DNA of 64,000 nt, taken from contig NC_013526.1 of assembly GCF_000025005.1 (NCBI RefSeq), positions 62,001 to 126,000 on the forward strand, read 5' to 3'. Both the position numbers and the translations under genes were made by a program. Within the stretch, counting starts at the first letter, position 1. Each line of letters begins with the position of its first letter. This document shows, piece by piece, positions 1 through 64,000 of this stretch. The DNA is from Thermobaculum terrenum ATCC BAA-798 (lineage in GTDB: Bacteria > Chloroflexota > Chloroflexia > Thermobaculales > Thermobaculaceae). The notes beneath the pieces are model-generated. The model saw only the letters and a program-made list of their open reading frames with translations. It was not told where the DNA came from and did no database searches.

Positions 1-51
1 AGCCGCGTGGTGGCCGAGGGCCAGCTCGTGCCCACCGAGAGCGTTGCCTGA
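1..51 (+). CDS. C-terminal end of an unidentified protein (partial)
   Basis: An open frame enters from the left edge and ends at TGA 49-51. Only 16 residues are visible, too few to identify a family. A G/C-rich hairpin follows directly, which supports this as the true 3' end of a gene. Low certainty beyond that. Confidence 0.4.
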   Translation, partial: SRVVAEGQLVPTESVA

Positions 52-59
52 TCTTCCCC

Positions 60-92
60 GGGGGGCGGTCATCCCGCCCCCTCAATTTTCTT
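60..92 (+). terminator. Rho-independent terminator-like hairpin
   Basis: Positions 61-68 (GGGGGCGG) pair with 74-81 (CCGCCCCC) across a 5-base loop, followed by a T-rich tail (TCAATTTTCTT). It sits 9 bases after the stop of the partial gene at the left edge. Confidence 0.7.
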
Positions 93-287
93 ACCGTCCT
101 CTTACCTCCCTGAGATCTTCCCTTGAAGTTCACCCCCTACACTCATAATCGAACGCTGGCGACGGCGTTGATGCCAACAGAGAAAGGGGGGATGCTCACC
201 AAGGCACACATTACCTTACAGGACCCTAGAACCCGTACCCATGGCACAGATCAGAAGATCCTTGTGATGAAAGGAGGTGTACAGCGC

Positions 288-917
288 TTGAGAAATATCC
301 GTAAGCTGGGCTTCATGGCCTCTGTGGGGTTGCTGCTCCTGACGCTGGTCTTCTTCAGCGCGCAGGCAGTGAACGCCCAGAGCAGCTCCAGCACCAACAG
401 CTACTATCAGCAGTTCGTCAACAAGGTGGCCCAGATCCTGGGCAAGAAGCCCCAGGAGGTGCAGTCTGCCATGACCCAGGCCAGCGAGGACGTGATCGAC
501 CAGGCTGTCAAGGATGGCAAGATCACCCAGCAGCAGGCCCAGGAGATCAAGTCCCGCATACAGGAGACGGGGATGCCCTTCCCGTTCTTCGGGCGACACA
601 TGCACGGGCCGTGCTTCCCGGCCGTCGCGGGCACGGTGTCTAAGATCAGCGGCAACACCGTGACCGTGAAGACGGACAGCGGCAGCAAGACCGTACAGGT
701 CTCCGCGGACACCGTCTTCCGCAAGGATGGGCAGGAGGCCACGAAGAGCGACCTCAAGGTCGGCGAGTTCGTGCGGGTGATAGGCCGGGAGAACTCCCAG
801 GGCGTCATCGAGGCACGGGCTGTGCTGATAGGGGAAGGCGAATTCGGCTGGCACCACAGGGGTTGGGATCGCGACGAGGTGGAGTCCACCAATGGGGCGA
901 GCTCCAACTCCCAGTAG
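288..917 (+). CDS. Secreted DUF5666-type domain protein
   Basis: This 209-residue protein has an N-terminal signal peptide (basic start, then a hydrophobic run, AQAVNAQ cleavage-like end near residue 30). A helical stretch follows (about 35-90) resembling the pairs of helices found in many exported actinobacterial and Chloroflexota proteins. A beta-rich OB-like module (about 110-180, GTVSKISGNTVTVKT...VGEFVRVIG) fits the DUF5666 pattern. The TTG at 288 is chosen because AAGGAGGTG lies 7-8 bases upstream and the signal peptide starts there; the upstream in-frame ATG at 123 would add 55 unlikely residues. Probably periplasmic or surface-located; its function is unknown. Confidence 0.7.
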   Translation: MRNIRKLGFMASVGLLLLTLVFFSAQAVNAQSSSSTNSYYQQFVNKVAQILGKKPQEVQSAMTQASEDVIDQAVKDGKITQQQAQEIKSRIQETGMPFPFFGRHMHGPCFPAVAGTVSKISGNTVTVKTDSGSKTVQVSADTVFRKDGQEATKSDLKVGEFVRVIGRENSQGVIEARAVLIGEGEFGWHHRGWDRDEVESTNGASSNSQ

Positions 918-939
918 GGGCCACAAAAAGGCTATCATA

Positions 940-971
940 CATCCCGGGGGAAAAATCCCCCGGGATGCTTT
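940..971 (+). terminator. Hairpin terminator after the DUF5666-type gene
   Basis: An 11-bp perfect stem (940-950 with 957-967, CATCCCGGGGG) closes a 6-base A-rich loop. The tail is only weakly T-rich (CTTTGT), so termination strength is uncertain. Confidence 0.6.
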
Positions 972-984
972 GTGAGGTTGACGT

Positions 985-1440
985 ATGGAGACAACTGTGA
1001 TCACCGAGCTACACGTGCCGAGGGGGATAAAGCTGCTGGCCGGGCTGATGATGAGCGCGGTCGCTGGCCTGCACCTGGCAGAGGCGCCAGCTCTCCTGCA
1101 GAGGGAGCTCTACCTGCCGCTGGTGCTGTTTCTCCTTGGGGCGTTGCTCGCGCTCCTGTCGGTGTTTGGCATCATGCAGGACAGGTGGGGGGCAGGCTGG
1201 GTGATGGGGGTGCTCACCTGCGCCGCTCTGATGTTGGTCTACCTGGTGGATAAGGGGGACTACCTGGGCACCTTCACGGCCTGGGTATCGTCCGATGGCA
1301 AGGCGCGGGGGGCGTTCTGGATCGAGCTGGCGTTCATCCTGCTCTGGTTGCTTGGCCCCAGCAGGGTGCAGAGCTGGTACAACTACGCGCTGATCGTGCC
1401 CTCGCCCCGGCGGGATCAGCTCTCGCTGCGCAATAAGTAG
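985..1440 (+). CDS. Small integral membrane protein, unknown function
   Basis: 151 residues with about four hydrophobic segments (roughly 15-35, 42-62, 70-90 and 110-128) and a basic C-terminal tail. I recognise no catalytic motif or named family. The start ATG has a weak GAGGT upstream. It lies 14 bases before the intradiol dioxygenase-like gene on the same strand, so the two may be co-transcribed. Function not assigned. Confidence 0.6.
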   Translation: METTVITELHVPRGIKLLAGLMMSAVAGLHLAEAPALLQRELYLPLVLFLLGALLALLSVFGIMQDRWGAGWVMGVLTCAALMLVYLVDKGDYLGTFTAWVSSDGKARGAFWIELAFILLWLLGPSRVQSWYNYALIVPSPRRDQLSLRNK

Positions 1441-1454
1441 GGAGGTGTGAGTCT

Positions 1455-2159
1455 TTGGATCTCGACGACAAGCCCGTCGGCAGGTTGCTCACCAGACGGG
1501 AGGTGCTGGTGAGCTTTGGGGCCCTGGGCCTGGCCTTCCTCACCGCCTGCTCCCTCCCGAGCGGCGCCGAGCGGAGCTCTCCCTCCGCGGCCTGCGTCGT
1601 GCGGCCCGAGCTCACTGAGGGGCCTTACTTCGTGGACGAGGACCTGCGCAGGTCGGACATCCGCACCGACCCCACCGATGGCACGAGGAAGGAGGGGCTG
1701 CGGCTCGACCTGAGCTTCCAGCTGATGCAGCTGGGTGCCGCATGCGAGCCCTTGCCGGACGCTCGCGTGGATGTGTGGCACTGCGATGCGCTGGGCGTGT
1801 ACTCGGACGTCTCTGATCCCAACTTCGACACCACCGGGAAGAAGTTCCTGCGGGGCTACCAGCTGACCGATGAGCGCGGTGTGGCCCGCTTCGTGACCAT
1901 ATACCCTGGCTGGTACAGTGGCAGGGCCGTGCACATCCATTTCAAGGTGCGCTACGGAGGGACAGGCAGTGGGGTCTACGACTTCACCTCCCAGCTCTTC
2001 TTCCCGGACGAGCTCACCGATCAGGTGCACGCGCAGCCGCCGTACGCCTCCAAGGGTCAGAGGGACACGAGGAACGCCCAGGACGCCATCTACCTCCAGG
2101 GGGAGACCAGCTGCTGCTCAAGCCCTCACACGCCGGGCGATCCTATACGGCCTCGATAG
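1455..2159 (+). CDS. Intradiol ring-cleavage dioxygenase-like exported protein
   Basis: 234 residues. The N-terminus has a twin-arginine-like motif (LLTRREVLVSFG) and a lipobox-like LTAC, so export as a lipoprotein is likely. The core matches the catechol 1,2-/protocatechuate 3,4-dioxygenase fold: a first Tyr in GVYSDV, a second in YPGWYSGRAVHIHF, and the two His of HIHF, which together are the usual 2-Tyr/2-His ferric site. Exported intradiol-like proteins are known but their substrates are mostly undefined. TTG 1455 is chosen because GGAGGTG lies 7 bases upstream. The 3' end overlaps the convergent NnrS-like gene by 34 bases. Confidence 0.8.
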   Translation: MDLDDKPVGRLLTRREVLVSFGALGLAFLTACSLPSGAERSSPSAACVVRPELTEGPYFVDEDLRRSDIRTDPTDGTRKEGLRLDLSFQLMQLGAACEPLPDARVDVWHCDALGVYSDVSDPNFDTTGKKFLRGYQLTDERGVARFVTIYPGWYSGRAVHIHFKVRYGGTGSGVYDFTSQLFFPDELTDQVHAQPPYASKGQRDTRNAQDAIYLQGETSCCSSPHTPGDPIRPR

Positions 2160-3376
2160 CCCTCGCCCTCGACCTCTCCTAGGAGCCCGGTATTCCAGGC
2201 GAACGCCACCACGCAGCAGGCGCCCAGCACCCCCGCAGCCACCTCCAGGTGACCGTGCCCTGGCAGCCAGGGAAAGGCCGAGGGCGCCACCCTGGCGAGC
2301 ACGGTGAGGTTGCCCGCGACCAGCAGGGCCCACGTCACGGCCCTGCTGCGGACCTGCTGCTTCCCGAACCCCGGCAAAAGGTGGGTGCCCACCCCGAAGA
2401 TGAGCAGCGTGGCGAACCCGGCGCCCAGGGCGTGCCGGTAGGCATCCTGTCGGCCACCCACGGCCATCAGGGCGCCCACGAGCAGCCACAGGTAGGCCGA
2501 GAGCGCCAGCAGCTGCGCGGGGTCTCGCGGGATGGGCAGGGATCCCCTGGGGCGCGGCCGGCGAGGCTCCAGCAGCCGCAGGCCAGCTGTGAATAGCCCG
2601 GCGGCGAGCAGGTAGAGGACCTGGCCCTCCACGCCCAGCAGCGACGAGGCCACCGCCGCCACCTGGATAGCTAGCCCCGCCCAGAGCAGGGGCATGGAGG
2701 GCATCCGAGTCCGGAATAAGATGGGGAAGTTGCGCGCCGACATCCCCACGGATATCGGGACGATGAACCCCTGGAGCATGAGGGTGATGATCGCCCCCAT
2801 GGAGCTTGCCGGGTAGATCCCGTAGCGCACGACGCTGCTCTGCAGCGCCGCCAGGGCGTTGACCAGTGCCGCCCCCCACAACGAGAGGAAGCCGGCGAGG
2901 AAGAACGGCATGACCCGCGTCATGCCCTTCATCTGTCGCAAGGGTGGGCCGTCCCTGAGGGTCCGCCACAGGATCGCAAGCACCAGCGTGCAGCCGGCGA
3001 GCTCGAGCCACGCGCCCGTGACCAGCACCCAGGCCGCGCTGTTGCGGAGCCAGGGCGACTGGCTGCCCGCCGCCATGGGCTGCGCCAGTAGCCTGCTCGC
3101 TATCCCGGCCAGGAGCAACCACAGCGCCCAGCCCGTCATGGGCGGATCGAGCTGGCGAGCGCTGCGTAGCCGGGGCAGGAAGTGGAACCCAACTCCCAAC
3201 ACCATCAGGCCCACCCAGCCGAACAGCTGCGTATGCCCGTGCGCCTGGGCGGTCGCCACCCACGCTGGCCCCGCCCCTCGTGGAGACAGCAGGAAGAGCA
3301 GCGCTCCCGGCAGGAACCCCCCAAGGACCGCCAGCGTGCAGGCAGCCTGTGCGTACTCCCTCCATCTCTGGGCCAA
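2126..3376 (-). CDS. NnrS-like multi-pass membrane protein
   Basis: 416 residues, almost entirely hydrophobic, with about 12 predicted membrane segments. Histidines are spaced along the first helices (QAHGHTQLFGW, GFHFLPR) and near the end (GTHLLPGF, GHGHLE), the arrangement seen in NnrS-family haem/copper membrane proteins linked to nitric-oxide stress. TTG 3376 is preferred over the upstream TTG 3397 because GGAGG lies 7 bases before it. The gene converges on and overlaps the dioxygenase-like gene. The family call is moderately sure; the role is inferred from the family. Confidence 0.65.
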   Translation of the reverse strand: MAQRWREYAQAACTLAVLGGFLPGALLFLLSPRGAGPAWVATAQAHGHTQLFGWVGLMVLGVGFHFLPRLRSARQLDPPMTGWALWLLLAGIASRLLAQPMAAGSQSPWLRNSAAWVLVTGAWLELAGCTLVLAILWRTLRDGPPLRQMKGMTRVMPFFLAGFLSLWGAALVNALAALQSSVVRYGIYPASSMGAIITLMLQGFIVPISVGMSARNFPILFRTRMPSMPLLWAGLAIQVAAVASSLLGVEGQVLYLLAAGLFTAGLRLLEPRRPRPRGSLPIPRDPAQLLALSAYLWLLVGALMAVGGRQDAYRHALGAGFATLLIFGVGTHLLPGFGKQQVRSRAVTWALLVAGNLTVLARVAPSAFPWLPGHGHLEVAAGVLGACCVVAFAWNTGLLGEVEGEGYRGRIGSPGV

Positions 3377-3443
3377 GCGTGTACCTCCGTCATTCAAGTA
3401 TAAGCCCCTGGCACCAAGGTGTGTTTTGGATTAATATGAGAGC

Positions 3444-3468
3444 GGCCTCGGAGGACTCCTCCGAGGCC
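3444..3468. repeat. Perfect inverted repeat in a divergent intergenic region
   Basis: GGCCTCGGAGGA (3444-3455) is mirrored by its complement (3457-3468). It lies between the divergent NnrS-like and RidA genes, only about 20 bases before the RidA ribosome site, so it could act in the 5' leader or as an operator. Confidence 0.55.
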
Positions 3469-3494
3469 CTACACGAGATAGCTGGAGGTTGAGA

Positions 3495-3956
3495 GTGTCG
3501 TTTGAAGCCAGGATCAAGGAGCTGGGGATAGAGATTCCTGAGCCCGCCAGACCGCTTGCGGCCTACGTGCCCACCGTACGCACCGGCAACCTGGTGTTCG
3601 TGTCGGGGCAGCTGCCGACGCGTGGTGGGGAGCTGGTCGCCCGAGGCAAGCTTGGAGAAGGCGTGTCGCTCGAGGATGGGCAGGAGGCGGCGCGCGTGGC
3701 CGCCATCAACGCGCTGGCAGCGCTGAGGGCCGAGCTGGGGTCGCTGGATCTGGTCCGGAGGATCGTCAAGCTCACGGGCTACGTGGCCTCCGCGCCGGGG
3801 TTCGTCGCCCAACCGCAGGTGATCAACGGCGCCTCCGAGCTGATGCAGGCCGTGTTCGGCGAGAGCGGCAGGCACGCTCGGGCGGCGGTCGGGGTATCGG
3901 AGCTGCCCAACGGCGCGCCCGTGGAGGTGGAGCTCATAGCCGAGGTGGCTATCTAG
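3495..3956 (+). CDS. RidA/YjgF-family enamine/imine deaminase
   Basis: 153 residues. The chain has the RidA-type core: LVFVSGQLPT early, a central VKLTGYVAS, and a C-terminal PVEVELIAEVAI strand. The family hydrolyses reactive enamine/imine intermediates from PLP enzymes and is cytosolic, usually a trimer. GTG 3495 is chosen because GGAGG (3484-3488) is 6 bases upstream; TTG 3489 would leave no spacing. The AraC regulator follows 10 bases downstream, suggesting co-transcription. Confidence 0.8.
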   Translation: MSFEARIKELGIEIPEPARPLAAYVPTVRTGNLVFVSGQLPTRGGELVARGKLGEGVSLEDGQEAARVAAINALAALRAELGSLDLVRRIVKLTGYVASAPGFVAQPQVINGASELMQAVFGESGRHARAAVGVSELPNGAPVEVELIAEVAI

Positions 3957-3966
3957 GAGCCGCAAG

Positions 3967-4803
3967 TTGCCGCTGCAAGTATCCCTGCCCACGGCCTACG
4001 GTGTAGCTAGCTACCCTCCTGGGGCTACATTCGGTCCCAGGAGGCTGAAGGACTTTGAGTTCGTGTGGATCATGAACGGGAGCGCTGAGTACGAGTGCCT
4101 CGAGCTCGGAAGGTTCCACTTACCTGAGGGGGCCGTGTTGCTCTGCAGGCGCGGCATGATGGACCTGTTTCGTTTCGATCGTGAGGTCCGGACGAGGCAC
4201 GCTTACTTCCACTTCGACATCAGGGAGTTTCCGCACTACTGGCCGCCGGTGGACGTCTGGCCCTGGGTCTACGAGGCTCAGTCAGCGGGGGTGCTCGTGC
4301 CCCTGTTTGGGCACGTGCTCGCCTGCATGGAGCAGGGCAACGAGGGGCAGGCTGAGCTGGCCATAACCCTGATGCTGGAGTCGTACATCGGTGGGGAGAC
4401 GGATATCCTGTGGGTGAGCAAGCCCAACCTCCCCGAGCCGGTGGAGCTGGCCCGCAGGTACATAACCGCGAGGCTAGACGAGGATCCCTCAGCCGAGATC
4501 TCCCTGGAGGACATGGCAGCGCACGCGGGCGTCTCGCCGGAGTACCTGTGCAGGCTGTTCCGCTCCTACACGGGGCTGTCCCCGCTGGGGACCGTGCGCA
4601 TCTGCCGGCTGGACCGCGCGGCCATGCTGTTGTTGCGATCCAACTACACCATCACGCAGATATCCAGGATTTACGGCTTCTCCAGCCCCTTCCACTTCTC
4701 TCAGCGGTTCAAGGAGCTGTATGGTAAGTCGCCCTCACAGCTGCGCAAAGAGTCCCAGCTAGGCCAGGTACAGTTTGCTCCCATCCTCCCGGAGATGTTG
4801 TGA
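3967..4803 (+). CDS. AraC-family transcriptional regulator
   Basis: 278 residues. The N-terminal half (about 1-130) is a cupin-like sensor. The C-terminal 100 residues hold the double HTH: ISLEDMAAHAGVSPEYLCRLFRSYTG, then ITQISRIYGFSSPFHFSQRFKELYGKSPSQLR. TTG start, with AGGAG about 7 bases upstream overlapping the RidA stop. The downstream PhyH dioxygenase is on the same strand about 100 bases away and is the likeliest target. Confidence 0.85.
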   Translation: MPLQVSLPTAYGVASYPPGATFGPRRLKDFEFVWIMNGSAEYECLELGRFHLPEGAVLLCRRGMMDLFRFDREVRTRHAYFHFDIREFPHYWPPVDVWPWVYEAQSAGVLVPLFGHVLACMEQGNEGQAELAITLMLESYIGGETDILWVSKPNLPEPVELARRYITARLDEDPSAEISLEDMAAHAGVSPEYLCRLFRSYTGLSPLGTVRICRLDRAAMLLLRSNYTITQISRIYGFSSPFHFSQRFKELYGKSPSQLRKESQLGQVQFAPILPEML

Positions 4804-4903
4804 TCTGGTCAATACGATGTATGTTTAGGTTAGTGCGCGGTATGGCCATGCCCTGTCTCCTCAGAGCATAATCGTGTCAACAACGAGCGTGCGGAGGAGA
4901 TAT

Positions 4904-6022
4904 ATGGCTACCGTTCTGGAGACATCCAGCTACACCGAGAGAACCGACCGGTACAGGGTATCCGTCGAGGAGTACATCACCTTCAGGCGGCAGGGCTTCC
5001 TGGTGGTGCGCGGGCTCGTGCCGCAGGCGGACATAGACTTGCTCAGGCAGCACACGGAGGACCTGATGCAGGGCAGGTTGCCCGAGCAGCGGTCCTCCAG
5101 ATTGGATGAGAGGTATCGCTCGGACGCTTCGGGCGTGAGCGTGCAGCCGCTAGCGGCTCCTCCCGAGCACCTGTCGCCCGAGGAGAAGGCCCAGTACTTC
5201 CTGCGCATCCACATGCTGCACCGCAAGCTGGAGTTGCACGAGCGCTTCCTGCTACATCCCCGGGTGCTGGATGTGCTGGAGGTGCTCATAGGTCCGGATG
5301 TGTTGGCGCTGCAGACTATGCTGTTCCTCAAGCCTCCCGGCAAGCCCGGCCAGGGCTGGCACCAGGACTCGTACTACATCCCCACCCATCCGGACAGCCT
5401 CTGCGGCGCGTGGATCGCCATAGATGAGTGCGACGAGCTCAATGGTGCGCTATGGTTTGCTGTGGGCAGCCAGCACGAGCCAGTGTATCCGCCGAAGAAA
5501 GGCTATGGTTACGGGGACACGCAGATAGCCGACATCCAGAGGGTGGGAGGGGTGAGCAACCCCAACGACGAGGAGAACGACCTCACACCGATCGCCAACA
5601 AGTATCCCCAGGTGCTCGTGGCCGCCCAGCCTGGAGACGTGGTGTTCTTTGGGGGGCACATCCTGCACCGCAGCAAGAAGAACTTCACGACCGACAGGTT
5701 CCGCCGAGCCTTCGTCGGTCACTACTGCAACGCGCGGTCCTTCACCCAGTGGGGCGCGGACACCGAGCCGGACAATCCCCACGCCGCCACCGCGATCGAC
5801 CCCGTCACCAAGATGACCAACGGCTCGCACATCCTGGCGCGGGGGGACACCCACCTGCCGTTCGCGAAGCCGAGGTTCGGCACTCCGTGCGCGGCGCTGC
5901 TCTCGCCCGAGGAACGCAGGCGGCAGCGGGAGTACGCTCTCGCCGCGATGGGCGACATGGACAGCGGCATGATGGGCATGGAGATGGCCGATCCCAACCA
6001 GCGCGACGATGACGATATGTAG
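4904..6022 (+). CDS. Phytanoyl-CoA dioxygenase (PhyH) family oxygenase
   Basis: 372 residues, the usual length for this Fe(II)/2-oxoglutarate family. The HxD iron motif appears in GWHQDSYY and the distal His in GGHILHRS, followed by an Arg-rich strand (TDRFRRAFVGHY) that can bind 2-oxoglutarate. A Met-rich, Asp-rich tail (GMMGMEMADP...DDDD) ends the protein. ATG 4904 is chosen because GGAGGAG lies 5-6 bases upstream; an in-frame GTG at 4874 lacks such a site. Substrate unknown; the AraC neighbour suggests an inducible catabolic step. Confidence 0.82.
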   Translation: MATVLETSSYTERTDRYRVSVEEYITFRRQGFLVVRGLVPQADIDLLRQHTEDLMQGRLPEQRSSRLDERYRSDASGVSVQPLAAPPEHLSPEEKAQYFLRIHMLHRKLELHERFLLHPRVLDVLEVLIGPDVLALQTMLFLKPPGKPGQGWHQDSYYIPTHPDSLCGAWIAIDECDELNGALWFAVGSQHEPVYPPKKGYGYGDTQIADIQRVGGVSNPNDEENDLTPIANKYPQVLVAAQPGDVVFFGGHILHRSKKNFTTDRFRRAFVGHYCNARSFTQWGADTEPDNPHAATAIDPVTKMTNGSHILARGDTHLPFAKPRFGTPCAALLSPEERRRQREYALAAMGDMDSGMMGMEMADPNQRDDDDM

Positions 6023-6049
6023 GCGGGGTGTATGCGGAAAGGGGGAGGC

Positions 6050-7471
6050 TTACTCTGCCTCCCCCTTCTCGATCAGGTTCTGCAGCTTCTTGTACCAGCC
6101 CTTATCCTGGCGCTCTTGGCGCTTCTTGTCGCTGCCCGGAGGGAACAGCTTGGCATCGAGCTGGCGCGCCAGCTCCCTGCGCTGTGCGGGCGAGAGATCG
6201 GCGTTGGCTATCGAGTTCACCGCGGCATCTGCTTTACCTATATCGCCTGACCTCAATGCACCTATCTGGCGCTGGAGTTCTTCGAACCTGAGGTCCTGCC
6301 CCGAGGGCGCGGCGGTTGTGGTCGTGGTGGGCGAGGGGGTTCCCTCTGGTGCAGAGGCGACGGCCGTGGTCGCAGCGGATGCGGTCTCCTGAGCGCCTTC
6401 CTGGGTGGACCGCCTGAACCTGCCATAGCCGATAGAGGTCTTGGCTCCCGCCCCCAGGCTGTTCAGCGCTTCCATCAGGATCTCCTCGCCCTCCTCAAGC
6501 AGGCGCTCCCCCTTCTCTTTGTCGGTGCGCCCATCGCTGTTGCGGGCGATCGGGGCCAGCGCGAACTCGAACTCGCAGTCCGGCCCCACCGTCAGGAAGT
6601 ACACGGGGTTGGGCGACTGCCAGTCAGCGGGCGGCTCGTGCTGCCCGTAGTAATCTGGGTAGTGGACGTTGAGGATATCCAGCTCGAGCTTGGGCAACGC
6701 TGTGGGGATGGCATCGAACACGATGAGGGAGCCCTCCCTGGGGCTGCGGTTGTATCTCTGCCGCTCGTCATCGCTGAGCTTATTGAGCAGGGCGTCCTCC
6801 TTCTCTATGCTCTCGTAGCCAAAGAGCTCTTCGACCTTCATCACCTTCTCGAAGTAGGATCTGATCTCCTCTGGGCTCGCGTCTTCCCCGGGGCGAAGGG
6901 GGGTTATAGATGCCCTTATCACGCCCTTGACGCCGGAGGCCGGCAGGTAGGGCACTCCCAGCGTGTGGTGCCACACGAAGCCGCTCTCCAGTGGGTGATG
7001 AGCGCCGGTACCGGACATGAAGCGCCACTCGGTCCGCAGCCGGATGGTCCTGCCCCCCAGCTTCCGCACCAGCTCCCTGCGCCGCTGCAAGTAGTCTTCC
7101 AGGTCGTTCTTTAACTCCCTTGCCCATTGATGAAGGGGCAGGAACTTCTGCAGGAAGAGCTTGATGACGGACTCTTGATTGCTACCATTTCGCCCTGTTT
7201 TGACCTCTTTGACAATGCCGTTCAGGGGGTCATTGCTGCTCCAGTGCCAGACGTCGATGAACTTGTCGTACAGCAGCGAGGGGTTGCCGACGCGATTCTT
7301 GAATGGTGCCACTTTGATGAACACATCCTGGACGGATTTATACAGGGGCAGATGGTTTCCATAGATGATATTTCGTTGATGCTGTTCCTGAGGCTTGGAT
7401 GCGCTCCCGGTGCTACCCTTGGGGGTACCTTGTGGTCTGTTCTGCTGGCGGCGATCTCTGCTCTTGCTCAT
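6050..7471 (-). CDS. cmr6: Type III-B CRISPR RAMP protein Cmr6
   Basis: 473 residues, last gene of the cmr operon. The RAMP core covers about residues 130-350, including the entry segment WRFMSGTGAHHP, the SGVKGVIRAS glycine turn and the C-terminal GAGAKTSIGYGRF. In Cmr complexes Cmr6 caps the Cmr4 filament near the crRNA 3' end. An N-terminal basic leader (KSRDRRQQNRPQ) and a C-terminal extension of about 110 residues (Thr/Ala/Pro linker, then a charged helical stretch) make it longer than typical Cmr6 proteins of roughly 250-350 residues. The start lies 2 bases after the cmr5 stop. Confidence 0.88.
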   Translation of the reverse strand: MSKSRDRRQQNRPQGTPKGSTGSASKPQEQHQRNIIYGNHLPLYKSVQDVFIKVAPFKNRVGNPSLLYDKFIDVWHWSSNDPLNGIVKEVKTGRNGSNQESVIKLFLQKFLPLHQWARELKNDLEDYLQRRRELVRKLGGRTIRLRTEWRFMSGTGAHHPLESGFVWHHTLGVPYLPASGVKGVIRASITPLRPGEDASPEEIRSYFEKVMKVEELFGYESIEKEDALLNKLSDDERQRYNRSPREGSLIVFDAIPTALPKLELDILNVHYPDYYGQHEPPADWQSPNPVYFLTVGPDCEFEFALAPIARNSDGRTDKEKGERLLEEGEEILMEALNSLGAGAKTSIGYGRFRRSTQEGAQETASAATTAVASAPEGTPSPTTTTTAAPSGQDLRFEELQRQIGALRSGDIGKADAAVNSIANADLSPAQRRELARQLDAKLFPPGSDKKRQERQDKGWYKKLQNLIEKGEAE

Positions 7472-7473
7472 GA

Positions 7474-7872
7474 TTATTGCCCCGGCCTACCGATGTATGC
7501 GTCTGAGAAGCGCTTCATCCACCCCAGCAGCTCCAGCACCTCGGTCTGCGCGCGTACGTAGGCACCCCTATCTCCCTCAAGGATGGCCTTCATGAGCCCG
7601 TTTTTACCGTACTCATCCGGGTAGATACGCCTCCTCATGATGATCCACTCCGATAGCTGCTCGTAGAGCTTGTAGCTCATCTTCTGCTCGTTCTTCTGGG
7701 CATCTGCCAGCAGGAACGCCAGCGACTGCCCAAGCCCGTTGTTCAGGATCATGCCGGGTAGCCGGAGGCAGAAGTTGGAGTAGTCCTCCTTCTTGTTATC
7801 CTCAAGCTTTGCGACCTCCAGCACCTTCTCCATGGCGTACTTAGCTCTCTGCTGAGACAGCGTCTGGCTCAT
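7474..7872 (-). CDS. cmr5: Type III-B CRISPR small subunit Cmr5
   Basis: 132 residues, all-helical in appearance, matching the small-subunit size and the Cmr5 pattern (SQQRAKYAMEKVLEV...LPGMILNNGLGQSLAFLLA). Cmr5 forms the minor filament alongside Cmr4 and helps hold target RNA. ATG 7872 is chosen because it overlaps the cmr4 stop as ATGA and has GGAGGGA upstream; the in-frame TTG-type start at 7911 would add 13 unlikely residues. Confidence 0.9.
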   Translation of the reverse strand: MSQTLSQQRAKYAMEKVLEVAKLEDNKKEDYSNFCLRLPGMILNNGLGQSLAFLLADAQKNEQKMSYKLYEQLSEWIIMRRRIYPDEYGKNGLMKAILEGDRGAYVRAQTEVLELLGWMKRFSDAYIGRPGQ

Positions 7873-8765
7873 TGTGCATTCCCTCCGGTATAGAGCTTGG
7901 TGAAGCACCATCCGTTGCCCACGGTCTCGTTGCCTCCGATCTGTACGGGCTCATCGTTCCCCAGGATCTCGCGCATAGCATCCATGACTTCTTTGGCGCT
8001 ATCAAGACCGTTAGCTCGAGGTTCGCGCGCTATGACGAAGCTCCACAAGATCGTCTCGGAAGGCAGGGTCTCCTCCTGCCACAGGTTCTTGCTGGTCTTG
8101 GTGGCGTCGTCCAGCACGATGCGCGAGGCCACCTGTGTGCCGTTGACCGAGAGGTAGGCCATGTTCTCGTCGCTCACCACTACCAAATGCTTCTGGAGCT
8201 TGTCCATGAAGTGCTGCCCGATGTTCTCGGGCACCAGGTTCTTGGCTACCAAGGTGATCAGAGCCTTGAGATCGTCGCATTTTTCGGTCGCGAAGTCCAG
8301 ATCCTCCAGCACGAGCCTGCCCCCTGAGTTCCGTAGCTCATCAAGATCTTCGGGGATCAGGGCGGTGTTGTCGTCGGTCACTGTGGGGACATGGAGGTCT
8401 TTGATGCCCAGTTGCTTCAGGTCTCTTACGAGGCGCTGCAGGATCATCGGGCAGGTTACCCAGAAGAAGACCGACTGAATGGACCTGACCGGCAGTGCCA
8501 GCAGCTTGGCCTCCCCGACGAGGACGGACCCCCCATGCTTGTCGCCCTCGCTGGTCTCGGGGCCGAAGACGGTCGTGAGCTTGCCGTTCTTGCCCCACTT
8601 ATCGGTGGCGGTCTGGCGCAGGGCGCCCTTCAGGCTGGATCCCGGGATGACCGGGAAGTTGGTGTGCACCTCCCGCTGGATCGGTAGATCTATGGCGCCT
8701 ATGGTAGATCCCGAGCCCGCGTGCATCGCGGTGACGGTGTAGAAAGTGACTATGGCCTTCTCCAT
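7869..8765 (-). CDS. cmr4: Type III-B CRISPR backbone RAMP protein Cmr4
   Basis: 298 residues. Segment HAGSGSTIGAIDLPIQRE carries Asp26, which lines up with the catalytic aspartate known to cut target RNA at 6-nt intervals in Cmr4. PGSSLKGALRQ is the RAMP glycine-rich loop and IGGNETVGNGWC is the C-terminal glycine motif. Cmr4 is the repeated backbone subunit of the effector. AGGAGG precedes the start; the stop overlaps cmr5 by four bases, indicating translational coupling. Confidence 0.93.
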   Translation of the reverse strand: MEKAIVTFYTVTAMHAGSGSTIGAIDLPIQREVHTNFPVIPGSSLKGALRQTATDKWGKNGKLTTVFGPETSEGDKHGGSVLVGEAKLLALPVRSIQSVFFWVTCPMILQRLVRDLKQLGIKDLHVPTVTDDNTALIPEDLDELRNSGGRLVLEDLDFATEKCDDLKALITLVAKNLVPENIGQHFMDKLQKHLVVVSDENMAYLSVNGTQVASRIVLDDATKTSKNLWQEETLPSETILWSFVIAREPRANGLDSAKEVMDAMREILGNDEPVQIGGNETVGNGWCFTKLYTGGNAQ

Positions 8766-8768
8766 CTG

Positions 8769-10031
8769 TTACCATCCTCCTATGATGCAGTGTCCGAATC
8801 CTAGTTGTGAGAATCCGCCTATCTTCTGGTCGTGCAGCGCTTGCAGGACATCCCTCCCGCTGGCCTCGGTCTCGAAAAAGTACACGCTCCCCGCGGGCAC
8901 CGCCCTGTAGGTTCCGGAGGCTCTCTTGAGGGCGATGTCCCACCCTCCTATCTCTTGGTACCTCGAGATGCTGGCCCCGATGAGCCTGCAGCGGATGCCT
9001 CCCAGCTCTCCCTCCCAGCAGTCGTAGCTGCCTTGGCTCACCTTGCTGAACCCATCAGGCAGCCAGGCGTCCGGCGATTCCTGCACATCGGCGCTCTCGG
9101 GAGCAAATATCGCGGGCTGCAGGAGGGTGAGCTTGAACCTGTGGGTTTGGTCGATCATGTCCCTGACCTCCTCGGGAGGTGAGAGGTACATGGGCTGACC
9201 TTCTTGTACGCTCACGAACCTGCCCTCACCGCCCAGCGCCAGGAAATCCGGCCGCTCTAACTTTAATTCGCCCAAGTCGGCCCTGATACCCACCAGGAGG
9301 CTGACGTCGTCCCCGAAGCGCAGGGGACTGATGTAGTAGAGCATCCCCTCGACGGCGGTGCGCGACTTCTCCTGCAGGGCGAGTCCCACCTTGGCTTCCG
9401 TGTGCACCCGCCTGCGAGCGTTCTCGTCTATCCCACCCTCCAGGGTGCGCCTGTTGTAGCTCACCGTGAGCTCCACCAAGTCACCTGTCTCCAGCATCTG
9501 TCCAGTGAGGTAAGCCCTTAGGGTGCGCTCGTTCAGCCTAAGCCAGACGTTCTTGACCGTCTCGACCGCCTGTCCGTTGCCCTTGGTGACCGGCCTAATG
9601 AGGCGGATCCTGCCCAGGTCGGAGAATGCCGTGTCGTCGCTCGGGGCCACGTAGACCACCCCAGCCGACTGGGTGCCCTTCGGGCGTGCCAGGTCGCTTG
9701 GGGCGGGGATCAGTACCTCATCCCCCACGGCGACGAATGGGCCCACGAGGTCAAGCGTGGCCGACTTAGAGGCTGCAAAGCCATGCTTTGGTGATCCCAC
9801 CAGCTCCAACAGCCTGGGGTGCTCGGTCTGCAGCTGTGCATATTGACTCACGTAGTCTTTGATGGAGACGCCGTTGGCCTCGAGCAGTCCTGTGCGTATG
9901 GCTCCCTGTATCACGGTGGGCGACGGCGGGAACTGGCTACGCACGTACCCCGTCTCGCCGGCGTTGAAGGGCTCGGTCCCTCTGAAGAAGAGCACGTCGT
10001 TGGGCACTAGTTTAAGCCAGGTATCACTCAT
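8769..10031 (-). CDS. cmr3: Type III-B CRISPR RAMP protein Cmr3
   Basis: 420 residues. The start (LVPNDVLFFRGTEPFNAGE), the PPSPTVIQGAIR segment and the C-terminal GGFSQLGFGHCIIGG agree with Cmr3, which binds the 5' handle of the crRNA and contacts Cas10. The ATG overlaps the cas10 stop by 8 bases and has a strong GGAGGGGG site. Cmr4 follows 3 bases after the stop. Confidence 0.9.
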   Translation of the reverse strand: MSDTWLKLVPNDVLFFRGTEPFNAGETGYVRSQFPPSPTVIQGAIRTGLLEANGVSIKDYVSQYAQLQTEHPRLLELVGSPKHGFAASKSATLDLVGPFVAVGDEVLIPAPSDLARPKGTQSAGVVYVAPSDDTAFSDLGRIRLIRPVTKGNGQAVETVKNVWLRLNERTLRAYLTGQMLETGDLVELTVSYNRRTLEGGIDENARRRVHTEAKVGLALQEKSRTAVEGMLYYISPLRFGDDVSLLVGIRADLGELKLERPDFLALGGEGRFVSVQEGQPMYLSPPEEVRDMIDQTHRFKLTLLQPAIFAPESADVQESPDAWLPDGFSKVSQGSYDCWEGELGGIRCRLIGASISRYQEIGGWDIALKRASGTYRAVPAGSVYFFETEASGRDVLQALHDQKIGGFSQLGFGHCIIGGW

Positions 10032-11898
10032 GGGTTAACACCCCCTCCCTTGATTCCGCTCCCAGCTGCTCCTCCTGGAAGAAGCGCAGCAGGCGAAACA
10101 CAGCGGGGTCGAGCTTGCCGTTATGTGTCGCTGCTTCCAGGAGAGGTGCGAGTCTCTGCTCAGCTTGTTCGATTGTATCTATCTGGTACTTCTTCTCCCT
10201 GCTGCCCCACAGCTCTACGGCCAGCAGCTTGCTGATCGCCTCCTGATCCAGCGGCGAGTGCTCGGACTGCATGGTGTTGAGCAGGTCGATGGCCTGGTAC
10301 AGGAACCTGCTGGGATAATCATCCACCATGCCGGTCAGCCCTGTGAGCTTATCCACGATGGCGGAGGTACCCCCATCCGACCACTTGCGCGCCAGTCGGA
10401 GGATCTCGCCGCTGCCCCGCCAGACGCTGATGGCCAGGGCGTTCCTGCCGGCCTCCTCCTTGGCCACGTCCTCCAGCATGTGCGTCGTGCGGATCATCGT
10501 GCGCAACGGCAGGTTCATGGGAGCGAACAGCAGGCCGCCCGAGATCGTGAAATCCTCCCCTATGTCTCGGGATATCTGGGCGGTTGCCTCTACGTACGCC
10601 TGGCGGATCTTCTGTACGATCTCCAGCGCCAGGTTGATGGGCAACAGGGCAAGCACATCCTCACCACCGGCGTACACCAGCGCGGCCGGCGAGGGCCTCT
10701 GGCGGTAATCGTCAAAGATGGCTCTCACTTCCTGGCTGAATCGCAGTATGGCACCCGACAGTTCCCTCAGCTTGGCCTCCCTCTCCGGGTGTTCGCTGAT
10801 CTTGGCCAGCCTCTGCCCGAGACGATCCCCGTCCATCGCGAGAACCGCCACGGTGTTGCCCGGCAGCCCTACTTTATCCTGCGTCCTGGAGAAAAATGCG
10901 TGCAGCTCCCGCAGGGCGTTGTCGCGCCTCTTCCGGTCCGTTATGAGCTCGTCGTAGTAGCTCTCGTAGAAGAAGTCCATGTGGCTAGCGTAGTCCATAG
11001 CCCGAAAGGAATTTCTCCCTAGCACATCGGCCAGGCTCCCGACGAACTCATCGGCAGCACGCAGAGCGCTGGAGTCGGCGATCACCCTTTCCCCCCACGG
11101 GTGCGCAGCGATGGCAGGAGTGGAGGGAAACTGCCCCTCCAGGTTCCACCCAATGCAGTCTTTTGCGATCCCCCTCTCGGGAAGCAGGCGCTTGGTCATG
11201 CACACTGCGCACAGCCTCTCTTTAGGGCCCAGGAGCCCTCTGATTCCCAATGGACCGCTGCGTAGCTCTTCCCAGAACTGCTGCCGATTGACTCTCTGCT
11301 TTTGGGAGCTGGGGGGCATGCCCAGGTGGCTTCGGTGGCCGCAGACTGTGCAGTTTTCGCCGCTCTCCAGCACGCTTCTGAAGTTGCGCAGGAGCTTGCG
11401 GCTGTTCAGCTGCCCAGATATGCCTCCCTCGGATACCACCCAGAAGATGGCCCAGGTATTCTTTATCTGTTGGTCCCAGAGCTTCTTCACCTCGTCGTCC
11501 ATCTGCTGGTGATACCAGCTCTCGAGCTGCTGCCAGGCACGGGATGCGATCTCTTCCCACGCTTTTTGCAGCTCACCTTGGGCAGCCTCCGCCCATCTTC
11601 GGGCTGTCTGCTCATCGGGCACGCTCAGGGAGAACTGGTTGGGGAAGGATCCCGTATCGGGCTGGTCCTGGCTCTGACCGGAGAGCCTGCGGTAAATCGG
11701 GTCGTTGGTTATGTCGGGGAACAGACGTCCTTCTGCGTCGGGGTCTCCGTCTTCGCGAGCCTGCTCGATCGCTGCGTGGGCAGCGCGGACGGACAGGTAG
11801 CTTATCAGGAAGGATCCCGTGCGCAGGTCGGCCGTCTTGCGGGCCTCGGCCACGAACTCCTGCACTGGGGAGAAAGAGAACTGCAGCACGTAGTTCAT
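10024..11898 (-). CDS. cas10: Cas10/Cmr2 large subunit, without HD nuclease domain
   Basis: 624 residues against about 850-900 for classical Cmr2. The protein begins directly at the first palm region (FSFSPVQEFVAEARKTADLRTGS), so the N-terminal HD nuclease domain is absent. A zinc-finger-like set of Cys is at 183, 186, 230 and 233. The first palm has LAMDGDRLG near 353-361; the cyclase palm motif is GGED at 411-414 instead of GGDD. Family knowledge: Cas10 palms make cyclic oligoadenylate on target RNA binding. Inference: this subunit signals but does not cut ssDNA. It overlaps cmr1 by ATGA and cmr3 by 8 bases. Confidence 0.92.
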   Translation of the reverse strand: MNYVLQFSFSPVQEFVAEARKTADLRTGSFLISYLSVRAAHAAIEQAREDGDPDAEGRLFPDITNDPIYRRLSGQSQDQPDTGSFPNQFSLSVPDEQTARRWAEAAQGELQKAWEEIASRAWQQLESWYHQQMDDEVKKLWDQQIKNTWAIFWVVSEGGISGQLNSRKLLRNFRSVLESGENCTVCGHRSHLGMPPSSQKQRVNRQQFWEELRSGPLGIRGLLGPKERLCAVCMTKRLLPERGIAKDCIGWNLEGQFPSTPAIAAHPWGERVIADSSALRAADEFVGSLADVLGRNSFRAMDYASHMDFFYESYYDELITDRKRRDNALRELHAFFSRTQDKVGLPGNTVAVLAMDGDRLGQRLAKISEHPEREAKLRELSGAILRFSQEVRAIFDDYRQRPSPAALVYAGGEDVLALLPINLALEIVQKIRQAYVEATAQISRDIGEDFTISGGLLFAPMNLPLRTMIRTTHMLEDVAKEEAGRNALAISVWRGSGEILRLARKWSDGGTSAIVDKLTGLTGMVDDYPSRFLYQAIDLLNTMQSEHSPLDQEAISKLLAVELWGSREKKYQIDTIEQAEQRLAPLLEAATHNGKLDPAVFRLLRFFQEEQLGAESREGVLTHE

Positions 11899-13055
11899 AG
11901 CACCACCTCGGAGTTGGGCATCTTCCTCAAGAAGTCCAATATAGGCTTATAGCTTGGAGGTAGCGGTGTATTACAGTTCCTACCATTGCTTTCTAGTACT
12001 AGTTGACTATCCTTAGGCAGGAACTTCGCGGGTATAAAAGAGATAACGGGCACATACTGGTCGCTTGCTAGCTGATGGATGTGGATGAAGAGGGGGCTCG
12101 CCCTGCGGGTTATCTTCGTCCCTTGCAGCTCGGCCTCGGTCTGTACATTTTGCCTAGTATCTTTGAAAAAGTAATTATGCGGCAGCCCGAACAGCGCCCT
12201 TGGCGGTGGGTTCTGTGGGCACTCCCCTCTACTAGCAAAAGCCTTTACCTCTTGCGTCTCTGTAATGAAATCTTGTGGTCTCACTATCTGTGCAGGTTGG
12301 CCGCGCGTCCCTAATCTGTATTGAGACAGGAGAACACCTACCTTGTTGAGGGCTTTTTCCCAACTGTTTTCAGGCTCAAGGATGTAGACTCTTGTGTTCT
12401 TGGTTATGGCCGTGTAGTCTGGTAGCCCGCCCTGATCCTGTGAGCGTTGTCGGATCCTATCCAGCTTAACTTTTATGGCCTGCACGAGTTCATCTTTTGA
12501 CTTGTAGATATCCCTGGTAGCCACCACCGATCCGAAGCCGCGCCGCGACCTGGATCCCATCCCCCCCAGGTGAGTCATGCACCATAGGGCATCCATGACC
12601 TCCTCCTCTTCTGAAGGAGTCAGGTCTCTAAGGCTTATCTGGACCTCAAACTCATACCCCGGCATTATCGCTTTGCGGTTTGACTTGGAGTCGGCAACGC
12701 CGTACCCAAGATAAGTTATGCCTACCTGGTCTCTTTTACCTCGGTAGGCCTCGATGCTGGGATCCTGAAGCTTGACTATTCTTATGTGTACCCTCGACTG
12801 GCCTTGATCTTTGCCAGCTCCACCAAAGATCTTCGACTCCTTCTTAACTATTTCGGGAATATCTTTATCTCCCTTAGCTTGATTGTCTTGTTCCTTTACT
12901 GCCACACTTTTGATAACTTCCGGCGGCTGTATTGCCCTCCACCAGAAGCGCAGCAGTCCCTTGATAGAGGACGGACGTAGCTCGGCCTGCGTGTTGTCTG
13001 CTCCCCCCATGAACAGCGGCGTCACGACCTTCATCCTAAGCTCTAACTCTTTCAT
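11895..13055 (-). CDS. cmr1: Type III-B CRISPR RAMP protein Cmr1
   Basis: 386 residues. The N-terminus (ELRMKVVTPLFMGGADN, then SIKGLLRFWWRA) is the diagnostic Cmr1 start with its glycine loop, and MTHLGGMGSRSRRGFGSV is the second glycine-rich loop. Cmr1 sits at the crRNA 3' side of the effector with Cmr6. This gene and the CARF gene upstream are visibly more A+T-rich than cas10-cmr3, which may reflect separate transfer histories. The stop overlaps the cas10 start by four bases. Confidence 0.92.
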   Translation of the reverse strand: MKELELRMKVVTPLFMGGADNTQAELRPSSIKGLLRFWWRAIQPPEVIKSVAVKEQDNQAKGDKDIPEIVKKESKIFGGAGKDQGQSRVHIRIVKLQDPSIEAYRGKRDQVGITYLGYGVADSKSNRKAIMPGYEFEVQISLRDLTPSEEEEVMDALWCMTHLGGMGSRSRRGFGSVVATRDIYKSKDELVQAIKVKLDRIRQRSQDQGGLPDYTAITKNTRVYILEPENSWEKALNKVGVLLSQYRLGTRGQPAQIVRPQDFITETQEVKAFASRGECPQNPPPRALFGLPHNYFFKDTRQNVQTEAELQGTKITRRASPLFIHIHQLASDQYVPVISFIPAKFLPKDSQLVLESNGRNCNTPLPPSYKPILDFLRKMPNSEVVL

Positions 13056-13066
13056 TCCGCACCCCT

Positions 13067-14383
13067 CTATAGTAGTTTGATGATATTGTCCAGGCTGTCT
13101 CTTACATCTTTGGAAATCTGCTTGTGGCTATTCTGATACCAATCTGTGTTCATAGCTGCATGTGCTATAGGGTTACGATAACGGCTGACTAGCTTCCATG
13201 CTTGTATGAACTCCTCTGGGAACTGATTACTTTGAGAGCTCTGGCCATCCTTTTGATCGTTGCCAAAAAGCCTATCAGCGTAAGCTTCACGTGTCCGTTG
13301 ACTCAGCCAACCCTGTACTTTGTTCCTTGCAGGTGTCTTCTTACATTCGTAGAGTATAGCTGCGGAGACCAACCATTCCCTTGCAAGGAGCAGAGCATTG
13401 CCAACCTGCTTGCTATTCAACTGCCTTTCTATGATCATCTTTTGCCGCTCTAGCTCATCCCGGGATAGCTTTATGTCTTCCTTCTTAGAAGCTTGATCTG
13501 TGGATACTTCGTTCAGTAGTTCCTTGAGCTTTTTCAGGAAGTCCCTTAATACCGGCCTAAATTTGTTTGTCCGCGTGCTAATTGTCTCCAGAAGACTACG
13601 CAGTTTGCGCGCTTCCATCCCCATCTCCAGCGGCATGGCATTTTGCAGGTAGAAATCTATCTTCTTCAAACTATCAACCAGCGCTGATGAGAATTGTTCC
13701 GGGATAAGGTTAGGATCGCTAGCGTTCTTACCTAGAAAAGATGATCTTATCCTCTCGGCTAGGGGCAATGTGATCAGGTGTTCGTCGAAGAGCCTCAGGC
13801 CGTAGGTCCAGTCAGAGATGGATGTTATGAGGGTGATGTCGATTATGGGAACCTCAGGTGTCCCGCCTTCCTGCCCCTGGCCAGCTGTTCCCTGCGTGTT
13901 CCCGACTGATTCGAAGGCCCCGTAGTAGATCTTCAGGTCAGCGGCCCTATTCAGGTACAGGTAGTACTGGGCAGCGGAGATCATGACGGTCGGCAGGGAC
14001 CTAAAGCCGTTGGTGATGTCTATGATTATGTGGTCTCCCTGCTCGATATGCTTGCCTAACGTCTCGAATATCTGCCATAGTTCTTCCTTATCCTTGCCGT
14101 CGGGGATTTCCTCCACTCGTAGCTCCCACGCCCGCCCGCCCACACTCCTCTTTTCTTCGAACTCTTCATGCAGAAGTTTGTGGTTATCCGAATCCTTGAC
14201 CCTTGCAGTTTCCAGAGCCACTATTTCCAGGGGCTGTCCGCACTCCACAGCCAGCTCGGCTAATCCCATAGCGGCGAACCTGGTTACACTGGACGTTCGC
14301 CCAGGGTCTCCCTCGATGTAGTAACGACAAGGATCGTACCGTCTTGTTCCCAGGGCGGTTATGAGCTTGGTCCTGTTCTCCAT
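13067..14383 (-). CDS. CARF-HEPN CRISPR ancillary ribonuclease (Csx1/Csx2-like)
   Basis: 438 residues. The N-terminal CARF domain (about 1-190) starts with TKLITALGTRRYDPCRYY and contains IIIDITNGFRSLPTV, the signature of the TM1812/TIGR02221 group. The C-terminal HEPN domain ends with RNPIAH (R403-H408), an R-X4-H ribonuclease motif. Such proteins bind cyclic oligoadenylate made by Cas10 and degrade RNA non-specifically. ATG 14383 is chosen over TTG 14395 as the better start 16 bases after the upstream stop. It is paralogous to the gene before it. Confidence 0.87.
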   Translation of the reverse strand: MENRTKLITALGTRRYDPCRYYIEGDPGRTSSVTRFAAMGLAELAVECGQPLEIVALETARVKDSDNHKLLHEEFEEKRSVGGRAWELRVEEIPDGKDKEELWQIFETLGKHIEQGDHIIIDITNGFRSLPTVMISAAQYYLYLNRAADLKIYYGAFESVGNTQGTAGQGQEGGTPEVPIIDITLITSISDWTYGLRLFDEHLITLPLAERIRSSFLGKNASDPNLIPEQFSSALVDSLKKIDFYLQNAMPLEMGMEARKLRSLLETISTRTNKFRPVLRDFLKKLKELLNEVSTDQASKKEDIKLSRDELERQKMIIERQLNSKQVGNALLLAREWLVSAAILYECKKTPARNKVQGWLSQRTREAYADRLFGNDQKDGQSSQSNQFPEEFIQAWKLVSRYRNPIAHAAMNTDWYQNSHKQISKDVRDSLDNIIKLL

Positions 14384-14399
14384 TGCTGCTTCCAAGGGC

Positions 14400-15704
14400 T
14401 CAGTTGCCCTCCCCCACAGTTTGAGCGTCAGCCTGCCTAATGAGCGCCAGGATCGTCTCCAGCCTGTCCGTGTTGAGTTCGAGCCCGGATACGGCCTCGG
14501 GCCTCATGCCACAGTGTGCCAGCTCGTTACGAATCTTCACGGTGGAGTCCCAGGCGTCGATAAGCTCGTTCATCAGCTGGTCATCCCGTGCGAAGTAGAG
14601 GGGTACATGGTTTCTTCGGCATCGGGAGAAGGTGTTCAGGTCGGCTTCGGCATCCCGACGCGTCCTGTCGTAGTCCAGCCAGGAGTCGCCCTTGCCCAGG
14701 GCGTACACATAGGCCGATACTATCCACTCCCTCATAAGGGTAACGCTGCTCAGGATGTTGCCCATGCGCTTGTAGCTTTCGATCAGCTTGAGTTGGCGCT
14801 CAAGCTCTTCGGGAGTTAGGGGGTAAGTGGGCTTCTCTTTGGGATCTATGCCCACACATATATTCCTGGCCTGCCTCTCGATCTTCTCCCAGAAGTCCTG
14901 AATGGGTGGGAAGCTGGGGAACTCGGCGCGGGCCTCCTCAGCTCTCTGGAGCAGCTCGCTGGCCTTTATCCCCGCCTCTATCGGGAGGTTGTTGTGCAGA
15001 AGCCTGTCCAGCTCCTTCAGGGCCGTGGAGACTTTTTTTATGCGCGTGAGCCTCTGCCCCTGCCAGGAAGGGTCAACGTGCGACCGCTTCTGGGTCTGTT
15101 CGATCTGATCTGCCAACGGGGCTGCTACCAGGCGCTCCTCGAACAGCTTGGCGCCGTAGGTCCAGTCGGCCAGCGCCAGGATCATGTCGAGCGATATTAC
15201 AGGCGTGGCTTCCTCAGGAGGCCTGCTAGGCAGAAAGGCAGAGTAATACACATTTAAAGATGACAGCGGCTTGTTGAGCCTGTAGTACTGCAGGGCGGTG
15301 ACCATCACCACCGGGATGGATCTGAATCCGTGAGTAATGTCGACTATCACGCTGTCGTTGACTTCCAGGGCGTGCCCTATCTTCTCAAATATCTCCCACA
15401 GCTCGGCCTCGCTCATGCCCTCGGGTATGTCCAGGGGCTGATAGCTCCAGCCGTGTGCCTGCACGGCCTTGGCGTAGTCGGCGTAGTGCGTGCTGTTGGG
15501 ATTGTTGCGCGCGCCCCCGGTCCACAGCGCCACCACGTGCAGGGGTTCTCCATGCGGGCTAAGGATCTCCCCCAGGGCGATAGAAGAGAACTTGTTGGGG
15601 CCGGAGACCTCGTCGTCGAGCTTGTATCTGACTTCGCTGTAGTTACCGGTGCCAACGGCGGTGACCAGCACTCTGCGCCAGTTAGAGGAGTCAGCTTCCT
15701 GCAT
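14400..15704 (-). CDS. CARF-HEPN CRISPR ancillary ribonuclease (Csx1/Csx2-like)
   Basis: 434 residues, first gene of the cas operon. CARF half: RRVLVTAVGTGNYSEVRY and VIVDITHGFRSIPVV. HEPN half: KIRNELAH gives the R-X4-H active site at about R392-H397. It shares the layout of the next gene (DITxGFRS, SDWTYG/ADWTYG, REWLVSA/REWIVSA), so the pair arose by duplication. ATG 15704 is preferred because a sigma70-like promoter lies at 15741-15769; the longer frame back to 15794 would start upstream of that promoter. Confidence 0.87.
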   Translation of the reverse strand: MQEADSSNWRRVLVTAVGTGNYSEVRYKLDDEVSGPNKFSSIALGEILSPHGEPLHVVALWTGGARNNPNSTHYADYAKAVQAHGWSYQPLDIPEGMSEAELWEIFEKIGHALEVNDSVIVDITHGFRSIPVVMVTALQYYRLNKPLSSLNVYYSAFLPSRPPEEATPVISLDMILALADWTYGAKLFEERLVAAPLADQIEQTQKRSHVDPSWQGQRLTRIKKVSTALKELDRLLHNNLPIEAGIKASELLQRAEEARAEFPSFPPIQDFWEKIERQARNICVGIDPKEKPTYPLTPEELERQLKLIESYKRMGNILSSVTLMREWIVSAYVYALGKGDSWLDYDRTRRDAEADLNTFSRCRRNHVPLYFARDDQLMNELIDAWDSTVKIRNELAHCGMRPEAVSGLELNTDRLETILALIRQADAQTVGEGN

Positions 15705-15740
15705 GCAAAGGTCCCTTTCTGTACAGATAAGTTTGCACGT

Positions 15741-15769
15741 ATTATTGCACTGTGGACTACATCTTTCAA
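15741..15769 (-). promoter_or_regulatory. Sigma70-type promoter of the type III-B operon
   Basis: Read on the minus strand: TTGAAA (15764-15769), 17-base spacer, AATAAT (15741-15746). Both boxes match consensus at 5 of 6 positions. Predicted transcription start is near 15735, about 30 bases before the ATG at 15704. Confidence 0.7.
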
Positions 15770-15825
15770 TAGTCAAAGAGTAATATTGGGGCAAAAAGAT
15801 ATATGATTTTGTTAGAAGGTGGAGA

Positions 15826-16623
15826 TCAGGGATGGGGCTCGATGGCGAGGCCCAGGGGGTTGGGGGATATCTCCCTGGTGGCTTGGGCTCCCAGGAGGGT
15901 CCACATGTCGTCCATAGCTATGCCGTCGGGCTGGAGCGGGAGCAGGCTGTGGAAGGTCTCCACATCATGGGCGGTCCACAGGTACACTCCCTTGTGCCTG
16001 TCGCGGATGGCCTGCACCACGGTGGCGGACGCAAGGGGGTAGTGGAGCATGATGGCATCCACCTGCGAGACCTCCAGCAGCAGGTCCAGCTGGTCCACGA
16101 GCCAGGACCTCAGGGGAGAGGTGCCGGCCAACAGGTACCATAGCGGCACCCGCCGCAGCCCGGGGACTTCCGCAAGCAGCCTTCGCAGCCGCGATGGTGA
16201 CGCCGAGATAGATAGCCCCGTCGTGATAGCTGGGTCATGGTGCTTCAGCCTCAGCAGCACCTCCGGCGAGCCCGAGCTTACGATCGTGCGGCAGGTGAGA
16301 TCAAAGCTCCGGAGCAGCCTGGCGACGTGTCTCTCGGCCCCGAAGCCCTTCCAGTCGAAGTTCAGCCCCATGTCCGAAGACGCCACCAGCTCGAGAAAGG
16401 GCTCCACCGGCGGGTAAGGTCTGGGTGGCTCCTTGCCGTTGGGGTAGAGGTCGTGCGTTACCACTAGTTTGCCCTGGGCATCATTCCAGACGTCGAACTC
16501 CACCCAGTCGGCCCCGAGGCCCAACGCCTCTCGCACGGCTTGCAGGGAGTTCTCGGGGATCCAGGCGTTGTGCGCGCCCCTGTGAGCGATGGCTATCGTG
16601 CGGCCCCGGGTTTGGCATGACAT
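15826..16623 (-). CDS. Glycerophosphodiester phosphodiesterase family protein
   Basis: 265 residues. Typical GDPD landmarks are IAHRGAHNAWIPENSLQA (catalytic His, PENS), WVEFDVWNDAQGKLVVTHDL (metal Glu/Asp and second His) and a C-terminal WTAHDVETFHSLLPLQPDGI. The family hydrolyses glycerophosphodiesters to sn-glycerol 3-phosphate and an alcohol. No signal peptide is seen, so cytosolic. It is transcribed in the same direction as the cas operon but is separated from it by the cas promoter. Confidence 0.85.
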   Translation of the reverse strand: MSCQTRGRTIAIAHRGAHNAWIPENSLQAVREALGLGADWVEFDVWNDAQGKLVVTHDLYPNGKEPPRPYPPVEPFLELVASSDMGLNFDWKGFGAERHVARLLRSFDLTCRTIVSSGSPEVLLRLKHHDPAITTGLSISASPSRLRRLLAEVPGLRRVPLWYLLAGTSPLRSWLVDQLDLLLEVSQVDAIMLHYPLASATVVQAIRDRHKGVYLWTAHDVETFHSLLPLQPDGIAMDDMWTLLGAQATREISPNPLGLAIEPHP

Positions 16624-16685
16624 CTGTTTGACACTCTCCGTCGCTTTTCTCCAATGACATTGTAGCGCGAGGAGGTTAAGCTCGA

Positions 16686-16714
16686 ATTAAAAGAAGATAA
16701 ACTTTGGGTGACAA
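16686..16714 (-). promoter_or_regulatory. Promoter upstream of the GDPD gene
   Basis: Minus strand: TTGTCA (16709-16714), 17-base spacer, TTTAAT (16686-16691); each box is one mismatch from consensus. About 60 bases before the GDPD ATG. Confidence 0.6.
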
Positions 16715-16745
16715 ACTCCCTGTCCCCTTAATGCTCTATTGAACA

Positions 16746-18350
16746 TCAGGGAGAGCGCCGATTGCTCGGCCAGCTCTCATGGTGCAGGCGGTCCAGCGCG
16801 GTCACGTAGTAGGCGTACCCCTGTCCTTGACTCGCGGAGGTGTCAACGTAGGTCTGGGAGCTTGAGCTCTCGACACGGCGCACAGTGGCGATCAGTTGCC
16901 TGGGGTCATTGAAGGCGCAGACGTCTTGGGGGCGCACCTTGCTATCGAAGCGGTAGATCGCGTAGTAGGCGGCGCTGTTGTCGTGCGGGATCGCTCGCCA
17001 TTCCAGTTCGACCCCTTGTGGGTTGCGCCGGGCCTGCGTCAGTGCTACGTGGTGAGGGGCAACTCCTCCCAGCCAAGGCATGACTGGCACGAGCGCGGGG
17101 TGGCGATACAGCTCCTGCTCCAGGCGATCTCTGAACCCTAGGGGGTTGGCCAAGAGGTTCGAGATCCGGAAGTAGATATCGCCCTTGACCTGAGAATACT
17201 GTAAGTTAAACCACAGGTGATTGGGCATCTCATCTGGGTCGCTCCACTCTGGGGACTGCGTGCTTGCGCCTATCTTGTACGCGGCCTGTCCTATGTATAG
17301 GTGCACGTTCGTGCCCTCTACTACCTGGGCCCACCAGGGGACAAGCGCCTCGTACGCCGCGGGAGCAAAGTGGAAGCTCCAGTAGATCTGGGGAGCTATG
17401 TAGTCCAGCCAGTTGCTCTTGACCCACAGCCGAGTGTCGGCGTAGATGCCGTCGTAGCTCTGGAAGCCGGAGGTGTCGGACCCTAGGGGATCGGTGGATC
17501 TGTTGCGCCATATGCCAAATGGGCTGATGCCGAGCTTCACCCACGGCTTCGTGCGCTTGATCAGCACCGAGAGCTCCTGCACAAGCGTGTTCACGTTGTG
17601 CCTGCGCCAGTCAGCCTTGCTGGCGAAGCCAGCACCATACTGCTGGTAGGTAGCTTCATCTGGGAACTCGTTGTTGCCCGAAGGGTATGGATAGAAGTAG
17701 TCATCAAAGTGTACGGCGTCTATGTCGTATCGCTCCACGACCTCAACAATCGATGCCTCGATCAGCTGGCGCACCTCCGGCAGTCCTGGATCGAACCACA
17801 GCTGGCCGCCGTAGGCGCGTACCCAGTCGGGATGCTGCCGGGCAGGGTTATTGGGTGCGAGCCTGCTGAGGTCGCTCTGCAGACTCACTCTGTAGGGGTT
17901 GAACCAGGCGTGGAGCTCAAGGTTACGGCTATGGGCCTCATCGATCGCAAAGGCCAGCGGGTCGTAGCCTGGGTCTTGTCCCTGCACGCCGGTTAGATAC
18001 TGGGACCACGGTGCAAGCTGGGAAGGATAAAATGCGTCCGTTGTTGGCCTGATCTGGAGCACGATGGTGTTCATTCCCATTCCTTGGGCCGCATCAAGCA
18101 GGGCTCGCAGCTGTGCCTTCTGCGTCTCCGCTGGCAGACCAGGCTGAGAGGGCCAATCCAGGTTGCTCACGGTAGCGATCCATACCCCTCGGAACTGGCG
18201 CTTGGGCATTATGCCTTCGGGATCGGGGCAGCCATCGCCCACCAGCTCCTTTGTGCCTGCCACCGCGCTACGGGACCGCGCTAGCAGGGGTAGGGCCGCT
18301 AGCCCTGCAGCCGCACCTTGGATGAACGTTCGCCTGCTTATGGTGCTCAT
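16746..18350 (-). CDS. GHL10-type glycoside hydrolase-like exported protein
   Basis: 534 residues. It begins with a twin-arginine signal (SRRTFIQGAAAG...). The GHL10 (DUF187-type) TIM barrel follows: FRGVWIATVSNLDWPS, AQGMGMNTIVLQIRPTTDAFYPS, LELHAWFNPYRVS, and DIDAVHFDDYFYPYP, the acidic strand likely to hold catalytic carboxylates. A C-terminal fibronectin-III-like segment (about 440-534) ends the chain. Members act on cell-wall or extracellular polysaccharides. ATG 18350 is chosen because GAGGAG lies about 8 bases upstream; a longer frame from 18392 adds residues before the Tat signal. Confidence 0.85.
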   Translation of the reverse strand: MSTISRRTFIQGAAAGLAALPLLARSRSAVAGTKELVGDGCPDPEGIMPKRQFRGVWIATVSNLDWPSQPGLPAETQKAQLRALLDAAQGMGMNTIVLQIRPTTDAFYPSQLAPWSQYLTGVQGQDPGYDPLAFAIDEAHSRNLELHAWFNPYRVSLQSDLSRLAPNNPARQHPDWVRAYGGQLWFDPGLPEVRQLIEASIVEVVERYDIDAVHFDDYFYPYPSGNNEFPDEATYQQYGAGFASKADWRRHNVNTLVQELSVLIKRTKPWVKLGISPFGIWRNRSTDPLGSDTSGFQSYDGIYADTRLWVKSNWLDYIAPQIYWSFHFAPAAYEALVPWWAQVVEGTNVHLYIGQAAYKIGASTQSPEWSDPDEMPNHLWFNLQYSQVKGDIYFRISNLLANPLGFRDRLEQELYRHPALVPVMPWLGGVAPHHVALTQARRNPQGVELEWRAIPHDNSAAYYAIYRFDSKVRPQDVCAFNDPRQLIATVRRVESSSSQTYVDTSASQGQGYAYYVTALDRLHHESWPSNRRSP

Positions 18351-18394
18351 CTCTCGCTCCTCACTTTTTGCATACGCATGTCTGAACGACAAAC

Positions 18395-18423
18395 ATTCTT
18401 GCAGGAATGCAAATGCCTGTCAA
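18395..18423 (-). promoter_or_regulatory. Promoter upstream of the GHL10 gene
   Basis: Minus strand: perfect TTGACA (18418-18423), 17-base spacer, AAGAAT (18395-18400). It lies about 45 bases before the GHL10 start. Confidence 0.65.
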
Positions 18424-18468
18424 CCATTGTCCAGGAGGGGCGTTCTGGGAGGTAACGGCCACGAACTA

Positions 18469-18499
18469 TTGACATAAGTGCTCGAAAGGGGGTTAATAT
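18469..18499 (+). promoter_or_regulatory. Promoter upstream of the 139-residue unknown protein
   Basis: Plus strand: TTGACA (18469-18474) and TAATAT (18494-18499) with a long 19-base spacer. It diverges from the GHL10 promoter 50 bases away. Confidence 0.5.
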
Positions 18500-18540
18500 A
18501 GTTGCTCATTGGCAAAGGCTGAAGAGCGAGGAGGTCTGCT

Positions 18541-18960
18541 ATGCCAACAACCCGGCGACGCACCATGCCTGTCACCTTGAAGCGTCCAGTGCTGCTGTGG
18601 TCGATATACGCCCGGTACCGGCTGGGCGCTGCGGAGCCATCGCCCCTGGTGCTCCTCAAGCAGCGCTGGCTGGATGCAAGGCTTACCATCGAGATGTCAC
18701 GTGAGGCCGGGCGCAGGATGCGCGTGCAGCCCTCCCGACCAGCCGAGCCCAGGGCTTCCTCAGGGGATGTCCTGCTAGGAGGTCTGATCGACCCCAGAGC
18801 CTACATGCCTATGAATCCCGATGGAGTGCCGGTCTACGACTGGGACTTCCCACACTACGTGCTCTCCATGAGCGTCGATGATGCTGATCAAGCTGCTGCC
18901 GGCGAGGAGTCCGGTCTGCCGTGGTACAGAGCGGCGCTCCGTACCCTGCTGCATCGGTAG
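18541..18960 (+). CDS. Hypothetical protein, 139 residues
   Basis: A strong GAGGAGG lies about 6 bases before the ATG and a promoter-like sequence is just upstream, so it is probably expressed. The N-terminal third is basic (TTRRRTMPVTLKR), the middle has repeated Arg, and the C-terminal half is acidic to neutral (VPVYDWDFPHYVLSMSVDDAD). No membrane segment, signal peptide or known domain was recognised. It stands alone between divergent promoters. Confidence 0.55.
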   Translation: MPTTRRRTMPVTLKRPVLLWSIYARYRLGAAEPSPLVLLKQRWLDARLTIEMSREAGRRMRVQPSRPAEPRASSGDVLLGGLIDPRAYMPMNPDGVPVYDWDFPHYVLSMSVDDADQAAAGEESGLPWYRAALRTLLHR

Positions 18961-19135
18961 CCCCCTGGAGCCCTCGCTCGTCGCACCCCAGACCATAATT
19001 CCAGCTCCCCAGGGACGGAGGTCATCGGTGACCGTTTCTGTGCAGGCATATGGTCTGTGCCGATCTCCTCGGGGTTGAACCCTGTGAGGGCTCACGTGTC
19101 CTCTTCCACCCCTAGCTATAGCGCCTGTATTTTCG

Positions 19136-19150
19136 TATAATTGTATACAA
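19136..19150 (+). promoter_or_regulatory. -10 box fused to TTGTATACAA operator (dehydratase promoter)
   Basis: A perfect TATAAT (19136-19141) shares its last base with the palindrome TTGTATACAA (19141-19150). The same palindrome recurs at two other promoters in this window (26843-26852 and 26980-26989). A repressor here would cover the -10/+1 region. No good -35 box was found. Confidence 0.7.
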
Positions 19151-19187
19151 AAATGCAGAAATACGCGAACCAACAGGCGGTTGTTAA

Positions 19188-20912
19188 GTGGAGCTGAGAA
19201 GTCGAAGATGGTTTGACAGGCAGGGCGAGCTCGGGCTGCAGCACCGGTCGGTGCTGCGTACCCTGGGAATGAATCCCGAGTTGTTCCGGGGTAAGCCCGT
19301 GATAGGCATAGCCAACACATGGAGCGAGCTGAACAACTGCAATCTGGGGTTGCGAGCGTTGGCCGCCGCTGTCAAGAGAGGGGTGATGGCTGCCGGAGGG
19401 GTCCCTCTGGAGTTCAACTCCATATCTCTGGGCGAGGAGCTGATGAAGCCTACCGCCATGCTGTACAGGAACCTGCTCGCCATGGAGGTCGAGGAGACCC
19501 TGAGGTCCTACCCGATAGACGGCGTGGTGCTGCTCGGAGGCTGTGACAAGACCATACCAGCGCAGCTAATGGCGGCCGCCAGCGCCAACATCCCGGCGAT
19601 TCAGGTGTGCGCAGGTCCCAAGATCCCTGGCTGCTGGCGGGGGCACAGGCTAGGATCGGGGGTTGCTCTGTGGGAGTACATGGACAAGTACAGGCTCGGG
19701 GAGGTGGATGGGTCGAGTGCCGAGGAGCTGGAGGCGCGCTACTCGGCCAGCGTCGGCACCTGCAACACTATGGGAACCGCCTCCACGATGGCTGTGCTGG
19801 CCGAGGCGTTGGGCATGATGCTGCCTGGCACATCCACCATCCCAGCCGTGGATTCCAGAAGACTCGCGGCTGCCGAGAAGAGCGGCTTTGCGATCGTCAA
19901 TCTGGTCCAAAGGCAGATAAAACCCTCGGATATCATGACCCGGGACGCGTTCGAGAACGCATTGATAGTCTACTCAGCGATAGGGGGCTCCACGAACGCG
20001 GTGATCCACCTCCTGGCGATGGCTGGCAGGCTGGGAATCGATCTGCAACTTGCAGATTTCGATCGTGTGGCTCGCATGGTCCCGATGCTGGTAGATGTGG
20101 AGCCGTCCGGCGAGAAGCTGATGGACGACTTCGACGCAGCGGGCGGAGTGCCCGCGCTGATGCGCGAGCTCCAACACATGCTCTCGCTAGGCTGCCTGAC
20201 GGTCACCGGTGAGACTCTGGGCAAGAACCTGGAGTCAGCCCCAGAGCCACAGGGCGACACCATCAGGTCGTTGGCCTCTGCCCCCTATGCGGACGGCAGC
20301 ATAGCGGTGCTCCATGGTAACCTCGTGCCGAGGGGGGCTATCCTGAGGACCAGCACGGCTTCTCCCGATCTGCTACGGCACTCTGGGCCCGCGCTGGTCT
20401 TTGAGAGTTATGAGGATATGCTCCAGAGGATAGATGACCCTGACCTGCCGGTGACCCCGTCCTCTGTGCTCGTGCTGCGCAATGCCGGGCCGGTCGGTGG
20501 GCCGGGTATGCCCGAGTGGGGTGCCATCCCCATACCACGCAAGATGCTATCCAGGGGCATCAAGGACATGTTACGCATCAGCGATGCGCGCATGAGCGGC
20601 ACCAGTTCGGGCACCATAGTGCTGCACGCCTGTCCCGAGGCAGCCGTAGGGGGGCCTCTGGGATTGCTGAGGGACGGGGACATGGTGGAGATAGACGTTG
20701 CCTCCCGCAAGTTATCTGTGCTCCTGGATGAGGAGGAGATGGACCATCGTAGGCAAGAGTGGAGGCCACCTCCGCGCAAGCACGTCCGGGGCTACCCCCT
20801 GCTCTACATGGAGCACGTCCTGCAGGCCGATGAGGGCTGCGACTTCGATTTTCTTAGGCTGGTCCCAGGGGAAGATCTGGGCCTGGTTGAACCGGTTGTA
20901 GGTAGATCCTGA
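19188..20912 (+). CDS. IlvD/Edd-family sugar-acid dehydratase
   Basis: 574 residues, the usual length. Iron-sulfur cluster and active-site landmarks are ANTWSELNNCN, LLGGCDKTIPAQLMAAA, GTCNTMGTASTMAVLAEALGM and the C-terminal SDARMSGTSSGTIVLHACPE. The family contains dihydroxy-acid dehydratase and the pentonate/hexonate dehydratases. The neighbouring GH4 enzyme and the shared operator with a sugar ABC system favour a sugar-acid substrate over branched-chain amino-acid synthesis. The GTG start has only a weak ribosome site; it is kept because the family N-terminus begins here. Confidence 0.85.
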   Translation: MELRSRRWFDRQGELGLQHRSVLRTLGMNPELFRGKPVIGIANTWSELNNCNLGLRALAAAVKRGVMAAGGVPLEFNSISLGEELMKPTAMLYRNLLAMEVEETLRSYPIDGVVLLGGCDKTIPAQLMAAASANIPAIQVCAGPKIPGCWRGHRLGSGVALWEYMDKYRLGEVDGSSAEELEARYSASVGTCNTMGTASTMAVLAEALGMMLPGTSTIPAVDSRRLAAAEKSGFAIVNLVQRQIKPSDIMTRDAFENALIVYSAIGGSTNAVIHLLAMAGRLGIDLQLADFDRVARMVPMLVDVEPSGEKLMDDFDAAGGVPALMRELQHMLSLGCLTVTGETLGKNLESAPEPQGDTIRSLASAPYADGSIAVLHGNLVPRGAILRTSTASPDLLRHSGPALVFESYEDMLQRIDDPDLPVTPSSVLVLRNAGPVGGPGMPEWGAIPIPRKMLSRGIKDMLRISDARMSGTSSGTIVLHACPEAAVGGPLGLLRDGDMVEIDVASRKLSVLLDEEEMDHRRQEWRPPPRKHVRGYPLLYMEHVLQADEGCDFDFLRLVPGEDLGLVEPVVGRS

Positions 20913-20940
20913 GAGAATTCTTGATCCAAAGGAGGAGGAG

Positions 20941-22287
20941 ATGGCACCAAGAATAACGATCATAGGGGCTGGCAGTGCTGTGTTCTCTCTTAGCCTCATA
21001 CGAGATCTCTGCCTGACTCCCAATCTAAGTGGTAGCACAGTCGTGTTCATGGATATAGATCCAGACAGGTTGGATGTCGTGTACAACCTTTGCCGTAGGT
21101 ATGCCACGGAGGTGGGCACACAGCTTTACCTTGAGAGCTCCACGGATCGCAGGCAGGCGCTGCAGGGGGCGGACTTTGTGGTGAACACCGCACTGGCTGC
21201 GGGTCACCATAGGCTGCGTGAGGGTTGGGATAAGGCGCGCAAGCTGGGTTATCGCCTCGGCGGTAGCCTTCACGTGATGCATGACGAGGCCTTCTGGATC
21301 AACTTCTACCAGATCAGGCTCTTCGAGGAAGTCCTCCAGGACATTATGGAGCTATGCCCCGATGCCTGGTACCTACAAGTAGCCAATCCGGTCCTGGCTG
21401 GCATAACCTATCTGTCCCGCAAGTACCCCCAAGTCCAGATGGTCGGCCTATGCCACGGTTTCTCCGGTGTGTATCACCTGGCAGATGTGCTCAAGCTCGA
21501 CAGAGACAAGCTCACCTTCCAGGTGCCTGGGGTCAACCACCACGTCTGGCTGACGCATATCTACCATAACGGTCAGGATGTCTTCCCTCTCCTCGAGGAC
21601 TGGATAGCGCAAGAAGCTCCAGCCTATTGGGAGAACTGTGGCTGGAGTGATGATCTCGGGCCCAAGGCCATCGACCTCTACCGCAGGTTCGGGGTGTTCC
21701 CTATAGGCGACACCTGCACCCCGGGAGGCGGATCATGGCCCTGGTGGTACCATACCAGCGAGGAGGTCGAGCGGTGCTGGCGGGAGGACCCGGCAGGCTG
21801 GTGGCAGCGCTATTTCCAGTGGGGGGAGAGCAAAGTTAGGCAGATGGCCCAGCTGGCAGCTGATCCAAACGCCAGGCTCATCGATCATTTCCCTCCGAAG
21901 GCTTCGGGCGAGGTCATGGTGCCTATGATGGAGTCGCTGTACTTTGATGTGCCCAAGGTGCTCATAGGGAACGTGCCGAACACGCACGAGTTCGTGCCGG
22001 GCCTACCGAGGGATATCGCCGTGGAGGTGCCTTTGCTGGCGAGCAGGCGAGGCCTTGAGCCCGTGCACACTGATGGCCTGCCCGGACCCGTCATCGACCA
22101 CATACTTCGCGACAGGGTAGCTCCGGTCAATATGGAGCTTGCAGCCTACGAGCACGGTAGCTTGGAGCTGCTGCGCCAGCTAGTGCTCATGGACCCATGG
22201 ACCCGCTCCGAAGAGCAGGCAGCTAAGTTGGTTGAGGAGATACTTAGCCTGCCAGGGCATGAGGCCATGAGGGAGCACTACAGGTAG
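20941..22287 (+). CDS. GH4-family NAD-dependent glycosidase (alpha-galacturonidase/glucosidase type)
   Basis: 448 residues. The N-terminal Rossmann motif (ITIIGAGSAVFS) binds NAD. GH4 metal-site residues are seen in LQVANPV, GLCHGFSG (Cys and His) and GVNHHVWL (His). The family uses a redox-assisted elimination with NAD and a divalent metal. The HHVW and NTALAAGHH segments resemble the LplD-like alpha-galacturonidase branch more than classic 6-phospho-glucosidases, but the substrate is not certain. AAAGGAGGAGG precedes the start. The gene follows the dehydratase by 28 bases, forming a two-gene operon. Confidence 0.82.
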   Translation: MAPRITIIGAGSAVFSLSLIRDLCLTPNLSGSTVVFMDIDPDRLDVVYNLCRRYATEVGTQLYLESSTDRRQALQGADFVVNTALAAGHHRLREGWDKARKLGYRLGGSLHVMHDEAFWINFYQIRLFEEVLQDIMELCPDAWYLQVANPVLAGITYLSRKYPQVQMVGLCHGFSGVYHLADVLKLDRDKLTFQVPGVNHHVWLTHIYHNGQDVFPLLEDWIAQEAPAYWENCGWSDDLGPKAIDLYRRFGVFPIGDTCTPGGGSWPWWYHTSEEVERCWREDPAGWWQRYFQWGESKVRQMAQLAADPNARLIDHFPPKASGEVMVPMMESLYFDVPKVLIGNVPNTHEFVPGLPRDIAVEVPLLASRRGLEPVHTDGLPGPVIDHILRDRVAPVNMELAAYEHGSLELLRQLVLMDPWTRSEEQAAKLVEEILSLPGHEAMREHYR

Positions 22288-22302
22288 AGTGCTCCCTCAT
22301 GG
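22265..22302. terminator. Bidirectional terminator-like inverted repeat
   Basis: A 15-bp perfect stem (22265-22279 with 22288-22302) encloses an 8-base loop and contains the stop codons of both convergent genes (GH4 on plus, GH30-like on minus). It has no long T tract. Confidence 0.6.
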
Positions 22303-23583
22303 GGCACAGGAGGTGACGGTGAAGATGCTCTCGGGCAGTACGTGCAGCTGCAGCTGCCGAGAGAGCGGAAACCTGTACAGCATCTCGCAGTTCAGCTCCC
22401 TGGTCGTCGCCCAAATCGAGCACTCCCTGCCTCCCAGGGACGCTTCGTCTGCGTGCTCAAGCGCGAGGCGCAGGGAGATGTGATCCTGTCCCTCGTTGAG
22501 GCCGACAATGGTGATACCCTCTGCGTGGGTGAACGCGAGGCAAGTTACCCCTGAGTAGCTGGTGGTCACCGCCACCCTGCGGGCCCCCGCACGCACGAAC
22601 CTGTAGATCTGTTTGGCGGCGTAGTACCTCTTCTTGGGGAGGTATCGGCCCAGGGCAGTGCGCAGCAGGCCATATATGCTCCAGGACTCATCGTGGCGAT
22701 GGTAGTTATCGTAGGCGTCCCATACCAAGGCTGCCTGGGCACCATCTTGAAGCCCTCGCAAGAGGCGGCGTGTGGAGGCCACCGCTACTTCCCATTCCTT
22801 CTCTCCGGTCTGGTCCAGGTCCCCGTACTCGGTCAACCAGTATCTCCATGGCAGGTCAAGATCTTGGATAAAGCGGCTTACGGAGTCTAGAGGTATATCC
22901 GAGTAGCAGTGCATCCCGACCACGCCTACCGCGTCCCGGGCGGCGGGCTCGCGAGCTATGGCCTGGATGTAGTCGAGGTTATATCTGCCCTGGTCGGCCA
23001 CCACCAGCTTGACGTCCCTTAGCCCCAAATCCCGCAGCCCAGCGGCAAGCAGTGCCGTCGCCTCGGCCACGATCTGGGGTTCCGCGCTGGGGCCCTCTGG
23101 GAGGCCAAGGTCCGTCTCGTTGAAGGGACCGAAGAGTTTTACTGGCAGACCCTCCTTGTGTCTGGCCCAGTCTACCAGTGACACCAACAGCTCACAGTAG
23201 GCCTTGATGTCGGTGAGGCGATCTTGTTCGTCACACATCCAATTGGGCACCCGGCCGCTGACGTTCAAGAGGATAGTCGCACCCTTGCTCGCCAAGTAGC
23301 GGGCCGTCTCCCAGGCTTCTCCGAAAGGTGGTGACCTGTACGCTGCCTCGTAATTTATCCGGTTGAGGGCGCTTTTGCCGAGCTCACCCATCGGATCTAT
23401 CCAGTCGGTCGTGCCGTAAGGGTCCAGCCGAAAGATGCTAGCTCCCAGGTCGTCCACCAGCGTGTCCAGCACGGGAGCCAGCTTGCCATCTCTCCAGTGG
23501 GAGACGGGGTTGATGTTGACCCCGAAGCCATCTATCTCCTGGTATTGGGACTCCAGGTCCACCCTTACATCTACAGCTACCAT
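22297..23583 (-). CDS. GH30-like (clan A) glycosidase
   Basis: 428 residues, no signal peptide, so probably cytosolic. The start QEIDGFGVNINP resembles the GH30/GH39-type N-terminus. The acid/base Glu is likely E156 in GPFNETD and the nucleophile E252 in LTEYGDLD, both at strand ends of a TIM barrel. A beta domain fills about 330-428. It is the last gene of the ABC transporter operon and would hydrolyse imported oligosaccharides. A good GTAGGAG site precedes the ATG. The exact GH family is uncertain. Confidence 0.72.
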   Translation of the reverse strand: MVAVDVRVDLESQYQEIDGFGVNINPVSHWRDGKLAPVLDTLVDDLGASIFRLDPYGTTDWIDPMGELGKSALNRINYEAAYRSPPFGEAWETARYLASKGATILLNVSGRVPNWMCDEQDRLTDIKAYCELLVSLVDWARHKEGLPVKLFGPFNETDLGLPEGPSAEPQIVAEATALLAAGLRDLGLRDVKLVVADQGRYNLDYIQAIAREPAARDAVGVVGMHCYSDIPLDSVSRFIQDLDLPWRYWLTEYGDLDQTGEKEWEVAVASTRRLLRGLQDGAQAALVWDAYDNYHRHDESWSIYGLLRTALGRYLPKKRYYAAKQIYRFVRAGARRVAVTTSYSGVTCLAFTHAEGITIVGLNEGQDHISLRLALEHADEASLGGRECSIWATTRELNCEMLYRFPLSRQLQLHVLPESIFTVTSCAP

Positions 23584-23591
23584 CTCAGCTC

Positions 23592-24440
23592 CTACTTGAT
23601 AGATCCTATCACCAGCCCCTGCCTGATGTAGCGCTGCATCAGGATGTAGATGCCCATGGGGGGAATAGACGCTAGCAGCAGTCCAGTGATGAGTAGCGGA
23701 TAGTCGCTGCTATACCTACCGACTATGGTGGCGACCGCGACCGTGATGGTCATCTTGTTGTCTGACTGGAGGAATATCAGGGGCAGAAGCAGGTCGTTCC
23801 ACCAGCCGGTGCAGTTGAATATCAGCACGGTGATGATGCCCGGCACGCTGAGCGGCATCACCAGCCAGAGGAGGGTCTGCAGGAAGCCGGCACCATCGAC
23901 CTTCGCTGCCTCCAGCACCTCGTTCGGTATGCCCCTCATGATAGCGCTGAGCAGGAAGATCGTCCCAGGCACGCTAGTAATCCCCCATAGCAGCACGACG
24001 GACAAGTAGTGGTCCACCAGCCCCAGTTTGGACATCAGCAGGTAGTTGGGGATTATAAAGGTTATGGTTGGGATGATGAGCGTGGAGATGATCGCCATCC
24101 GTAAGAAGCCCCTTGCAGGGAAGTTCATCTTGGCTAAGGCGAATGCCCCAGGGATAGAGATAGCCAAGGACAGGGCTGCGGCCAACAGGATGTACAGCAG
24201 CGTGTTGAAGAAAAGCCTTGGCAGATCGAACCTGTAGAACATACCTATGTAGTTATCCAGGTATGTCCAGTGCCTCGGCATCCCTAGGGGATTGGTAAGA
24301 TACTCGGCGTTCGTCTTCAGGGTGTTGGCCGCCATGAAGAAGATCGGGTACAGATCTACCACCGCCACAAGCGTGAGGATCAGGGAGATCAGCCATCTCC
24401 AAGCCTGCTCTCTGTGGGGAAAAGCGCTTGCTCTGATCAT
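23592..24440 (-). CDS. CUT1 sugar ABC transporter permease (MalG-like)
   Basis: 282 residues with six membrane segments. The inner-membrane EAA loop is ILEAAKVDGAGFLQTLLWLVMPLS-like (EVLEAAKVDGAGF), which docks the ATPase, and the chain ends in YIRQGLVIGSIK as is usual for the second permease. Works with the adjacent permease and binding protein; no ATPase gene is present, so a shared MsmX-type ATPase is likely encoded elsewhere. The start lies 4 bases after the upstream stop. Confidence 0.9.
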   Translation of the reverse strand: MIRASAFPHREQAWRWLISLILTLVAVVDLYPIFFMAANTLKTNAEYLTNPLGMPRHWTYLDNYIGMFYRFDLPRLFFNTLLYILLAAALSLAISIPGAFALAKMNFPARGFLRMAIISTLIIPTITFIIPNYLLMSKLGLVDHYLSVVLLWGITSVPGTIFLLSAIMRGIPNEVLEAAKVDGAGFLQTLLWLVMPLSVPGIITVLIFNCTGWWNDLLLPLIFLQSDNKMTITVAVATIVGRYSSDYPLLITGLLLASIPPMGIYILMQRYIRQGLVIGSIK

Positions 24441-24444
24441 GCAT

Positions 24445-25404
24445 CTACTCCGTAGTGAGCTTGTCGAAAATCTTTAGCTGTACGCCTGAAACTATGGCCA
24501 CGATCACGAACAGGATCACCGCCAGTGCTGAGGCGTAGCCCATGTCCCCGACCTGGAATGCCTTCAGGTAGATCATGTAGTCGATCGGAGTCGTAGAGTA
24601 CCCGGGCCCCCCACCAGTGACCGTGTACACCAGGGCGAACAGGCCGACGAAGATCCATATCACGTTGATGATCATGAAGTAGGCTATGGTGGGCACGAGC
24701 AGCGGCAATGTGACCTTCCAGAACCTCTGCCACCAGCTGGCTCCGTCGATGCGTGCTGCCTCGAACAGCTCGGTCGATACATTGGCCAGCCCCGAGAGGA
24801 ATATCAGTACTCCCTGCCCGAGCGTCTGCCAGTAGAACGCCAGTATGAGCACCATGAAGGCCGTGGGCGTGGAGCTAAGCCACTCGGTCGTTAGAAAAGC
24901 TAGTCCGAGGTCCTTTAGCAGCTGGTTCACTGCGCCCACCGGAGAGAACATGGTTTTCATGAGCATGCCCACTACCGCAGCCGACAGGATGGTCGGCAGG
25001 TAGTACACCGATCTGAAGAGCCACCAGCCTGGGACCTGCTCGTACAGCAGCACTGATAATACCAGGGATATCAGGAGGATGCCGGGGACGGATAGCAGGA
25101 ACACGGCGTTGGTCCTTAGCAACATCCATAGGTCGCCGTTGCTAATGATATCGATGTAGTTGTGGAGCCCTATCCAGCTGGAGTTGTAGCCGTCCCAGCG
25201 AGTGAAGCTATGGTAGATGCTGTTGATGAAGGGGTACCATACCAGTAGGCCTATCGACGCGAGCGACGGGAGCAGCGCGAGGTAGGCGGTTATGGCCTCC
25301 CGTTTGGCCAACCCTCCAGGTCCTATGCTGAGCACACAGCCTGGTGCCTTCTTGGATGCTTGCCCCAGGGCCCTGCCGGTGCCGGTTCCGCGTAAGGTAC
25401 TCAT
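24445..25404 (-). CDS. CUT1 sugar ABC transporter permease (MalF-like)
   Basis: 319 residues with a basic N-terminal tail, then six membrane segments starting at AYLALLPSLASIGLLVW. The EAA loop is ELFEAARIDGASWWQRFWKVTLP. Middle gene of the operon; TAGGAG precedes the ATG. It pairs with the MalG-like permease immediately downstream. Confidence 0.9.
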   Translation of the reverse strand: MSTLRGTGTGRALGQASKKAPGCVLSIGPGGLAKREAITAYLALLPSLASIGLLVWYPFINSIYHSFTRWDGYNSSWIGLHNYIDIISNGDLWMLLRTNAVFLLSVPGILLISLVLSVLLYEQVPGWWLFRSVYYLPTILSAAVVGMLMKTMFSPVGAVNQLLKDLGLAFLTTEWLSSTPTAFMVLILAFYWQTLGQGVLIFLSGLANVSTELFEAARIDGASWWQRFWKVTLPLLVPTIAYFMIINVIWIFVGLFALVYTVTGGGPGYSTTPIDYMIYLKAFQVGDMGYASALAVILFVIVAIVSGVQLKIFDKLTTE

Positions 25405-25413
25405 CGGCTTCTC

Positions 25414-26763
25414 CTAGAGCAGCTCGTCGCGCTTGTTATCCAGCTTCTCCATGAAGTCCTTGGGGCTGAGCTTACCGGTCCAAGCTAGTTGAGCCTGAGC
25501 TACCTCTTCGGCCGTGAGCTCGGCGGGGAAGACGTTGTCCGGCCAGAATATAGTGGTCGGCTCGTTGCCCCACTTGTACTGTAGCCTGAGCAACGGGTCC
25601 TTGTAGAGCTCATTGGGGTCAACATCCTTCACGTTCACTAGGTTGCCCTCTCCGGACTTGGCCTTCAGCTCCTGCTCCTCCTTGCTCATCAAGAACTTGA
25701 TGAAGTCCACTGCCTCCTGCTTGTGCTTGGAGTAGTTGGAGACCACGAAGGCCGTGCCCACCCCTCCAACGCCTCCGTTCTTGATGGGGGCGTCATCGCT
25801 GTAGTTCGGGATCTTGACCATTCCTAGAGCATCCCCCAGGGTTGTGCGAGCATCAGAGATGATCCAGAATCCTCCCGTCGTCATGGCGGCCTTCTTCCGA
25901 TAGAAGAGCTGGACAGCTTCGTCCCCAGCTGACTCCGCACCAGGATTAGTGTATGGTCGCAGCTTGGTCCAGTTCTGGACGATGGACACTAGCTTGGGGT
26001 CGCTGAACTTCCTCTTGCCAGTGACTAGCTCCTCCAGCCCTGGGCTGCCATCTATCATCTGCGCGATCCAGTAGTTCAACAAGTGATAGACGTACCCACC
26101 ACCTCCAAGCGTCAGCGGTATTACCCCGGTGGTCTTGATCTGCTGGAGCACCTGGAGAAAGCCTGCGAAGTCCGAGGGCCAGTTCTTCTCGGGATCCACT
26201 CCTGCCTTCGAGAGCAGGTCTTTGTTGTAGAAGATGCACACACAGCCATCGGACCCGGCCGGCACGCCATAGGTCTTGCCCTGACCCGGCCTAAAGCCCT
26301 CTGTGACGGCTTCCCAACCGGTTATGCGGTCCTTCTCTGGCTGGGTGAAGTAGCTGTCCAGGGGCTCCAGGAACTGCTTGAGATTGAGCATGTAGTTGCC
26401 GGACCAGGTGCCAAAGACGTCGGGCCCGTTCTTGGCGATGCTGGCCGTACGGAACTTGGTGAACATCTGCGGATCACCAGGCACGGATACCAGCTCCACT
26501 GTGATGTGAGGGTTAGCCGACTCGAACCTCTTGATGGCCTGGTAGATGTAGAACTGCTCGCGTTTCTTCTTCTTGTTGGGATCCTCTGTCGGATAGAGGG
26601 CGTTCCAAAAGGTTATCTTGACCGGGGCGCTGCTTGCGCCTCCGCTCTTCGGGGTGGGGGCGGTTGCCTGCGGCGCGCCGCAGGCAACCGCCATGCCTGC
26701 TAATGCTAGGCCTCCTATCTTTAGAAAAGACCTTCTTGATAAAGGCTGCTCAGTGCTGCTCAT
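25414..26763 (-). CDS. Extracellular sugar-binding lipoprotein (family 1 SBP)
   Basis: 449 residues. The N-terminus carries both a twin-arginine motif (SRRSFLKIGG) and a lipobox ending in a Cys (AGMAVAC), followed by a Ser/Thr/Pro linker. The mature part is a family 1 solute-binding protein (ITFWNALYPTEDPN..., PDVFGTWSGNYML, KAAMTTGGFWIISDA). It captures an oligosaccharide for the two permeases downstream. ATG 26763 is chosen for its AAGGAG site and the signal starting there; the in-frame ATG at 26832 lies within 11 bases of the predicted -10/operator. Confidence 0.9.
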   Translation of the reverse strand: MSSTEQPLSRRSFLKIGGLALAGMAVACGAPQATAPTPKSGGASSAPVKITFWNALYPTEDPNKKKKREQFYIYQAIKRFESANPHITVELVSVPGDPQMFTKFRTASIAKNGPDVFGTWSGNYMLNLKQFLEPLDSYFTQPEKDRITGWEAVTEGFRPGQGKTYGVPAGSDGCVCIFYNKDLLSKAGVDPEKNWPSDFAGFLQVLQQIKTTGVIPLTLGGGGYVYHLLNYWIAQMIDGSPGLEELVTGKRKFSDPKLVSIVQNWTKLRPYTNPGAESAGDEAVQLFYRKKAAMTTGGFWIISDARTTLGDALGMVKIPNYSDDAPIKNGGVGGVGTAFVVSNYSKHKQEAVDFIKFLMSKEEQELKAKSGEGNLVNVKDVDPNELYKDPLLRLQYKWGNEPTTIFWPDNVFPAELTAEEVAQAQLAWTGKLSPKDFMEKLDNKRDELL

Positions 26764-26842
26764 CGCTCGCTCTCCTTCCTCTCCCCTTTTGATCTCCGAT
26801 CTCGTATGCCTTACTAGCCCTGATGCCTGCAATACCCCTATT

Positions 26843-26857
26843 TTGTATACAAATATA
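26843..26857 (-). promoter_or_regulatory. -10 box fused to TTGTATACAA operator (ABC transporter promoter)
   Basis: Minus strand: TATATT (26852-26857) runs straight into TTGTATACAA (26843-26852), sharing one base, exactly as at 19136-19150. It lies about 80 bases before the binding-protein start at 26763. Confidence 0.7.
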
Positions 26858-26948
26858 CGAATTTATGTCCCGTAGCGGTTAGCTAATATTGTAGTAGGGA
26901 GGTCAGGGCTTGTCAATAGGTTCTTGACGGTGTGTTTTGGGATTCCTA

Positions 26949-26989
26949 TTGCTTCTATGGGCGCTTTGCACTAGAATGTTTGTATACAA
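26949..26989 (+). promoter_or_regulatory. Promoter and TTGTATACAA operator of the GntR operon
   Basis: TTGCTT (26949-26954), 17-base spacer, TAGAAT (26972-26977), then the palindrome TTGTATACAA at 26980-26989, over the predicted transcription start. This is the arrangement expected for an autoregulated GntR repressor. Confidence 0.7.
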
Positions 26990-27015
26990 AATGGATTGCG
27001 ATAGGAGGTGTTGAT

Positions 27016-27705
27016 GTGGAGGCGGTTCTGAAGGTTCCCCCCGTAGGTCAGCCCCGGCGCTACCGAGAGCTGGTGTACGCCTCCATCAAAGAGGCTATCC
27101 TCCAGGGCCAGTTCGCCCCTGGCCAGCCGTTGGTGGAAGAGGAGATCGCCAGGTCACTCAACGTTAGCAGGACCCCCGTCAGGGAGGCTCTGCTCATGCT
27201 CGAACACGATGGTCTGATAGAGACCAAGTATGGTCGTGGTATGTACGTGCGCAGGCTGACCCGGGAGGATTTTATCGATATGTTCACGGCCAATGAGGTG
27301 ATCGAGCCTTACCTGGCAAGGCGAGCCTGTCTCTACGTAACCAATGACCAGATACAGCAGATGGAAAAGGTGATACAGATGGGGGAGGAGGCCGCCAGCA
27401 ACGAGGACGTCCCTACCTTCCTGCGCTCCGGCAGGGAGTTTCATGCGCTGATAGGTGAGGCAGCAGACAACAGATCGCTCGCAGAGGTCGTCAACCGCAA
27501 CGAGGAGAAGACGGATCTCTTTCTCATGGCCTACGGCAAGTGCCTTGACAGGGAGTGCATGTTCGCTTCTAACCGGGAACACAGGCTCATTATGCAGGCG
27601 CTGGTGAGGAGGGATCCAGACGAGGCCGCCAGGCTGGTCCTGTTCCATTGCCAGTCGGTCAGGCACAGGTTCTCTCCCTTGTTCAACCACGAGGAGGAAG
27701 GTTAG
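27016..27705 (+). CDS. GntR-family (FCD-type) transcriptional regulator
   Basis: 229 residues. An N-terminal winged helix (YRELVYASIKEAILQGQFAPG, then VEEEIARSLNVSRTPVREALLMLEHDGLI) is followed by an all-helical FCD ligand domain (about 85-220) with metal-binding-type residues (FHALIGEAADN, REHRLIMQAL). GTG 27016 is chosen because AGGAGG lies 7 bases upstream; the longer frame from 26932 reads through the operator. It likely represses its own operon, the divergent ABC transporter and the distant dehydratase/GH4 operon through TTGTATACAA; this is inference from the shared sites. Confidence 0.85.
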   Translation: MEAVLKVPPVGQPRRYRELVYASIKEAILQGQFAPGQPLVEEEIARSLNVSRTPVREALLMLEHDGLIETKYGRGMYVRRLTREDFIDMFTANEVIEPYLARRACLYVTNDQIQQMEKVIQMGEEAASNEDVPTFLRSGREFHALIGEAADNRSLAEVVNRNEEKTDLFLMAYGKCLDRECMFASNREHRLIMQALVRRDPDEAARLVLFHCQSVRHRFSPLFNHEEEG

Positions 27706-27707
27706 CG

Positions 27708-29006
27708 ATGGGCAACACAGAGGGCAATCTCCAGTGGGTTGAGAGGGCTAGGCGTCATATACCGGGGGGCGTCAATTCTAACAACCGAGCTCTGCCCTGG
27801 CCTATGGCGATAGTCAGGGCCGAGGGAGCTTACTTCTACGATGCCGACGGCAATCGGTACCTCGACTATCACGCGGCGTTCGGCCCCATTATCCTGGGAC
27901 ATAATCATCCCGCGGTGAACGCCGCCGTGAGGGAGGCTATGGAGAGGGTGGACCTCGTGGGAACGGCAGTGACCGACCTAGAGGTGTTGCTTGCAGAGAA
28001 GATATCCGAGCACGTCCCGTCTGCCGAGATGGTAGCGCTGTGCAATTCAGGGTCGGAGGCGACCTACCTCGCCATCAGATTAGCTCGGGCCGTCACCGGT
28101 CGCCCCTCTATCGTCAAGTTCCAGGGGACCTATCATGGTTGGCACGATGCCGTGGCCATGAACGTGATCAGCCCACCAGAGAGGATTGGGCGAAAGGACC
28201 CGCTATCTCAGGGCATGCTACAGGAGGAGATAGACCATACCTTTGTGCTCCCCTTCAACAATCTGGAGGCCGTAGGCGAGCTCATGGACAGTCGCAGTGA
28301 TGAGATAGCCGCGGTCATCGTGGAGGTGATACCTCATAACATAGGCTGTGTCATGCCCAAAGAGGGGTTCCTAGAGGGTCTGAGGACGATCACCCACGCG
28401 AACGGTAGCCTGCTCATATTCGATGAGGTAGTCACAGGGTTCCGCCATGACCTGGGTGGATACCAGCGGATATGTGGGGTTACCCCTGACCTGTCCACCT
28501 TTGCCAAGGCCATGGCCAATGGCTATCCCATAGCGGCTCTGGTCGGCAAGGCCGAGTACATGGAGAGGCTAGCACCGGGAGGGGGAGTGTTCTTTGCCGG
28601 CACCTTTAACGGCACGCCGAGCAGCGTGGCGGCGGCGCTCGCGACCATCCGCGAGCTGGAGGTTGGAGGGGTCCACGAGCACTGCTTCCAGCTGGCTGAG
28701 ATGGCCGCCAACGGTCTGCAGGAGATAGCCAGCGAGCTGGGCATCGTCATGACCGTTGCTCGCTTTGGATCGGTCTTCGTACCTTACTTTATGGAGGGGC
28801 CCATCGAGAGCTACGAGGACCTGCTGCGGAACGACACGGAGAGGGATATCTGGTTCAGGAGATCGATGTGCGAGCACGGGGTGTTCATGCTCCCCACCGC
28901 CTTGAAGCGTAACCATGTGGGAGCTGCCCACACGGAGGCGGATATAGCTATGACCCTCGAGATCGCCAGGCAGGTGCTCTCGAGCATGCCAGCGCACGTG
29001 TCATGA
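27708..29006 (+). CDS. Class III PLP aminotransferase (glutamate-1-semialdehyde mutase-like)
   Basis: 432 residues. The fold-type I landmarks are NSGSEATYLAIRLARA (phosphate cup), YHGWHD, LIFDEVVTGFR (PLP-ring Asp) and Lys267 in STFAKAMANGYP, the Schiff-base lysine. It resembles HemL, but its place between a GntR regulator and a dehydrogenase within a sugar regulon argues for a catabolic amino-sugar or aldehyde/ketone substrate rather than haem synthesis. GAGGAAGG precedes ATG 27708, two bases after the regulator stop. Confidence 0.82.
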   Translation: MGNTEGNLQWVERARRHIPGGVNSNNRALPWPMAIVRAEGAYFYDADGNRYLDYHAAFGPIILGHNHPAVNAAVREAMERVDLVGTAVTDLEVLLAEKISEHVPSAEMVALCNSGSEATYLAIRLARAVTGRPSIVKFQGTYHGWHDAVAMNVISPPERIGRKDPLSQGMLQEEIDHTFVLPFNNLEAVGELMDSRSDEIAAVIVEVIPHNIGCVMPKEGFLEGLRTITHANGSLLIFDEVVTGFRHDLGGYQRICGVTPDLSTFAKAMANGYPIAALVGKAEYMERLAPGGGVFFAGTFNGTPSSVAAALATIRELEVGGVHEHCFQLAEMAANGLQEIASELGIVMTVARFGSVFVPYFMEGPIESYEDLLRNDTERDIWFRRSMCEHGVFMLPTALKRNHVGAAHTEADIAMTLEIARQVLSSMPAHVS

Positions 29007-29016
29007 GGTGGTAGGG

Positions 29017-29781
29017 ATGAGGCTGGACGGTAAGGTAGCGGTGATAACAGGAGCGGCTTCCGGTATAGGTCGAGGCACCGCGGAGGTGTTCGCCGAGCAC
29101 GGAGCAAGGCTAGTCTTGGTCGACCTGGACGCTGAGGGTCTGGCGGGCCTCGTCGGCCAGCTCAAGGCTGGAGGGGCCGAGGTCGTCGGCATCAGCGGGG
29201 ATGTCTCCCACAAAGCGACCGCGGTAGAGGCCGTTGGAGCCGCCCTCCGGCAGTATGGTCGAATCGATGTGGTGTTCAACAACGCGGGCGTGATGTACTC
29301 CGGGGCCTTTCACGAGCTGGGCGATGACCTGTGGGACAGGGTGCTCGATGTAAACCTCCGAGGCACCTACCTCTTCTGCAGGGAAGCCATCCCTCACATG
29401 CTGGAGCAGGGCCGGGGCTCGATCATCAACATGTCCTCCGTCATGGCCACGCTGACCGAGCCGGGTTACGAGGCCTACACCACATCGAAGGCCGGGATCA
29501 TCGGCCTCACGAAGGCCATCGCGGTGTCCTACGCTGAGAGGGGGATAAGGTGCAACTGCGTGTGTCCGGGCTGGGTGGATACACCCCTGAACCGTAGGTT
29601 GGCTGAGGAGCTTGGGGGGATGGACCGGCTGAACGCCCTGATCAAGCAGCAGCAGCCCAACGGCAGGATGCTCTCCACCCGCGAGGTGGCCAACGCAGTC
29701 CTGTTTCTAGCCTCCGACGAGTCCAGTGGCGTCACGGGAGCGGCGATCTACGTGGACGGCGGAGCCTCGTCGGCGATCTAG
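29017..29781 (+). CDS. Short-chain dehydrogenase/reductase
   Basis: 254 residues, classical SDR. NAD(P) motif TGAASGIG at 11-18, NNAG at 88-91, catalytic Ser140/141 and Y154-x3-K158, and a C-terminal VTGAAIYVDGGASS. Asp36-Asp38 after strand 2 (LVLVDLD) favour NAD. It is the last gene of the GntR operon and probably oxidises or reduces a sugar-derived carbonyl. ATG 29017 lies 10 bases after the aminotransferase stop. Confidence 0.88.
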   Translation: MRLDGKVAVITGAASGIGRGTAEVFAEHGARLVLVDLDAEGLAGLVGQLKAGGAEVVGISGDVSHKATAVEAVGAALRQYGRIDVVFNNAGVMYSGAFHELGDDLWDRVLDVNLRGTYLFCREAIPHMLEQGRGSIINMSSVMATLTEPGYEAYTTSKAGIIGLTKAIAVSYAERGIRCNCVCPGWVDTPLNRRLAEELGGMDRLNALIKQQQPNGRMLSTREVANAVLFLASDESSGVTGAAIYVDGGASSAI

Positions 29782-29974
29782 CGTGCGCTCGTCATCCGCG
29801 GCTAAGCTTCAGGCTCCTCAGCAATCCAGCAGCTTCGTGGTGTGCCTCCGGTGGCGATAGGTCTATAGCTTGAGTAGCTAGCAAACCTCGCTGCCTTCTG
29901 CTCTAATCATGGTCTATAACACATAGCCATAGGTGTACAAGCTTCGGTGCATGTGTCCAACTTCCTGCTGATAG

Positions 29975-30250
29975 GATGCCCTGCCTGATGCCTGGCGGGA
30001 GGGTTGGGTGCAGGGGCTGCGAGCCCGGGGAGGATTCGAGGTGTCCGTCCGGTGGCAGGGGGGACGCCTGGCCAGCGCCGAGATCAGGACCCTGCGCGAT
30101 GGCCTCTGTCGGGTGCGCTGTAGCGATCGCTTTGACGTGAGGCTCGATGGCGCGCCGGTGGAGGTGCGGTGGGAAGAAGACGGCGTCGCCGGTTTCCGCT
30201 GCCTGGCTGGGCTGACCTATGAGCTGAGGGCGCTAGAGGGTGCTAACTAG
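29975..30250 (+). pseudogene. GH95-like glycoside hydrolase remnant (C-terminal end only)
   Basis: Reading from 29975 gives [20 protein letters not shown] and then [20 protein letters not shown], which matches the conserved C-terminal beta domain of GH95 (alpha-L-fucosidase/galactosidase) proteins. Homology starts before the first usable start codon (GTG 30008) and is cut by TAG 29972-29974. No barrel is present upstream (29782-29974 shows no coding trace). The roughly 92 remaining residues are about one ninth of a normal GH95, so this is a decayed gene end next to the sugar operon. Confidence 0.65.
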
Positions 30251-30274
30251 CTCCCGCGCAGGGATAGCCTGAGG

Positions 30275-31240
30275 CTAAGGTACTCCCGCGAGCGCGTCTT
30301 CCCTGAGGCGCTCGATGTCGCGCATGGGAGGGGATCCGAAGAGGCGGCGGTAGTCACGGACGAAGTGGGAGATGTCCTGGTAGCCCACGAGGTGGCCTGC
30401 GCTGGTGGCGTCCAGGCCCTCGTTGAGCATCAGGCGACGGGCTTCCTGTAGCCTGAGCTGCTTGTGGTACTGCAGCGGGGTCAAGCCGGTGATCGCCTTG
30501 AAGTGATGGTGGAAGTTGGAGACGCTCATGCTCGTGTCCCGCGCCAGCTGCTCTATCCGCAGGGGCTTGTCGAGGTTCTCCCTGAGCCAGCGGATGGCGT
30601 GTATGATGTGCTGTGTGTGGCCGGTCTGCGCGGCCACCTGATACAGGCGGCCGCGCTGCTCGCTGTGCAGCAGCCGGTAGATGATCTCTCGCTTGATCAG
30701 GGGGGCAAGGAAGCTAGCCTGTGCTGGTGACTCCACGAGCCTCACGAGCCTGACCATCGCGTCCAGCAGGCCGGCATCCAGCGGGCTCACGTGGACCGCC
30801 CTGATATCCGATCTGGGGCTGGGTGCTCCTCGCTCGGCCTCTATGATCACCGAATGGACCAGGTTGGGCTCGAGGTAAAGCACGACGCACAGGAACGGAT
30901 GCGCGGGCGATGCCTCGACCACCTGGCTGGCGTAGGGCAGCTCGGCCGTGACGACCAGGTAGTGGTAGGGGTCGTATCTGTAGCGCTCGTGCCCTAGCAG
31001 GAACTCTTTGCTGCCCTGCGCGACGACGCACAGGGTCGGCTGGGACACGCCGCGGCCCCCCTCGGTGGGGTAAGACGTCCTCCGCAGCATGAGCCCCTCG
31101 ATCGGCTCCCGGGCACCGTCCTCGGGGACGGCGCGTAGGATGAGGTCCACCAGCTCCTCGCGATTGGCCTGCATCCTGAGACGCTCGCGCTCGTCTATGG
31201 CCAGCAGTTGGGTGCTTGGTCCTGTCTCTGTGTAGCTCAT
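30275..31240 (-). CDS. AraC-family transcriptional regulator (AraC_N type)
   Basis: 321 residues. The N-terminal half (about 60-190) matches the AraC_N ligand domain of the type often found beside oxidoreductases (QPTLCVVAQGSKEFLLG, YLVVTAELPYASQV). The C-terminal double HTH contains IEQLARDTSMSVSNFHHHFKAITGLTPLQYHKQLRL and VGYQDISHFVRDYRRLFG. ATG 31240 is used; no good ribosome site is visible for it or for TTG 31261, suggesting a short leader. It diverges from an MFS transporter that it may control. Confidence 0.85.
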   Translation of the reverse strand: MSYTETGPSTQLLAIDERERLRMQANREELVDLILRAVPEDGAREPIEGLMLRRTSYPTEGGRGVSQPTLCVVAQGSKEFLLGHERYRYDPYHYLVVTAELPYASQVVEASPAHPFLCVVLYLEPNLVHSVIIEAERGAPSPRSDIRAVHVSPLDAGLLDAMVRLVRLVESPAQASFLAPLIKREIIYRLLHSEQRGRLYQVAAQTGHTQHIIHAIRWLRENLDKPLRIEQLARDTSMSVSNFHHHFKAITGLTPLQYHKQLRLQEARRLMLNEGLDATSAGHLVGYQDISHFVRDYRRLFGSPPMRDIERLREDALAGVP

Positions 31241-31394
31241 GGTTTTTGCACTATATGACAAAAATTCTGGAATATCATTCTAACACCTTTTTTCACCTGC
31301 TTCCCATAATGTTACCTAGACGCGGACAGGATGAGCCTCAGCGAAGGGGTGGGGCATTGAGTGCTGTCCAGTAGGTTGGTTGTGGTGATCCCAT

Positions 31395-32804
31395 ATGGTG
31401 GTGCATAGATCTGAAGTTGTCTCGGATGTGAACACGCGGATGGATGATGTGTCTCGGGGTGCCTGGCGCGCCCTTGCGTTGGCATCTGCTGCCACGATCC
31501 TGCTCTACGTAGCCATCATGGTGCCCTTGACCACGGTGGTCAGCACGGCAGCCGATCTGCGGATGGGGCCAGGGACGCAGGCGTGGGTGGTCAGCGCGAC
31601 GAACCTGGGGCTTGCTGCTGGGCTGCTTAGCAGCGGGGCGATAGGCGACGACCACGGGCGACGGCGCATCTTTGTGGTGGGGGCGTTGTTGCTGGCCGGG
31701 GCCTCGCTGCTGTGCGGGCTGGCTCCCAACGGGCTGGTGCTAGTGCTCGGCCGTGTCCTGCAGGGCATGGGAGGGGCAGCGGTGCTGGCCTGTGCTCAGG
31801 GCATCATAGGGCAGCTGTTTCCTGAGGGATACCCTAGAGCTCGAGCCATGGGGCTGTGGGCGGGCGCGCTGGGAGCCGGGGTCTCGTTGGGACCGTTCGT
31901 TGCTACCGGCGGGGGATGGCGGCTGCCCTACCTCTTGGTGGGGCTGGCGATGGTGATGATCGCCGGCCTTGGCCTGGTGATGCTGCCGGAGTCCAGGGTG
32001 GAGCTCTCCAGGCCCGTGGATGTGTGGGGAGTGCTGCTACTGGGGCTTGGGGTGGCGGCGCTGATGGTAGGCTTGGTAGAAGGCAGGCTGGGTTGGGACA
32101 GCCCTTTGGTGATGCTGCTGCTGGCTACGGGTTTGCTGTTGCTGGTGGCGTTTGCGCTCTACGAGCGCCGCACCACACATCCGATGTTCGACCTGTCGCT
32201 GCTGAGTAGTCCCGACTTCCTGGGAGCAACGATGGCGGCCTTTGCTGCTGGGCTGGGGATCCTCTCGCTGTCGGCCGTGGTGCCGATAGTGGTGGAGGTG
32301 GGACTGGGCTATGGGGTTATGGTGGCGACCCTTGTGCTGTTTGCATGGTCAGGACCGAGCTCGATCGCTGCGGTGCTCGCCAGGTGGCTGCCTTCGTCGC
32401 TCTCCCCACGGGCGCAGCTGGTGGTGGGTTTGGCTGGGTGTGCGGTGGGTGAGCTCCTGCTCCTGCTGCCCACCTCCGATGCCACGGTGGCGAGGCTGCT
32501 GCCTGGGCTGGTGCTGGCAGGCGTAGCCAACGGCTTGCTCAACGCGGCATTGGGACGACAGGCAGTGGCCAGTGTGCCGCCGAGCCGTACCGCTATGGGC
32601 AGCGGGGCAAACAACACCGCCCGCTTCGTAGGCTCGGCTATAGGGGTGAGCGCCGTGGTCACGCTTGTGGGACGTGCGACCGGCTCCGGGCCTGCTGGAG
32701 TCATCGCCAGCTGGAACGTCGCCGTGCTGCTCACGACCGCGCCCTTGGTGCTCGGAGCTCTCGCCGTGTGGTGGGGCCAACGTGGTGCCGGGCGCCTCGG
32801 GTAG
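31395..32804 (+). CDS. MFS drug/solute exporter (DHA2-like, about 14 segments)
   Basis: 469 residues, strongly hydrophobic, with the MFS loop motif GAIGDDHGRRRIFVVG between helices 2 and 3 and the antiporter-type GAGVSLGPFVATGGGWR in helix 5. The length and segment count suit the 14-helix DHA2 multidrug family. The ATG at 31395 has no clear ribosome site; an in-frame ATG at 31440 could be the real start. The divergent AraC regulator is a likely partner. Confidence 0.82.
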   Translation: MVVHRSEVVSDVNTRMDDVSRGAWRALALASAATILLYVAIMVPLTTVVSTAADLRMGPGTQAWVVSATNLGLAAGLLSSGAIGDDHGRRRIFVVGALLLAGASLLCGLAPNGLVLVLGRVLQGMGGAAVLACAQGIIGQLFPEGYPRARAMGLWAGALGAGVSLGPFVATGGGWRLPYLLVGLAMVMIAGLGLVMLPESRVELSRPVDVWGVLLLGLGVAALMVGLVEGRLGWDSPLVMLLLATGLLLLVAFALYERRTTHPMFDLSLLSSPDFLGATMAAFAAGLGILSLSAVVPIVVEVGLGYGVMVATLVLFAWSGPSSIAAVLARWLPSSLSPRAQLVVGLAGCAVGELLLLLPTSDATVARLLPGLVLAGVANGLLNAALGRQAVASVPPSRTAMGSGANNTARFVGSAIGVSAVVTLVGRATGSGPAGVIASWNVAVLLTTAPLVLGALAVWWGQRGAGRLG

Positions 32805-33059
32805 CCGGCTGCTGGGCGATCTCTGTGTCCTCGCTGTGCGCGCGGGCTCACGAGATGCAAGGTTTCATGATCGGGAAGGGGCAGTTGACCGACGGGAAGG
32901 CCGGCGGGTGCGGGTCGATGCCCGCCGCGGGCCCTCAGGGTCCGTCTCCTGCACTGAGGTGCCTCGAGCTTAGGTGCGGAGGCTGTGGTCCCCCACCGCT
33001 TGATGGTGCCGATGGCCTAAGCCATAGTAGACATAAGTGCGTTCTGGAAGGAGGTTAGT

Positions 33060-34085
33060 ATGAAAGGTACCGTGCTGTATGGCCCTCGCGACGTGCGCTG
33101 CGAGGAGCGTCCTGATCCGAAGATAGTCGAGCCCACGGATGCCATCCTTAGGTTGCCGGCGACGTGCATCTGTGGCTCCGACCTTTGGCCCTACCGAGGG
33201 ATAGACCCGGTGACGCGGCCTGCCCCGATGGGGCACGAGTACGCGGGCTTCGTCGAGGAGGTGGGTAGCGAGGTGAAGCACATCAGGCCAGGGCAGTTCG
33301 TGGTGGGCACCTTCTTCGCCTCGGACAACACCTGTGAGATCTGCCGATCCGGCTACCAGACCTCGTGCGTCAATCGACAGCCGGGGGCGCCCACGGGCGC
33401 GCAGGCGGAGTACGTGCGCGTTCCCCTGGCGGACGGCACCCTCGTGCCCACTCCGGACGTCCCGCCCGACGACATGATCCCCGACCTGCTGGCGGCCTCC
33501 GACGTGCTGGGCACGGGCTGGTTCGGGGCCGTGGCCGCCGAGGTGGGTCCCGGCAAGACGGTGGCGGTGGTCGGCGACGGGGCGGTGGGCCTGCTGGCGG
33601 TGCTCGCCTCGCGCCTGATGGGTGCCGAGCGCATCATCCTGACGGGCAGCCGCAACCCATCGAGGCAGGCGCTGGCCAGAGAGTTCGGCGCCACGGACAT
33701 CATCCAGGAGAGGGGAGATGAGGCAGTGGCCAGGGTCAAGGAGCTGACGAACGGCCTGGGGGCGCACTCCGTCATCGAGGCGGTGGGCACGCAGGAGGCG
33801 ATGATGCAGGCCATCCGCTCCACGAGGCCTGGGGGGCACGTCGGGTTCGTCGGCGTGTTGCACGACGTGCAGATCCCCGGCAACGAGTACTTCTTCTCGC
33901 ACGTGCACCTGCATGGCGGCCCCGCACCGGTACGTCGCTTCCTGCCGGAGCTGATCGACCTGATATGGCAACGCAAGATCAACCCTGGCAAGGTGTTCGA
34001 CCTGCGGCTGCCGCTCGAGCAGGTGGCCGAGGGCTACCGGGCTATGGACGAGCGGCGCGCGATCAAGGTGATGCTGGTGCCTTGA
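33060..34085 (+). CDS. Zinc-dependent alcohol dehydrogenase family protein
   Basis: 341 residues, MDR superfamily. Catalytic zinc ligands are in TCICGSDLW (Cys) and MGHEYAGFVEEVG (His-Glu). The structural-zinc loop is DNTCEICRSGYQTSC, with Asp in the first position and three Cys. The NAD(P) motif is VVGDGAVGLLAV. A very strong AAGGAGG is 5-6 bases before the ATG. It opens a run of oxidoreductase genes; the substrate is unknown. Confidence 0.88.
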   Translation: MKGTVLYGPRDVRCEERPDPKIVEPTDAILRLPATCICGSDLWPYRGIDPVTRPAPMGHEYAGFVEEVGSEVKHIRPGQFVVGTFFASDNTCEICRSGYQTSCVNRQPGAPTGAQAEYVRVPLADGTLVPTPDVPPDDMIPDLLAASDVLGTGWFGAVAAEVGPGKTVAVVGDGAVGLLAVLASRLMGAERIILTGSRNPSRQALAREFGATDIIQERGDEAVARVKELTNGLGAHSVIEAVGTQEAMMQAIRSTRPGGHVGFVGVLHDVQIPGNEYFFSHVHLHGGPAPVRRFLPELIDLIWQRKINPGKVFDLRLPLEQVAEGYRAMDERRAIKVMLVP

Positions 34086-34086
34086 G

Positions 34087-34114
34087 GGGCCCAGGCAACA
34101 CGTTGCCTGGGCCC
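34087..34114. terminator. Perfect palindromic hairpin after the alcohol dehydrogenase
   Basis: A 13-bp inverted repeat (34087-34099 with 34102-34114, GGGCCCAGGCAAC) starts two bases after the stop. It has no T tract, so it may be a weak terminator, an mRNA-stabilising hairpin or an operator for the next genes. Confidence 0.5.
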
Positions 34115-34137
34115 GAGGTGTGGTGAGGAGGTTGGAG

Positions 34138-34521
34138 ATGCAAGAGGATAGGATGGCCCTCCGGCGTTGGCTGGAGCGGCACGCGGACAGGCTCTACGCC
34201 TACCTAACGACCGTTGGCCGGCGGACGGGGCGTCCCCACCGCATCGAGATCTGGTTTGCGGTGGCGGACGGGCGCGTCTACCTGCTCTCGGGCGGCAGGG
34301 ACCGTTCTGACTGGGTGCGCAACATCCGGGCCAACCCGCAGGTCACGCTGGAGCTGGGTGGGGAAGTGCACACTGGCAAGGCCCGAGTGCTCCAGCCCGA
34401 CACGGCTGAGGACCAGCTGGCCCGCAGGCTGCTTGTGGAGAAGTACCGGCGGGGCGGTGAGCTCGACGAGTGGGGGCGCACATCCCTGCCGATCGTGATC
34501 GAGTTTGAGGGGGTATCGTGA
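34138..34521 (+). CDS. DDN-type (deazaflavin-dependent) nitroreductase family protein
   Basis: 127 residues, a split-beta-barrel flavin/F420 protein: LTTVGRRTGRPHRIEIWFAVADGRVYLLSGG and DWVRNIRANPQVTLELGG are the standard motifs. The family uses F420H2 in actinobacteria and Chloroflexota. ATG 34138 is chosen for GAGGAGG 6-7 bases upstream. It overlaps the aldo/keto reductase start by one base (TGATG), so the two are translationally coupled. Confidence 0.82.
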   Translation: MQEDRMALRRWLERHADRLYAYLTTVGRRTGRPHRIEIWFAVADGRVYLLSGGRDRSDWVRNIRANPQVTLELGGEVHTGKARVLQPDTAEDQLARRLLVEKYRRGGELDEWGRTSLPIVIEFEGVS

Positions 34522-35417
34522 TGGACACTACACGACCTGTGGTCATCCTGAACAATGGAGTAGAGATGCCGGTGATTGGGTTTGGGGTCTTCCAGATCCC
34601 ACCCGAGCAGACCGCCGATGCAGTCCGGAACGCTCTGGCCTGTGGATACAGACTCATCGATACAGCCGCTTCCTACAACAACGAGCGACAGGTGGGCGAG
34701 GGTATCAGGAGCAGCGGGATGGGGCGTGAGGAGGTATTCGTTCAGACCAAGCTGTGGATCAGCGACTACGGATATGATTCCGCTTTGCATGCCTTCGACA
34801 GAAGCCTGCGCAAGCTAGGCTTGGACTACGTCGACCTGTACCTGCTCCACTGGCCAGTGCCCTCGGACTTTGCAGCCACGGTAGCGTCTTACAGGGCGGT
34901 CGAGAAGTTGCTGGTCGATGGGCTGGTGCGGGCGATAGGGGTGTGCAACTTCAGTCCAAGCCACCTAGAGAGGCTCCTAGCCGAGGTGAACACCCCACCA
35001 GCTGTGAATCAGGTGGAGCTGCACCCCTACTTCACGCAGCGGGATCTGCGGGAGTTCAATGCTGCACACGGCATCGTCACGCAATCTTGGTCGCCGATTT
35101 GTGGGGTGTACAGGTATTTCCCCACGGACCCGCAAAAGGTGAAGAACTGCCTGGAGGAACCGGTCATCGTCGATCTGGCAGCCAAGTACGCCAAGACCTC
35201 GGCTCAGGTTGTACTGCGTTGGCATCTTGAGCATGGGCTCTGCCCGATCCCGAAGTCAGCGCGGCCCGAGCGCATAGCGGAGAACATAGATGTCTTTGAC
35301 TTCGAGCTCACGGCCGAGGAGGTCGCGGCGATCGACGCACTGGACACCGGTGTGCGCGGTGGTCCTGATCCCAAGCTGGTGGACACCAGGATGTTCCCTC
35401 GGAGGATCGAAGACTAA
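34521..35417 (+). CDS. Aldo/keto reductase
   Basis: 298 residues, (beta/alpha)8 NADPH oxidoreductase. Catalytic tetrad: Asp in LIDTAASYNNE (with Tyr), Lys in VQTKLW, His in YLLHWPVP. The C-terminal IPKSARPERIAENIDVFDF binds the cofactor phosphate. Closest in style to 2,5-diketogluconate reductase-like AKRs. Start is ATG 34521 or the adjoining GTG 34518, coupled to the preceding DDN-like gene. Confidence 0.9.
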   Translation: MDTTRPVVILNNGVEMPVIGFGVFQIPPEQTADAVRNALACGYRLIDTAASYNNERQVGEGIRSSGMGREEVFVQTKLWISDYGYDSALHAFDRSLRKLGLDYVDLYLLHWPVPSDFAATVASYRAVEKLLVDGLVRAIGVCNFSPSHLERLLAEVNTPPAVNQVELHPYFTQRDLREFNAAHGIVTQSWSPICGVYRYFPTDPQKVKNCLEEPVIVDLAAKYAKTSAQVVLRWHLEHGLCPIPKSARPERIAENIDVFDFELTAEEVAAIDALDTGVRGGPDPKLVDTRMFPRRIED

Positions 35418-35487
35418 GATATAGGTTTTCTGGCCTAGCATGCAAGGATGAGGATGATATTCGTGAGGATAGCAAGGAGGTGACCTC

Positions 35488-35865
35488 ATGGCAGTGTGGA
35501 CAAAGGAGGATCTGGAGCGGATCGGTGAGGCCGAGGAGATACAGGTGGCTCCCCTCAGGCGGGACGGCACGCCCCGCAGGCCCGTCACCATCTGGATCGT
35601 GCGTGTGGGGGACGACCTCTACGTGCGCTCCTATCGAGGGGCCGAGGCTGCCTGGTATCGAGCCGCCAGGGCAAGCGGCGCCGGCAAGCTGCTGGCGGGC
35701 GGCCTGGAGAGGGATGTGGCCTTCCATCCCGAGGCCGACCCAGGCGTCAACGATCAGATAGACGAGGCGTACCGCACGAAGTACCGCCGCTACCTTGATA
35801 GCTACGTGCCTCCGATGCTCACCCCGACGGCGCGGAGCACCACGCTCAAGGTAGTCCCCAGCTGA
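35488..35865 (+). CDS. DUF2255-family protein
   Basis: 125 residues: WTKEDLERIGEAEEIQVAPLR, then TIWIVRVGDDLYVRSYRGAEAAWYR matches the DUF2255 group, which has a flavin-reductase-like beta barrel. AAGGAGG is 7 bases before the ATG. It lies among oxidoreductase genes; a redox or F420-linked role is possible but not shown. Confidence 0.75.
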   Translation: MAVWTKEDLERIGEAEEIQVAPLRRDGTPRRPVTIWIVRVGDDLYVRSYRGAEAAWYRAARASGAGKLLAGGLERDVAFHPEADPGVNDQIDEAYRTKYRRYLDSYVPPMLTPTARSTTLKVVPS

Positions 35866-35892
35866 CCCTGACTGGAAGGAGAGCGTGGAGGT

Positions 35893-36597
35893 ATGCCCAG
35901 GATACTCATCGAGAAGAACGTTATGGCACCTATGCGTGATGGAGTGAGGCTAGCCACCGACGTCTATCGCCTGGATGGAGCGTCACCCGCGCCAGTGCTC
36001 ATCACCCGTACCCCTTACGACAAGGACCGCGTGCCATTCGACGGGTTTGATGTGCCGCGGGCCGTACAGGAGGACTAAGTGGTTATGATACAGGACGTGC
36101 GTGGGCGCTACGCCTCCGAGGGTGAGTTCTATCCCCTGATCCATGAGACGCACGACGGCCTTGATACCTTCGCCTGGGCCGCTTCTCAGTTGTGGTCCAG
36201 CGAGATCGTAGGCCCTTCGGGGGACTACCTGGGAGCTACCCAGTGGCTGCCGGCCAGGGAGAGTCCTTCAGCTCTGCGGGCCATGGTACCCTCGGTGACC
36301 TTCTCGGATATGTGCGCTGGCTGCGTCTACCAAGGGGGAGCTAAAGTGTTGCACGACTTGCGCTGGGTGGTTGAGGATATCATCTCAGCCGAGATGAGGC
36401 GCCGGGGCGTGCAGGTCGATGGTCGGCTCGATCTGGAGTCGGCACTAGCGGAGATACCCCTTGCCAGCCATCCACTGATTCGCCAGTACGCGCTGTCCTA
36501 CCTTGACTGGCTGAGTCACCGCACGGCTGTCAACCGTGTCTTCCACGACGCAGCCCGGCCATCGCGCCTGATTCTGCCGATTATTCGAAGGAGATAA
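35893..36597 (+). pseudogene. CocE/NonD-family hydrolase, interrupted and truncated
   Basis: Residues 1-61 read IEKNVMAPMRDGVRLATDVYR and PVLITRTPYDKDR, typical of the family start. A TAA at 36076-36078 then interrupts the frame where the family has a Tyr/Gly, and the same frame continues VVMIQDVRGRYASEGEFYP. The nucleophile elbow G-x-S-Y-x-G is GDYLG here, so the catalytic Ser is Asp. The sequence stops at 36597 after about 234 codons, whereas the family is about 550-600 residues, and the next gene starts 24 bases later. Three independent defects make this a pseudogene. Confidence 0.8.
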
Positions 36598-36621
36598 CTC
36601 AATGAAAAGGAGGAAGCACTT

Positions 36622-37620
36622 ATGGAATACACAAGGTTAGGTAACACCGGTTTGGAGGTATCACGTATCTGCCTGGGATGCATGGGCTTTGGAGATCCCG
36701 ATCGCTGGGTGCACAAGTGGGTGCTCCGCGAGGAGGAAAGCAGGCAGGTCATCAAGCAGGCGCTCGATCTGGGCATCAACTTCTTCGACACGGCCAACGT
36801 TTATTCGCTGGGCGTGAGCGAGGAGATCCTGGGCAGGGCCCTGAGGGACTTCGCCAGCCGCAATGAGGTGGTCATCGCTACCAAGGTGTATGGTAGGATG
36901 CGCCCGGGACCCAACGGGGCGGGGCTGTCGCGCAAGGCGATCATGACCGAGATCGACCACAGCCTCAGGCGACTGGGGACCGACTACGTGGACCTCTACC
37001 AGATCCACCGCTGGGACTACGACACGCCGATAGAGGAGACTATGGAGGCGCTGCACGACCTGGTCAAGGCCGGCAAGGTCCGCTACATCGGTGCGTCGGC
37101 GATGTTCGCCTGGCAGTTCCAGAAAGCCCTGTACGTCGCCGAGAGGCACGGGTGGACCCGCTTCGTCTCCATGCAGAACCACATGAACCTGATCTACCGG
37201 GAGGAGGAGCGGGAGATGCTGCCGCTCTGCCGGGAGGAGGGGATAGGGGTCATCCCCTACAGCCCACTGGCGGCCGGCAGGCTGACGCGCGATTGGTCGC
37301 AGGAGAGCTCCCTGCGGGCGCAGACCGATGAGATAGCCAAGGGGAAGTACGACGCCATGGCCGATGCGGACTGGCAGATCATCGAGCGCGTCGCCGAGGT
37401 GGCGCGGAGGCACGGCGTCACACGCGCCCAGGTGGCCCTCGCCTGGCTGCTGGGGAAGCAGCCCGTGGTGGCGCCCATCATCGGCGCGACGAAGCCCGAG
37501 CACCTGGAGGAGGCCGTGGGGGCGCTGTCCGTGCAGCTCTCCCCAGAGGACGTGGCCTACCTGGAGGAGCCCTATGTCCCCCATCCGGTGGTAGGGCCGA
37601 ACCCAACGCCGGCCAGATAG
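36622..37620 (+). CDS. Aldo/keto reductase (AKR, Tas/YccK-like)
   Basis: 332 residues. Asp/Tyr in FFDTANVYSLG, Lys in VIATKVYGRM, His in YQIHRWDYDTP; C-terminal APIIGATKPEHLEEAVGAL binds NADPH. It shares its layout with the next gene. AAAAGGAGG precedes the ATG by about 8 bases. The group reduces a range of aldehydes and sugar-derived carbonyls; substrate unknown. Confidence 0.9.
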   Translation: MEYTRLGNTGLEVSRICLGCMGFGDPDRWVHKWVLREEESRQVIKQALDLGINFFDTANVYSLGVSEEILGRALRDFASRNEVVIATKVYGRMRPGPNGAGLSRKAIMTEIDHSLRRLGTDYVDLYQIHRWDYDTPIEETMEALHDLVKAGKVRYIGASAMFAWQFQKALYVAERHGWTRFVSMQNHMNLIYREEEREMLPLCREEGIGVIPYSPLAAGRLTRDWSQESSLRAQTDEIAKGKYDAMADADWQIIERVAEVARRHGVTRAQVALAWLLGKQPVVAPIIGATKPEHLEEAVGALSVQLSPEDVAYLEEPYVPHPVVGPNPTPAR

Positions 37621-37658
37621 CTTATACTGAGGATATCTATTAGAGAAGGAGGCAAGAC

Positions 37659-38630
37659 ATGCAGTACACATCGCTGGGCCGCACGGGCCTGCAGGTAAGT
37701 CGCCTGTGCCTGGGCACCATGAACTTTGGTCCCCAGACGAGCGAGCAGGAGAGCTTCGCGATCATGGACCAGGCGCTGGAGCACGGCATCAACTTCTTCG
37801 ACACCGCCAACGTTTACGGTTTCCATCTTGGGGCAGGCGTCACGGAGGAGATCATCGGCAGGTGGCTGGCGCAGGGGGGTGGACGGCGCGACAAGATCGT
37901 GCTGGCCACCAAGGTGTACGGCCGGATGGGCGACGGGCCGAACGATCGCGGCCTCTCCGCATACCACATCCGCAAGGCGTGCGAGGACAGCCTGCGGCGC
38001 CTGCAGACCGACCACATAGACCTGTACCAGATGCACCACATAGAGCGCAGCACGCCCTGGGACGAGATCTGGCAGGCGATGGAGGTCCTCGTCCAGCAGG
38101 GGAAGGTGCTCTACGTGGGCAGCAGCAACTTCGCTGGCTGGGACATCGCTACCGCGCAGTGCGCCGCCAGGGAGCGCCATTTCCTCGGGCTGGTGTCCGA
38201 GCAGAGCGTGTACAACCTCAGCAATCGCATGGTAGAGCTGGAGGTCATCCCCGCGTGCCGCCACTACGGCCTGGGGCTCATCCCTTACAGCCCTATCGGC
38301 GGCGGGCTGCTCGGAGGCGTGCTGCGAGGGGTCAGCGAGGGGCGACGCGCGGACGATCGCATGCGGGAGCAGATCGAGAGGCGCCGCCCTCAGCTGGAAG
38401 CGTACGAGGCGCTGTGCCGAGAGCTGGGAGAGGAGCCGGCCAACGTGGCCCTGGCCTGGCTGCTGCACAATCCCGACGTCACATCTCCCATAATCGGCCC
38501 GCGCACGGTCGAGCAGCTGACCGGCAGCCTGAGGGCGCTGGAGATAGAGCTCTCGGAGGACGTGCTGCGTCGGCTGGACGAGATCTGGCCCGGACCAGGA
38601 GGTGAGGCGCCCATGGCCTACGCCTGGTAG
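37659..38630 (+). CDS. Aldo/keto reductase (AKR, YccK/MocA-like)
   Basis: 323 residues, paralogue of the preceding gene: FFDTANVYGFHLG, LATKVYGRMGDG, YQMHHIERSTP and SPIIGPRTVEQLTGSL. GAAGGAGG lies 6 bases before the ATG. The preceding stop is 38 bases upstream, so the two are probably one transcript. Tandem AKRs like these often broaden substrate range. Confidence 0.9.
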   Translation: MQYTSLGRTGLQVSRLCLGTMNFGPQTSEQESFAIMDQALEHGINFFDTANVYGFHLGAGVTEEIIGRWLAQGGGRRDKIVLATKVYGRMGDGPNDRGLSAYHIRKACEDSLRRLQTDHIDLYQMHHIERSTPWDEIWQAMEVLVQQGKVLYVGSSNFAGWDIATAQCAARERHFLGLVSEQSVYNLSNRMVELEVIPACRHYGLGLIPYSPIGGGLLGGVLRGVSEGRRADDRMREQIERRRPQLEAYEALCRELGEEPANVALAWLLHNPDVTSPIIGPRTVEQLTGSLRALEIELSEDVLRRLDEIWPGPGGEAPMAYAW

Positions 38631-38678
38631 GTTCGGAGGTGATTTACAGCCCCGAAGGTTAGAGGTTACAATGCACCT

Positions 38679-38712
38679 CGACGGCCGCCTGGTACTCAGG
38701 AGGCGGCCGTCG
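38679..38712. terminator. Hairpin after the tandem aldo/keto reductases
   Basis: A 12-bp perfect stem (38679-38690 with 38701-38712, CGACGGCCGCCT) with a 10-base loop, between the AKR stop and the luciferase-like gene. No T run follows. Confidence 0.5.
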
Positions 38713-38746
38713 GTCCTGGTCATCAAAGTCAAGGAGGGCACGTGAG

Positions 38747-39595
38747 TTGACCAAGCTGAGATGGGGCATCAAGACCGCTCCTCAACACACCACCTACGAG
38801 GCCATGCTGCGGGTCTGGAAGGAGGCCGATGAGCACCCTGCGTTCGAGCACGCCTGGCTGTTCGACCACTTCGCGCCGATCCAGGGGGATCTCGACGGCC
38901 CATGCTACGAGGGCTGGACGCTGCTGTCGGCCCTGGCGGCGCAGACCTCCCGGCTGCGGCTGGGGATCATGGTCACGGGCAACACCTACCGCCACCCTGC
39001 GGTGCTCGCGCACATGGCGGCCACCCTGGATGTGATCTCAGGTGGGCGGCTGGACTTCGGGATCGGCGCTGGATGGAACGAGTACGAGCACGAGAGCATG
39101 GGCATCCCGCTCTACAAGCCCGGCGAGCGCATTCGGCGGCTGGGGGAAGCTTGCGAGATCATCAAGCGGCTCTTCACCCAGCACCTCACCGATTTCGATG
39201 GGCGTTACTACCAGCTCAAGCAGGCGCGCTGCGAGCCCAAGCCCGTCCAGAAGCCCCACCCGCCGTTCGTCATCGGTGGCGGCGGCGAGCAGCTCACCCT
39301 GCGCGTCGCGGCACGCTACGCCGATATATGGAACTCGACTGGCGGCGATGTGGAGACCTTCCGGCACAAGGTGCAGGTGCTGCACGAGCACTGCGCGGCT
39401 GTGGGCCGCGATCCCAGCGAGATCGAGCTCTCGGTCCAACTGCGGGTCAACTACGACGATCTGCAGGCGACCACCGAGGCGGTGCGGGCGTTCGTCGAAG
39501 CCGGGGCCACGCACCTAGTCCTGATGCTGACTTACCCTTATCCCGAGGGGATAGTCTCTAAGCTTGCCGACGAGGTAGTTAGCCAGTTTAGTTGA
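38747..39595 (+). CDS. LLM-class (luciferase-like) F420-dependent oxidoreductase
   Basis: 282 residues. The TIM barrel of the bacterial luciferase superfamily is shown by WLFDHFAPIQGD, TSRLRLGIMVTGNTYRHPAVLAHMAATLDVISGGRLDFGIGAGWNEYEH and KPHPPFVIGGGGEQLTLRVAARYADIWN. The subgroup uses F420 in most known cases, consistent with the nearby DDN-like protein. TTG 38747 is chosen because AAGGAGGG lies about 8 bases upstream and no ATG fits. Confidence 0.85.
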   Translation: MTKLRWGIKTAPQHTTYEAMLRVWKEADEHPAFEHAWLFDHFAPIQGDLDGPCYEGWTLLSALAAQTSRLRLGIMVTGNTYRHPAVLAHMAATLDVISGGRLDFGIGAGWNEYEHESMGIPLYKPGERIRRLGEACEIIKRLFTQHLTDFDGRYYQLKQARCEPKPVQKPHPPFVIGGGGEQLTLRVAARYADIWNSTGGDVETFRHKVQVLHEHCAAVGRDPSEIELSVQLRVNYDDLQATTEAVRAFVEAGATHLVLMLTYPYPEGIVSKLADEVVSQFS

Positions 39596-39642
39596 CGGGA
39601 CATGAGTCCCTAGAACACTTCTAACTTTTGGAGGCGCAGGAG

Positions 39643-40440
39643 ATGAGATGGGAGGAGCTTACCGGAGACCGTTTCCCGGAGGCGGTCAAGGAGTGCGGGG
39701 GCGTGTGCGTGATACCGCTGTCGGTAATCGAGCGCCACGGTCATCACCTCCCTCTGGGGACCGACATGTACATAGGGCGCGAGGTAGCCAATCGCGCCGC
39801 GGCCATCGAGCCGGCGATAGTCTTCCCCGACTACATCTTCACGCAGATCCCTGAGGCCCGTCACAGGGCGGGAACGATCAGCATCGATCCTGATCTGATG
39901 ATCCAGCTGCTCGACAACGTCTGCCGGGAGGTGGCCCGCAACGGCCTGAAGAAGATCGTGCTGCTGAACGCCCACGGTGGCAACTTCGGGCTGTTGGCGC
40001 TGTTCAACATGCTGCCGCTGTACAGCCCGCGCGACTACGTGATCTACATCGTGCACGCGCTAGGCCCCCTGCCCCAGGGCGTAGAGGTCCCGTGGGATGC
40101 CTCTGCCGAGGGCCACGCCGGGCCGGGGGAGACGAGCATGATCCTCGCGATCCGCCCGGACCTGGTGCGCATGGACCAGGTCCCGACCAATGACGAGGGC
40201 AGGGCCCTGGGTCGCCTTAGGGCCCTGCGCGAGGCCGGGGTGCAGACCGGCATCTGGTGGTACGCCGATCACCCCACGCACTACCAGGGAGACGCCCGGG
40301 CCGCGGACGCCGAGGCAGGTGACAGGCTCCTGGATGCCCGAGCCGAACAGGTGGCCAGGGCGCTGCGCGCGATCAAGGCCGATACCGAGGCCGCGCGCCT
40401 GCAGGACGAGTTCTACAGGGGGTCAGCTTCTCCGTACTAG
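39643..40440 (+). CDS. Creatininase-family amidohydrolase
   Basis: 265 residues. Metal ligands of the creatininase family are seen in LSVIERHGHHLPLGTDMYIG (Glu/His/Asp), LLNAHGGNFG (His) and GHAGPGETSMILAI (Glu). Members open cyclic amides or act on formamides in cofactor and lactam metabolism, for example MftE. ATG 39643 is chosen for GGAGG 8 bases upstream. Its role next to a beta-hydroxyacid dehydrogenase is unclear. Confidence 0.85.
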   Translation: MRWEELTGDRFPEAVKECGGVCVIPLSVIERHGHHLPLGTDMYIGREVANRAAAIEPAIVFPDYIFTQIPEARHRAGTISIDPDLMIQLLDNVCREVARNGLKKIVLLNAHGGNFGLLALFNMLPLYSPRDYVIYIVHALGPLPQGVEVPWDASAEGHAGPGETSMILAIRPDLVRMDQVPTNDEGRALGRLRALREAGVQTGIWWYADHPTHYQGDARAADAEAGDRLLDARAEQVARALRAIKADTEAARLQDEFYRGSASPY

Positions 40441-40525
40441 GCGCACCATCTTGGCGGGCACGCTTGGTGCTACTCGGCTACGTGTAGCAACTCTTGCGGT
40501 CTTAGCTTTGGAAGGAGGTGGAAGC

Positions 40526-41392
40526 ATGCAGCGTGTGGCTTTGATCGGTCTGGGGCTGATGGGCAGCGGCATGGCGCGCAACCTGCTCAAGGCGGGCTTC
40601 CCGCTGGTCGTGTATAACCGCAGCCTCGAGAAAGGGTTGCCCCTGCGGGATGCGGGGGCGGAGGTCGCCGATACTCCCAGGCAGGCTGCCGAGGGGGCCG
40701 ACGTCGTCATCAGCATGGTCGCGGACGACGGCGCGTCCCGGCACATCTGGCTGGGCGAGGCCGGCGCGCTGGAGGGCGCTAGACCCGGGATGGTGCTGAT
40801 CGAGTGCAGCACCCTTTCGACCAGGTGGGTCAGGGAGCTCGCGGGGCGCGCGCAGGACATGGGCTGCCAGTTCCTCGATGCCCCGGTCACCGGCAGCCAG
40901 CCCCAGGCGGAGGCCGGCGAGCTGACTTTCCTGGTAGGCGGGGACGCGCGCACCCTGGAACAGGTTGAGCCGATCCTGAAGGCCATGGGGCGGACGATCC
41001 ATCACCTAGGACCTACCGGCAGCGGGGCGACGATGAAGCTGATCAACAACCTGCTGGTCGGCGTGCAGGCCGCGGCCCTGGCCGAGGCGCTGCACCTGGC
41101 GGAGAGCGCGGGGCTGGACACCTCTCAGGTGCTGGACATCCTCAGCAACGGGGCGGTGGGCAGCGCCGTCGTCAGGACCAAGGGGCCCAAGATGCTCTCT
41201 GGCGACTACAGCACGCAGTTCGCCCTGCGCTGGATGCACAAGGACATGACCTACGCCCTCGACGAGGGCGTCGAGCGGACCGTGCCGCTGCCGACGGTGG
41301 CCGCGGCACGCGAGATCTACAGGATGGCCCTCGCGCGGGGTCTCACTGATGCGGACTTCGCGGCCGTGGTGGAGGTCCTCAGGGGGGCCTGA
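40526..41392 (+). CDS. Beta-hydroxyacid dehydrogenase (3-hydroxyisobutyrate dehydrogenase family)
   Basis: 288 residues. N-terminal VALIGLGLMGSGMARNLLKAG is the Rossmann motif, FLDAPVTGSQPQAEAGELTFLVGG is the substrate-binding signature, GATMKLINNLL carries the catalytic Lys, and the C-terminal helical domain continues to the end. Catalyses NAD(P)-dependent oxidation of a small hydroxyacid such as tartronate semialdehyde or 3-hydroxyisobutyrate. GAAGGAGGTG lies 5-6 bases before ATG 40526; the longer upstream frame is a shadow of the creatininase gene. Confidence 0.88.
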   Translation: MQRVALIGLGLMGSGMARNLLKAGFPLVVYNRSLEKGLPLRDAGAEVADTPRQAAEGADVVISMVADDGASRHIWLGEAGALEGARPGMVLIECSTLSTRWVRELAGRAQDMGCQFLDAPVTGSQPQAEAGELTFLVGGDARTLEQVEPILKAMGRTIHHLGPTGSGATMKLINNLLVGVQAAALAEALHLAESAGLDTSQVLDILSNGAVGSAVVRTKGPKMLSGDYSTQFALRWMHKDMTYALDEGVERTVPLPTVAAAREIYRMALARGLTDADFAAVVEVLRGA

Positions 41393-41425
41393 TGCAGAGG
41401 CACTACAGAACCAAGGAGGTAAGAG

Positions 41426-41818
41426 ATGGCGCTGCAGGTTGAGCATATCGAAGATCTACCACAGCAGTCCGGCGAGCCCACTAGCTTCACCGGCACCACC
41501 CACATACAGTCGGTCGTCTCCTCTGAGGGGCCGGTGGCTATGGCCAGGGTGACCTTCGAGAAGGGGGCGCGCACCTTCTGGCACGTGCACAGCGGCGAGC
41601 AGGTGCTGTACTTCCTGGAGGGGCGAGGCCGGGTGCAGGTGCGCGGCGAGCAGCCGGTGGACGCCTCGGAGGGAGACATCGTGCGCATCCCCGCCGGAGT
41701 CGAGCACTGGCACGGGGCGCATCCCGAGGAGGAGCACCGGATGCGCCACCTGGCGATCACCTTCGGCAGGGTCACCTGGCTGGATCCCGTGTCGGACGAG
41801 GACTACCGCGCGGGATAA
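41426..41818 (+). CDS. Single-domain cupin protein
   Basis: 130 residues. The cupin motif 1 is FWHVHSGEQVLYFLEG (His/His/Glu metal ligands) and motif 2 is GDIVRIPAGVEHWHGAHP. Small cupins of this type act as isomerases, dioxygenases or storage-type proteins; function not assignable. AAGGAGG lies 7 bases before the ATG. Follows the dehydrogenase by 33 bases. Confidence 0.82.
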   Translation: MALQVEHIEDLPQQSGEPTSFTGTTHIQSVVSSEGPVAMARVTFEKGARTFWHVHSGEQVLYFLEGRGRVQVRGEQPVDASEGDIVRIPAGVEHWHGAHPEEEHRMRHLAITFGRVTWLDPVSDEDYRAG

Positions 41819-42490
41819 TCCCCGGTAGCCCATGGCAGCACCGGCAGGACCGCAACAGCCCCGGTGCCCTATATCTAAGCTACAGAGGGCACCGTCGGGG
41901 CGGTGCGTACTGGATTGTCGGGTTGGCAACTACAGCTAATGACTAGCGTCCGGCAAGCACTACTTCATCCACTCGTGGAGGGCTGCAGCCCAGCCGTTAC
42001 CTAGCGGTGCTGTGCCGGAGGGGTGCTCAGTGCGGATGCGTAGCTTCGTGCCATATATGGGTGCGGTGACTGGGCGAGGTCGGCTGTAAGCCTCGGGATC
42101 CGACCTCGCCCAGTCATGACGCGGTGGCTGATGGGGATCCCCAATACGCCTCTACTGGGAGGGGAATGACCCTTCGGGTAGGTATTGGGGTGGGTGCTGG
42201 CGCTGAGCTCATCAGGGTTTCTGCACCCCTCCCCGCAGCGTATCGGTTGGGCTGTCAAGGGCAGCTGCCCCCATCGCTGCTGCCTCCCCGCACCTTCAGG
42301 GTCTCGAGCCAGCTCCTGCTGCTCTCCATCCAGCGTCGGTATGGGGATCCGCCCATCTATTTATTGAAGTGTTAGGCTAAGATACCGGCGGTGAGACGTC
42401 GGTATCTGAGCGGTAGGCTCATAACTATGTATCTGGTCTCAGCCCCGGTGCCAGCGGAGAGCCGCTGTCCTGGTCGCTGCCAGCATCACG
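41819..42490. other. Gene-free convergent region with several inverted repeats
   Basis: No convincing coding frame in 672 bases between the cupin (plus) and DUF1326 (minus) stops. It holds a hairpin at 41863-41893 (GGTGCCCT/AGGGCACC), a 17-bp repeat at 42067-42116, a longer-range repeat CCCCAATAC (42139-42147) with GTATTGGGG (42182-42190), and GATACCG/CGGTATC (42381-42406). The first and last fit terminators for the flanking genes; the middle ones are unexplained. Confidence 0.55.
42067..42116. repeat. 17-bp perfect inverted repeat
   Basis: TGACTGGGCGAGGTCGG (42067-42083) mirrored at 42100-42116 across a 16-base loop. No T tract on either strand. It may be a structured RNA element or the trace of a small mobile sequence. 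Confidence 0.6.
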
Positions 42491-43084
42491 TCATGCGCTC
42501 CAGTCGAATTCCTCCATCTCCCCGTGCCCAGCACTGGTCCAAGCCCGCATCTCTGGATCGTGGAAGTACGTGCCCGTACCTCTCCCGAGCGTGATGTGGC
42601 CGCGAAAGGCGAATGCCCCGTTCTGCAGGACGGTCGGCTCACCATTAGGTCCGACCAGGGGCTCAACCACGACCATACCCACGTCCCCCACCGTTGCCTG
42701 GGTCTTGCCGTCGATCGTCTGTATCTGAATGGGGGCATCCTTAGGTGCTAGCATGTTGGGCACGAGGGAAGCCAGCACCTCCAGCACTCCTCCCATCTTG
42801 CCCATGAGCATCGGCTCCAATGCAGAGCGCTTCTCGGCGGAGATGCTCGAGTCGAAGTATATCCTGGCCGTGCCGTTGCCACTGATGAATCCGCGAGGCC
42901 AGTCCGCTAGAAACAGCGCTCTGGACCCACTCACGTCGGTGCCGTCGACCTCGCCGCTCTGGATATCAAGCAGTATCGCGCCCGAGCACCAGCCCTGGTC
43001 GCCGTCCGGCTCGCCAAGCGTACATGGGCAGCCTACCTTGCAGCTACATGGTGCGTAGTACGTTCCTGAGATATGCCATGCCAT
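42491..43084 (-). CDS. DUF1326-family protein (copy 1)
   Basis: 197 residues. N-terminus WHISGTYYAPCSCKVGCPC carries the family C-x-C-x3-C-x-C cluster; the end EEFDWSA has the family F-D-W-S close. Likely a cytosolic beta-rich, possibly metal-binding protein; no enzymatic role is established. ATG 43084 is chosen because the family N-terminus starts there with GGGGAAA upstream; the longer frame to 43198 adds 38 unlike residues. The DUF1326 copy 2 gene ends 110 bases upstream on the same strand. Confidence 0.8.
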   Translation of the reverse strand: MAWHISGTYYAPCSCKVGCPCTLGEPDGDQGWCSGAILLDIQSGEVDGTDVSGSRALFLADWPRGFISGNGTARIYFDSSISAEKRSALEPMLMGKMGGVLEVLASLVPNMLAPKDAPIQIQTIDGKTQATVGDVGMVVVEPLVGPNGEPTVLQNGAFAFRGHITLGRGTGTYFHDPEMRAWTSAGHGEMEEFDWSA

Positions 43085-43194
43085 AGGTTTCCCCTGAGTA
43101 TGCACCTGCTTGTCAAACCCCGCTCGTAAGCACCATATTATTCCCGCCACACCTCCTGTATAGGCAACAAAGGATGCCAAAGTATCGCTTCCGG

Positions 43195-43839
43195 TCACGA
43201 CTCCCCTGGACCGCTCCAGTCGAACGGGATGTGCTTGCTCGACCTGCCGGTGAAGTTGGTCCGGAAACCGAAGACCTCGGTGGGCTCCATCACGTCTCTG
43301 CTCCCCCAGGTGGCCACCTGGCCAGGTCCGACCTCGCTGCCGGGCGGGTTCATCAGCTGGACCCTCTGCCCGGACGGGGTCGTGGGGCCTGAGAGTGCTT
43401 CGGCTGTAGCGGTCACCTTGCCAGGTATCTCAACTCGCCAGTAGGCCAGGTCGTCAGATACCTCGACCCTGATCGGGGCAAACTCGACCCCTCGCAGGTC
43501 GCCTATGAGCTCGGCAAATCCTGCTGGCCAACCTCCAACTTGACCTCCGAAGATTGACTGGAGGGCCTGCCGCTGGCGCTCGTCGGCCCGCTCGTCTAGA
43601 AAGATAGCCATCGCCGCCTTCGCGCCCGCCCAGATATTGTCATCGAACGCGCCGAGGGCGAGGACGTTCAATCCATCTAGTTGCACGTCGCCGTAATGGC
43701 CCTCGCGGATGTGCCAGACGAGGACACCCTCGCAGTGGTTGTTCGTTGGCGGCTGAGCGAACTCGCAGGGGCATGGCACACTACAACTGCACACATCAAA
43801 CCAATCTCCAGTAACATGCCATTCAGGTACTTGATTCAT
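43195..43839 (-). CDS. DUF1326-family protein (copy 2)
   Basis: 214 residues. WHVTGDWFDVCSCSVPCPCEF has the C-x-C-x3-C-x-C cluster, GVLVWHIREGHYGDVQLDGLN is the conserved core, and HIPFDWSGPGES closes the domain. GGAGGAA lies about 7 bases before ATG 43839. It is separated by 46 bases from the DUF2182 membrane gene, a pairing often seen for these families, which suggests one complex or pathway. Confidence 0.82.
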   Translation of the reverse strand: MNQVPEWHVTGDWFDVCSCSVPCPCEFAQPPTNNHCEGVLVWHIREGHYGDVQLDGLNVLALGAFDDNIWAGAKAAMAIFLDERADERQRQALQSIFGGQVGGWPAGFAELIGDLRGVEFAPIRVEVSDDLAYWRVEIPGKVTATAEALSGPTTPSGQRVQLMNPPGSEVGPGQVATWGSRDVMEPTEVFGFRTNFTGRSSKHIPFDWSGPGES

Positions 43840-43885
43840 TTTCCTATTCCTCCCATGTTTTTGTTCTACAGAGATGGCCAAGCGT

Positions 43886-44689
43886 CTACATCGTCATGTG
43901 GTTCCCGTTGGTCAACGACAAAGCCAGGAGCAGGATGCCTCCCGCTACCATGGCCATGCCCAGCGGCCTGGACACCCGATGCCCGGAGGGCAAGGTCTTC
44001 TCAGCGAAGATGATCACGGCGGCCGTGAGCATCAGTGCTAAGTTCATCATTCCAAGCGCGACCAACCCCACCATCAGTCCCGCGCAACAGCCCAGACAGT
44101 CTATGCCGTGCAGTATCCCGAGCCTAATCGCCCCACTCAGACCGGGTTTGTAGTACTGCATGAGGAAGAACAGTGGGGAGGAGCAACGAGAGTGACACGA
44201 GCGCTTGAGGGCCGTGAACTGGTACAGCCCGCCCGCGACCAGCAGCGCTGCTGGCAGCGCGGTGCCCCATGATCCCATTTGATCGGCAAGCAAGCTGTAG
44301 GCGTACACCGGCAGCCCGACCACCACCCATACGGCGAGGTAGCCTGCTAAGAGTCCGCCCATCCCCAGCCATGGGAATGACGATACAGTCGTGCGCGTGC
44401 GCGACACCGTCCTGTAGAGTAGGATCAGCGGCAGCGTCGCGGGTATCATCATTGCGACCATCATTACGCTCCAACCGAGCAGGAAGAGCGTCACATCGCT
44501 CATGCCGCCGCCCGTCATCATCCCGCCATCCATGCCACCCATTGGATTGGGCCTGTAGATGGTGTAGATCCATGCTCCCAAGGTTATCGTGAGCAGCGCG
44601 ACCGTGATCCACAGGTTCTCGCGCCGCCTGAGGACCTGTAGGGCGTTCGTACCGTGTTGGTGGACTTCGTGCGAGTTCGCTTGCGACAT
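43886..44689 (-). CDS. DUF2182-family metal-binding-like membrane protein
   Basis: 267 residues with about seven membrane segments. Cys/His pairs that could bind metal are at KRSCHSRCSSPL and HGIDCLGCCAGLMVG, which are the family hallmarks; a Met-rich segment (NPMGGMDGGMMTGGGMSD) lies in the first outer loop, and the chain ends NGNHMTM. Met/His/Cys enrichment suggests copper or a similar soft metal, but this is inference. GGAGAG precedes the ATG. Central gene of the DUF1326 cluster. Confidence 0.82.
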   Translation of the reverse strand: MSQANSHEVHQHGTNALQVLRRRENLWITVALLTITLGAWIYTIYRPNPMGGMDGGMMTGGGMSDVTLFLLGWSVMMVAMMIPATLPLILLYRTVSRTRTTVSSFPWLGMGGLLAGYLAVWVVVGLPVYAYSLLADQMGSWGTALPAALLVAGGLYQFTALKRSCHSRCSSPLFFLMQYYKPGLSGAIRLGILHGIDCLGCCAGLMVGLVALGMMNLALMLTAAVIIFAEKTLPSGHRVSRPLGMAMVAGGILLLALSLTNGNHMTM

Positions 44690-44701
44690 GGCTACTCTCC
44701 T

Positions 44702-45004
44702 TTAAGGTACTCTGTTTGCCTGCAGGACAGAGAGCGCGGAGACCGCATACTGGGCGGCGTAGGTCAGCCCTGTCTTGAGCAGGATCATGGGCGTAAGCTC
44801 TCCCTGGTTGATGAGCGTGAGGATCGTCCCTGCAACCAGTGCGATCCTGAGGGCCCGATGGCATACCGGGCGATAGAGAATCGCGCACTGCACGCACAGT
44901 GGGTCGAGAGTGTCGTGGTTGAACTGGTAGCGCCGGCTGCGTCCGAGATGTCGGCAGCTGGTGCTACGTACCTCGATCGACTGTGTGGAAGACGCTCTGT
45001 CCAT
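44702..45004 (-). CDS. NrtS-like small membrane protein
   Basis: 100 residues. After a CVQCAILYRPVC segment the chain reads HRALRIALVAGTILTLINQGE and LLKTGLTYAAQYAVSALS, matching the two-helix NrtS nitrate/nitrite transporter group known from cyanobacteria and other bacteria. The N-terminal 35 residues look unlike the family and the start may be downstream of ATG 45004. It is packed between DUF2182 and a DUF1326 gene in the same direction, so a transport role for this cluster is possible. Confidence 0.6.
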   Translation of the reverse strand: MDRASSTQSIEVRSTSCRHLGRSRRYQFNHDTLDPLCVQCAILYRPVCHRALRIALVAGTILTLINQGELTPMILLKTGLTYAAQYAVSALSVLQANRVP

Positions 45005-45030
45005 GCCCTGCTCCTGCCCCAGGCAATCAG

Positions 45031-45654
45031 CTATGAGGGTGGCCCGGAGTACTCGAACTTAGCGAACGCAGCGTACTTGCCCGAGTGATCGTAGGATACG
45101 CTGTGCTGTACCCGGAACTTCCGGGAGGCGGTAACGCACCCATCTTTCCAGACGAAGCCTTCCGGCAGCAGGATGCGCGGATGCGCCTCCGCCCCTGTGA
45201 CCGGGTTCCTAATGGGCTCGAGCTCCAGGTCCAGAATGCTGCCCGCACGGATCGAGGAATGATGCTCTCGCAGGTCGAGCTCGTAGGCAGCGGGGTACGG
45301 CCCGTAAACTTCTGTCCAGGTGTGCCTCAGGATCGCCCAGGGGCCACCCACCTCACCGCTTACTAGGGTGGAGATGGCTTCGTGCTGGGCGTCATCTGCG
45401 TGCTCGTCGATCAGCACGAGAGCCTTCCCGTTGCCCTCGTGGATCGCCCCCGGCCAGTCGCAGAGGATCGAGAAGGTAAGGTTATCCAGACGTACGTCGC
45501 CGTAGCTGCCCTCATCTATGTGCCAGCTCCACCCACCCTCACAATGGCCTTGGGTGGGTGGTGCATTGAAGTTGCACGGACATCCGTAGTCGCAGTTGCA
45601 TGCCAGGACAATGGTCCCCTTGATCTGCCATGTGGGAGTCGCTTGCGTTGCCAT
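45031..45654 (-). CDS. DUF1326-family protein (copy 3)
   Basis: 207 residues. WQIKGTIVLACNCDYGCPC contains the C-x-C-x3-C-x-C cluster, GGWSWHIDEGSYGDVRLDNL the core, and FAKFEYSGPPS the ending. First gene of the minus-strand cluster. ATG 45654 gives 8-base spacing from GGAGG; ATG 45660 would sit only 2 bases from it. More similar to copy 2 than to copy 1. Confidence 0.82.
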   Translation of the reverse strand: MATQATPTWQIKGTIVLACNCDYGCPCNFNAPPTQGHCEGGWSWHIDEGSYGDVRLDNLTFSILCDWPGAIHEGNGKALVLIDEHADDAQHEAISTLVSGEVGGPWAILRHTWTEVYGPYPAAYELDLREHHSSIRAGSILDLELEPIRNPVTGAEAHPRILLPEGFVWKDGCVTASRKFRVQHSVSYDHSGKYAAFAKFEYSGPPS

Positions 45655-45827
45655 CAACATATCCTCCGCGGTGCTTGGCCACCCGTATCCCTGACGACAT
45701 ACTAATCTCCCGGACCGTTAGCTGTTGCCTTGGCCACTACACCAAGCACTATCCATATGCCCTTGAGATGTCCTTGAGATTGATGTGCGGATCCCCGCCC
45801 CTCAACTATTCCCACACATTGGGACAG

Positions 45828-45833
45828 TATAAT
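45828..45833 (+). promoter_or_regulatory. -10 box upstream of the AraC gene
   Basis: Perfect TATAAT at 45828-45833, about 50 bases before ATG 45881. No good -35 is visible, consistent with activator dependence. Two direct copies of TTGAGAT (near 45763 and 45774) lie further upstream and may be regulator half-sites serving this gene or the divergent DUF1326 cluster. Confidence 0.45.
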
Positions 45834-45880
45834 GATCCTGTTCTCGAGCGTAAGTATAAGGCTCGAGATAGGGGAGTACC

Positions 45881-46984
45881 ATGATGCGGACGCCGAAGGG
45901 GTTGACCAATTCGCCTGATTTCTCCACACGGCGATCGCCGCCGGACCTGCTGGCTGATCTGCTGTCGGTGATCGGCCTGGCGGGTGCCATGGTGCTGCGG
46001 GCCGAGCTCGCTGCCCCCTGGGCTTACGAATCCTCTCCCTCGGGCGACCTGGCCCACATCCTGCACTTGTCGGCGCGACGACTCATGGTGATGTACGTCG
46101 TTACCAAGGGGAAGTGCTGCCTGCGTTTGCACGATGGGATCGCCCTGGAGCTCAGCGAAGGGGAAGTGGTGCTGTTGCCTTATGCGGATCGGCATACCGT
46201 GACCAGCTGCGAGTCGGAGGTAGCTCCAAGCCAATCGCTGCTGCAGGCGTCTTGGCTACAACGACAGCTACCCCAACATGATGGAGCTGGCCCACATACT
46301 GGTCTGATCTGCATCTACCTCCAATGTGATGACCCGATCTTTGACCCCGTGGTAGGCTCATTTGCGCCCGTACTTGAGATCCAGCTACCTACCGGGGCAG
46401 CAACGACCTGGGTTATGGAGAGTGCCCGTTACGCGGCCGAGGCAACTGAGGGACTGTGGCTGACGTCACCTTCCATAGTGCTGCGCCCGCTGGAACTCTT
46501 GCTCCTCGAGGTGCTGCGGCGATACTGGGCAAGCCATCCGCTACAGATCGGCTGGTTCGCTGCCCTGCATGATCCTATCGTGGGGCCTGCACTGAGGGAG
46601 CTGCATGCGGATCCGGCTCACAGGTGGACCGTCGAGGAGCTGGCGCGGCGGTCAGCATGCTCTCGCTCCACCCTCAGCGAGCGGTTTAGCCGCCTGCTGG
46701 GGCGTGCTCCCATGCACTACCTGAACGAATGGCGGCTCCAGACAGCAGCACATCTGCTGCGCGATACAACTTTGAGCGCAGCTGCCGTGGCGTACTAAGT
46801 AGGCTACGAATCCGAGGAGGCGTTTAATCGTGCCTTCAAGCGGGCTATGGGTAATCCCCCAGCACAGTGGCGCCAGCGTGCTGATGGAGTTGCAGCCCTT
46901 GTAGATAGATACTCACGTACAAGAGTCACAAGACAGCCTGATGCTCGTGCTCAGATTATGCAGCCGTTGTATCCTCCTGTATGA
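45881..46984 (+). pseudogene. AraC-family regulator broken by a nonsense codon
   Basis: The intact part has a cupin-type sensor (about 1-190) and the first HTH (WTVEELARRSACSRSTLSERFSRLLG). At 46796-46798 the frame reads TAC TAA GTA GGC TAC; the family has VAYEVGYESE, so GAA became TAA by one base change. The same frame continues VGYESEEAFNRAFKRAMGNP, a perfect second HTH, to TGA 46982-46984. The product would lose half of its DNA-binding domain. It diverges from the DUF1326 cluster, its presumed target. A sequencing error cannot be excluded from sequence alone. Confidence 0.82.
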
Positions 46985-47196
46985 GGGGATGTGCGCATCC
47001 TGGGAACAAGCTGTACGACCTGCTCGGCATGGCCCACCGTCGGGCGCTGAAGGCTTTCTTGACGGGCAGTCATCCCCAAGGGGGTGGACTCCCGATGGCC
47101 CGCATGCAGGTCAGCCCATTTCATCCACCGCAGAGGTGTAGCCAGTGGTGCATCTCTGGGAATGAATCCTGCCTTTGGGTCCGCATCAAGGCCTAG
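46981..47196 (+). pseudogene. Remnant of a DUF4038/DUF5060-type glycosidase
   Basis: The frame reads KLYDLLGMAHRRALKAFLTG and then MQVSPFHPPQRCSQW. It lines up with residues 121-168 of the intact glycosidase at 59274-60860 (VYNLFGMAHCGADVEAFL...PVSPFHPPKGYSEW), and the DNA is visibly similar too. Only about 60 codons remain, with no start, catalytic residues or C-terminal part. It lies on the strand opposite the Lpl-type sugar operon and touches the end of the ADP-ribosylglycohydrolase-like gene. Confidence 0.7.
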
Positions 47197-48548
47197 GGCG
47201 ATTGCCACCTGGTGAGCCTGCTGAGCTCGTAGGTGCGGTGGGCAAGGGATTTTATGTTCTCCTTGCCGAAGCCCACGACGCAGGTGTGCAGCGTGTCGTG
47301 CAGAGGGACGGTCCACTTCTGTGGTAGCTGGTGCGCCCCGAGCATCGTCCCGATGATCGATCCCGCTGTGGCCCCGTTGGAGTCGGTGTCCTGCCCCAGC
47401 TGGACGGCTATGGTGATAGTCCTCTCGAAGATCGTCGAGGCCGGCTCGCCGCCGTTGCCCCAACCGTACATGAGGGCAGCGGCCACTATACACGCGTTGT
47501 TGATGGCTCCCGCGAAGCCGTATTTGCCGAAGCATGAGGAGATGCGCCTGCCCGTCTCCTCCCAGCCGCCGTCCAATTTGGCCCACGCGAGCGTCTGTTC
47601 TAGGGCCTCAAAGAACCGGGACCTCCTGGGTATCTGTGCCAGGCCCATCCTCATCGCTTCTTCGACGTCTTTGGCCACGAAGGTGCTGGCTAGGGTGGCG
47701 GCAACCCACATGGCCCCGTACAATCCGTTCTTGCGATGGGTGAGATAGGCATCCTTCCATGCCAGGGCAGCGGCCAGCTCGGGATTCCCCGGGCAGATGT
47801 AGCCGTACACGTCCGCTCGTATCTGGGCTCCTATCAGCTCTTCTCCGGGGTTGAGGTGGCTCGTGACCTGCTCCAGATCGATCTCCTCCGGATAGTGCTC
47901 ACCCACCGCGGTGGCCAGGTTCAGGTAGACGGAATGCTCAGGTCCCCAGGTCCACATGAACGGGATGGACTCCAGCCAGTTGAGCCCTACGTCCAGCGTC
48001 GTGAACTTCAGTCCATGTCTCTCCAGGAGCTTGAGGGCCAGGCACATGTAGTTAAGGTCATCGTCCTCCTGCGCGTATTGGACGAAGCCTCGCATGCTGG
48101 GCACGCAATCACGCCTGAGTATCTGCCCTGTGCGCGAGCTGGAAGGTACATAGTCGTCCAGGGGATAAGCATCTGCTCCCTCCAGGTAGGCTCTGATCTC
48201 ATCCTGTCCGTACCCCACCTCCAGCGGCTTACCCAGGATGCATCCTACGATCCTGCCCAGCCACCCGCCGTGTATCCTGTCTGCTATCTCCTCTTCAGAG
48301 AGGTACAGGTTGGATAGCTGGACTGGTGCTCTCTCCGCCCGTATCTCATCCAGTCCTGAGGGCTCTTGGTAGGGCCACTCGGGCTGCAGGGGGAGCATGC
48401 GGAGGGTGTCTTGCAGGCGCATCAACTCCTCTGGGCTGGACCTCACCTCCTCCCACCTGGCCATCAGGCCATCCACCACGTAGCCCTGCAGGGCGCGGGC
48501 TTCTATAGCTTGCCGAATGCGTTCGGCCACGACTTTCGTTGGTAGCAT
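47193..48548 (-). CDS. ADP-ribosylglycohydrolase (ARH) family protein
   Basis: 451 residues. ARH landmarks are IADRIHGGWLGRIVGCILGKPLE near 85-108 and the C-terminal metal site LGQDTDSNGATAGSIIGTMLGA. Acidic residues of AQEDDDLNY form the other half of the di-Mg site. Known ARH enzymes cleave ADP-ribose or other N-/O-glycosidic bonds. As last gene of a sugar ABC operon it more likely acts on an imported nucleoside-like or glycosidic compound. GGAGAGG precedes the ATG. Confidence 0.85.
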   Translation of the reverse strand: MLPTKVVAERIRQAIEARALQGYVVDGLMARWEEVRSSPEELMRLQDTLRMLPLQPEWPYQEPSGLDEIRAERAPVQLSNLYLSEEEIADRIHGGWLGRIVGCILGKPLEVGYGQDEIRAYLEGADAYPLDDYVPSSSRTGQILRRDCVPSMRGFVQYAQEDDDLNYMCLALKLLERHGLKFTTLDVGLNWLESIPFMWTWGPEHSVYLNLATAVGEHYPEEIDLEQVTSHLNPGEELIGAQIRADVYGYICPGNPELAAALAWKDAYLTHRKNGLYGAMWVAATLASTFVAKDVEEAMRMGLAQIPRRSRFFEALEQTLAWAKLDGGWEETGRRISSCFGKYGFAGAINNACIVAAALMYGWGNGGEPASTIFERTITIAVQLGQDTDSNGATAGSIIGTMLGAHQLPQKWTVPLHDTLHTCVVGFGKENIKSLAHRTYELSRLTRWQSP

Positions 48549-48561
48549 CGCTCACCTCTCC

Positions 48562-50739
48562 TTAGGGTTGATCTTGCATCGGGATGACCGTTCGCAGTTC
48601 CTCGTCACGTCCCGGGCTCTCCAGCACAGCCTCCGCGCCTGGTAAGCTGATCCTCACCCTGGTGTGGGCATCCGCGCCTCGGACTTTGATGTGCACCGAT
48701 CGCCCATCTGGCTGGACCTCTAGCTCCGCGCTCACCCTCCCGTACCAGGAGGGTAGGTCATGGAAGGAGACTCTACCACCAGGTTGGAGCCATCCGCGGG
48801 GTACACCCGCGAACAGCAGCAGCTCTGCCTCCATCTCCTCCAGGAGCATTGCCCTCTGGAGCAGCCACAACTCAGCCTGTGTCCACCCATGGGGGGCTAT
48901 GCTGTCCACCCTTTGGCACCCCCGCAGATGGGGGATGAGCGTGACGCCATCCGTAGCGTTCTCCGTGCCGACGCCTTCTCCTCCCTCCCGCCAGCCGTAG
49001 AGCCCTGGCAGGTCCTGGTGGCTCAGCCTGTAGTCCAGCACTTGCCAGGCTTTCTCTCTCTGCCCCAGGAGCAGGGCGTTGTGGGCCTGAGCCGCCTCAA
49101 AGTAGAGCCAGTAGGGCTCAGGTAGGTAGCTGCCGTCCTCGGCCGTCCGGACCCTCCTCCAATAGGCATCGATCGCCTCGGCAGCCTGCTGACGCGCTGC
49201 ATGGCCCTCCCACACGTGGCAGGGCCAGAGCATGCTGTTGAGGGTGCGCTCCATGGTGAGCAGCTCGGGATGCTCCTCGGCGTATTTCTGCAGGGATGCC
49301 CAGAGCTGTTCGGCCTCTAACTTCCAGGTAGATGCGTCTTCCCTCTGTCCCAGCTCGGAGGCAGCGTACGCTGCCTCCCTCAGACCGCAGATGGCCCAGT
49401 GGTTCACCCAGCCGATGGAGTAGGAGACTGCGTGATCCATGTTGCCCATGATGAGGCCGTGAGCTGCTGGCAGGCATATCACCCCGAGGTGTGCCTCCGC
49501 CTGCATCTTGGCCAGCACTGGGGTATCGGTGGTTACCCTGATCGGGGTGTCAGCCCGGCGCATCCTCAGGAGCCATTCCACCTTCCGCCTGATGGCTGGA
49601 TACTGAGCGCGCAGCCATTCCAGGTCGTGCGTGAGCCTGTAGTGCTGCACGATGGCCCATATACCCTGACCGGGAGCGTCGCCCTCGGCTCCAAACCCGC
49701 CGAAGAAGTCGTGTCTGCTGCAGAACTCCGTGGCTTCCCAGGCGATGTCGTGCATGCCCGCCAGGTCTAGGCAGCGCATGATGAACACACCATCCCTTAG
49801 CCAGGGCAGTGGGTAGAAGAGCGGCGAGATGCGCACCTGATCGCCCACCATCGCTGTCAGCATATGTACCAAGCCGGCGTGGAAGGCCTCCCTGAACCTT
49901 GCGTCCGGGACATCTACCCGCAAGGTCTCAAGCCTGCTTCTCCACCAGTCCAGATGAGCTTGCCTTCTTGCTTCCCAGCCGTCTGGAAGTGTCGTCCCCT
50001 TGGATGGCATGTCTGCCCTGAGGGCGCTTCTCGGCTGTAGGGGGCACCGCAGCTGGAGCTGCCACCTGTCTCCCGAGCCGAGCAGTAGCTCGTACTTGAG
50101 GAGTGCGTAGCACCACCCACCGTCGTCAGCGGCTTTGGTGGTAGGTGGCACCTCACCCCTCATCGCCAACGGGGATGGGTCCCCCACACCGCACCCGGCG
50201 GCATCTGGGGGGCTTGACACCGACAGGAGAACTCTGCCATCCCGGTCGACGCACGCCGTGCCCTCATCACCAAGCGCTATGTAGCCTACCGGGCCGCCTG
50301 CCGGGCCCAGGGATCGCAGCGCCAGGAACAGCTCGAGGCGCACTGCCTGCGCCCCAGTGTTGACCAACTGGACAGTGGCGTCCACCGCTGGTGCATCCTC
50401 CCCGGCCGGCTGCAGGAGCGAGTGACGAATGCTGAGGTCATCCAGTTGCACGTCGCAGTGCAGCAGTGGTAGGAACCCCTCCTCCCAGCGCCACCGGAGC
50501 TTCTCCAGAGGAGCCCGCTCCGGAGCGAAGAACGTCGCTCCACTGGAGCCCGTGTGCAGCCTGAGCCACCAGGTGACGCCAAAAGTATACATCCCGGGTG
50601 AGAAGCTGTTGCCGGGCTCCACCACCGTCTTGGTCGCCTCAGGAGCTCCAGGCCGCCCCAGGAACACCCTGCAGTCCGACCTGGGAGGTAGCCACTGAGG
50701 GTGTGCCCCAAGGGCCGAGAGCGTGTCCACTGATGCCAT
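48562..50739 (-). CDS. Six-hairpin-type glycoside hydrolase, family not assigned
   Basis: 725 residues. An N-terminal beta domain (about 1-260) precedes an (alpha/alpha)6 barrel recognisable from PLPWLRDGVFIMRCLDLAGM, GIWAIVQHYRLTHDLEWL, GNMDHAVSYSIGWVNHW and GLYGWREGGEG; a C-terminal beta domain (about 640-725) follows. The fold resembles GH15/GH63/GH78-like enzymes but no exact family is clear. No signal peptide, so it acts on imported sugar. ATG 50739 is chosen for AAGGAG upstream. It lies 8 bases after the broken binding-protein gene. Confidence 0.72.
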   Translation of the reverse strand: MASVDTLSALGAHPQWLPPRSDCRVFLGRPGAPEATKTVVEPGNSFSPGMYTFGVTWWLRLHTGSSGATFFAPERAPLEKLRWRWEEGFLPLLHCDVQLDDLSIRHSLLQPAGEDAPAVDATVQLVNTGAQAVRLELFLALRSLGPAGGPVGYIALGDEGTACVDRDGRVLLSVSSPPDAAGCGVGDPSPLAMRGEVPPTTKAADDGGWCYALLKYELLLGSGDRWQLQLRCPLQPRSALRADMPSKGTTLPDGWEARRQAHLDWWRSRLETLRVDVPDARFREAFHAGLVHMLTAMVGDQVRISPLFYPLPWLRDGVFIMRCLDLAGMHDIAWEATEFCSRHDFFGGFGAEGDAPGQGIWAIVQHYRLTHDLEWLRAQYPAIRRKVEWLLRMRRADTPIRVTTDTPVLAKMQAEAHLGVICLPAAHGLIMGNMDHAVSYSIGWVNHWAICGLREAAYAASELGQREDASTWKLEAEQLWASLQKYAEEHPELLTMERTLNSMLWPCHVWEGHAARQQAAEAIDAYWRRVRTAEDGSYLPEPYWLYFEAAQAHNALLLGQREKAWQVLDYRLSHQDLPGLYGWREGGEGVGTENATDGVTLIPHLRGCQRVDSIAPHGWTQAELWLLQRAMLLEEMEAELLLFAGVPRGWLQPGGRVSFHDLPSWYGRVSAELEVQPDGRSVHIKVRGADAHTRVRISLPGAEAVLESPGRDEELRTVIPMQDQP

Positions 50740-50746
50740 GCGGTTC

Positions 50747-52299
50747 TTACTCCTTATATATGCTCGCAAGCTTGTCGCTCATCTCCGCCGAAGCCGCCTC
50801 ACCTCCGGATGACTTCCATTGCCTCACGAACTCATCGAAAGCCGCTGCCGCAGATTTCTCGGAACTATCCTTGACAATTTTGAGAAATGCTCGTGTCTGT
50901 AGGTCGTTGCCGGTGTTGACGAACTTGCCCCACTTGGGAGTCGTAACGCTCTGGCCATGGCTTGGTATCTGGTACTTGCCCTGGTTCTGCCACATCTGTT
51001 TGTACCACCGCTTGAATTCCTCACTCTTACCGTAGAGCAACTGGAAGTCTTGCCACTCTTGTGGCACCCAGGTTACTATGCCAGATGCCAAGGGATGTGC
51101 GCCGGTATCGCCCAAGTTCTTGGGGAAACCATCCTTCGTGCGCTGCGGCAGGAACACGATCTTGCCGTTCTCCTCCTTGTAGTCCCTGCCTGAGATGCCT
51201 AGTACAGTGAGCTTGATACCCTCTTGCTTAGCAGGTAGTTGATAACCTTAGCGGCCCCCACAGGGTTATTACCTCTGAGATTGCCCAGGATGGTTGTGCC
51301 GGCGTACTGGGGCTCGCTAGTATAGCCTCGATGTCCCGCATTGTTGGTGGGCGCTGGCAGTAACCACTCCTTGTAGCCCTTGCCGCCCAGATCCATGTCG
51401 TTCTGGATGCGTCCCACGTGACCACCGCCATTGAATATCAAGGCAGCCCCTTGGCCAGATACGTACAGGTCACGTGCCGTGGTTGCTCCGCTGCCTGTGG
51501 ACCAGGATACTGGGTTCACTAGTCCAGAGACCACCATCTTGCGGAACAGCAACAGCGCCTCCTTCATCTGTGGCTGTATGGCCGCGTACTCCCAGTGGTC
51601 TCCCACCTTGACCCAGCCAGTGTAGGGGATACCGTAGGCGCCTGCAAAGGCGCTCAACAGGCCGTTAACTCCACCTGAGCCATTGAATAGCACTCCCTTC
51701 TCACCTCGATCGATGGCTGCCTTGAGGAACTTGAACAACTCGTCGAAGGTGTCCGGTGGGGCCATGCCGTATTTATCCAGCAGGTCTTTACGTACATGTA
51801 TCAACCCAAAGTTGGGGTAAGTACCTTTACCCCAGAATATCGGCTGTTGGTAGATCTTACCGTTAATCTTCAGCTCGGCTAGCGCAGGTTGTTCGATGTA
51901 CTCTTTTATGACGTTTGGGGCCGCGTCCGCGACCTTGCCTTCGAAAGCTGCGATCACGCCCTCGGTGGCCCACTTCTCCAGTAGATCGGGAGCGGCTGGC
52001 TGAAGCGCCATAATATCTGGTATCTTTCCAGTGGCTATGCTAGCATTGAGCCGCTGACCGTATACCGAACCTTCGATCTGTTGGAGCTTGATCTGCACTC
52101 CGGTCGCTTTCTCTATGGCCTGCAGGATGGGGTCGTTGTCTCCGACCACGGTAAGGGGCGTCCAGATGGTGACGCCGCTGCTGCTAGCGTTCCTGGCGCA
52201 GCCGTAGGTCCCCCCAAGCGTCAGGGCAAGCCCCGCCGCCGCGCCCATTCTCAATATCTGCCGTCTGGTCATCTTGGGTGTATTGTGTTGGTCTTGCAT
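50747..52299 (-). pseudogene. Sugar-binding lipoprotein gene (Lpl type) split by a frameshift
   Basis: The gene starts with TRRQILRMGAAAGLALTLGG and a lipobox YGC, then about 330 residues of solute-binding protein (VTIWTPLTVVGDNDPILQ...). After AAKVINYLLSK the frame runs into a stop at 51199. Inserting one base near 51221-51225 restores KEGIKLTVLGISGRDYKEEN and then joins the second frame (VFLPQRTKDGFPKNLGD...) to its stop at 50747. The intact protein would be about 517 residues. No slippery heptamer is seen, so a one-base deletion (or sequencing error) is likelier than programmed frameshifting. First upstream partner is the permease pair. Confidence 0.8.
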
Positions 52300-52312
52300 G
52301 GCTTCCTCCTCC

Positions 52313-53173
52313 TTAGCCTTTTATTGAACCTATGAGAATGCCTCTAACCACGTACCGCTGAAGGAACGGGTAAAGTAGTAACGGCGGTACTATCAGCAAT
52401 ACAGCCATTGCAGAGAAGACTGATTGTGGCACAAGGGATACGTTCACTCCCAGCTGCTGGAGCTGCAATTGCCCTGAGATGCCGTTGCGCAGTATCACGG
52501 TCGCTGGGTAGAGGTTGTCCTGTACTAAGACACTTGGCCAGAAGTAATCGTTCCAGTGTCCCAGTCCGTACAACATAGCTAGGGTCGCTATGATGGGCTG
52601 TGATGTAGGCATCACTATTCGCCAAAACACCGTAAACTGTCCCGCACCGTCAACCAGCGCAGCTTCAACTACCTCCTGTGGGTACTCCCTCAGGTAGGCC
52701 ATGGCAAGGAAGACAAGAAATGGAGAAACTAACCCAGGCAGTATGAGCGCCCAGAAGGTGTCGAGCAGCCCCAGGGCATGCACCACCAGGAAGAATGGTA
52801 TGATGCCTCCGCCAAAGAATAGAGGTATGGCAAAGAATATGATCAGGGACCTGCGAAAAGGTAGGTGAGCTCTGGAGAGTGTCCAGGCTGCCATCATAGT
52901 AACCAGGACGTTCAGCAAGGTGCCTACAACCGTCTTGAGTACTGATATCTGGAACCCATGCAGCAGTGCTGGTGTGGCCAGAATAATACGGTAGTAATCT
53001 AAGGTAAAACCAGAAGGTAGCAGGTGGAATGGCTGACTCATGTAATTGGTATAGGGCATTACCGAGATGAATAGGATGTAAAGGAACGGGTAAGCAGTCA
53101 CTACTAAGAGTAACAATAGCATCAATATTATCAGTATCTGATCCAAACTAATGCGTCTTGTAATCGCGAGCAT
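52313..53173 (-). CDS. ABC transporter permease (LplC/CUT1-like)
   Basis: 286 residues, six membrane segments, EAA loop VVEAALVDGAGQFTVFWRIVMPT and the usual end RYVVRGILIGSIKG. It forms the transporter with the adjacent LplB-like permease and the frameshifted binding protein. GGAGGA is 7 bases before the ATG. Confidence 0.9.
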   Translation of the reverse strand: MLAITRRISLDQILIILMLLLLLVVTAYPFLYILFISVMPYTNYMSQPFHLLPSGFTLDYYRIILATPALLHGFQISVLKTVVGTLLNVLVTMMAAWTLSRAHLPFRRSLIIFFAIPLFFGGGIIPFFLVVHALGLLDTFWALILPGLVSPFLVFLAMAYLREYPQEVVEAALVDGAGQFTVFWRIVMPTSQPIIATLAMLYGLGHWNDYFWPSVLVQDNLYPATVILRNGISGQLQLQQLGVNVSLVPQSVFSAMAVLLIVPPLLLYPFLQRYVVRGILIGSIKG

Positions 53174-53195
53174 TGTTATTATCCTCCAGTTGTAA

Positions 53196-54179
53196 CTAGA
53201 AGAGGCTCCGATTGGAGAGCTTTCTGACTATTAGGTTGGACACTAGTAGCAGAGAGAACCCCACAACTGCTTGGAACAATCCGACAGCTGCTGCTAAGCC
53301 AAACTCTGCCTGTCCAAGGCCTAGTCGGTAAGTCAAAGTTTCCAGTATGTCAGCTGTGGAATACACTGAAGGACTATACTGCACGATTATCTGCTCAAAG
53401 CCGGCGTTTATCAGGCTGCCACAAGCTAGGACGAATAGCACCACCATTGTCTGTGCTATCCCGGGCAGAGTGACGTACCACATCTGTTGCCATCGGTTGG
53501 CACCGTCCACGATGGCTGCTTCGTATAGTGTAGGATCTATTGCAGCTATAGCCGCTAAGTAAAGTAGTGCCCCAAACCCTATGCCCTTCCACACATCCTG
53601 AAAGATCATCGTCCATAGGAAGAGGATTGGGTCTGTGAGGAATAGCAATGGCTTGATGCCAAGGAGTTTGTGCAAGATACCGTTCACTGGGCCATCTGGG
53701 GATAGAAGCTCGGCGAATATAGCTGCTACTACCACCCAGGACACGAAGTATGGGAGCAGAGAAGAAGTTTGTATGATTCGCTTGAACCATCGGTAATGTA
53801 ACTCGTTGAGCAACAAAGCAAGTATCACTGCCGAGGGGAAACCAAACAATAACTTGAGAAAGCTGATGGTTACCGAGTTGCGTAGCGCTGCCATGAAGAA
53901 CGGGTCGCTGAAGATCCTCTCGAAGTTAGCAAAACCCACCCAAGGGCTACGCAGGAACCCTAGAAAGGGATCGTAATCCTGGAAGGCTACCACTATGCCG
54001 AACATAGGCCCATAGCTGAATATGAGCACGGCGAGTAAGGCTGGTAGGAGCATAGTATACAGGGGCCAGCTCCTCCGAAAAGTCTGCCATGTGGTCTTGC
54101 CGGTCGTCGCGCCGCTTTCGGCGGAGACGCCAACGCCCAGCGTCTCCAGCCGATCAGTCCCGCCGGTCGTAACGTTCAT
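53196..54179 (-). CDS. ABC transporter permease (LplB-like)
   Basis: 327 residues, with a soluble N-terminal tail of about 35 residues and six membrane segments (PLYTMLLPALLAVLIFSYGPMFG...). EAA loop LYEAAIVDGANRWQQMWYVTLPG. ATG 54179 is chosen because GCGGAGGAG precedes it closely; a longer frame from 54245 lacks a ribosome site. LplB/LplC/LplA-type systems import polysaccharide-derived oligomers such as uronides or xylooligosaccharides. First gene of its operon. Confidence 0.88.
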   Translation of the reverse strand: MNVTTGGTDRLETLGVGVSAESGATTGKTTWQTFRRSWPLYTMLLPALLAVLIFSYGPMFGIVVAFQDYDPFLGFLRSPWVGFANFERIFSDPFFMAALRNSVTISFLKLLFGFPSAVILALLLNELHYRWFKRIIQTSSLLPYFVSWVVVAAIFAELLSPDGPVNGILHKLLGIKPLLFLTDPILFLWTMIFQDVWKGIGFGALLYLAAIAAIDPTLYEAAIVDGANRWQQMWYVTLPGIAQTMVVLFVLACGSLINAGFEQIIVQYSPSVYSTADILETLTYRLGLGQAEFGLAAAVGLFQAVVGFSLLLVSNLIVRKLSNRSLF

Positions 54180-54210
54180 GATCTCCTCCGCACCTGTTTG
54201 ACTATCTTGG

Positions 54211-54284
54211 TTTAACAAGCTAACCCCGGTTAGATGAGGTGACAATGGCCTTTGTGAAACAATTGGTTGACTTTTTTTAACAAG
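54211..54284. promoter_or_regulatory. Direct repeat TTTAACAAG upstream of the lplB-like gene
   Basis: Two exact copies (54211-54219 and 54276-54284), 65 bases apart, lie between the permease start and the AraC stop. They could be half-sites for the adjacent AraC regulator. Repeats of this length can arise by chance in A/T-rich DNA. Confidence 0.3.
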
Positions 54285-54296
54285 TGGTGAAATAAG

Positions 54297-55835
54297 CTAG
54301 TGGTGCGAGCGGTGCTGGAGGGCGTAGTCGCCGGGGGTGCGACCTGTGCGCTGCTTGAAGAGGCGGGAGAAGTAGCTAGTATCGTAGCCCAGCAGGTGGG
54401 CTACCTCGCTTACGGTGAGGTCCGTGTAGCGCAGGTACTCCTGTGCTCTGGACAGCCTGAGGTTTATGAGGTACTCGCTGGGGGGCATGCCGGTCTGCTC
54501 TGTGAATATACGGCAGAAGTAGGGCATGCTCAGCCCGACCTCATGTGCTACCTGCGACACCGTTACCTGCCTCTCGAGACGCTCTTCCATGAGGTCTATG
54601 GCGCGCTGGACCAGCTCTCGCTTCCAACGCGTGTGGTCATCCTCCAGGATGCTGACCCGGCTGATATGCTGCGCGAGGCTGGCGATGGTGTTAGCTATCG
54701 TGCCCAGCAGCGTTGCCGCCCCTTCCATCTGGGATGTGGTCTTGTGCGGTGATCTCTCTATCGCTGCCTGGTAATCTCGCCAGGGAATGCCGTGCTTGGC
54801 CGCCCAGCGCTTGTGCCAATCCAGGTCGAAGGCGTCCTCCAGGATCACGTACTGGGTCATCACCTCTCCTACTGGGTGGCCGTCCACGACGACGGGCGCC
54901 CTGGCCTGCCCGAGGGTGTTGTGGAAAGTCCTGTGGATGTAAGGCTCGGTGCGGTTGGTCCTGCTGACGCGCGCTACGGCCGGCGTCCTGCGGTTCCACG
55001 TCCTCCAACCTAACACGTTGCCCACCAGGAACCAGAGCTCGGGTTCCCCCTCGTAGTTATGCCTGATCCGTTCCCAGAACTGAGAGAACCGGGCTTCGTC
55101 CAGGTAGTACTCCATCAGCGGGAGGGCAACGTCCAGCCCGCAGAGCTTCTTCATGCTTTCGGAGATGTCCCAGACTATGGCCGAATCTATGAGCTCGAAC
55201 ACGTCGGGGAGTGGCGGCCCGGGAAGCTCCATGGGGTTCCACCTGGACAGGTCCCGCTCGTATACGGCCAGCCTGGCAAGAGAGGTAAATTGTGCGATGC
55301 CACCAGGCATGCCTATAACCCTCAAAGACTGGACGCGCACCGGATCAAAAGTGAGAGCGTAGGTCTCGAACGGGCGGCGCTCTCCCCTGTGGTCCTCGAA
55401 GTCATAGCTTGGGGTGATCGTTAGATTATTTACCGGCAGCCATGGGGCCCGATGGTCCCGCCTAAACTCCACGCCAAGCGTCGTCCACCATCCGCCATCT
55501 CTATAGGGGAATCCCATCGTCATCTCTATGCAGTTGCACTCTACGGGGTGGGGGAAGGTGATGCAGTACCAGTCTGGTCCCTGGGAGTCGTTCCAGCCAT
55601 TGAAAGTGTCGAAGGTGTTGGTGCCGCTGAACTCCGCCAGGGGTTTACCATGTAGCCGATGGGCGCTATCGTTGAGCAACACCTTGGGATTACGCGCACC
55701 ACCGCCACAGGGATCGATCACGGAAGCCTGATCCTGACCCCGGGCAGCAGAGCCAGGTTCTTGTCGGCCCTCGGGGATGTTAGTCGCCGTATCGTAGCCA
55801 TACGCCTGCATCCTCCCTAACATAAGTTGTAGCAT
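54297..55835 (-). CDS. AraC-family regulator with an N-terminal discoidin-like domain
   Basis: 512 residues. Residues about 50-205 resemble a beta-sandwich carbohydrate-binding (F5/8-type) module: GTNTFDTFNGWNDSQGPDWY, WTTLGVEFRRD and VQSLRVIGMPGGIAQFTSLARLAVYERD. A middle region (about 225-385, ELIDSAIVWDISESMKKLCG) may be a PocR-like ligand domain. The last 100 residues are the double HTH (VSQVAHEVGLSMPYFCRIFTEQTG and VSEVAHLLGYDTSYFSRLFKQRTG). Start is taken as ATG 55835 without a clear ribosome site. It should control the Lpl-type operon just downstream. Confidence 0.8.
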   Translation of the reverse strand: MLQLMLGRMQAYGYDTATNIPEGRQEPGSAARGQDQASVIDPCGGGARNPKVLLNDSAHRLHGKPLAEFSGTNTFDTFNGWNDSQGPDWYCITFPHPVECNCIEMTMGFPYRDGGWWTTLGVEFRRDHRAPWLPVNNLTITPSYDFEDHRGERRPFETYALTFDPVRVQSLRVIGMPGGIAQFTSLARLAVYERDLSRWNPMELPGPPLPDVFELIDSAIVWDISESMKKLCGLDVALPLMEYYLDEARFSQFWERIRHNYEGEPELWFLVGNVLGWRTWNRRTPAVARVSRTNRTEPYIHRTFHNTLGQARAPVVVDGHPVGEVMTQYVILEDAFDLDWHKRWAAKHGIPWRDYQAAIERSPHKTTSQMEGAATLLGTIANTIASLAQHISRVSILEDDHTRWKRELVQRAIDLMEERLERQVTVSQVAHEVGLSMPYFCRIFTEQTGMPPSEYLINLRLSRAQEYLRYTDLTVSEVAHLLGYDTSYFSRLFKQRTGRTPGDYALQHRSHH

Positions 55836-55861
55836 CCATCGAGGGGGCAGGCAACATCTTT

Positions 55862-56455
55862 TCAGGATGTCTCAAGCCTCTCCTGCAGACGGGCTTTGAT
55901 CCGTGGCCAGTCCTGGTCCGTGATGGCGTACACGACCGTGTCCCGCACGTAGCCGTCGGGCATGATCATGTGTCGCCGGAGCACGCCCTCACGGACGGCT
56001 CCCAGCTTCTCGATCGCCCTCTGGCTACGGACGTTGCGGGAGTCGGTGCGCAGCTCCACCCTGATAGCTCCCAGGCGGTCGAACGCGTGCTCTAGGAGCA
56101 GGTACTTGCTCTCTGGGTTGACGCGCGTGCCCCAGTACCGAGGGGAGATCCAGGTCGACCCTATCTCGAGCCCACGGTCCGCGGGCCTGATGTGCATGTA
56201 GGTGGTCACCCCCACGGCCTGCCCCGTCGCGAGCAGGACGATAGCGAAGGGCACCATCGCCGGGGTGCTCTTGAGGCTCTCTATGTAGCGCTCCATCGCC
56301 TCCGGGGTGAGCTCCTGCGGCTTGTTGCGCATGTAGGCTAGGGACGTCAGGTCGCAGTGCGCGAGCAGATCGGGAGCGTGGCGCTCATCCAGGGGCTCCA
56401 GCAGCAGGGTGTCACCCCGCAGCTTAGTGGGTACCACTACGAATTGTCTTTGCAA
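55862..56455 (-). CDS. GNAT-family N-acetyltransferase (RimJ/RimL-like)
   Basis: 197 residues. LRGDTLLLEPLDERHAPDLLA starts the RimJ/RimL pattern; acetyl-CoA contacts are in EIGSTWISPRYWGTRVNPESK and RVELRTDSRNVRSQRAIEKLGAVREGVLR. TTG 56455 is the start: AGGAGG lies 6 bases before it, while the nearby ATG 56459 is out of frame. Transfers an acetyl group to an amine, possibly a small molecule or protein N-terminus. Confidence 0.85.
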   Translation of the reverse strand: MQRQFVVVPTKLRGDTLLLEPLDERHAPDLLAHCDLTSLAYMRNKPQELTPEAMERYIESLKSTPAMVPFAIVLLATGQAVGVTTYMHIRPADRGLEIGSTWISPRYWGTRVNPESKYLLLEHAFDRLGAIRVELRTDSRNVRSQRAIEKLGAVREGVLRRHMIMPDGYVRDTVVYAITDQDWPRIKARLQERLETS

Positions 56456-56659
56456 TCATGGCCTCCTAATCGATATTGGTCAATTATATACACTCCTCTG
56501 CTCACAACATACACTTCCACGTCCTAGCCGTACACATACACGTATGATCAAAATTAATTTGTATATTGCTTTGGCCTTTTAAATTAAGTTAAAAAATGTA
56601 TGTATTTAATTACACTCTTATTGTATACTGTAATAGATATATTTGCTTTTGTGATACAT
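56456..56659. other. A+T-rich intergenic stretch before the RTX-like gene
   Basis: About 200 bases, strikingly richer in A/T than the rest of the window (for example around 56530-56600). It must hold the promoters of the GNAT (minus) and the RTX-like gene (plus); TATACT near 56626 is a possible -10. No coding frame is convincing. The base composition suggests acquired DNA. Confidence 0.5.
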
Positions 56660-57373
56660 ATGAGCCTAACAATTAGTGTCTATGCAAAAAGGTTGTTGTG
56701 TGTGTTATTGCTGCTGTGCATCACTAGTGCCTCGGTGGTGCGCGCCTACGAGGGGGTAGTTGGCCCAGGGGATAGATCTGGAAGGCCGAGAGGGGATGAG
56801 CTTCGCGGTCCTCGAGGGGACGATAGGCTGTTCGGATTTGCTGGCAACGATAATCTATATGGAGGTCCGGGGAACGACAGGGTATACGGTGGTTCAGGGA
56901 ACGACAGAATATACGGTAGTTTGGGGAATGACTATCTAGTTGGCGGTCCTGGAAATAATATGCTGAATGGAGGCCCAGGGAGGGACGTGCTGAGGGGTGG
57001 GTTCGATTTAGACGTTATCTATGGCAGCTATGGCAACGACCTGGCTTACGGGGGTAAGGGTATAGACTATATCTATGGAGGCCCGGGAGCAGATACCTTG
57101 GTGGGTGGTAAAGGCTACGATGTGATCGTAGGCGGGCCTGGTGCAGATGTGATCACAGCGGGTGAGGGCTTCGATATTATCCTGCCTGCGGCTGGCGCGG
57201 ACAAGGTCTATGGGCAGGAAGGCAATGATAAAATAATGCTCCACAAGGATGCCTCTAAGGACTACGTGTACTGTGGTCCGGGCTACGATACGGTGTACAC
57301 TTGGGACAGTAAGGACTTCATCGCAGACGATTGCGAGGATATGCAGGTGCTTTACCTGACGGGGGAAAATTAG
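56660..57373 (+). CDS. Secreted RTX-like calcium-binding repeat protein
   Basis: 237 residues. The N-terminus is a signal peptide (AKRLLCVLLLLCITSASVVRA, cleavage near residue 30). The rest is about a dozen glycine/aspartate nonapeptides of the GGxGxDxUx type (LYGGPGNDRVYGGSGNDRI...), which bind calcium in a beta-roll. No enzymatic or secretion domain is attached, so the chain is a short repeat-only protein. Two Cys near the end (VYCGPGY, DDCED) could form a disulphide. ATG 56660 is preferred to ATG 56600, as the signal peptide starts there; neither has a clear ribosome site. Confidence 0.72.
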   Translation: MSLTISVYAKRLLCVLLLLCITSASVVRAYEGVVGPGDRSGRPRGDELRGPRGDDRLFGFAGNDNLYGGPGNDRVYGGSGNDRIYGSLGNDYLVGGPGNNMLNGGPGRDVLRGGFDLDVIYGSYGNDLAYGGKGIDYIYGGPGADTLVGGKGYDVIVGGPGADVITAGEGFDIILPAAGADKVYGQEGNDKIMLHKDASKDYVYCGPGYDTVYTWDSKDFIADDCEDMQVLYLTGEN

Positions 57374-57426
57374 TATGAGCCCGGCCTCCTGCAAGATATT
57401 CAAGCATTTACCCAGCTGATATTATT

Positions 57427-57481
57427 GACTCATACCGATGATGCTCATATAATGTTTGTAGGTATGTGGTATGCCACATGC
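57427..57481 (+). promoter_or_regulatory. Strong promoter with palindromic FadR-type operator
   Basis: TTGACT (57427-57432), 17-base spacer, perfect TATAAT (57450-57455), then the palindrome ATGTGG-TATG-CCACAT (57466-57481) just after the expected start of transcription. Placement over the early transcribed region suggests repression by the GntR protein encoded next. Confidence 0.72.
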
Positions 57482-57506
57482 CTGTAATAGGAGGTGAAAG
57501 GTAATC

Positions 57507-58259
57507 GTGAGTCATTCGGACAGCGATGCGAGGTCTCTGGATCTGTTCGAGGCCGTGGAGCGAGAGTCCACCCTCGCACAGAGGGTCGGGCAGAAGATCC
57601 AGCAGGTGATCGTCCAAAACCGCCTGAGGCCCGGCGACCGACTCCCCTCGGAGCGTGATCTGGCAGAGCGCTTCGGCGTCAGCCGCACCGTGATCAGGGA
57701 GGCCGTCCGGTCCCTCATGGCCAAGGGGATACTCGAGGTCCGCGCGGGCAGCGGCACGATCGTGCGCGCTCCCTCCACCAGCTTCCTGTCGGACTACCTG
57801 GAGCTGTACCTCTCGATGCGCTCCGGCAAGTTTGACTACCGAAAGGTGGTGGAGGTAAGGCGGCTGCTGGAGGTTGAGATAGCTGGGCTTGCCGCCGAGC
57901 GCAGGGACGAGGAGGACCTGCGTACCCTGGAGCGGATATTGGCACAGGCCGAGGAGCACCTGGATGACCCGGATGCCTTCGTGGAGCTCGATGTGCAGTT
58001 CCACTCCGCCTTGGCGCAGGCCACGCACAACGAGCTGTTCCTCGTGCTCCTTGAGTCCATAGCCGGGGTGATGGTCCAGGTGAGGTTGCTGGGCCTCAGG
58101 GTGCCTGGCACGCCTCAGAGGGCACTGGCCTACCACCGAGATATCTACCAGAACGTCCAGAGGGGCGACCGAGAGGGCGCCCGGCGGGCTATGGACAGGC
58201 ACATGGACGAGGCCGAATCCACCATGCGGGAGGCTATGGCCGGTGACGCAGATGGCTAG
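57507..58259 (+). CDS. FadR-type GntR transcriptional regulator
   Basis: 250 residues. Winged helix: LAQRVGQKIQQVIVQNRLRPGDRLPSERDLAERFGVSRTVIREAVRSLMAKGILEVRAGSGTIV. The C-terminal FCD domain (about 95-240) is all-helical with metal/ligand His in FVELDVQFHSALAQATHNEL and YHRDIYQNVQRGDREGARRAMDRH. GTG 57507 with AGGAGG upstream. It probably represses its own operon through the palindrome at 57466-57481; the inducer is likely a sugar acid. Confidence 0.88.
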   Translation: MSHSDSDARSLDLFEAVERESTLAQRVGQKIQQVIVQNRLRPGDRLPSERDLAERFGVSRTVIREAVRSLMAKGILEVRAGSGTIVRAPSTSFLSDYLELYLSMRSGKFDYRKVVEVRRLLEVEIAGLAAERRDEEDLRTLERILAQAEEHLDDPDAFVELDVQFHSALAQATHNELFLVLLESIAGVMVQVRLLGLRVPGTPQRALAYHRDIYQNVQRGDREGARRAMDRHMDEAESTMREAMAGDADG

Positions 58260-59277
58260 CTCGGACAAGCTCAGGATCGCGGTAGCAGGTGCCGGCTTCT
58301 GGGCGGCCTACCAGATAGCTGGTTGGCTGGAGCTTGGGGAAGTCGAGGTGTGCGCCATATACAACCGCACCCGTGCGAAGGCTGAGTCGCTGGCGTCGCG
58401 CTTCGGTATACGGGCGGTGTACGACGATCCGCAGAAGATGCTCCTGGAAGCCAGGCCGGATGCTTTGGACATAATTACCAGCCCCGACACCCACGAGGAG
58501 CTTGTGGGGCTTGCCGTGGCTTGTGGAGTGCCCGTGATCTGCCAGAAGCCGATGTCCACGTCGTTGGAGTCCGCGGAGCGGATGGTGGAGGGGGCACGTG
58601 CTGCAGGGGTGCCCTTCATCGTGCACGAGAACTGGAGGTGGCAGAGGCCGATCAGGCAGCTCCAGCAGCTGCTCGCCTCCGGGATGGTGGGGAAGCCTTT
58701 CAGGGGCAGGCTGGAGTTCAACTGTTCCTTCCCGGTCTTCGACAACCAGCCCTTCCTGAGGGAGCTGGACAGGTTCATCATCACGGATGTTGGCAGCCAC
58801 GTGCTGGACGTGGCGCGCTTTCTTTTTGGAGAGTTCGATTCCATCTACTGCAGGGCCCAGCGGATCCATGGGGACATCAAGGGGGAGGATGTTGCCACGA
58901 TCGTGCTGGCCAGAGGGGACCTCACGTGTACCTGCGAGCTGAGCTACGCCAGCAGGCTGGAGCACGAGAGGTTTCCCGAGACTTACATCCGGGTGGAGGC
59001 GGATGCAGGCGCACTCGAGCTGGGCCCTGATTACTGGGTGAGGGCCACAACGGAGGAGGGCACTCACTCCAAGAGGTATCCACCCAGGAGGTACTCCTGG
59101 GTGGATCCTGCCTATGAACTGGTGCACTCGAGCATCGTGGATTGCCATCGCGATATCCTCGCCGCGCTAAGGGGAGAACGCAGGGCCGAGACCGATGCCG
59201 AGGACAATATCAAGACCGTGCGGCTGGTGTTTGCCGCCTACGAATCAGCGCAGAGGGAGGAGGTAATCAGGCTGTGA
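58243..59277 (+). CDS. Gfo/Idh/MocA-family oxidoreductase
   Basis: 344 residues. N-terminal Rossmann motif IAVAGAGFWAAYQIAGW, then PDALDIITSPDTHEE and the conserved CQKPMSTS (catalytic Lys), with VHENWRWQRPIRQ and FIITDVGSHVLDVARFLFG marking the C-terminal domain (H of DVGSHVLD is the usual active-site His). NAD(P)-dependent oxidation or reduction of a sugar. The start overlaps the GntR gene by 17 bases; ATG 58252 is an alternative start. Overlaps point to one operon with the glycosidase. Confidence 0.88.
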   Translation: MTQMASSDKLRIAVAGAGFWAAYQIAGWLELGEVEVCAIYNRTRAKAESLASRFGIRAVYDDPQKMLLEARPDALDIITSPDTHEELVGLAVACGVPVICQKPMSTSLESAERMVEGARAAGVPFIVHENWRWQRPIRQLQQLLASGMVGKPFRGRLEFNCSFPVFDNQPFLRELDRFIITDVGSHVLDVARFLFGEFDSIYCRAQRIHGDIKGEDVATIVLARGDLTCTCELSYASRLEHERFPETYIRVEADAGALELGPDYWVRATTEEGTHSKRYPPRRYSWVDPAYELVHSSIVDCHRDILAALRGERRAETDAEDNIKTVRLVFAAYESAQREEVIRL

Positions 59278-60860
59278 GCATACGGAGTTTGCCCCGCAGA
59301 ACTGTGGGCGAGTGGGAGGTCACGAGCACTCGTGAGTACGAGAACCCCTTCGTGGACGTCGAGGTCATCGGCAGGTTCATCTCCCCATCGGGGCGCGAGT
59401 GGCGAGTACCTGGCTTCTACGATGGTGATGGCGTCTGGAAGGTGAGGTTCAACCCGGGCGAGGAGGGTCGCTGGGCCTACAGGCTGGAGTCCTACCCGGA
59501 GGATCCCGAGCTGAGGGCGGAGGGCACTTTTGAGGTCCTGCCGCGGGAGGCTCGAGGCTTTCTCCGGTCCGTTCCCGGGCAGGCTTGGGGTTTCATCTAC
59601 GAGTCGGGTGAGCCGGTGTTCATCCTGGGAGATACGGTCTACAACCTGTTCGGCATGGCCCACTGTGGGGCAGACGTGGAAGCCTTTCTTGAGCGGCGCG
59701 CATCCCAGGGATTCAACCTCCTGAGGGTCCGAGTGCCGGTCAGCCCTTTCCACCCACCCAAGGGGTACAGCGAGTGGCAGACGCGGCGCACCTGGCCCTG
59801 GGAGGGTAGCGAGCAGGCTCCAGTCTTCGATCGGTTCAACCTCGAATACTTCGCCACCGTTGATAGGGTGGTGCGCAAGGTTGAGGAGCTGGGCCTCGGA
59901 CTCGAGGTCATAATGGAGGCCTGGGGATTCGAGTTCCCCTTCAACAGCAGGCACATCTTCGTGGCCGAGTGGGAGGAGCTCTGGATGCGCTACCTGGTAG
60001 CCAGGTACGACGCCTACAGCTGCGTCTACTTCTGGACGCCCATGAACGAGTACGAGTTCTACCCCAACGGCGACTGGCACTACAAGCCCACGGCCGACAG
60101 GTGGGCGATCAGGATAGCCAGGTGGCTGCGGGCCAACGCCCCCCACGGGCACATCGTATCGCTGCACAACGGACCTTGGGATCCACCCTTTGCCCACAGG
60201 TTCAGGTCGGATCCCAAGGCGATAGATACCATCATGTTCCAGTTCTGGGGTACCACCGGCCGGGACGATGCGTGGCTGGCGGCCGGCATAGAGGACAGGA
60301 TAGCCTACTCCCTGGGCGGCTGGTACGGCACGGCCGTGTTCGCCGAGTACGGCTACGAGCGTAATCCCGCCCTACCTTTAAATATTCCCGGTCACGAGTT
60401 CTGCGATCCCGAGCACACCCGCCGTGGCGCCTGGAGGGGAGCCTTCTGCGGTCTAGGGGTGATCCATGGGTTCGAGAACTCCTGGGGGCCTTTCATGGTG
60501 CTGGAGGAGGACCAGCCCGGGCTGGAGTACTTGCTGCACCTGCGCAGGTTCTTCACGGAGGTCGTGCCCTTCCACCGTCTCTTGCCAGATGCCTCCCTGG
60601 TGGTATCCGATATCTCTGAGCAGGGTGGCAAGCCCCTGGCACTGTCCTCCCCCGAGAGGGACGTGCTCGCGGTCTACCTGCCGCGAGGGGGAGAGTTCAA
60701 GTTGAGCGTCAATCCGCCCGCAGACCCATGCTGGTACGACCCACGCACCGGTGAGGTGCTCGCCGCGGAGGCCTCTCCAAGTGGCGGGTGGGTGGCTCCC
60801 CAGTCCGGGCCGGCAGACAGGCCCCACGACTGGGTATGGTTCTCCACAAGCGGTCGATAG
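59274..60860 (+). CDS. DUF5060/DUF4038-type glycoside hydrolase (clan A TIM barrel)
   Basis: 528 residues. An N-terminal beta domain (about 8-90, WEVTSTREYENPFVDVEVIG...GFYDGDGVWKVRFNPGEEGRW) fits DUF5060. The TIM barrel begins at GEPVFILGDTVYNLFGMAH and has likely acid/base E259 in FWTPMNEYEF and nucleophile E358 in FAEYGYE. A small C-terminal beta domain closes the protein. No signal peptide: probably cytosolic. GTG 59274 overlaps the upstream stop (GTGA). A decayed relative is found at 46981-47196. Confidence 0.82.
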   Translation: MSIRSLPRRTVGEWEVTSTREYENPFVDVEVIGRFISPSGREWRVPGFYDGDGVWKVRFNPGEEGRWAYRLESYPEDPELRAEGTFEVLPREARGFLRSVPGQAWGFIYESGEPVFILGDTVYNLFGMAHCGADVEAFLERRASQGFNLLRVRVPVSPFHPPKGYSEWQTRRTWPWEGSEQAPVFDRFNLEYFATVDRVVRKVEELGLGLEVIMEAWGFEFPFNSRHIFVAEWEELWMRYLVARYDAYSCVYFWTPMNEYEFYPNGDWHYKPTADRWAIRIARWLRANAPHGHIVSLHNGPWDPPFAHRFRSDPKAIDTIMFQFWGTTGRDDAWLAAGIEDRIAYSLGGWYGTAVFAEYGYERNPALPLNIPGHEFCDPEHTRRGAWRGAFCGLGVIHGFENSWGPFMVLEEDQPGLEYLLHLRRFFTEVVPFHRLLPDASLVVSDISEQGGKPLALSSPERDVLAVYLPRGGEFKLSVNPPADPCWYDPRTGEVLAAEASPSGGWVAPQSGPADRPHDWVWFSTSGR

Positions 60861-60942
60861 GAGGTGATGCTATAGGGTAGTGTAGTGATCACTTTGGGGT
60901 GGAATCTAGGTGCAGGAGTTTTTATTAGGAGGAGGATAATCG

Positions 60943-62349
60943 ATGCCAAGAGGAGGCAAGATCAACAGGAGAGAATTTCTCAGGGCCTCGGCACTAGCTG
61001 CGGCTGGTATAACGCTGGCGGCATGTGGTGCCAACCAGGCCACGCCCACGACGGCGCCTGGAGGGGGAGCCAGTCCATCCCCCACGGGTGGTGGAGCTAG
61101 TCCCTCGCCGACTGCCGGTACTGCTGGAGGTGGGTCCACATCTGGGGAGGCAGTGCGTCTGAGGTTTATGACCTGGCTAGATGCTTCTGGGAAAGCCCTG
61201 ATGGACCAGGCGATCAAGGAGTTTGAGCAGCAGCATCCCAACATACAGATCACGCAGGAGACCGTTGCGGGGACCGGAGCGGCCACGTATCCGGATGTAC
61301 TCAAGACAGGTATGGCTGGGGGTAACCCTCCCGACCTGTTCTTCATGTGGGGTGGTTCCCTGGCGGCGCCTTTTATAGACGCCAACCAGGTGATAAGGAT
61401 GGAGCAGTACTACAAGCGATACGGGTGGGACAAGGTGCTCATACCACACGCTGTACAGGCGATCAAGAGAAAGGGCGCATTGTATGGTGTTCCCATTCAC
61501 TATCAGGGCATGGGTTTTTGGTACCGCAAGGATATATTCCAGAAGTATGGGCTGCAGCCTCCCAAGACCTATCAGGAGTTGGAGCAGATATGCCAGAAGC
61601 TGAAGGAGCACAACATAGCGGCTTTGTCGATGGGAGGCAAGTACGGTTGGAACGTCATGAGGCTGTTGGACTATTTTATTGAGATGGAGGCTGGGCCCGA
61701 GAAGCACGACAAGCTGAACAGGCTTGAAGCCAGCTGGGATGACCCGGCGGTAGTCAACGCGTACAAGCTGCTCAACAAGTGGGCCAGTAATGGCTGGATA
61801 CCGGAGGGGTTCATGGCTGTGACGCCCGATGATGCGCGCATACCTTGGTTCCAGGGCAAGGCAGCCATGGTGTTCGAGGGTGGCTGGATCATTCCCGTGA
61901 TCAAGCAGCAAGGACAGGACATAACCAAGTACGGGTATATAGTGCCACCAACGGGGCACAAGCCTGAGAGGATATCCGCATTTCCTGAGCAGATAATGAT
62001 AGCCAAAGCTTCGAAGCATCCGGATGAGGCGGCAGAGTTCATCAACTGGTTCATACAGCCCTCTATACAGGAGAAGTACTACGATATATCGGGCTCTACC
62101 GCCACGGCCAACGTCAAGCTGGATCCCAAGAAGTACCCATTGGTCAACGAGTGGAACCAGGTGGTAGCGACCCACGAGGCGTATCCACCCACCGACCAGG
62201 CTTTCTACAAGGAGCTGATGGATAGCTACTTCCGGGTGCAGGATGCGATCATAGATGGCAGGATGACTCCCGAGCAGGGGGCCAAGGAGATGCAGAAGGC
62301 TGCGGAGGAATGGAAGGCGCGGAACCCTGGCAAATGCGGCATGTGTTAG
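60943..62349 (+). CDS. Extracellular sugar-binding lipoprotein (family 1 SBP)
   Basis: 468 residues. Tat-type signal (NRREFLRASALAAAG) merges with a lipobox ending LAAC, followed by a long Gly/Ser/Thr/Pro linker (residues 40-70) that tethers the domain outside the membrane. SBP core: LRFMTWLDASGKALMDQAIKEFEQQHPNIQI, GNPPDLFFMWGG, FQGKAAMVFEGGWIIP. GGAGGA is 5-6 bases before the ATG. Provides specificity for the two permeases after it. Confidence 0.9.
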   Translation: MPRGGKINRREFLRASALAAAGITLAACGANQATPTTAPGGGASPSPTGGGASPSPTAGTAGGGSTSGEAVRLRFMTWLDASGKALMDQAIKEFEQQHPNIQITQETVAGTGAATYPDVLKTGMAGGNPPDLFFMWGGSLAAPFIDANQVIRMEQYYKRYGWDKVLIPHAVQAIKRKGALYGVPIHYQGMGFWYRKDIFQKYGLQPPKTYQELEQICQKLKEHNIAALSMGGKYGWNVMRLLDYFIEMEAGPEKHDKLNRLEASWDDPAVVNAYKLLNKWASNGWIPEGFMAVTPDDARIPWFQGKAAMVFEGGWIIPVIKQQGQDITKYGYIVPPTGHKPERISAFPEQIMIAKASKHPDEAAEFINWFIQPSIQEKYYDISGSTATANVKLDPKKYPLVNEWNQVVATHEAYPPTDQAFYKELMDSYFRVQDAIIDGRMTPEQGAKEMQKAAEEWKARNPGKCGMC

Positions 62350-62409
62350 CTTGGCCTGGGGGCAGCATACACCTGCCCCCAGGCATGTGCATGTTACGGA
62401 GGGAGTTAG

Positions 62410-63369
62410 ATGGACTTGCTTGAGGTTTCCAAGGGAGTAGGGGAGAGGCTGGCGGAGCGTGAGGTCTCCAGGGCTTCGTACATGTCCCGTTTTCTCCGTA
62501 AGAGGGTGAGCGTGACGCCTTACCTTTTCCTGCTGCCGGCGCTGGTCATATATCTGACATTCCTGGTGTACCCTGCGATCTACTCGTTGTATCTGAGTCT
62601 GACCGAGTGGGATGGTCTGTCTCCCCAGAAGAAGTTCGTAGGCTTGCAGAACTACATCAGTCTTTGGGGGGATCCCGTCTTCAGGTTAGCTCTCAGGAAC
62701 AACGTCATATGGACGGTGGTCACGCTGCTGGTGCCCACGATCGGAGGGTTAGCTTTGGCGGTAGCGCTCAACCAACCTCTGAGAGGGCGCAACCTATTTC
62801 GGGCGGTGTTCTACGCTCCCGGGGTGCTGCCGTTGGTGGCTGTGGCCTCCATCTGGGGATGGATCTACAATCCCAACTTTGGCTTCATCAACGAGATGCT
62901 GAGGCACATAGGTTTGGGCAGTCTGGCGCATGGTTGGCTGGCGGACTACGACACGGCGCTGCCTGCGACGTTGGTGACGGCGATCTGGCAGGGGATTGGG
63001 TTGCCGATGATGTTCTACCTGGCAGGGCTGCAGGTGATACCCCAGGAGCAGTACGAGGCGGCGGCGATAGATGGTGCCAATGCCTGGCAGAGGTTTTGGC
63101 ACATCACGTTGCCTTGGCTTAGTCAGACGCACGTGATAGTGATCACGCTGGCTGTGATCTCGTCCTTCAGGGTGTTTGACTTGATCTATGCCATGACGTA
63201 TGGGGGACCTGGGCAGACGACGCAGGTGTTGGCGACGTGGATGTATTTCAACACGTTTCAGTATTACCATGCCGGGTATGGTTCGGCGATAGCATGGGTG
63301 ATAGCGGCCATATCGTTGCTGGTGACCATACCTTACATACGGCTGATGGCCAGATCTCAGCAGGAGTAG
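62410..63369 (+). CDS. CUT1 sugar ABC transporter permease (MalF-like)
   Basis: 319 residues with a basic cytoplasmic N-terminus and six membrane segments ([19 protein letters not shown]...). EAA loop [31 protein letters not shown] precedes the ATG. Partner of the binding protein upstream and the partial permease downstream. Confidence 0.9.
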
Positions 63370-63373
63370 TGTG

Positions 63374-64000
63374 ATGGCGGTGGAAGTGAGCTTGTCGAGG
63401 AGACCACTGGGTTTAGGTAGGGTGTTGTTGTACTTGGTGCTTGGGTTGCTTGGGGTGGTATGGTTGTCGCCGTTTGTGATAGTGGTGATAACGGCGTTCA
63501 GGTCGGAGGCTGATTTTTTCAACTACGGGGTGTTTTCGATACCGCACTCATTTGAGTGGCGCAACCTTTTGGACGCCTGGGAGATAGGCAACTTTCAGGT
63601 ATATTACCGCAACAGCTTGATAGTATCCTTTCTGAAGGTGCCGTTGGGGATACTGATAGCGTCGTTGGCGGCGTATCCGCTGGCGAAGATGAGGTTTCCG
63701 CTGGACAACAGCATATTTCTATTGTTTCTGATAGGGTTGGCCGTGCCGATACATGTGACGCTGTTGCCCGTGTTCATCTTGATCAGGCATCTGGGGTTGT
63801 CCAACACGCTGTGGTCGTTGTTTCCGCCGTACATAGCTTTTGGGTTGCCGTTGCAGATCTTCGTGATGCGGGGTTTCTTCAAGATGATACCTACGGAGCT
63901 GCTGGAGGCAGCCCGATTGGATGGGGCGACGGAGCTGAGGAACTTCTGGTTGATCATGATGCCGTTGGCCAAGCCGGCGTTGGCCACGCTGTTCATCATA
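63374..64000 (+). CDS. CUT1 sugar ABC transporter permease (MalG-like), partial
   Basis: Reads from ATG 63374 (4 bases after the previous stop) to the window edge, about 209 codons. It contains the typical start VWLSPFVIVVITAFRSEADFF, a membrane stretch YYRNSLIVSFLKVPLGILIASLAAYPLAKMRF and the EAA loop LLEAARLDGATELRNFWLIMMPLAKPALATL, so about three quarters of a MalG-like permease is present. The C-terminal helices lie outside the window. Confidence 0.9.
   Translation, partial: MAVEVSLSRRPLGLGRVLLYLVLGLLGVVWLSPFVIVVITAFRSEADFFNYGVFSIPHSFEWRNLLDAWEIGNFQVYYRNSLIVSFLKVPLGILIASLAAYPLAKMRFPLDNSIFLLFLIGLAVPIHVTLLPVFILIRHLGLSNTLWSLFPPYIAFGLPLQIFVMRGFFKMIPTELLEAARLDGATELRNFWLIMMPLAKPALATLFII

Follow-up and report, generated by a model that had tools for sequence, protein, structure and literature searches.

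A predicted autoregulated GntR/FCD repressor and its shared operator in a three-unit glycoside or uronide regulon of Thermobaculum terrenum

The window analysed here is a 64-kb stretch of the 1.07-Mb second replicon (chromosome 2) of the heat-loving soil bacterium Thermobaculum terrenum YNP1 (whole genome 3,101,581 bp). We are confident that it encodes a local, autoregulated repressor of the GntR/FCD type, which is predicted to control a three-unit glycoside or uronide catabolic regulon through the palindrome TTGTATACAA. The neighbouring GntR protein very probably docks at this palindrome. The regulon reading is well supported, although the system is ordinary in kind, and its architecture and operator match known FCD-GntR repressors of the Atu1419/VanR type.

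Exactly three copies of TTGTATACAA are present in the window, at 19141-19150 (site 1, upstream of a dehydratase-GH4 operon), 26843-26852 (site 2, upstream of a transporter operon) and 26980-26989 (site 3, 26 bp 5' of the gntR start codon). Even with one mismatch allowed, the window holds no other copy, which bears out the coordinates and the uniqueness claimed in the first-pass annotation. The genome-wide scan suggested in the same annotation counted five exact copies, against a single copy of the reversed control word; three of the five are the window sites and two lie at ORFs on chromosome 1. One of these (C1:314732) is internal to a 416-aa ORF. The other (C1:1104799; L087 2300) coincides with the 5' end of a 631-aa sensor histidine kinase ORF; it could be intergenic, given a translation start further downstream, and reflects either chance or a distant regulon member. 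Copies with one mismatch show no excess genome-wide (56, with 55 for the control, among the matches listed), so the signal resides in the exact sites clustered within 8 kb, and a wider genomic regulon built on one-mismatch sites was rejected on these counts. The tandem arrangement GTATACNNGTATAC, again with one mismatch, occurs nine times genome-wide and the control eight times, window sites 1 and 2 being among those nine. Among the papers listed by a literature search on the exact 10-mer, all were unrelated.

The word has TATA-like steps, and in this window (60% G+C) it is the promoters that are rich in A and T, so an AT-rich, -10-like 10-mer might simply recur in the promoters of a GC-rich replicon, and the one-mismatch counts at control level would fit such a recurrence. 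However, 100 dinucleotide shuffles of the window produced no exact TTGTATACAA, the sites are conserved together with the regulator in relatives, and an accompanying half-site is found at offset 8 and at none of the other offsets examined (see below). We consider the probability of chance recurrence negligible, and rejected it on the shuffles and the comparison with relatives.

The first transcription unit encodes an IlvD/Edd-type sugar-acid dehydratase (19188..20912, + strand), which belongs to a subfamily with L-arabinonate and other aldonate dehydratases and is nearest to the L-arabinonate type, followed by a glycoside hydrolase of family 4 (GH4; 20941..22287, + strand). The closest solved GH4 structures are 1obb, 3u95 and 1vjt, and the nearest solved enzymes carry an alpha-glucosidase annotation. 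The GH4 protein has a CHGF motif, which we take to be typical of alpha-glucuronidases; a literature check on the GH4 CHGx motif yielded nothing useful. The transporter operon (- strand) consists of an extracellular sugar-binding lipoprotein (25414..26763, with the ATG at 26763 taken as start), ABC sugar transporter permeases of the MalF/UgpA type (24445..25404) and the MalG type (23592..24440), and, as its last gene, a glycoside hydrolase with a weak GH59 or XynC-type GH30 match (22297..23583). In the third unit (+ strand), the gene for the GntR-family regulator (27016..27705) is followed by genes for a class III (HemL-like) PLP aminotransferase/aminomutase (27708..29006) and a short-chain dehydrogenase (SDR; 29008..29781). 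The aminotransferase resembles glutamate-1-semialdehyde aminomutase, but chromosome 1 carries further HemL-like genes, so a catabolic role is plausible. Elsewhere in the window, two adjacent genes on the - strand (13067-14395 and 14400-15794) encode tandem Csx1/Csm6-like CARF-HEPN proteins (PADLOC 270-274 bits), which are type III CRISPR ancillary effectors.

The regulator scores 71.5 bits for the GntR domain (cut-off 27) and 78.5 bits for the FCD domain (cut-off 24.3), which places it in the FCD (FadR-type) subfamily. Members of the VanR subgroup of FCD proteins have a C-terminal domain with six helices, not seven. The AF2 model (pLDDT 88.7) has six C-terminal helices (83-107, 110-128, 132-150, 153-172, 179-197 and 201-223), a predicted fold of the VanR type, and Atu1419 was among the top matches in a fold search with this model. 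The metal-binding residues expected in the FCD pocket are an Asp and three His. Of the latter type, H143, H189 and (nearly) H211 are conserved across the orthologues described below. Residue 139, four positions before His143, is Gly or Ser throughout the orthologues; in other FCD proteins this position is presumably a metal-binding Asp, and the effector pocket of the group may therefore differ. The NCBIfam cut-offs for UxuR, ExuR and NanR are not reached (72.3/442, 63.5/396 and 69.9/260 bits, respectively), so we file the protein only as an FCD-type GntR regulator. Operators of FCD (FadR-type) regulators are AT-rich palindromes with TKGT/ACMA boxes and 2-3 nt between GT and AC (PMC4494728), and the arrangement TTGT-AT-ACAA, found in the window and at the orthologues, is consistent with binding by a regulator of this subfamily.

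A contig scan with the single GntR protein found one distant relative only. Our set of orthologues comprises 14 proteins from Chloroflexota with 46-56% identity. Among 158 genomes of the class, a clear gap separates the orthologues (46-55%, E below 1e-58) from other GntR proteins (best 8e-31), and three further orthologues (L084-L086) come from another family of the phylum. Most of the 14 adjoin homologues of window genes, and the DNA between the genes carries TTGTATACAA-like sites. The aminotransferase, the commonest neighbour, is present at most of the first 11 loci and the dehydratase at four; GH4 and SDR genes also recur. Upstream of these 11 genes, TTGTATACAA tops all 1024 palindromic 10-mers, and it occurs with at most one mismatch in 9 of the 11 cases (mean 0.07 in shuffles), L052 and L059 having sites with two mismatches only.

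The three loci from the other family all carry pairs of sites, and five of the six sites are exact. In L084 and L085, genes for GntR, GH4, aminotransferase and SDR diverge from those for the binding protein, two permeases and the dehydratase, with two sites between them. The homologues of window genes at these two loci are 35-65% identical (48-54% for the binding lipoprotein, 60-63% for the MalF/UgpA-type and 55-57% for the MalG-type permease). L086 has two exact sites between the dehydratase and gntR-aminotransferase genes. The relatives yielded no counterpart of the glycosidase that ends the transporter operon; in L084 the GH4 operon instead closes with a different glycosidase-like ORF. At four loci (L053, L054, L055 and L061) the GntR-aminotransferase pair lies beside a peptide-type ABC transporter, an enolase-superfamily enzyme and a ceramidase-like protein, and in L053, L055 and L061 also beside a DUF455 protein. 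From these different neighbours, the regulator seems to have been reused there for another pathway.

An operator matrix built from 18 sites of other genomes, with the window left out, ranks sites 1, 2 and 3 first to third in the 64 kb, at 25.2, 21.9 and 19.1 bits; the next score is 15.6 bits. This fourth hit, TTGTATACTG at 56621-56630, falls within an AT-rich stretch where a repeat-rich ORF (GGxGND-type) begins, and an unrelated GntR gene (57507-58259) is some 900 bp away; the hit was taken as background rather than as a further operator.

The sites could be real operators and yet serve another GntR/FCD paralogue, an unrelated regulator or several paralogues that share them. The genome has 14 GntR-type HTH matches in total, and TTGTATACAA-like words occur upstream of 10 of the 25 related FCD-GntR genes in a comparison set (one being the window's own), so that a paralogue could in principle share the sites. 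The operator is also less private than the first-pass annotation implied, since the same palindrome stands upstream of related FCD-GntR genes in other genomes. On the other hand, the exact site is absent upstream of the other GntR genes examined in this genome (the best word is TTGAATACAA, at one paralogue), and the sites track the GntR orthologue group across genera, even onto a separate contig in one genome (G421). In genomes that lack a GntR orthologue of this group, the dehydratase homologues (51-53%) are without a site, their best matches having 3-5 mismatches; this control is supportive rather than decisive because these are more distant homologues. We consider a different binder very unlikely, and the tracking of the sites with its orthologues favours the protein encoded at 27016-27705, already named as the obvious binder when the sites were first noticed.

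In G421, the regulator, aminotransferase and dehydratase genes are together on one contig. A search of this genome for exact TTGTATACAA revealed a pair of sites 247 bp apart on another contig, upstream of an operon for GH4 (59%) and SDR (37%). In this way the operator led to the missing regulon genes in trans. A carbohydrate esterase gene (SASA, PF03629; L111 8293-9528) is divergent from this GH4-SDR operon, with the two sites between them, and may belong to the regulon as an additional member. Elsewhere in G421, and in G465, exact copies have no adjoining homologues of window genes, except for a 40% SDR about 3 kb from one copy in G465; the control counts lead one to expect such stray copies. 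Genome-wide, the exact 10-mer is no more frequent than the control in the larger relatives, and the word alone therefore does not define the regulon there. Together, the conserved sites beside the orthologues, the union of the genes in L084 and L085, the lack of sites at dehydratase homologues where the regulator is missing, and the match in trans in G421 support the original proposal that three operons share one operator and form one regulon.

The positions of the sites relative to promoters differ. Each site had been placed over a -10/+1 region, which holds for sites 1 and 3: site 1 overlaps a TATAAT, for which the best -35 scores just 3/6, and site 3 directly follows a TAGAAT (-35 3/6) and has weak flanks. 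Site 2 does not conform, as it lies about 30-40 nt downstream of the expected transporter start. The TATATT that flanks it has no good -35, and the only strong promoter of the transporter operon is a predicted sigma-70 promoter at 26888..26916 on the - strand (TTGACA-17-TACAAT, 11/12). The true promoter at site 2 is probably this element, read from 26916 to 26888.

Two of the window sites share the flank TTCGTATAwT, which the first-pass annotation read as a -10 box fused to the operator. To judge from its spacing, the better explanation of this flank is an additional half-site of the operator, weaker and 8 bp away. Of the 18 orthologous sites from other genomes, 12 have a GTAT/ATAC half-site whose distance to the core is precisely 8 bp, and none has one at offset 5, 6, 7, 9 or 10; because the 18 sites include close relatives, a binomial probability for this offset overstates their independence. 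In the window, two of the three sites have the offset-8 half-site, as GTATAA at -8 for site 1 (19135-19140, overlapping a TATAAT) and ATATAC at +8 for site 2 (26853-26858). The half-site of site 1 may double as a -10 box. For GntR-family regulators, a survey describes divergons with double sites as well as palindromes that are accompanied, at 7-12 nt, by weaker extra half-sites (Suvorova et al. 2015, PMC4494728), and the window regulon has both.

We propose that a GntR dimer binds each TTGTATACAA palindrome, with the weaker GTAT/ATAC half-site 8 bp away probably providing a second contact or binding a second dimer. Positioned at or just past the start sites, the protein would block RNA polymerase or its progress, most likely by occluding the promoters at sites 1 and 3 and by acting as a roadblock at site 2. 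The distance between sites 2 and 3, both in the divergent gntR/transporter region, is 137 bp (13.05 helical turns), and the two may therefore be occupied jointly or form a loop. The inducer would be a pathway intermediate, most likely a sugar acid, which on binding in the FCD pocket would free the DNA of GntR, and import, hydrolysis and breakdown would then be induced together. The opposite direction of control also deserves consideration, with GntR as an activator or dual regulator that loops the DNA via the downstream and divergent sites. Some FCD regulators act as activators, and looping would fit both the 13-turn spacing and a site 2 placed at about +30; Atu1419 can form loops (PMC7797058). 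Yet all three sites occupy what we read as repressor positions, sites 1 and 3 over the expected -10/+1 and site 2 past the start, and we regard activation as unlikely.

The proposed repressor can be compared with several known systems. Atu1419 of Agrobacterium fabrum (PDB 6Z74, 6ZA3) is an autoregulated FCD/VanR-type GntR repressor with three identical 10-bp palindromes, ATGTATACAT, that overlap -10 regions; a single divergent region holds two of the three (PMC7797058). The palindromes ATGTATACAT and TTGTATACAA are of equal length and have a common GTATAC core, and the two proteins are alike in fold class and in the SRTPVREAL recognition helix, but only about 23% identical. Atu1419 differs in its hydroxycinnamate pathway and folate effector; its tetramer and looping are established, whereas looping by the window protein is a possibility, and we found no mention of an 8-bp auxiliary half-site in the passages of that source consulted (PMC7797058). 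The E. coli regulators UxuR, ExuR and DgoR resemble the window protein: they are FCD proteins that regulate the catabolism of sugar acids, and their operators are palindromes of the form GT-N2/3-AC (PMC4494728, PMC7674646); the UxuR and ExuR models match it weakly, with scores far below cut-off, and gene set and operator flanks are different. NanR of E. coli binds cooperatively to a closely spaced (GGTATA)3 operator, a likeness in that several FCD-type dimers bind close repeats of a GTATA-type box (PMC8012715). However, NanR achieves cooperativity with direct repeats and an N-terminal extension of 32 residues, whereas the window has a palindromic core, and its regulator only about 15 residues before the HTH, modelled with low confidence.

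We tentatively speculate, as a somewhat doubtful possibility, that the regulon represents an undescribed Chloroflexota glycoside/uronide pathway, combining the HemL-like aminotransferase/aminomutase with the sugar-acid dehydratase, SDR and GH4, together with a composite operator (palindrome plus 8-bp phased half-site, for more than one dimer) that stands between the Atu1419 and NanR modes. The general picture of GntR regulation is unchanged. A survey of the family counted six Chloroflexi proteins of the FadR subfamily (Suvorova et al. 2015, PMC4494728), and few regulons have been tested in this lineage, for which the window now provides a concrete set of regulator, operator and genes. The 8-bp phased auxiliary half-site is directly testable, and the regulon ties an odd enzyme pair, a HemL-like aminotransferase and a sugar-acid dehydratase, to glycoside catabolism.
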